From positions 1 through 21,167 of the IMG/VR virus record IMGVR_UViG_3300000553_000392: 21,167 nucleotides of DNA; one strand, written 5' to 3'. The notes under the pieces are model-generated. The model searched no databases. It was given only the letters and a program-made list of their open reading frames with translations, and was not told the DNA's origin. Position 1 is the first letter of the stretch. Each line of letters opens with the position of its first letter. The translations under genes and the position numbers were made by a program. Of the stretch, positions 1-21,167 are shown one piece after another. The stretch comes from a virus.

Positions 1-2
1 GC

Positions 3-98
3 GGGTCAGGCGCTTATAACAACGCTTATAGTGGTGCGCCAACTGAACCCGGCGGCAATGGTTACCAAGGCATGATTCGCATTTGGGAATACACGTAA
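3..98 (+). CDS. Tail fibre-like protein, glycine-rich C-terminus (partial, 5' end outside window)
   Basis: The open frame enters from the left edge and stops at the TAA at 96-98. Only 31 residues are visible. They are rich in Gly, Asn, Tyr and Ala and end in GYQGMIRIWEYT. A glycine-rich stretch closing with a short Ile/Trp/Tyr strand is typical of the C-terminus of phage tail-fibre or appendage proteins, where glycine-rich segments sit at the distal tip. The stop overlaps the next start codon (TAATG), so the two are probably translationally coupled. The assignment rests on composition, the ending and position only; it is an inference, since the body of the protein is not in the window. Confidence 0.6.
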   Translation, partial: GSGAYNNAYSGAPTEPGGNGYQGMIRIWEYT

Positions 99-406
99 TG
101 CAATTTACTTGGACATTCCCTCAGTTTATAGTGACGCCAGTATATGATGGTTTAGCCAATGTGGTTACGGCTATTAATTGGGTATGCACTGGAACTGATG
201 GAACTATCTCGTCATCAGCATCTGGTACTGCAAAGTTAAGTACGCCTAGCCCAGCAGAATTTGTTCCATATGCTGACATCACCCAAGAAATGGCTTATAA
301 GTGGGTGGCGGATTGCATTAGTATGCCAGCCGTAGAAATGGGGATATCGGCGCAAATAGCGCAGTTATCTCAGCCTGTATCACAACCGCAATTGCCACCT
401 TTCTAA
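98..406 (+). CDS. DUF7936-like small phage protein
   Basis: A 102-residue protein. I chose the ATG at 98, which overlaps the upstream stop (TAATG), over an in-frame TTG at 83. The sequence has the plan I associate with the DUF7936 family of tailed phages: an N-terminal Trp/Phe-rich strand (FTWTFPQF), a central INWVCTGTDG segment, an FVPYADIT segment, a helix with WVAD, and a proline-rich end (PQLPPF). Members usually sit beside tail-fibre genes, as here, so a role in the tail or its assembly is likely, but no biochemical function is known to me. It has no signal peptide and no membrane segment. The family match is from memory and moderately secure. Confidence 0.7.
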   Translation: MQFTWTFPQFIVTPVYDGLANVVTAINWVCTGTDGTISSSASGTAKLSTPSPAEFVPYADITQEMAYKWVADCISMPAVEMGISAQIAQLSQPVSQPQLPPF

Positions 407-415
407 GAGGATAAA

Positions 416-619
416 ATGGAAAACCTTGAACTTGATCTTAAATTAACTGTCGCTCATGTTAATGCAATTTTAAAGCATCTGGCTAACGGCGTTTACGCTG
501 AAGTTGCGGATGTTATTGCAGCACTTCATGGGCAAGCTAAGCCACAAGTAGAATTAGCAGCGTCCACTGCCGCACCAGAAGCTCCAGCCGAAACTCTAGC
601 TGGCGCTCCTACGGAATAA
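416..619 (+). CDS. Small hypothetical phage protein
   Basis: A 67-residue protein preceded by a good ribosome binding site (AGAGGA at 404-409). The first 45 residues form a predicted helical unit (ELDLKLTVAHVNAILKHLA, then a GVYAEVADVIAALHGQA segment). The last 20 are an Ala/Pro/Glu tail that looks disordered. Short proteins of this plan are common next to tail and lysis genes in podophages, but I know no assigned function. It is followed after one base by the next gene, which suggests one transcript. Confidence 0.65.
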   Translation: MENLELDLKLTVAHVNAILKHLANGVYAEVADVIAALHGQAKPQVELAASTAAPEAPAETLAGAPTE

Positions 620-620
620 T

Positions 621-1088
621 ATGGACCCGTTTACCCTCATAGCTGGGGCTACTGCTATTTATAATAGCATTAAGTCAGCGGTTGATGCGGGTAATGATGT
701 TATGGACACGGCTGAGAAGGTCGGAACCCTTTTTGGCCGTGTTGCTCAAATTGTTCAGATTGCGTCATCTCCTCGAAAAAAGAAGATGTTTCAATCTCAG
801 GCTGACTTTGAAGCTGAAGCCGTAAAGATGTACGCGGTAAAAGCCAAGGCGCAACAGATGGCGCTTGATGTTAAGAATATGTTTGTTGGCCAGTATGGTA
901 GGGCTGCATGGGAAAGCATCCAACGTCAGGTCATTGAGATGAGAAAAGAAGCAGCAAGAGAAGCGGCGCTGGCGATGAAGCAACAGGAAGAAAACAGGCA
1001 AGACATAATTGTGATCGGTAGCATTGTTGGCGTTTTGTTGCTTGGAATTGCAGCTATTGGTGTTTTCCTTATGATTACGGTGAAATAA
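621..1088 (+). CDS. Hypothetical protein with C-terminal membrane anchor
   Basis: A 155-residue protein that I do not recognise by family. Residues 1-30 are weakly hydrophobic and Ala/Gly-rich. Residues 60-125 are highly charged and helical, possibly coiled coil, with many Lys, Glu and Ala. A single strong membrane segment lies at about 129-152 (IIVIGSIVGVLLLGIAAIGV). It sits one base after the preceding gene and directly before the holin, so a role in lysis (accessory or spanin-like) or in the virion is possible. There is no lipobox. A charged coil next to a membrane segment fits an inner-membrane spanin only if the topology were reversed, so I leave the function open. Confidence 0.65.
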   Translation: MDPFTLIAGATAIYNSIKSAVDAGNDVMDTAEKVGTLFGRVAQIVQIASSPRKKKMFQSQADFEAEAVKMYAVKAKAQQMALDVKNMFVGQYGRAAWESIQRQVIEMRKEAAREAALAMKQQEENRQDIIVIGSIVGVLLLGIAAIGVFLMITVK

Positions 1089-1089
1089 C

Positions 1090-1593
1090 ATGGACTTTCT
1101 CAAAACTTTTGGCCCACTGATTGGTCAGGTCGCCCCAACCATAGCCAGTGCTTTAGGCGGACCACTAGCTGGAATGGCTGTTAAGGCTGTATCTAGTGCC
1201 TTGTTTGGTCATCAAGATGCATCTGAAGATGAGATCATGGCTGCAATGGGTACAGCCACTCCAGATCAACTAACGGCACTCAAGAAGATTGACGCTGACT
1301 TCAAAGTTCAAATGAAGTCACTTGATATTGACCTTGAAAAGATTGCGGCTAGTGACCGTAATAGCGCCCGTAACATGCAGATTCAGACGCATGATTGGAC
1401 GCCCCGTGTCATCGCTATTGTGGTTATCCTAGCTTGGGTTTTTATCCAGTGGCATCTATTTAATAGTGTCATTCCCGATACCATGCGTGAACTTATTGCC
1501 CGTGTATTGGGAACGCTAGATGCCTCATTGACACTAGTATTGTCGTATTATTTTGGTTCATCACATCAGCATACACCGGCTCCAAAGGCATAA
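1090..1593 (+). CDS. 3TM-type holin (GTA/phage holin family)
   Basis: A 167-residue protein of the plan known as GTA_holin_3TM. A hydrophobic, Gly/Ala-rich N-terminal segment (about residues 8-40) is followed by a charged helical middle with the DRNSAR motif (about 90-95). Two clear membrane segments follow, one beginning WTPRVIAIVVILAWVF (about 103-125) and one at about 140-157 (TLVLSYYFG). Holins oligomerise in the inner membrane and open it at the programmed time, releasing the endolysin. The endolysin downstream has no signal peptide and so depends on such a hole. An HNH gene has been inserted between the two lysis genes. Confidence 0.85.
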   Translation: MDFLKTFGPLIGQVAPTIASALGGPLAGMAVKAVSSALFGHQDASEDEIMAAMGTATPDQLTALKKIDADFKVQMKSLDIDLEKIAASDRNSARNMQIQTHDWTPRVIAIVVILAWVFIQWHLFNSVIPDTMRELIARVLGTLDASLTLVLSYYFGSSHQHTPAPKA

Positions 1594-1596
1594 CTA

Positions 1597-2052
1597 ATGA
1601 ATATCAATTTAAAATTTGAATGTTCTGCGGTTGAATGCTTAAAACCCGCTTTATGCAAAGGTTTATGCAATGCGCACTACCTAAGAATGCGCAAAGGTTT
1701 AAACATGGATTCGCCAGTTAGAATTCAAGGCAAAAACAGAAAATGTAAAATTGAAGATTGTGGTAAGAAACATTATGGTAATGGTTATTGTGTTAACCAT
1801 TGGAGAACTTGGAATAGGCAAAATATTAAGTTAAAGTTAATAGAAATGATGGGCGGTAAATGCACGGTATGCAAAAACACTTACCATCATGCGGCTTTTG
1901 ATTTTCACCATTTAGACCCTTCAAAAAAAAAATTTAGTATTACTGATAAAATACAAAATTTATCTTTTGAAGAACTGATTAAGGAAACAAAAAAATGTAT
2001 TTTACTTTGTGCAAATTGCCACAGGATTGAACACGCAAGAGAATTGATATGA
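1597..2052 (+). CDS. Free-standing HNH endonuclease with zinc fingers (HNH-1)
   Basis: A 151-residue protein. Two N-terminal zinc-finger-like units are visible (C9, C14, C20, C24, H27 and C50, C55, C65, H68). They are followed by an HNH core: C89-x2-C92, the FHHLDP segment with H104/H105, and C138-x2-C141-H142. The fingers would provide DNA recognition and the HNH core the nick or cut. This is the usual design of a phage homing endonuclease. The gene is AT-rich with A-rich codons, unlike its neighbours. It lies between holin and endolysin, and its TGA stop overlaps the endolysin ATG (ATGA), so it was inserted without breaking either gene. Genomic target unknown. Confidence 0.85.
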   Translation: MNINLKFECSAVECLKPALCKGLCNAHYLRMRKGLNMDSPVRIQGKNRKCKIEDCGKKHYGNGYCVNHWRTWNRQNIKLKLIEMMGGKCTVCKNTYHHAAFDFHHLDPSKKKFSITDKIQNLSFEELIKETKKCILLCANCHRIEHARELI

Positions 2053-2561
2053 TTGGAAATTTTGAGCGGTGCCTAGCATTAGTTTTAAAAAATGAAGGCG
2101 GTTACACGGATAACTCAAAAGACCCCGGCGGTGCGACCAACTTAGGATGCACTAAAGCAGTTTGGGAACAGTATGTTGGACATGCGGTAACAAAGAGCGA
2201 CATTATGGCTTTGACGCCAAATGATGTCATGCCGCTGTACAAAGATAAATATTGGGATACGGTAAAGGGTGACGATCTACCTATGGGCGTGGATTATGCC
2301 GTATTTGATTTTGCCATTAATTCGGGGCCGTCCCGCGCAGCGAAAGCCCTTCAAACGGTTCTCAATGTTAATGCGGACGGACAAATCGGGCCAGCCACAC
2401 TTAGTGCTCTTGAAACGTCAAACCCTCGCGATGTTGCAACGAGAGTTTGCGAAGCCCGTTTAGCCTTCTTACAATCTCTATCAAACTATGCTAACTTTGG
2501 AAAAGGTTGGTCGCGCCGCGTTTCTGAGGTTGAAACAGCGGCATTTAACATGGTTGGATAG
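2049..2561 (+). CDS. Endolysin, glycoside hydrolase family 108 lysozyme
   Basis: A 170-residue cytoplasmic muramidase that cleaves peptidoglycan at the end of infection. The N-terminal GH108 domain carries the family signature NEGGYTDNSKDPGGATNLG, with E16 as the expected catalytic glutamate. A YWD motif and FDFAINSG follow, and the C-terminal half matches the PG_binding_3 segment usually joined to it (ADGQIGPATLSAL). Its length is usual for the family. There is no signal peptide or anchor, so export relies on the upstream holin. The ATG overlaps the stop of the inserted HNH gene, so translation probably now depends on ribosomes ending on that gene. Confidence 0.92.
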   Translation: MIGNFERCLALVLKNEGGYTDNSKDPGGATNLGCTKAVWEQYVGHAVTKSDIMALTPNDVMPLYKDKYWDTVKGDDLPMGVDYAVFDFAINSGPSRAAKALQTVLNVNADGQIGPATLSALETSNPRDVATRVCEARLAFLQSLSNYANFGKGWSRRVSEVETAAFNMVG

Positions 2562-2563
2562 TC

Positions 2564-3271
2564 ATGGATTACAATACATACGTCCAGCAGATTGCTACGA
2601 TGGCTGTGGTTCCTACCACTGATCCAAATTATCAGATCATTCTGCCTCAAATGATCTCATATGCTGAATTGCGTATGCAGCGTGACCTTGATTTTCTTTC
2701 CACCCAGATTAGCACGACGGCTTACTCGCTGACGGCTAATAGCGGTACGTTTACAATTCCACAGACACAGTTTGTAACGACTGAGACGATGGAAGTTATC
2801 ACTGGATCGGGTGTATCATCGCCATTGTTGCCGGTGACCAAGGAATACATTCAAAATGTATACAGCAGCGGTTCAGCTACTGGATTGCCAGCCTACTACG
2901 CTGAATATGGTGGTGACGCTGCTACTACTGGTTACACATCTCAAATTATGGTTGTCGGCCCTATTCCTGATTCGTCTTATCAGGTTCGTTTGACGGGTAC
3001 AGTTCGTTCGGCTCCATTGTCGGCCACGAATACGCAGACATATATCTCTACTAATTTGCCAGATATGATGATTATGGCTTCCATGATCTATATTTCTGCA
3101 TATCAGCGCAACTTTGGCCGTATGTCAGATGATCCGCAGATGGCTCAAAGTTATGAGAGCCAGTATCAAGTTCTTCTTAGGTCTGCTCTGTCTGAAGAAA
3201 ATCGTAAAAAATATCAAGATGCAGCTTGGACTTCTTATTCTCAATCTCCTGTTGCTACCCCATCAAGGTAA
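2564..3271 (+). CDS. Head-tail adaptor protein (SU10 adaptor-like)
   Basis: A 235-residue protein. It has an N-terminal helix pair (YVQQIATMAV, then a YAELRMQRDLDF segment), a central beta-rich domain (about 50-150) and a C-terminal helical region (residues 165-220, with MIYISAYQRNFGR). This is the layout of the podophage adaptor family typified by phage SU10, whose members form a ring under the portal and connect it to the tail. Position supports this: the gp10-like stabilization protein follows, as expected for adjacent tail-stopper components, though an HNH gene now lies between them. The family match is from recalled pattern rather than alignment. Confidence 0.75.
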   Translation: MDYNTYVQQIATMAVVPTTDPNYQIILPQMISYAELRMQRDLDFLSTQISTTAYSLTANSGTFTIPQTQFVTTETMEVITGSGVSSPLLPVTKEYIQNVYSSGSATGLPAYYAEYGGDAATTGYTSQIMVVGPIPDSSYQVRLTGTVRSAPLSATNTQTYISTNLPDMMIMASMIYISAYQRNFGRMSDDPQMAQSYESQYQVLLRSALSEENRKKYQDAAWTSYSQSPVATPSR

Positions 3272-3275
3272 AAAA

Positions 3276-3938
3276 ATGGAAACAAAAATTTGCAATATTT
3301 GCAAAGAGATGAAATCATTGAACGATTTTTCATTAAATCGCTCAAGGAAAGATGGTCACCATTACAATTGCAAAAAATGTGATTTGAAAAAAGCAAAAGA
3401 TTGGTATCAATTAAACAAGGATACTGCAAAAACAAGATCAAAAATATATAGAGACAAAAACAAAGAAACTCATTTAGAAAGAGACAAAGATAGATATTAT
3501 CTCAATAGAGAAAATGAATTACAAAAAAGAAAACTGCATTATAATAAAAACAAGGATGTTATTATTAAAAAATCTAATGATTGGATTAGTGTCAATAGAG
3601 TAAAGCATAACTCATATATGAGAAATCATTATGAAAACAATAAGCCTTATTATAAAGTTCGTTCGGCGACACGTCGTGCTTTAAAAATCAATGCTACTCC
3701 ATTTTGGTTGTCTGCAATTCAATTAGCGCAAATTCAAGAGATATATGATATAGCTACAGCACGTTCTGTCCAAACCGGGGTAATTCACCATGTGGATCAT
3801 ATCCACCCATTACATGGCGATGGATTTAATGGTTTGCATGTACCATGGAATTTGCAAGTGATTACAAAATTTGAAAATCTTAGCAAGGGATGTAATGTTC
3901 CAATCCAAGATAACCATCTTTTTTGGAAGGCATCCTAA
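3276..3938 (+). CDS. Free-standing HNH endonuclease with zinc ribbon (HNH-2)
   Basis: A 220-residue protein starting at the ATG at 3276; the open frame runs further left but only through the adaptor gene. Order: N-terminal zinc ribbon (C6-x2-C9 and C32-x2-C35); a long Lys/Tyr/Asn-rich linker (about 40-130) with repeated DRYYLNREN- and LHYNKNKD-like units that probably bind DNA; then an HNH core with H171-H172, D174-H175, N192 in the VPWNLQVI segment, and N201. The gene is strongly AT-rich, in contrast to the adaptor and gp10 genes around it. It begins 5 bases after the adaptor stop, and its TAA overlaps the ATG of the gp10-like gene (TAATG). Confidence 0.85.
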   Translation: METKICNICKEMKSLNDFSLNRSRKDGHHYNCKKCDLKKAKDWYQLNKDTAKTRSKIYRDKNKETHLERDKDRYYLNRENELQKRKLHYNKNKDVIIKKSNDWISVNRVKHNSYMRNHYENNKPYYKVRSATRRALKINATPFWLSAIQLAQIQEIYDIATARSVQTGVIHHVDHIHPLHGDGFNGLHVPWNLQVITKFENLSKGCNVPIQDNHLFWKAS

Positions 3939-5980
3939 TGCCCCATAACACGATTAAGTTGAAGCCCGGCGTAGAAACCAACACCACATTGGCGTTAAAT
4001 GAGGCTGCTTATTCATCATCTGCTTTGATTCGTTTTTTGCCAGAACGTATGGGACTTGGCTTGGCTCAAAAGTTGGGCGGCTGGGTGGCTTACTATAATT
4101 CTGCTATTTCGTCTAAGACTCGTGCTCTTAAAGGTTGGGCTGATCTTAATGCCACGAATCACCTTGGTATCGGTGCTGAATCATCTTTAAGTGTTCTGAC
4201 AGGTAACAACCTAGTTGATATTACGCCTCAAATTACGACAACTAATCCAGCGCCAAACTTTTCAACGACGAGTGGCTCCAACACAGTTACTATTATTGAC
4301 GCTGGAATAACGTCATCTGTTTTGGATTATGTTGAGTTTGTAACGCCTGTATCAGTGGGTGGTTTAATTTTAACTGGCCCGTATTCTATCTATACGGCTG
4401 GTGGAACTACTTACACGATCAATGCAAGCGCGCTGGCAACATCTACGGTATCAAACGGTGGTGCATCCTATGCGTTTTCAACGACTAGCGGTTCATCAAT
4501 CATATCGGCAACATTAAATAATCACGGTTATAATGTTGGTGATCAATTTTATGTTGGCGTTGCGACAACACTTGGTGGCCTTACTTTGTCCGGCCTGTAT
4601 ACCGTTCTTACCGTTCCAACGGTAAATACGTTTACGTTCTCCGCAGCCAATTCGGCTACTTCTACGGCTGGTCCTGTTTCCATCAACTCTGGCAATATCA
4701 GTTCTACTTTTTATATTGCTTTAGGCCCACAGCCTACGGGTACCGGCTTCGGTGTTGGTGGGTTTGGCACGGGTGGTTTTGGTGTTGGTACAACTCAACC
4801 ATCAACGCCCGGAACGCCAATAACGACAACGGACTGGACCTTGGATAACTTTGGGCAAGATTTAATTGCTTGTCCCGCTGGTGGTGCAATCTATTATTGG
4901 CAACCGGGTGGTCAACTTCAAAATGCTCAGATCATTGGCGGCAATGGTCCATTAGTTAACAGTGGCATTTTCGTTGCTATGCCAGAGCGTCAAGTCATTG
5001 CATACGGATCATCATTCACACTCGCGCCTGATCCACTATTGGTTCGGTGGTCTGATATTGAAGATTTTACTGTATGGAATGCCACGCCAACGAATCAGGC
5101 AGGTTCATATCGCATTCCTACTGGTTCTAAGATTGTTGCTGGTATTCAAGGGCCACAGCAAGGTTTGCTTTGGACTGATCTTGATCTGTGGGCCATGCAA
5201 TATGTTGGCGCACCATTCGTCTATGGCTTCAATAAAATTGGATCAAACTGCGGCGCTATATCGCGTCACTGCATTGGCCAACTTAATGGTGCTATCTTTT
5301 GGATGAGCCAAAAGCAGTTCTTTATGTCAATGGGTTCTGGCCCACAGAGTATCCCATGTCCAATTTGGGATGTTATCTTCCAGAACATTAATACGTCATA
5401 TCTTAATAAGGTATGTTGCGCTGTTAACTCTCAGTTCAACGAAGTAACTTGGTATTATCCATCGGCAAGTTCGACGGAGAATGACTCTTATGTCAAATAC
5501 AACACAGTCCTCCAACAGTGGGACTATGGTACTCTTGGCCGTACTGCTTGGATTGATCAATCTGTTCTTGGGCCTCCCATTGGTGCTGGCTCTGATAACT
5601 ATCTTTATCAGCACGAAATAGGAAATGACGCAGCAAGTGGAACTTCAACCACTGCTATGCTGTCTTCGTTCCAAACTGGTTTTTTCCAACTGAATGAGGC
5701 GGATAATTTGATTTTCATTGATCAAATTTGGCCAGACATGAAGTGGGGAACTTATAGCGGTACGCAGAACGCTACAGTTAAAATCACATTTTATGTGACG
5801 AACTACCCCGGCGATGCTGTGACGGCTTATGGTCCATATACCATGACACAGGCGACTGAATACATATCAGTCCGTATTAGGGCGCGTCTTATGTCAATTG
5901 CTGTATCATCTAACGATGTGGGTACTTTCTGGCGTCTTGGTGCGATTCGTTATCGTTACCAACTTGACGGAAAATTTTAA
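3938..5980 (+). CDS. P22 gp10-like packaged-DNA stabilization protein (tail hub)
   Basis: A 680-residue protein matching the Phage_stabilise family (P22 gp10), which plugs the head-tail connector and keeps packaged DNA inside. The N-terminus has the signature order IKLKPGVETN, then SSALIRF, then LAQKLGGWVAYY. The C-terminal two thirds keep recognisable segments such as LLWTDLDLWAM and a FWMSQKQFFM stretch. It is longer than P22 gp10 (about 470 residues), mainly because residues 108-246 hold two tandem beta-rich repeats and residues 268-300 are Gly/Thr-rich. I chose ATG 3938 over an in-frame upstream TTG because it follows GGAAGG and begins the conserved N-terminus. Confidence 0.85.
   Translation: MPHNTIKLKPGVETNTTLALNEAAYSSSALIRFLPERMGLGLAQKLGGWVAYYNSAISSKTRALKGWADLNATNHLGIGAESSLSVLTGNNLVDITPQITTTNPAPNFSTTSGSNTVTIIDAGITSSVLDYVEFVTPVSVGGLILTGPYSIYTAGGTTYTINASALATSTVSNGGASYAFSTTSGSSIISATLNNHGYNVGDQFYVGVATTLGGLTLSGLYTVLTVPTVNTFTFSAANSATSTAGPVSINSGNISSTFYIALGPQPTGTGFGVGGFGTGGFGVGTTQPSTPGTPITTTDWTLDNFGQDLIACPAGGAIYYWQPGGQLQNAQIIGGNGPLVNSGIFVAMPERQVIAYGSSFTLAPDPLLVRWSDIEDFTVWNATPTNQAGSYRIPTGSKIVAGIQGPQQGLLWTDLDLWAMQYVGAPFVYGFNKIGSNCGAISRHCIGQLNGAIFWMSQKQFFMSMGSGPQSIPCPIWDVIFQNINTSYLNKVCCAVNSQFNEVTWYYPSASSTENDSYVKYNTVLQQWDYGTLGRTAWIDQSVLGPPIGAGSDNYLYQHEIGNDAASGTSTTAMLSSFQTGFFQLNEADNLIFIDQIWPDMKWGTYSGTQNATVKITFYVTNYPGDAVTAYGPYTMTQATEYISVRIRARLMSIAVSSNDVGTFWRLGAIRYRYQLDGKF
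4259..4678 (+). repeat. Tandem protein-level repeat inside the gp10-like gene
   Basis: Residues 108-178 and 180-246 of the gp10-like protein align with each other. Both open with FSTTSGS, continue through a Tyr/Val-rich strand, then a GGL-(I/T)-L-(T/S)-G segment followed by a Tyr, and end in Ala/Ser/Thr-rich strands. The nucleotide copies have diverged, so this is an old duplication. It is probably a beta-sandwich or Ig-like domain inserted in the family fold. Confidence 0.65.
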
Positions 5981-5981
5981 T

Positions 5982-5987
5982 AGGAGG
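5982..5987 (+). promoter_or_regulatory. Ribosome binding site AGGAGG that points to an ATC start
   Basis: A full-consensus Shine-Dalgarno sequence. It lies two bases after the gp10-like stop and ends 5 bases before the ATC at 5993. No ATG, GTG or TTG follows at a usable distance in the open frame; the first is GTG at 6035, 47 bases away. An in-frame TAG at 5981-5983 rules out any start further upstream. Confidence 0.75.
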
Positions 5988-5992
5988 CTACC

Positions 5993-6340
5993 ATCGCATC
6001 TTTAGACGATATCCTAACTACCCAGAAAAACGGTGTGCAAGGCATCAACGCCTTGAACCACACGACGCAGAATCTTGCCGGAACAGTAAATACTTATGAA
6101 GTTTCTGCTGCGACATACTTCTCTACGCCGATTGGATGGGTTGCTAAAGTTAGTGTCATTGTAGCCGGAACCACTACTGGAACCATATACGATGCAAATT
6201 CAGTGGCTACAGCAGTAAATGGTGTTCGTCTGGCTATAATTCCAAATACTGTTGGAATTTACACTATTAATATGCCTGTCAATAATGGCATTGTTGTCAC
6301 TCCCGGAAGCGGCATGATTGTAGCCGTATCCTATAGTTGA
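5993..6340 (+). CDS. Small structural protein, probable ATC start codon
   Basis: A 115-residue protein if read from ATC 5993. The first residues after the start are ASLDDILTTQKNG, which I recognise as the normal N-terminus (preceded by Met) of a small protein that follows gp10-like genes in related podophages. The rest is Thr/Val/Gly-rich beta structure (NLAGTV, VIVAGTTTGTIYDA, IPNTVGIYTINMPV), as in head or tail decoration proteins. The AGGAGG at 5982-5987 is spaced for ATC. A conventional annotation would begin at GTG 6035 and lose 14 conserved residues. Either AUC really initiates here or a Met codon has been mutated or misread. Function as a virion component is inferred from position. Confidence 0.75.
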   Translation: MASLDDILTTQKNGVQGINALNHTTQNLAGTVNTYEVSAATYFSTPIGWVAKVSVIVAGTTTGTIYDANSVATAVNGVRLAIIPNTVGIYTINMPVNNGIVVTPGSGMIVAVSYS

Positions 6341-6347
6341 GGTCGTT

Positions 6348-6878
6348 ATGCCGTTAAATGCTGGCCATCAAAAAGATGTAGAAAAAACTTGCACAATTTG
6401 CGAGTCTACATTTTTTGCAGCTAGATGTCGGGCAGATGTAGCTAAATATTGTTCTCGAAGCTGTTATTATAAATCAATGGCTAAAAAGGGAACCGTTATC
6501 TTAAAATGTGATATATGCAGTAAAGAATATCGCCGCCCCCCATCTCACTCACACTACAAAACAAAAACATGCAGTTTGCTCTGTCGCGGTTTGGCGACTA
6601 GAACAGAAAAACCTATTTCTGGAGATTATCCATCAGTAAAATCATGGATGAAACGTAGAAATATGTTAAAATCTTGTATAAGGTGCAGCTATGATGAGCA
6701 CCCTGAAATATTAGTCATTCATCATGCTGATAGAGATCGAAGAAACAATGATTTGAGCAATTTAGAAATTCTATGCCCAAATTGTCATGCTTTGGAACAT
6801 TATTCTGAAAATAAGAAGGGATGGGGTCATGCCTCTACAAAAAGGCGCATCGCCAGCAACAATCTCAGCCAACATTAA
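6348..6878 (+). CDS. Free-standing HNH endonuclease with three Cys clusters (HNH-3)
   Basis: A 176-residue protein with three metal-binding units in a row: C15-x2-C18 with C35-x3-C39; C54-x2-C57 with C75-x3-C79; and the HNH core with C110-x2-C113, H125/H126, N138 and C143-x2-C146-H147. This fits a zinc-finger homing endonuclease. Its first residues (MPLNAGHQK) look like the start of the next virion gene (MPLQKGAS) rather than part of a nuclease, and the zinc-finger homology begins only after them. The C-terminal 16 codons overlap the next gene by 50 bases in another frame. The gene is AT-rich. An ideal GAGG site lies just upstream. Confidence 0.85.
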   Translation: MPLNAGHQKDVEKTCTICESTFFAARCRADVAKYCSRSCYYKSMAKKGTVILKCDICSKEYRRPPSHSHYKTKTCSLLCRGLATRTEKPISGDYPSVKSWMKRRNMLKSCIRCSYDEHPEILVIHHADRDRRNNDLSNLEILCPNCHALEHYSENKKGWGHASTKRRIASNNLSQH

Positions 6879-7419
6879 GGAAATGTTGGCAAATAAACAT
6901 CCACAGGATCAAGCCATAGCAGCTGCATTGAATGTTGCTCGTCCCAAGAAAGCATCTGGCGGTGATATTCCAGACCCGTTGACCAACTCAGACGTCCCGG
7001 ATCGTGCGGCGCATGATTCGCGTGCTCATGTTGGACCAATTCATGCCGCAGTGGCTGGTCGAACCGATCACCTTAATATGCACGTTCCGGCTGGATCATA
7101 TGTCATTCCGGCTGACATCGTGTCGGCATTAGGTGAGGGAAATACCGATGCAGGGCTTGATGTTCTGGATAGTCTTTGTCACGATCATAATTCAAATAGC
7201 GGAAATATGCGGTCTAAAAGTGATAAAAATAGTAATGACAGGTCTCTCGCGCCTATTGTTGCTGCTGGAGGGGAATATGTTATTCCTCCTAGTGTTGTCA
7301 CTTCAATTGGCGGTGGCGATATCGATCATGGCCATAATTTGTTGGACGATTTTGTTGTTTTGGCTCGCAAGGACTTAATAAAGACACTCAGTAAACTTCC
7401 CGGACCTCGTAAGGACTAA
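6829..7419 (+). CDS. Virion-associated protein with duplicated YVIP module
   Basis: A 196-residue protein. I chose the ATG at 6829 (MPLQKGAS) because this N-terminus, followed by a helix and an AIAAALNVARPKK segment, is typical of a widespread podophage protein. A KASGGD motif follows at 41-46. Two related modules lie at residues 87-114 and 145-173 (AGSYVIPADIVSALGEG and GGEYVIPPSVVTSIGGG), each ending in LD-rich helices. Between them is a Ser/Asn/Lys-rich linker. The GRTDHLNMHVPAGS segment is characteristic of such proteins. Function is unknown; its place between gp10 and the ejection proteins suggests a virion or assembly role. The upstream HNH gene overlaps its first 50 bases. Confidence 0.75.
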   Translation: MPLQKGASPATISANIKEMLANKHPQDQAIAAALNVARPKKASGGDIPDPLTNSDVPDRAAHDSRAHVGPIHAAVAGRTDHLNMHVPAGSYVIPADIVSALGEGNTDAGLDVLDSLCHDHNSNSGNMRSKSDKNSNDRSLAPIVAAGGEYVIPPSVVTSIGGGDIDHGHNLLDDFVVLARKDLIKTLSKLPGPRKD

Positions 7420-7422
7420 TAA

Positions 7423-7983
7423 ATGCAAATTGTAGAGACTAAAAAACGTGTTCGTCTGTCAAAGAGTGCACGGAAGAACCGCAAAATTGAGCTAATCACT
7501 ACCCCAGCCCGCGTCAGGGTTGCCACCAGAGACGACCTATTTGGCATTATGGACTTGGCTCGTATTGTCCATAAAGAGAATGGTTTGTTTGATTTTAATG
7601 ATGCCAAAGTTGCCGAAGCCCTGTGGCCACAATTGACACAAAGCAACGGTATTATTGGCGTCATCGGGCCAAAAGATAAGCTAGAGGGATTGGTTGTCTT
7701 GCGGGTGGCTAACTATTGGTATTCTGAGAAACAGTTCTTGGAAGAAATGTGTGTCTTTGTGCATCCTGATTATCGTAATGCCAAAGAATCACGGGTTCAG
7801 AAACTGATTGAATTTGCTAAGAAAGTTGCGACAGACCTTGAACTTCCTTTGATGATTGGGGTTTTGTCAAATACTAGAACAAGTGCTAAGATAGCTTTAT
7901 ACAAGCGTAACTTTGGTGAACCCGCTGGGGCGTTTTTCCTATGGGGCGCGAAAACAGGTTCTACTGACGAAGAAGTAGATTGA
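7423..7983 (+). CDS. GNAT-like N-acetyltransferase of the virion module
   Basis: A 186-residue protein. A basic N-terminal extension (residues 1-30, many Arg/Lys) precedes a GNAT-like fold: VRVATRDDLFGIMDLARIV (strand 1, helix 1), a GVIGPKDKLEGLVVL hairpin, the EEMCVFVHPDYR strand 4 region, and a helix (LIEFAKKVATDLELPL). The family normally binds acetyl-CoA with an R-x-x-G-x-G/A loop after strand 4. Here the loop reads YRNAKESRVQ, so it is altered and activity is uncertain. GNAT-like genes at this place among podophage structural genes are common; whether they modify virion, phage or host proteins is not settled. AAGGA before the ATG serves as binding site. Confidence 0.8.
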   Translation: MQIVETKKRVRLSKSARKNRKIELITTPARVRVATRDDLFGIMDLARIVHKENGLFDFNDAKVAEALWPQLTQSNGIIGVIGPKDKLEGLVVLRVANYWYSEKQFLEEMCVFVHPDYRNAKESRVQKLIEFAKKVATDLELPLMIGVLSNTRTSAKIALYKRNFGEPAGAFFLWGAKTGSTDEEVD

Positions 7984-7993
7984 GGGTTATACG

Positions 7994-10900
7994 ATGGGTT
8001 CCAAGGGTTCAGCCACTACTACAACGACGAGTGCGCCTCCGCAGTCCGTTCAGGATATGTATAATTACATAACCCAGCAAGGCAAAACTCTTCAGCAGCA
8101 ACCCTATCAGCAGTATCAGGGGCAATTGGTCCCTGATATTAATGCTACTCAGCAAGCCGGTATTGATCAGTCTCAACAATACTCTCAGGCTGCTCAGCCA
8201 TATCTTCAGCAAGCTGGTCAGATGACACAGCAAGCGGCGGCTGGTTATAACCCACAGAACTTTGGTCAAGGCGTTTCAGCATATATGAGTCCGTATATGC
8301 AACAAGCTATGGGCGCAACTGCGGCTCAGATGCAAAATGTTAACCAGCAGCAGCAGCAACAGTTGCAGGGTAATGCAATTCAGCAAGGTGCATTTGGTGG
8401 TGATCGCGGTAACGTTGCTCAGGCCGCATTGATGAACCAGCAAAACCTTGCAATGGGTCAGACGCTTGGCAACATGGCAAATACTGGATACCAGTCCGCT
8501 GCTCAGAACTACATGACTGGTCTTGGCGCTCAAGGGCAGCTTGGTGCTCAAATGGGCAATATTGGTAATCTTGCTCAGAACGCTGGCATGACTGGGGCGC
8601 AACAGCTGTCGGCGGCTGGCGCTATTCCGTATGCAGTTCAACAGGCTCAAAACGCCGCTGCATATCAACAGTTTGCTCAGCAACAGGCTTATCCTTGGCA
8701 AACACTGGGTAGTCTTGCCAATATGGCTTCCGGCCTTGGCGCTGGTCAGGGTGGAACAAGCACTGCTACTGCCCCGGCTCCAAATCCAATGAATGCCGCG
8801 CTTGGCCTTGGTACATCATTGTTGGGTTTTATGACGCCATCAGATGAGCGCCTTAAAGAAAACATGGAGCCTATTGGTAAGACCTTTGATGGTCAGAATC
8901 TTTATAAGTACAATTATAAGGGTGATCCACGTACGCAAATTGGCCTTAGTGCTCAAGAAGTTGAAAAGCGCAATCCAAATGCCGTCTACCGTCGCGACGA
9001 TGGTATGCGTGTTGTCGATTACAATGATGCTACCAATAAAGCTGCGGATCGCGGTCATTTTGCTGGCGGTGGGTCATCAATGGGTGGCCTTGTTTCTGAA
9101 ACTATGGAGCGTCGTCCTTATTCTTATGGTGGTGTTGGACAAAGCCAAAGTCAGTTTGCTCAAACGCCTTACGCTGATGACCCATTATCTGATGAGATGG
9201 CTGCACTAGCTAAGATTACGCTTGGCTCATATATTCCTCAAATGAAGGAAATTAGGGCTGGTGGTAGTATGCCTATTCCGACCGCTCATGCATATGATGC
9301 ACCAACATTTGATACATCTGGCATTTCTGGATTTGGAACTGCTTATAAGAAGTATAATGCAGCTAACGCAATTGCACCTTCCATTGCCGCTCAAGGAAAC
9401 GATATTGCTGGCCTTGGGACAGACATTGGTAGCTATAGCCTTGGATTAAATTATGCCTCTGGTGGGCTTGTTCCTCGCATTCCGCATGCTGATGGCAGCT
9501 CTGCTGACCCAGAAAAAACCGTTCCCGCAGATCAAGGTTTCTTGGGTGGATTAGGTTCGTCTATATCTAAGGGACTGGGTGGTGTATTTGGATCAGATAC
9601 GCAGCCGGGTTTTATTTCGAGCACTTTTAATAAAGGTCAACCCCTTTCTGATGATGCTCGTCAGGCTATGATGGCTGCTGGCTTTGGCATGATGGCAAGC
9701 CCGTCGCCATTTCTCACTCAGGCCATTGGTCAGGGTGGTCTAATCGGTGCAAATACATATGCTAAACAGCGCAATATTGATTATGAGACTCAGAAGGCGT
9801 TGGCTGAACAAGCATTGCGGGGTCGTGAAATTGGCGTTCAAGAGCAGGGTAATGTTTATAAGGGCAAGGAAGTTGAAAATGCGATTATTACAAATCGCAT
9901 GACCGCCCTTCAGCAATTGAGAGTGCAAAAAGCATCTTATATTGAGAATGGCCAACCTGTTCCTGAAAATATTCAAAGCGGAATTGATAGTCTGGCCTCA
10001 TCACTTGCTACGTTCGGCGTTAGCGGGGCTGGTGGCACTCCTGTTTCTGCTATAGCTGCCCCAGCCGCAGTTGCTGGCGCAGCGGTTGCCGCACCTAAGC
10101 CTCAGGAAGCGCCTCCAGTTACTGCCCCAGCTCCATCAGTTAGTGCAACGCCAGTTCCAGTGGTATCCGCACCAAAGCCAGCAGAGGCTCCAGCTGCTGT
10201 TGCTCCAGAAGTTAAAGCTGAGCCAAAGGCAGCAGTTCCAGAGGAGCCTCCAAAATATGGATTACCTAGAATTAATGATCCATCCTTTTTGACATCACTT
10301 GATCCTAACAATAATCCAAAAACTTTGCGTGATCGTGCCGCATTGATTTCTGGAGATGATCCTAAGGCTGCTGAGAACCTGCGTGAGCAAGCAACTAAGG
10401 CTCAAGATACTATGCTTGAAAAGGGGGTTGGCGTTGGCCCTAATGGTGAACTGATTAAGGTTCCGGGTTGGGATCAATGGAAATCTATGCAGGAAAACGT
10501 AAAGAGCAATGCGGACTGGTTTAACAAACAAGCCAGCGATGCGCTTTCACGTCAAAATTCTAGGCAGCAATTGGATTCAATTACCAAAATTGTTGAAAAT
10601 TTCAAACCAAATGCTTTTGCAGAACAGTTTGGTGATATTCAACGTTATTTGAATGCAGTCAATATTCCTGTTCCAGATTCGGCTAAAGTAAATGCTGTGG
10701 CATTTCAATCCTTCTTAAAGGATACATTGCGTCAAATTTATAGCGACGTTAAGCAGTATTCTGGCGGTGTAAAGGTCGCTGAATTAGCTGGACTTGAGAA
10801 GCAAGCCCCAGGCCCAACTCTTGAACCCGGAACTGTTGAAAATATTATGTCGCAACTTAATGGTTCATTGAATTTTGCTGATAAGCATTTCTATGATGCC

Positions 10901-11170
10901 CTTGATTTCCGCAATAAAAACAAGGGGGCATTTGATCAGGCAGACTTCGAAGGTGAATTCAATAAAAATAATAACCTGACGAAATATACTGATGATGCTT
11001 TAAAAGACATAGCTGTGTATGGTGCTGCTCCCACCAACAAGGCAAGTTTTGTTCCGGGTAAAACATATATCCTAGATCAAGGTCCAAATGGTGAACCAGT
11101 TAAACCTCATAAGAAGAGGTTTATTAAGTTTTCCGCAAAGGGTAATCCAATATTTGCCGACGTTGAATAG
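7994..11170 (+). CDS. Large virion protein with internal peptidase S74 chaperone domain
   Basis: A 1058-residue protein. Residues 1-280 are extremely Gln/Ala/Gly-rich and helical, including a Q-run near residue 120. Residues 283-350 form an S74 intramolecular chaperone domain: SDERLKEN at 283-290, then a YNYKGDPRTQIGLSAQEV segment, and VDY near the end. S283 and K288 match the Ser and Lys of the self-cleavage site of the S74 family (endosialidase type). Residues 355-680 carry Gly-rich ASGG/FAGGG motifs; about 680-755 is an Ala/Pro linker; 760-1058 is a charged helical domain. Position before the last late gene suggests an internal virion or ejection protein, perhaps a fusion of two ancestral genes. 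Confidence 0.75.
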   Translation: MGSKGSATTTTTSAPPQSVQDMYNYITQQGKTLQQQPYQQYQGQLVPDINATQQAGIDQSQQYSQAAQPYLQQAGQMTQQAAAGYNPQNFGQGVSAYMSPYMQQAMGATAAQMQNVNQQQQQQLQGNAIQQGAFGGDRGNVAQAALMNQQNLAMGQTLGNMANTGYQSAAQNYMTGLGAQGQLGAQMGNIGNLAQNAGMTGAQQLSAAGAIPYAVQQAQNAAAYQQFAQQQAYPWQTLGSLANMASGLGAGQGGTSTATAPAPNPMNAALGLGTSLLGFMTPSDERLKENMEPIGKTFDGQNLYKYNYKGDPRTQIGLSAQEVEKRNPNAVYRRDDGMRVVDYNDATNKAADRGHFAGGGSSMGGLVSETMERRPYSYGGVGQSQSQFAQTPYADDPLSDEMAALAKITLGSYIPQMKEIRAGGSMPIPTAHAYDAPTFDTSGISGFGTAYKKYNAANAIAPSIAAQGNDIAGLGTDIGSYSLGLNYASGGLVPRIPHADGSSADPEKTVPADQGFLGGLGSSISKGLGGVFGSDTQPGFISSTFNKGQPLSDDARQAMMAAGFGMMASPSPFLTQAIGQGGLIGANTYAKQRNIDYETQKALAEQALRGREIGVQEQGNVYKGKEVENAIITNRMTALQQLRVQKASYIENGQPVPENIQSGIDSLASSLATFGVSGAGGTPVSAIAAPAAVAGAAVAAPKPQEAPPVTAPAPSVSATPVPVVSAPKPAEAPAAVAPEVKAEPKAAVPEEPPKYGLPRINDPSFLTSLDPNNNPKTLRDRAALISGDDPKAAENLREQATKAQDTMLEKGVGVGPNGELIKVPGWDQWKSMQENVKSNADWFNKQASDALSRQNSRQQLDSITKIVENFKPNAFAEQFGDIQRYLNAVNIPVPDSAKVNAVAFQSFLKDTLRQIYSDVKQYSGGVKVAELAGLEKQAPGPTLEPGTVENIMSQLNGSLNFADKHFYDALDFRNKNKGAFDQADFEGEFNKNNNLTKYTDDALKDIAVYGAAPTNKASFVPGKTYILDQGPNGEPVKPHKKRFIKFSAKGNPIFADVE

Positions 11171-11177
11171 GTGACAC

Positions 11178-13484
11178 ATGACTGATGTTTCTGGAACGGA
11201 ATACAATTGGGCAGAACCAGATGTGAAGCCAACTCGTCGTTGGTCCTCTGACATCCCTGCGACAGAAGCCGCTCCATCAGCTGGGGTTGGTACTGAATAT
11301 TTATATAATACTCCCCCATCTATTGGTGAGGATGTTGGAAAATCAATGGCAAGCCAAGCCAAATATATCCCCGGTGATATCGCTTCCATTGTTGGCGGCG
11401 CTGGCGAATTGATGGATGTGGCTAAGGCTAAGGCTGCAAAGTATTTAGTTGGATATCCAGCTGAATATTTAGGCTACGCTAAACCGGGTACTGCGGAAGC
11501 AATTGAAAATGAAATAGCTCCAGAACAAGGTGCTGTTACTAATTCTATTTTAGGAGTTCCATTTCCAACTCCTTATGGAATGGAAGAAGCAACACGCGCT
11601 GTTACTCCATCGTCTTTGGAATATGAGCCACAAACCACCACTGGTAAACTAGCGGGATCAGCTACTCGCGTTGGCGGCGGCATGGCCCTTACGGGTGGAT
11701 TGGGTGCATTAACAAGGGCTCCTGAGGTAATTGAGGCTGCTACATCCGTTCCATCAGCAGTGAAAGAGTTATTGGGTACTGCGGGTAAGACGGCAGTAAA
11801 AGAAGGTGCTGTTGGAGTCGTTAGCGGAGCCGCATCTGAATTAGCTGGTCAGGCCGCTGAACAAACTGGATTTGATCAAGTTGATCCATATGCCAGATTT
11901 CTGGGCGGCACGATTGGTTTAGCTGGCGGTCATTTGATATCGCGTGGCGTTAGATATCTTTTGCCAGATGTTGAGGGTCAAGCAAAACTTGTGAAGGCTA
12001 TGGGTGAGGATTTTGCAACTGGCCAATCAAAGATCAGTCCAGATGATCTACAAAAAATGATCGATAATGGCTACAAGCCAACTCCTTGGGATGTCGTTGG
12101 CCCCCGTGGTGAGGAGCTTCTTGAAAAGATGGGTTTCAAGACGCCTGAATCAAAAGTGGCTATTAAAAAGTTAAATGAAGAAATGATGGCTCGTGGAGAC
12201 GCGGCTGCGGGTAATGTGTCATCATATCTTGAAGATAAAGTAATGGGTACGCAATTAGATGCCCCCGCATTGCAGTCAAAGATAGAGGCAGAAAATAAAG
12301 TTCAAACCGGAAAAATCTATGATTTAGCTAACTCATCAATGAATGCTCAAAATGTATTTTCTCCTAAATTAAGGGATTTAATGCAAGTTGATGACTTTAA
12401 AAAAGCAATGAAAGTTGCTGATTCTGTTTCATCGGACCCCGCATTAGGAATTAAAGTTGGCACTACCTCACCACCTAATTTGATGTATTGGGATCAGGTA
12501 AAACGCAGTTTAGATGATCAAATATCAACCGCTATGCGTGGTGGCTCTAATGATGAAGCACGTCGTCTGCTAGGCTTGAAGGGCCGACTGGTTGGCGAAC
12601 TTGATTCAATTGTTCCTGAATACGCTGACGCGAGAAATGCAGCATCAGAAGCATTTGGATCATCAAACGCTATTGAATCTGGTTATAATTCAATCAAAAA
12701 TATGAATGCTTTTAAAGCATCTGATTTTTTTGATTTACGAAAAAGTTTAAATCCAGAACAGAAAGAACTTATGGCTACTGGTGCTGCCAGTGCTATGAAA
12801 GAGTATATTGATAATAATGGCTTAGATAGGTTTTTGCAGCTTGTTGATAAGCCATCAATTGCTAGTCGAGCTAAAATTGTTTTGGGTGATGATAGGTTTG
12901 ATAACCTTGTTGGAAATGCTCGCGTTCAAAGTACTCTAGCAAAAGTGGGTCAAGTTGCGGCACAAGATACTAAAAGCGGCTTAGGCCTTTGGGAAGGTGT
13001 TGGCGGAATTGCTGGTGCCTTGGCTCAAGGTGCAGGGGATACTGTTCTTCAGGGGCAAGCGCCATCTGCTCGTCAAATAGCCGCATTTGTTGGAGGTGCT
13101 GTGGCATCAGCTGCGGCAAAGGGAACTTTAAACTTCGCCCAAAATCGTGTTGCTAATAGTGTCGTAAAACTTATGACTTCTAATGATCCAGCTAAGTTGG
13201 AAAAGTTGGCGGGAATGGCGCAAAAGGATTACGCTGTATCGTCGATGTTGGATAAGATTGGCGATTTGTCGCAAAAGGCATTGCTTCTCAACTCTCGCGT
13301 TAATCCACCATATGAATCTGAACGTCAGGGCCATAAGTCTGGTGGTAAGGTCGGGGGTCTTACGGCAGAATCACTTCTTCGTGATTTAAAACGCCGTCAG
13401 GTTATGTTGGCAAGCAAGACTGAGCATATGCTTTCATTACCCGACGACGCAGTTGTTCAAGCGTTGGATGCAGCCAAGCGTTAA
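11178..13484 (+). CDS. Large internal virion / DNA ejection protein (putative)
   Basis: A 768-residue protein closing the late gene run. The N-terminal third has Ala/Gly-rich, membrane-prone helices (IASIVGGAGELMDVAKAKAA; MALTGGLGALTRA). The middle (about 270-560) is charged and helical, with a PTPWDVVGPRGEELLEKMG segment. A second Ala/Gly-rich hydrophobic region follows (about 610-660), and the C-terminus has a HKSGGKVGGL motif, a Lys/Arg-rich helix and a LSLPDDAVVQALDAA ending. Long helical proteins with hydrophobic patches at the end of podophage late operons usually enter the head and are ejected to form a DNA conduit across the periplasm. That is inferred here from plan and position. Confidence 0.65.
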   Translation: MTDVSGTEYNWAEPDVKPTRRWSSDIPATEAAPSAGVGTEYLYNTPPSIGEDVGKSMASQAKYIPGDIASIVGGAGELMDVAKAKAAKYLVGYPAEYLGYAKPGTAEAIENEIAPEQGAVTNSILGVPFPTPYGMEEATRAVTPSSLEYEPQTTTGKLAGSATRVGGGMALTGGLGALTRAPEVIEAATSVPSAVKELLGTAGKTAVKEGAVGVVSGAASELAGQAAEQTGFDQVDPYARFLGGTIGLAGGHLISRGVRYLLPDVEGQAKLVKAMGEDFATGQSKISPDDLQKMIDNGYKPTPWDVVGPRGEELLEKMGFKTPESKVAIKKLNEEMMARGDAAAGNVSSYLEDKVMGTQLDAPALQSKIEAENKVQTGKIYDLANSSMNAQNVFSPKLRDLMQVDDFKKAMKVADSVSSDPALGIKVGTTSPPNLMYWDQVKRSLDDQISTAMRGGSNDEARRLLGLKGRLVGELDSIVPEYADARNAASEAFGSSNAIESGYNSIKNMNAFKASDFFDLRKSLNPEQKELMATGAASAMKEYIDNNGLDRFLQLVDKPSIASRAKIVLGDDRFDNLVGNARVQSTLAKVGQVAAQDTKSGLGLWEGVGGIAGALAQGAGDTVLQGQAPSARQIAAFVGGAVASAAAKGTLNFAQNRVANSVVKLMTSNDPAKLEKLAGMAQKDYAVSSMLDKIGDLSQKALLLNSRVNPPYESERQGHKSGGKVGGLTAESLLRDLKRRQVMLASKTEHMLSLPDDAVVQALDAAKR

Positions 13485-13849
13485 GCTGCGTCTGCCGCTG
13501 CCAACTGATTAGCTAAGTCAGACATAATCCTCAGTTCAGCAAAGCTACCATCTACCGGCTTTGCGAACTGAGCGGTGTGTGCTGACGTTGTGATCACATC
13601 ACGGTACAGATCGGGATTAAGGCGATCCTCACTGACCTTGGCTAACGATATACACATCATGATGATTGATACGTCGTGCGCCGTTACCTCTTTCTCAAGC
13701 ATTACAGAGGCCATCAGGGAAGCCTTCGTAATTGCTGGAACTGGATCACCATTTTTAACAGCGTTAGCCTCAGCGGCCTTCTGTGTGTGATCAATGAACT
13801 GACGCCAGTTCAGCGGGCCACTATAGTTCCGTTTAGCTTTTTCTTCCAT
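13481..13849 (-). CDS. Small phage protein, DUF6378-like
   Basis: A 122-residue protein. I chose the ATG at 13849 (MEEKAKRNYSG) because everything upstream in this frame lies inside the HNH-4 gene and looks like out-of-frame reading. The conserved part runs from about residue 40: ITKASLMASVMLEKEVTAH, then DVSIIMMCISLAKV, then LNPDLYRDVITTSAHTAQFA. This helical plan resembles the DUF6378 domain of phage nucleotide and DNA metabolism regions, whose function I do not know. It is the last gene of the leftward operon. Its stop overlaps that of the ejection protein on the other strand (TTAA), and a strong stem-loop lies inside its 3' part. Confidence 0.65.
   Translation of the reverse strand: MEEKAKRNYSGPLNWRQFIDHTQKAAEANAVKNGDPVPAITKASLMASVMLEKEVTAHDVSIIMMCISLAKVSEDRLNPDLYRDVITTSAHTAQFAKPVDGSFAELRIMSDLANQLAAADAA
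13530..13572. terminator. 15-bp stem-loop just beyond the late operon (putative 3' end or processing hairpin)
   Basis: Arms 13530-13545 and 13558-13572 pair over 15 base pairs with a single bulged A at 13538 and a 12-base loop at 13546-13557. It begins 46 bases after the stop codon of the last rightward late gene. Neither strand has a T-run after the stem, so it is not a classical intrinsic terminator. It could still end or protect the late transcript, or act in the leftward message, since it lies within the coding region of the last leftward gene. Confidence 0.55.
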
Positions 13850-14163
13850 TTTGAGTTCTTTCCATATGGGAGTGGGGTTTTTGATTCTTTCAAACCTAAA
13901 GTTGATGATTTCGCTCGTTTCGCTTTCGTTATCTGGCTCATGTCCTCCTTGGTTTTTTGGGTTGCACAGGCTTTGCACGTAAGACGTATATTTGATTCTT
14001 CGTCGGCTCCCGAAAGGCCAAGTGGTATAACGTGTTCGTAGATAAAGCCACCAACGAGCAACTTTGTTCCACAAATCATACATTTTCCCTTCTCACGTTC
14101 CCAAATCGTTAGTTTTTTTCGGGGCGATAGAGTTCCCCTTTTTGTCGTTTGTGAGTGTTCCAT
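13810..14163 (-). CDS. HNH endonuclease-like protein, atypical last ligand (HNH-4)
   Basis: A 117-residue protein from the ATG at 14163; an in-frame ATG at 14193 would add 10 residues. The HNH core is visible: C28-x2-C31, E43-H44 in FIYEHVIPLGLSG, N58 in the EESNIRLTC segment, and C63-x2-C66, then KTKED and a basic tail of the type seen in small phage HNH proteins (AKRAKSS). The His that usually follows the last Cys pair is Ala67, so activity may be reduced or another ligand used. Its last 40 bases overlap the start of the next gene, and its own first 71 bases are overlapped by HNH-5. It may be a homing nuclease or a resident DNA-metabolism HNH. Confidence 0.75.
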   Translation of the reverse strand: MEHSQTTKRGTLSPRKKLTIWEREKGKCMICGTKLLVGGFIYEHVIPLGLSGADEESNIRLTCKACATQKTKEDMSQITKAKRAKSSTLGLKESKTPLPYGKNSKWKKKLNGTIVAR

Positions 14164-14734
14164 GTGTTTTAAATCTCCATTTTGCACAATCATAATTCAA
14201 ATTTAACAATTCAGATGCTTCTACTAAACTTACTTTTTCACCATTTAAATCTACAATTGTGTTTCTTCTTGTATTTCTAGATTGCTGTTTAGGAGTAGCC
14301 CATCGACAGTTTCCTTTTTCATAATTTCCATCATTATTAATCCTATCTATTGAATGATGTTTTGATGGTCTTTTTCCCATATCAAAAAGAAACAACTCAA
14401 AATTATGCCTCCAATCATCTGAGACCTTAATTCCACGTCCACCATAATTTTCCCAATCTGGACTATTCGCATTAGTGCATCTATTTATTATGCGATTCCA
14501 TACGCTATATTCTTCAAGTTTTGATTTTCCATGAGTTGTCAATCTTTTGACGTTATTTTCTATTTTTAAACATCCACAAGATTTAGTTTTACCATTTTTT
14601 AAATGAATTCCCAAAACTTCTCGTGTTGTTCCGCACTCACATTTGCATACCCATGAATAATGAGTGTTTTTTCTTGGACCTTGAGATAGCACGACCCAGC
14701 GACCAAATTTTTCATTTACAAGATTTCTATGCAC
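14093..14734 (-). CDS. HNH endonuclease of the YGGRGI/SIDRI type with C-terminal helix-turn-helix (HNH-5)
   Basis: A 213-residue protein. I chose the GTG at 14734 because GGAG lies 6 bases before it; a GTG at 14746 lies upstream without a better site. Order: an N-terminal domain (NEKFGRWVVLSQG) with a Cys cluster (CKCECG and CGC, a possible zinc unit); the conserved core YSVWNRIINRCTN, then ENYGGRGIKVSDDW, then SIDRINNDGNYEKGNCRWAT; and a C-terminal HTH-like segment (EKVSLVEASELLNL) probably binding DNA. This is a common free-standing phage endonuclease family. The gene is AT-rich. Its last 20 or so codons read through the start of HNH-4 in another frame. A promoter with three repeats lies directly upstream. 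Confidence 0.85.
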   Translation of the reverse strand: MHRNLVNEKFGRWVVLSQGPRKNTHYSWVCKCECGTTREVLGIHLKNGKTKSCGCLKIENNVKRLTTHGKSKLEEYSVWNRIINRCTNANSPDWENYGGRGIKVSDDWRHNFELFLFDMGKRPSKHHSIDRINNDGNYEKGNCRWATPKQQSRNTRRNTIVDLNGEKVSLVEASELLNLNYDCAKWRFKTHGTLTNDKKGNSIAPKKTNDLGT

Positions 14735-14751
14735 GCAAATCTCCACAAAAA

Positions 14752-14806
14752 GTTTTAACGTGCTCGTTTTAACACATTAAACTAATCAGTCAAATGTTTT
14801 AACGTG
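14752..14806 (-). promoter_or_regulatory. Leftward promoter with three GTTTTAACRYR repeats (putative operators)
   Basis: Three near-identical 11-bp copies lie on the plus strand at 14752-14762, 14766-14776 and 14796-14806; two read GTTTTAACGTG and the third GTTTTAACACA. Between copies two and three, reading leftward, is TTGACT (14793-14788) with TAAAAC (14771-14766) 16 bases further on, a plausible -35/-10 pair for HNH-5 and the genes after it. One copy covers the -10, one the start region, and one sits just upstream of the -35, as expected for operators. The binding protein is unknown; the Cro/C1-type gene at 18326 is one candidate. The remaining bases between 14747 and 14831 show no gene. 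Confidence 0.45.
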
Positions 14807-14831
14807 TTTAAATTTTCCTATATTTATGATT

Positions 14832-15284
14832 TCATTCATTGAAGGAAAAACCTTTTATCTCACGAAATTCTTCCCTTGGTATTAAGTAGCAAATTGCTTC
14901 GTAATCCCGTGGGTCATTTCTGTTTCGTTGACCAGATTTGCGTGATTTATATTGATTGTGAAGGATATCAAGGTAGCCAAAATAATCCGGCCACTTCACG
15001 ACCAATAACGCTGGCAACTTGGTTTCTTCAGATAGTTTCAGGCCATGATCTATGTCAGTCTTTGTGCAGATATAAGTGTCAAAGTCAGTGTATGGTTTGC
15101 TCTTGGTTTTAACCTCAATGAAGCCAACGATTTCACCATACCTCCGACACCTAAAGTCAAAAATGCTGTAATCACCCATCTTTTCATATTCAAAATTCCA
15201 CTGGGTGCTCAAGAACTCGATGATCTGATGTTCTCGATTTAAATCATGTGGAGTTTGATAAGATATAAAGGGTGCATCAATCAC
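14832..15284 (-). CDS. PD-(D/E)XK-type nuclease candidate
   Basis: A 150-residue protein starting at a GTG that overlaps the TGA of the upstream HNH gene (GTGA). The N-terminal half has the order expected of the restriction-endonuclease fold: an early helix with Glu (E18, REHQIIEFL), a beta hairpin with D43 in SIFDFRCRRYG, then E57-x-K59 in GFIEVKTKS. A Thr/Lys-rich helix (HGLKLSEETKLPALLVV) follows, ending in a hydrophobic strand. These fit the D...ExK active site that binds metal and cuts DNA. It sits in the recombination operon, so trimming or resolving DNA ends is plausible. I cannot place it in a named family. Confidence 0.6.
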   Translation of the reverse strand: MIDAPFISYQTPHDLNREHQIIEFLSTQWNFEYEKMGDYSIFDFRCRRYGEIVGFIEVKTKSKPYTDFDTYICTKTDIDHGLKLSEETKLPALLVVKWPDYFGYLDILHNQYKSRKSGQRNRNDPRDYEAICYLIPREEFREIKGFSFNE

Positions 15285-15793
15285 TGAAACTTGCTCCCCG
15301 CTCTATGAGAATTTTTTTCAATTGTAGATGTTAACCATCCCCAACTTTGGCCATTCTTAATATTGCTAACTGTTTGAAATTTAATATTATATATCTCCGC
15401 TATGTCTTTAAGTGTTTTCTTCATTTGATAAATTTCAATTACATCTTTTTCTGTAAGCTTGGCTTGAGGGTTATTTTCTCCTTTGTGTGATTTTCCGCGT
15501 GACCTATTTTTATCATGTCTATCTTTATTGTTATCTAAAACAGTTCCAGTTTTTAAATGCGCGGGGTTGCAGCAAGAAGGATTATCGCAGATATGCATTA
15601 CACATTCGCCATTTTCAATCGGCCCAATTGAATTTTTATAGACTTCTCTATGTGCTAATTTGGGCCTACCATTAATGCCAATAATTCCATATCCTTGGCG
15701 TGTTTTTGCAGCATTCCAAACCCAACATTTATCAGGTGTTAATATGGTAATTTTTTCCCATAATCTTAAAACTACTGGCTTATAAGGTGGCAT
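15281..15793 (-). CDS. HNH_3-type endonuclease with C-terminal helix-turn-helix (HNH-6)
   Basis: A 170-residue protein of the HNH_3 (PF13392-like) class. The core is AHREVYKNSIGPI, then H67 and C69-D70-N71 in VMHICDNPSC, then N76 and H79 in CNPAHLKTGT, followed by DNNKDRHDKNR. Residues 112-150 (LTEKDVIEIYQM, then IAEIYNIKFQTVSNIKNG) form a HTH typical of these enzymes and would read the target site. The gene is AT-rich. It fits exactly between two operon genes: its ATG overlaps the preceding stop (TAATG) and its TGA overlaps the next start (GTGA). This suggests insertion of a mobile endonuclease gene without disturbing the operon. Confidence 0.87.
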   Translation of the reverse strand: MPPYKPVVLRLWEKITILTPDKCWVWNAAKTRQGYGIIGINGRPKLAHREVYKNSIGPIENGECVMHICDNPSCCNPAHLKTGTVLDNNKDRHDKNRSRGKSHKGENNPQAKLTEKDVIEIYQMKKTLKDIAEIYNIKFQTVSNIKNGQSWGWLTSTIEKNSHRAGSKFQ

Positions 15794-16137
15794 TATTTAA
15801 ACGATGCTCCTGCGCGTAAAGAGGCTTGTTCCGTTCTATACGCTTCAATAATAGCATCTGATTTATTCCTTTGGCAACGATGAAATTCATCATTTTCAAT
15901 AGCTTGAACCTCTTCTTCGCAAGCAAGAGCATAATCTTTATGAGATTCAGCCCAAGCATCGCGCATTGCCACGGATGATTCGGGGGAACGAAGAATTAAA
16001 TTAGCTTTTATTTGCTTTCGATTAAATTCCGCTCGCACCTTTCTGGCGCGAGCGGCAGCGGAAATTTCGGATGAAGTTGCTAAATAGTTTAGTGCTTCTT
16101 CAATCCATTCATCTTTAATCAGTTTGTTCGTTTGCAT
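15793..16137 (-). CDS. Small helical phage protein of the recombination operon
   Basis: A 114-residue protein, almost wholly helical and highly charged (WIEEALNYLATS, then AARARKVRAEFNRKQIKANL, then YALACEEEVQAIE). I chose the ATG at 16137 (MQTNKLIKDEW), which overlaps the end of the preceding gene by 23 bases; an in-frame start at 16167 would overlap by 53. Proteins with this plan occur beside ERF, SSB and nuclease genes in many phages, but I know no proven function. No zinc motif, membrane segment or catalytic motif is visible. Confidence 0.65.
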   Translation of the reverse strand: MQTNKLIKDEWIEEALNYLATSSEISAAARARKVRAEFNRKQIKANLILRSPESSVAMRDAWAESHKDYALACEEEVQAIENDEFHRCQRNKSDAIIEAYRTEQASLRAGASFK

Positions 16138-16540
16138 AGTGACGTTCGATCCTTGGTTTAAGTGCAATCCAGCACTCTACGTTTTGATTTGGCGTTGGAA
16201 GGGCATCAAGGATTACAAGAATTTCGTTATCCTCAAGCCAACCATTGCCAATAATTGTCTTCTTAGTCGCACCGTTGCGGTCAGTTTTATAAGACAAAAC
16301 TGTCCACCGCTCAGGCCAATGTTCATCAATTTCCATATATTCCAATGGACGAAGGATTACCCGACAGAAGTTGTCTGGATCGGTTAAGGGAAGAGCCTCA
16401 AGCAAGATATTGATAGTATCTCGCTTGGTGCTAAATCCCTTGCCAATGACAATGCCACGGGCTTCATTCGTGACGGCCTCAGGACGATAAGAGACCGCCT
16501 TCCACTCAAATCTAAAACTTGGATCAGAATGGGATGTCAT
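16115..16540 (-). CDS. Two-repeat protein of unknown function in the recombination operon
   Basis: A 141-residue protein, read from the ATG at 16540, which overlaps the SSB-like gene by 17 bases; no strong binding site is visible, so coupling to the upstream gene is likely and the start is uncertain. The protein consists of two copies of one unit, residues 11-67 and 79-131. Each has an aromatic strand with SYR/SYK, then IGKG/IGNG followed by Phe or Trp, then a helix with LLEALP or ILDALP, then N-x2-C-x3-L-(R/K)-P. I know no named family with this repeat. Position between an SSB-like gene and a nuclease suggests DNA recombination or a regulator of it. Confidence 0.6.
   Translation of the reverse strand: MTSHSDPSFRFEWKAVSYRPEAVTNEARGIVIGKGFSTKRDTINILLEALPLTDPDNFCRVILRPLEYMEIDEHWPERWTVLSYKTDRNGATKKTIIGNGWLEDNEILVILDALPTPNQNVECWIALKPRIERHYANEQTD
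16148..16510 (-). repeat. Tandem domain duplication within the 16115-16540 gene
   Basis: Residues 11-67 (bases 16510-16340) and 79-131 (16306-16148) align over their full length. Shared positions include Trp, Ser-Tyr, Ile-Gly-x-Gly-(Phe/Trp), Leu-(Glu/Asp)-Ala-Leu-Pro, Cys and the closing (Arg/Lys)-Pro. The DNA copies have diverged. Confidence 0.65.
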
Positions 16541-16784
16541 CGTCGATATCGATTGATGGGGCATTCTGTCGTTGTCCCCCATTAGATTTATTGTCTTGAT
16601 CGGCTTTTTGGAAACTGCATGAGAGAAACTTTTCACCATTACGATCTACCTTAATCCACACTGCCAATTTGTAATCTTCACCATCCACCTTAACCGATCC
16701 GGTGTAGCTAGGATGCTTATCTTGGGTTTTATATTTGTTTTTGAACGCTGATCCGCTCATATCTTTAACTTCATAATTAGACAT
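16524..16784 (-). CDS. SSB-like single-stranded DNA-binding protein (putative)
   Basis: An 86-residue protein from the ATG at 16784, which has GAAAGGA upstream at a good distance; the longer open frame starting at 16826 only reads through the ERF gene. The first 60 residues form a small beta-rich domain (FKNKYKTQDKHPSYTGSVKV, then DYKLAVWIKVDRNG). A Gln/Asn/Ser-rich linker follows, and the protein ends in DIDDDIPF. That ending is the acidic tip of bacterial SSB proteins, which recruits repair and replication enzymes, and it strongly suggests an SSB role. The core is shorter than a standard OB-fold SSB. ERF next door and the RadD-like helicase nearby are plausible partners. Confidence 0.65.
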   Translation of the reverse strand: MSNYEVKDMSGSAFKNKYKTQDKHPSYTGSVKVDGEDYKLAVWIKVDRNGEKFLSCSFQKADQDNKSNGGQRQNAPSIDIDDDIPF

Positions 16785-17481
16785 TTTTAATTCCTTTCGT
16801 TGCATTAATCCGTGCCGTGCAAGCATCGGTCATTTTTGTGTACTCATCAGTGTTTGGCACGATTGCCAATGTAATTCTGTTTTCACTTTCTGATTTCCAT
16901 GTTGCCCTAACTTCCTTTTCATCAAGGCACATTTCCAGCATTCCAGTGAAAACACCAACATAGTTATCAACGTCTTTAGCCTCTAAAGCCCGCTTTGGAA
17001 GTTCAATCTTTTTAAGCGGCTGCCTCTTTGGCGCTGGTTTTTCTACTTCCTGATTCGGTGCTGACTTATCGCCATCCTCTTTCTCAGGGTCGTCTCCAGT
17101 TTCAATCTGGAACAACTTGAACAACAGATATTTATTGGCCCCTGTCAGAGCCTTGTAGATACCCTTGTCGCCTACGCTGCCAGATTTAGACTTGTCATTA
17201 CCGCAACCAACGGCAATGATTTTATCAGGCCAAATCTCGCCCGATGTGTGAGCCAATGTGTATTCGACGGTGACGGTTGTATTACCGTGCGCGTCGATTG
17301 GCGATACGTTTCCGATGCTTGGGATAAGCACCAATCCCTGATCAATCATCGCGGGACGAAGTGATTCGAGGAGGGATGATTCGCTGGCATACTTGTAGCC
17401 GTGGAACTTGTTTTCGGAAGATTTCTGAACGTAGGAGACGGATTTCATCACCTCATTCAATGCCTTGATAATGTTTTTCAT
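16777..17481 (-). CDS. erf: ERF-family single-strand annealing recombinase
   Basis: A 234-residue protein of the ERF superfamily. The N-terminal 135 residues carry the family pattern: an initial helix, YVQKSSENKFHGYKYAS, LLESLRPAMIDQGLVLIPS, VTVEYTLAHTSGEIW, and a Gly-rich end (SGSVGDKGIYKALTGANKY) leading to KYLLFKLFQIETGDD. A charged Pro/Lys linker (about 136-165) and a C-terminal helical region follow. ERF proteins anneal complementary strands in phage recombination and genome circularisation or repair. The gene overlaps the SSB-like gene by 8 bases and follows the Gp157-like gene after 2 bases, a typical phage recombination operon. Confidence 0.9.
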   Translation of the reverse strand: MKNIIKALNEVMKSVSYVQKSSENKFHGYKYASESSLLESLRPAMIDQGLVLIPSIGNVSPIDAHGNTTVTVEYTLAHTSGEIWPDKIIAVGCGNDKSKSGSVGDKGIYKALTGANKYLLFKLFQIETGDDPEKEDGDKSAPNQEVEKPAPKRQPLKKIELPKRALEAKDVDNYVGVFTGMLEMCLDEKEVRATWKSESENRITLAIVPNTDEYTKMTDACTARINATKGIKNV

Positions 17482-17483
17482 CG

Positions 17484-18035
17484 TTACCTTACCGTTAATG
17501 TTTCGCCGCCATTTGACAGCGTTGCGCCGGGAACGTCTTCGCCAGCCTTTAGCTTTTCACCAATCAACGTCTTGTTTGGTTCGACTTTGATACGCATAAA
17601 TTCATCGGGGATCAACCCCTCATCCAAAATTTGTACCGATAGCGGCTTCTGGCTCAGCGAAACGGTTCCATTGGCGGCCTTAACGGTACGCATATCGGCC
17701 ATCTCCAACATGCGACGAAGCAGGGTACGGATCAAATTAACGCGAACGGTATGTTTCGAAATTCGGTCATCCATACGCGCACGCGATATTTTAATACCTT
17801 CTATATAACCTTCTGTAATAGATAGTTCTAATAAACATTTATTAATAATATCCATATAGTCAGTAGAACCCTCTAAGATATCTGACTTAAAAGTATCATC
17901 ATTCTTTAACTCAGGATTATTAATATATATGTTAGCCAGAAGGTTAGTAATTTCATGTTCTATAACTGGCATAGCTAATCTAAGTTTATGCATCTCAGTG
18001 GCATCCGACTGTGCGCCATGTGGAAACTGTTTCAT
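17484..18035 (-). CDS. Gp157-like protein (Siphovirus Gp157 family)
   Basis: A 183-residue protein. It has an N-terminal helical part with an ELSITEGYIEGIKISRARMDDR region, a middle basic coil, then a beta-rich C-terminus (SLSQKPLSVQI, IPDEFMRIKVEPNKTLIGEKLKAGEDVPGA, ending LSNGGETLTVR). This ending is the hallmark of the Siphovirus Gp157 family, found next to recombinases; its exact function is unclear. The start could be the ATG at 18035 or one at 17993; both have weak binding sites. Codon use changes sharply at about 17785: the N-terminal half is AT-rich (TTA, ATA, ATT) and the C-terminal half GC-richer (CGT, ACC, GCC), suggesting a mosaic gene. Confidence 0.82.
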   Translation of the reverse strand: MKQFPHGAQSDATEMHKLRLAMPVIEHEITNLLANIYINNPELKNDDTFKSDILEGSTDYMDIINKCLLELSITEGYIEGIKISRARMDDRISKHTVRVNLIRTLLRRMLEMADMRTVKAANGTVSLSQKPLSVQILDEGLIPDEFMRIKVEPNKTLIGEKLKAGEDVPGATLSNGGETLTVR

Positions 18036-18101
18036 TGGTTAACACCCTTGTATGTTTGTTTTCGGCATGTTACTGATTGCACTCAATGTAAGGATTGTCA
18101 A
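18036..18101. promoter_or_regulatory. Divergent intergenic region between leftward recombination and rightward replication genes
   Basis: This 66-bp stretch is the only non-coding DNA between the two divergent operons and must hold, or lie close to, promoters for both. On the minus strand a perfect TTGACA lies at 18101-18096, but the hexamer 17 bases on (AATCAG) matches the -10 consensus poorly. A TAAGGA ribosome binding site for the rightward gene lies at 18089-18094. No repeat or clear operator is visible. Confidence 0.4.
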
Positions 18102-18323
18102 ATGATTGAACGGCTCGATCCCCCGCTACCTGTATTTACCCCAAAGGGCAGTGCTATGGCGCACTTCCTGATTGACTATGGGTTTGAACACCATTTGATG
18201 TGGATTTGTTTTCAGGACGAAACTGGAGAATGTTGGACATGGGAAAACCCATTGATTCGGATGCAGCCAAACACGACGGCGGGACGGAAATCGATCTCGA
18301 ATATACGCCTACCCACCCCATAA
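18102..18323 (+). CDS. Small conserved phage protein (DYG...GECW type)
   Basis: A 73-residue protein from the ATG at 18102, chosen for the TAAGGA site 7 bases upstream; in-frame starts at 17988 and 18018 would run into the divergent gp157 gene. It shows a pattern I recall from many phages: KGSAMAHFLIDYGFEHHLMWI, then QDETGECWTWENPLIRMQPN, then a TTAGR segment. It is probably a compact beta-rich protein. No catalytic motif is obvious and I know no function. As the first gene of the rightward operon it is expected to be early. Confidence 0.65.
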   Translation: MIERLDPPLPVFTPKGSAMAHFLIDYGFEHHLMWICFQDETGECWTWENPLIRMQPNTTAGRKSISNIRLPTP

Positions 18324-18325
18324 GA

Positions 18326-18505
18326 ATGTTTCGAAAAGAACACTTTGTCACGCTTGACGATTTGTCTTTTCAAACTGGAATTTCGATGGCATCCTTGTCT
18401 CGAATTGAACGATATAAACAATACCCTCTAATCAGTGCAGCAAAGAAAATCATTGCAGCATCAGGGGGTTACCTGAAACCGGAAGATTTTTTTGGTGAAA
18501 AGTAA
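18326..18505 (+). CDS. Small Cro/C1-type (XRE) helix-turn-helix regulator
   Basis: A 59-residue protein consisting of little more than a HTH domain. FVTLDDLSFQTGISMASLSRIERYK is the recognition unit (LDDLSFQTGIS is helix 2, MASLSRIER helix 3), followed by a YPLISAAKKIIAA helix. It would act as a DNA-binding repressor or Cro-like switch. I placed the start at 18326, 2 bases after the preceding stop. An ATG at 18239 with GGAG upstream would add 29 residues but would overlap the conserved part of the previous gene by 85 bases. The stop overlaps the RusA start (TAATG). Possible targets include the divergent region and the repeats at 14752-14806. Confidence 0.75.
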   Translation: MFRKEHFVTLDDLSFQTGISMASLSRIERYKQYPLISAAKKIIAASGGYLKPEDFFGEK

Positions 18506-18879
18506 TGATACAATTAACTCTTCCACTGGCTCCGTCAGCTAACGCTCTTTGGCGCATAACTGGCTCTAGAATGTACAAGACAAAGCTCTACAAAGATTGG
18601 CTTGAAGAAGCTGGTTGGATGGTGAGGCAACAAACGAAACAGACAATTGATGGCGAGTACGTTCTTCACATTAGGGCGAGAAAAACCAACAAACGTCGCG
18701 ATTTGGATAATATCTTGAAGGCAACAAGTGATCTTCTTGTTAACCTTCATATTGTAGAAGATGACTCGCAGTGCATGGCTTTGGCTGCTGAGTGGGCCAA
18801 GGAATCATCAGAGCCGATGGTTGTAACGATTTACGCAATGGGCGAGGCAGATGACACAGGACTTCCGAAACTACAATGA
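18505..18879 (+). CDS. rusA: RusA-family Holliday junction resolvase
   Basis: A 124-residue protein matching RusA over its whole length. It has an N-terminal strand with a PLAPSANALWR segment, a YKDWLEEAG helix, the conserved RRDLDNILKATSDLL with acidic D66 and D68, and D86/D87 in IVEDDSQ. These acidic residues correspond to the metal-binding aspartates of E. coli RusA. The enzyme cuts four-way junctions formed during replication or recombination, working with the ERF/SSB set encoded on the other strand and clearing branched DNA before packaging. The length is normal (about 120). It overlaps the next gene by 29 bases. Confidence 0.92.
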   Translation: MIQLTLPLAPSANALWRITGSRMYKTKLYKDWLEEAGWMVRQQTKQTIDGEYVLHIRARKTNKRRDLDNILKATSDLLVNLHIVEDDSQCMALAAEWAKESSEPMVVTIYAMGEADDTGLPKLQ

Positions 18880-19273
18880 ATTACGTGCACATTACTTGGC
18901 AGTTAGAAAAAGATTGGGCGGACTTGGCAAGTCAGCAGGACTTGTCCCAATTAGGCCACCAGAAGTTCAAAAGATTGTACCTTCCCGTGTTGAGGAAACC
19001 ACTGAAGTTGTGTTCAAGGTGGACCGTATCCCCAATAACAATTTCTCGAAACTCTTAATTAAAATTGCTCAAAAACACAGTGTCGATCCTAACTCTTTAA
19101 TCGTTCCGAATCACAAACCTGAGGTTGTTAAAATTCGCCGGGAAGTGGTTTATTTCGCGGTTAAGGATTTGAAATATTCGGCCAGCCAAATTGGTCGATG
19201 GCTACAACGTGATCACAAAACAATCCTTTACGACGTTAAATGTTACGAGAGAGACAATGCACAAACTGCGTGA
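18851..19273 (+). CDS. DnaA domain IV-like DNA-binding protein
   Basis: A 140-residue protein. Residues 1-60 are basic and poorly structured, with an NELRAHYLAVRKRLGGLG helix. Residues 66-133 resemble the C-terminal DNA-binding domain of bacterial DnaA: LLIKIAQKHSVDPNSLI, VKIRREVVYFAVKDLKYS, and SQIGRWLQRDHKTILYDVK, where RDHKTI matches the DnaA signature RDHTTV. No AAA+ domain is present. It could bind the phage origin or host DnaA boxes and either start phage replication or interfere with host initiation. It sits just before helicase and primase genes, supporting a replication role. It overlaps the helicase start by 17 bases. Confidence 0.75.
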   Translation: MTQDFRNYNELRAHYLAVRKRLGGLGKSAGLVPIRPPEVQKIVPSRVEETTEVVFKVDRIPNNNFSKLLIKIAQKHSVDPNSLIVPNHKPEVVKIRREVVYFAVKDLKYSASQIGRWLQRDHKTILYDVKCYERDNAQTA

Positions 19274-20759
19274 TTATCAAGAGGATGCGATTACGGCTCT
19301 ACGCCAGTCACTTCGATCTGGTAAACAAAGGCCGGTGCTGCAAGTTCCAACGGGTGGCGGTAAGACTGCCATCGCGGGTAATATCATCAACATGGCACTA
19401 GAACGGGGGCGCAGAGTTATTTTCTGCGTTCCAGCAATTAGCCTCGTTGATCAAACAGTTAAGTCATTTGAACGGGATGGCATCTTTGATATCGGTGTCA
19501 TGCAAGCCTATCACGAACGCACGGATCACACGGCTCAGGTTCAGGTTGCTTCGATCCAGACACTGATGCGTCGCAATGTGCCAGATTGTGGTTTGGTCAT
19601 TATCGACGAGGCCCACGTCCTGTTTAAGTTCTACGGTAAGTGGTTTGAGAAACTGGCCGAAAATCGAATACCTGTTATTGGATTAACGGCAACTCCGTGG
19701 GCCAGAGGCATGGGAAAACTGTATGATGACTTGATTGTTGGAACGACAACGCAGCGACTAATAGACGCAGGGTATCTATCAAGTTTCCGTGTGTTTGCTC
19801 CATCCCACCCAGACTTGACGGATGTTAAGATCGTTAAGGGTGATTATGAGACTAAAGGATTATCTGCCGCTATGCAGGAGGGTACTCTTGTGGCCGATAT
19901 TGTTTCAACGTGGCTTGAGAAGGGTGAGGATCGTCCAACGCTATGTTTTGGTGTGGATCGTGCTCACGCCAAAAAGATACAGCAAGAGTTTTTGGCTGCT
20001 GGAGTTCCAACGGGGTATATGGATTCTTTTACTGAACTGTTGGAACGTCAGGAAATAGCCAAACAATTCGCGGACGGTGATTTAAAGATTGTCTGTAATG
20101 TCGGTGTTCTCACGACTGGCATCGATTGGGATGTGCGGTGCATCATTCTGGCGCGGCCTACACGCTCTGAGATTTTGTATACACAGATCATTGGGCGTGG
20201 ACTTAGAACAGCTGAGGGCAAGGATAATTGCCTGATACTAGACCACAGTGACACAACGATCCGGCTTGGATTTGTGACGGACATTCACCATGAGACACTC
20301 GATTCGGGCGATAAAAGAACGGCCAGTAAGTTTGAAAAAGAAACGCCGCTACCGAAACCCTGTCCAAAATGCACGTTCGTTCGCCCCCCAAAAACACAAG
20401 AATGTCCGGCATGTGGTTTTAAGGCAGAGTATGTTTCAAAAATAAACACAGAGGATGGTGAATTGTTAGAATTAACGCCAAACAAAAAGCAGATTGCCAA
20501 AGACTGGCCAGCGGCTGCCAAATCAACATTCTACGCAGAATTGCTTGGACACGCTCAAATCAAGGGATACAAAGATGGTTGGGCTTATCACGCTTACCGT
20601 CAAAGGTTTGGTGTGGGGCCAGCTAATAGGCCATCCCCGATCATGCCGTCACAGGCTACATCAGCTTGGATCAAGCATTTAAACATCACTAAGGCAAAAC
20701 AACGTGAGAAAAATGAACTTCGCAACAGCAATAGCCCAATCACACGGCAAGTGGCATAG
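19257..20759 (+). CDS. SF2 DEAH-box helicase with C-terminal zinc finger (RadD-like)
   Basis: A 500-residue protein from the ATG at 19257 (MHKLRDYQED). The Q-like motif RDYQ is at 5-8, Walker A PTGGGKT at 31-37, DEAH at 117-120, TAT at 144-146, and the second RecA domain has TTGID (286-290) and motif VI QIIGRGLR at 310-317. A zinc finger follows (C369-x2-C372, C383-x2-C386), then a tail with FYAELLG and YKDGWAYHAYRQRFG, conserved in phage helicases of this type. The layout resembles bacterial RadD, which binds SSB. It is likely to unwind DNA in phage replication or fork repair. The preceding DnaA-like gene and the following primase gene both overlap it. Confidence 0.9.
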   Translation: MHKLRDYQEDAITALRQSLRSGKQRPVLQVPTGGGKTAIAGNIINMALERGRRVIFCVPAISLVDQTVKSFERDGIFDIGVMQAYHERTDHTAQVQVASIQTLMRRNVPDCGLVIIDEAHVLFKFYGKWFEKLAENRIPVIGLTATPWARGMGKLYDDLIVGTTTQRLIDAGYLSSFRVFAPSHPDLTDVKIVKGDYETKGLSAAMQEGTLVADIVSTWLEKGEDRPTLCFGVDRAHAKKIQQEFLAAGVPTGYMDSFTELLERQEIAKQFADGDLKIVCNVGVLTTGIDWDVRCIILARPTRSEILYTQIIGRGLRTAEGKDNCLILDHSDTTIRLGFVTDIHHETLDSGDKRTASKFEKETPLPKPCPKCTFVRPPKTQECPACGFKAEYVSKINTEDGELLELTPNKKQIAKDWPAAAKSTFYAELLGHAQIKGYKDGWAYHAYRQRFGVGPANRPSPIMPSQATSAWIKHLNITKAKQREKNELRNSNSPITRQVA

Positions 20760-21167
20760 CATCCTTCTACAGTTAGGGGTCGATAGCGCACACTTATCTG
20801 GCAAACACTGTCCATGCCCAATCTGTGGCGGTAAGGATCGCTTTCGGTTTGATAATAAGAAGGGAGATGGCAATTGGATTTGCTCTAACTGCGGTGCGGG
20901 TAATGGATTTAACTTGGTGTCGCGAATCAGGGGAATACCAGCCGGGGATGTCCTCAAAATGGTAGAACCATTGATAGATACCGCCGCACTGAGGGCCGTG
21001 CCAAAAGTTGATACGGAAAAAACTCATGCGTCAGCGGAACGGTTTTGGAAAAGCACGCGGAGGGTCATGAATGGCTCTCCGGTGTGGTCGTACCTTACAA
21101 CACGATTAAATGGCTTCTATGCCTCCCCTGTCATTCGTGAGGGCCATGCAACACATCCCGACGGTGA
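20713..21167 (+). CDS. DNA primase with P4-type zinc ribbon (partial, 3' end outside window)
   Basis: The first 151 codons of an open frame that runs past the right edge. I chose the ATG at 20713 (MNFATAIAQS), preceded by GTGAG; it overlaps the helicase end by 47 bases. Residues 30-70 form the Prim_Zn_Ribbon pattern: C33/C35-x2-C38-GGKDRFRF, then WICSNCGAGNGFNLV with C57 and C60. This domain begins primases and primase-helicases of phage P4/T7 type and helps recognise the priming site. A helical stretch follows (residues 90-125, with a WKSTRRVM segment). The TOPRIM and any helicase domain would lie beyond the window. Confidence 0.87.
   Translation, partial: MNFATAIAQSHGKWHSILLQLGVDSAHLSGKHCPCPICGGKDRFRFDNKKGDGNWICSNCGAGNGFNLVSRIRGIPAGDVLKMVEPLIDTAALRAVPKVDTEKTHASAERFWKSTRRVMNGSPVWSYLTTRLNGFYASPVIREGHATHPDG

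Follow-up and report, generated by a model that had tools for sequence, protein, structure and literature searches.

Start codons other than ATG, GTG, and TTG that are conserved among relatives are known but rare. In sigR of Streptomyces, a GTC start behind a conserved AGGAGGTG keeps the protein at a low level, and canonical codons cause its overproduction (PMC5472188). infC starts with ATT in E. coli and with ATC in Streptomyces (PMC5472188), and IF3 discriminates against non-canonical triplets (PMC4611024). Among phage homing endonucleases, mobE of T4 is a free-standing HNH gene whose start overlaps the nrdA stop as UAAUGA (PMC2988022), and the HNH-AP2 ('IPA-HNH') enzymes combine an N-terminal HNH with a C-terminal AP2 domain (PMC10448857).

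The window (the whole stretch of 21,167 nt of freshwater phage DNA analysed here) contains a small predicted virion gene that appears to start at the very rare codon AUC. This gene resembles sigR and infC in its conserved non-canonical start, and sigR also in its strong conserved Shine-Dalgarno sequence (PMC5472188). In contrast to both, it is a predicted virion gene of a phage and sits where endonucleases insert, uses mostly AUC with ACG, AUA, and GUC variants, and is a candidate for IF3 repression only by analogy. As in mobE (PMC2988022), an endonuclease gene lies between two genes and, in the sense alleles, its start overlaps the upstream stop. However, the insertion is exactly at the start codon of the neighbor, which is swapped for a non-canonical one, and antisense forms with an open opposite strand occur. 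The inserted endonucleases share the domain order of the HNH-AP2 enzymes (PMC10448857); all 12 relatives from cultured phages that were examined are in the sense orientation, whereas eight distinct representatives at this site are antisense. Of the 116 canonical alleles among the matches listed, 99 have a start that shares one base with the upstream stop (TAATG-type), the geometry of termination-reinitiation coupling; what differs from ordinary coupling is that bridge ORFs appear to maintain it across mobile inserts. In the limited literature searched, we found no tie between a non-canonical start and endonuclease insertion, no such exclusion of canonical starts, and no stop-free antisense strands.

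The start-codon junction in the window

Across the junction, the sequence is GGA AAA TTT TAA TAG GAG GCT ACC ATC GCA TCT TTA GAC GAT, with the following features.

3938-5980, + strand: upstream gene, virion structural protein (PHROG 3287)
5978-5980, + strand: TAA stop of the upstream gene
5981-5995, + strand: 15-nt module TAGGAGGCTACCATC at the homing endonuclease insertion site, replacing the overlapping ATG of uninterrupted alleles
5981-5983, + strand: TAG in frame with ATC, overlapping AGGAGG
5982-5987, + strand: perfect Shine-Dalgarno sequence AGGAGG, 5 nt 5' of the start codon
5988-5992, + strand: spacer CTACC between AGGAGG and ATC
5993-5995, + strand: predicted ATC start codon, conserved and non-canonical
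5993-6340, + strand: gene of the small predicted virion protein
6035-6037, + strand: in-frame GTG, rejected as a start; GTT, GTC, or GTA in 25 of 31 module alleles

Translation from ATC gives IASLDDILTTQKNGV..., a protein of 115 amino acids with its stop at 6340. AGGAGG-N5-ATC occurs once in the window, against 0.09 expected from shuffles. An earlier note on this DNA had pointed out the AGGAGG, the TAG overlapping it, and GTG 6035 as the first in-frame ATG, GTG, or TTG after ATC; these positions are exact.

The relative of the upstream gene in MW202675 is annotated as 'phage stabilization protein'. The AlphaFold2 model of the small protein (pLDDT 88) consists of an N-terminal helix and a seven-strand beta domain. 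Searches of PDB profiles, PHROG, and Pfam gave it no name, and a fold search with the model matched a related, uncharacterised viral protein (TM 0.92) and, weakly, nucleoplasmin-like beta-sandwiches. In the alignment of the family, a nearly invariant short N-terminus, ASLDDILTTQKNGV, is followed by C-terminal domains that differ widely, which suggests an anchor carrying exchangeable tips. The small gene, which comes after a gene resembling P22 gp10, may encode a minor virion part. It lies where the P22 gene order has the tail needle gene, and few copies per virion would fit this position. By position it may correspond to gp26; its model, a helix and a beta domain, has no named relative.

Conservation and mobility of the AGGAGG-N5-AUC module

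The earlier note had also described the N-terminus after ATC as normal for related podophage proteins and had proposed an alignment with homologues. In the 54 homologous loci obtained by the related-locus search, the codon before ASLDDIL or its variants was ATG in 27, ATC in 17, GTG in 8, and TTG in 2, which bears out this description. We pooled these loci with an IMG/VR scan on the family N-terminus and obtained at least 143 distinct alleles. Among the matches listed, at least 116 alleles have a canonical start at the same place or one codon earlier, at least 26 have ATC, and at least one has ACG. All 27 non-canonical alleles among these matches carry AGGAGG 5 nt before the start.

Scanning IMG/VR for AGGAGG-N5-any codon-GC within the family yielded 69 contigs with 33 distinct alleles, which are related sequences rather than independent trials: 29 have ATC, two have ACG, and ATA and GTC occur once each. 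None of these 33 alleles has ATG, GTG, or TTG as codon 1. A separate scan for the pattern with ATG, GTG, or TTG gave seven matches, none of them in the family, and a family search for canonical starts preceded at 3-12 nt by AGGAGG returned, in distinct form, only L145/L282, at a spacing of 6. In the family, a non-canonical codon and AGGAGG 5 nt ahead of it always occur together. The 58 matches of the right pattern include chance ones; as a rough control, the variant with a 3-nt instead of a 4-nt spacer gave 10 unrelated chance matches. The module is common to alleles with different downstream domains (82 to about 200 amino acids). Its spacers are alike, mostly CTRCC-like, and AGGAGG and the 5-nt spacing are constant while adjacent bases vary. 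A scan of genome contigs found no module; the family N-terminus occurs in a few MAG contigs, all with a canonical start. Elsewhere in the family contigs, no gene has a convincing start of this kind.

These results indicate that the ATC start is a conserved arrangement, neither an error nor a lone mutation. One suggestion of the earlier note, a mutation rescued by a perfect ribosome binding site, is not supported here: the combination is fixed across the 33 alleles and several downstream domains. Gene callers restricted to ATG, GTG, and TTG truncate or miss such genes, and would mis-start this one in dozens of contigs.

On a tree of the last 200 residues of the upstream gene, the module requires 25 changes (16 forced by well-supported branches), against 27 for shuffled labels. 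The module is thus as scattered as by chance, and therefore it moves often. In close module/canonical pairs (seven, some sharing members), divergence reaches 19% over codons 2-6 and 11% over the final 30 nt of the upstream gene, vs 3.8% and 3.4% further out. Between canonical pairs, the corresponding values at the junction are 0% and 2.5%. The divergence spike, which might reflect co-conversion of the flanks, is compatible with short-tract repair around a break, few of the seven pairs being independent.

Endonuclease inserts and bridge ORFs

The gap from the upstream stop to codon 1 in module alleles is 9-17 nt (12 nt in the window), 23-144 nt, or 506-558 nt. The long gaps contain an HNH_3-AP2 homing endonuclease gene, with profile matches of E 3e-10 and 7e-13 for HNH_3 and of E 2.5e-7 and 3e-4 for AP2, below Pfam's cut-off. 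Endonuclease genes are present at this site as follows.

Sense endonuclease, module alleles: L186, L260, L278
Antisense endonuclease, module alleles: L069, L077, L078, L096, L120, L123, L217, L239
Antisense endonuclease, canonical-start lineages: L145, L211, L214

L278 and L212 are near-identical on both sides of the insert of L278, which begins directly behind TGATG|G and terminates in ...AGGAGGCTTCCATC|GC; the two differ in the insert, codon 1, and adjacent synonymous changes. L077 likewise has a near-identical uninterrupted counterpart, L026. In the sense alleles, the endonuclease starts at or beside the old overlapping start. Judged from these alleles, the module lies at an insertion site of HNH-AP2 homing endonucleases, which some alleles keep and of which others would retain remnants. 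The 15-nt block in the window is most likely such a remnant, the direction of change being what we infer. Neither the insertion site nor this origin of the block, nor the fact that inserts are kept translatable, could be seen by the earlier note. The endonuclease-bearing lineages L145/L282, L211, and L214 use ATG with other Shine-Dalgarno sequences, and therefore insertion does not necessarily lead to a non-canonical start.

In L069 and its relatives, the antisense endonuclease has in its leader, some 20-40 nt 5' of ATC, a near-perfect inverted repeat, ATGTCATCT-C-AGATGACAT, and a TTGACT hexamer lies beside it on the antisense-endonuclease strand. These elements may be the promoter/operator of the antisense endonuclease.

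Wherever the insert exceeds 17 nt, an ATG or GTG that overlaps the upstream stop or lies within 2 nt of it opens a frame, and this frame crosses the whole insert. Among module or insert-bearing alleles with a resolved upstream stop, the stop of the bridge frame falls at -28 to +14 relative to codon 1, in many cases at -12, where it is the TAG overlapping AGGAGG. In insert-bearing relatives, the bridge ORF or the sense endonuclease often ends at the counterpart of TAG 5981-5983. For antisense endonucleases, the bridge is a frame of 177-182 codons on the opposite strand. Its codons are always in register with those of the endonuclease, so that stops in the bridge would come from TTA, CTA, or TCA codons of the endonuclease.

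We counted these codons in eight antisense representatives with the insert between the upstream gene and the small virion gene (L069, L077, L120, L217, L239, L145, L211, and L214). None of their 151 Leu/Ser codons is TTA, CTA, or TCA, whereas the three genes inserted here in the sense orientation use them for 18 of 66 (P 8e-11 in a Fisher test, or 5e-9 when each column contributes its distinct codon states); because the endonuclease genes are related, these P values are guides. Two TCA codons counted in L145 precede its start codon as taken here and are outside the gene. The 12 sense relatives of cultured phages have 89 of 262, one of them having 0 of 12. The remaining two frames of the bridge strand contain 4-13 stops each. 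Thus, the antisense endonucleases, free of TTA, CTA, and TCA, have had their opposite strand kept open. This avoidance was found after looking and was not predicted, and the sense/antisense comparison is its fairest test. It is evidence that translational selection can shape the unread strand of a selfish gene. Every insert type found at the site appears to let ribosomes read across to the small virion gene; the bridge ORFs could serve instead to prevent Rho-dependent polarity.

Probable expression from AUC and possible reasons for a weak start

Termination-reinitiation at AUC, 3' of the perfect Shine-Dalgarno sequence, is the likely route of expression of the small gene, with the weak codon keeping its output low and coupled. 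In the ancestral state, an ATG or GTG start would have overlapped the stop of the upstream gp10-like gene (TAATG), and through this overlap the small gene would have been translationally coupled to it. HNH-AP2 endonuclease cassettes would insert exactly at the start codon. The old start would then open an ORF crossing the insert (the endonuclease itself in sense inserts, the open opposite strand in antisense ones, or a mini-ORF in remnants), and the small gene would restart at the far end on AGGAGG-N5-AUC, rarely ACG, AUA, or GUC. Ribosomes ending translation of the upstream gene or the bridge ORF near the Shine-Dalgarno sequence could reinitiate at AUC. By analogy with known genes, the non-canonical codon, discriminated against by IF3, may stop the strong Shine-Dalgarno sequence from driving excess independent initiation, and output would thus be low and bound to upstream translation. 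In the lineage of the window, the insert would have been lost, leaving the upstream stop 15 nt before AUC. Initiation at AUC is expected to be weak, and therefore ill-suited to an abundant virion protein. The role in lowering expression that the earlier note had raised for AUC is plausible. The alleles with ATG overlapping the stop, ATC with an insert, and ATC without one form a natural series for testing the purpose of non-canonical starts.

A broader proposal, which we hold tentatively and at somewhat under even chances, is a 'translational relay': a cassette inserting at a start codon gives the victim gene a new Shine-Dalgarno sequence and a weak start, an antisense cassette keeps its opposite strand stop-free for ribosomes, and the weak start locks the gene to the coupling or makes it immune to re-cutting.

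Immunity to homing by itself is a rather unlikely reason for AUC. ATG|GCN would be the cleavage site or part of it, AUC, ACG, AUA, and GUC would be kept for destroying it, and AGGAGG would merely compensate for the forced weak start. Consistent with this are the insertion exactly at the start codon, the small set of differences between L278 and L212, the rise in divergence at the junction over about 3.5% further out as short-tract repair predicts, the frequent movement of the module on the upstream-gene tree, and insert-free module alleles that have never gone back to ATG. However, the endonuclease-bearing lineages with ATG are difficult to reconcile with it, the canonical GTG and TTG starts of uninterrupted alleles would alter the cleavage site too, and the close pairs are just seven and partly share members.

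Simple hitch-hiking is less probable still: a cassette end that happened to carry AGGAGG-N5-ATC would have been spread by homing and recombination, with AUC tolerated rather than selected. The similar spacers and the movement of the module as a unit would be explained in this way. In contrast, codon 1 has changed to ACG, ATA, and GTC and never to ATG, GTG, or TTG, although ATC to ATG is a single step, and AGGAGG with its 5-nt spacing stays fixed among variable adjacent bases.

ATC 5993 is predicted to be the real initiation codon, as the earlier note had proposed, from the conserved module and from selection on the N-terminus: pN/pS of codons 2-13 is 0.12 with the module and 0.118 without it, that is, equal purifying selection. 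Initiation at GTG 6035 with an untranslated ATC region is very improbable. GTG 6035 is the first canonical in-frame codon, but it is present at codon 15 in only six of 31 module alleles, has no Shine-Dalgarno sequence on its 5' side, and as a start would delete the nearly invariant N-terminus. A -1 frameshift from a leader ORF is not needed, because leader frames differ among alleles and are absent in the window. No phage-coded tRNA that might explain the codon was found in the window or in 34 module loci.

A sequencing or assembly error of ATG is a negligible prospect, since the junction is identical in four other IMG/VR contigs (L002-L005) and ATC occurs in 29 distinct alleles, and nothing found favours it. 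Equally negligible is a self-splicing intron joining ATG to GC: excision of the long inserts would restore ATGGC, but the same module accompanies inserts of 9 to 558 nt (9-53 nt inserts included), those of 9-25 nt cannot be introns, and the 9-25 nt alleles, including the window, no longer contain an ATG that could be joined.

Further HNH-like or endonuclease VII-like genes are located in the window at 1597-2052, within 3114-3938, and at 6348-6878 (all three tested with PHROGs/Pfam), and at 13810-14193, 14093-14746, and 15281-15793 (judged by eye). The genes with ends at 2052 and 3938 overlap the canonical ATG start of the next gene, and the HNH gene at 6348-6878, just 3' of the small virion gene, overlaps the gene at 6829-7419 (MPLQKGAS..., ATG 6829) by about 50 bases.
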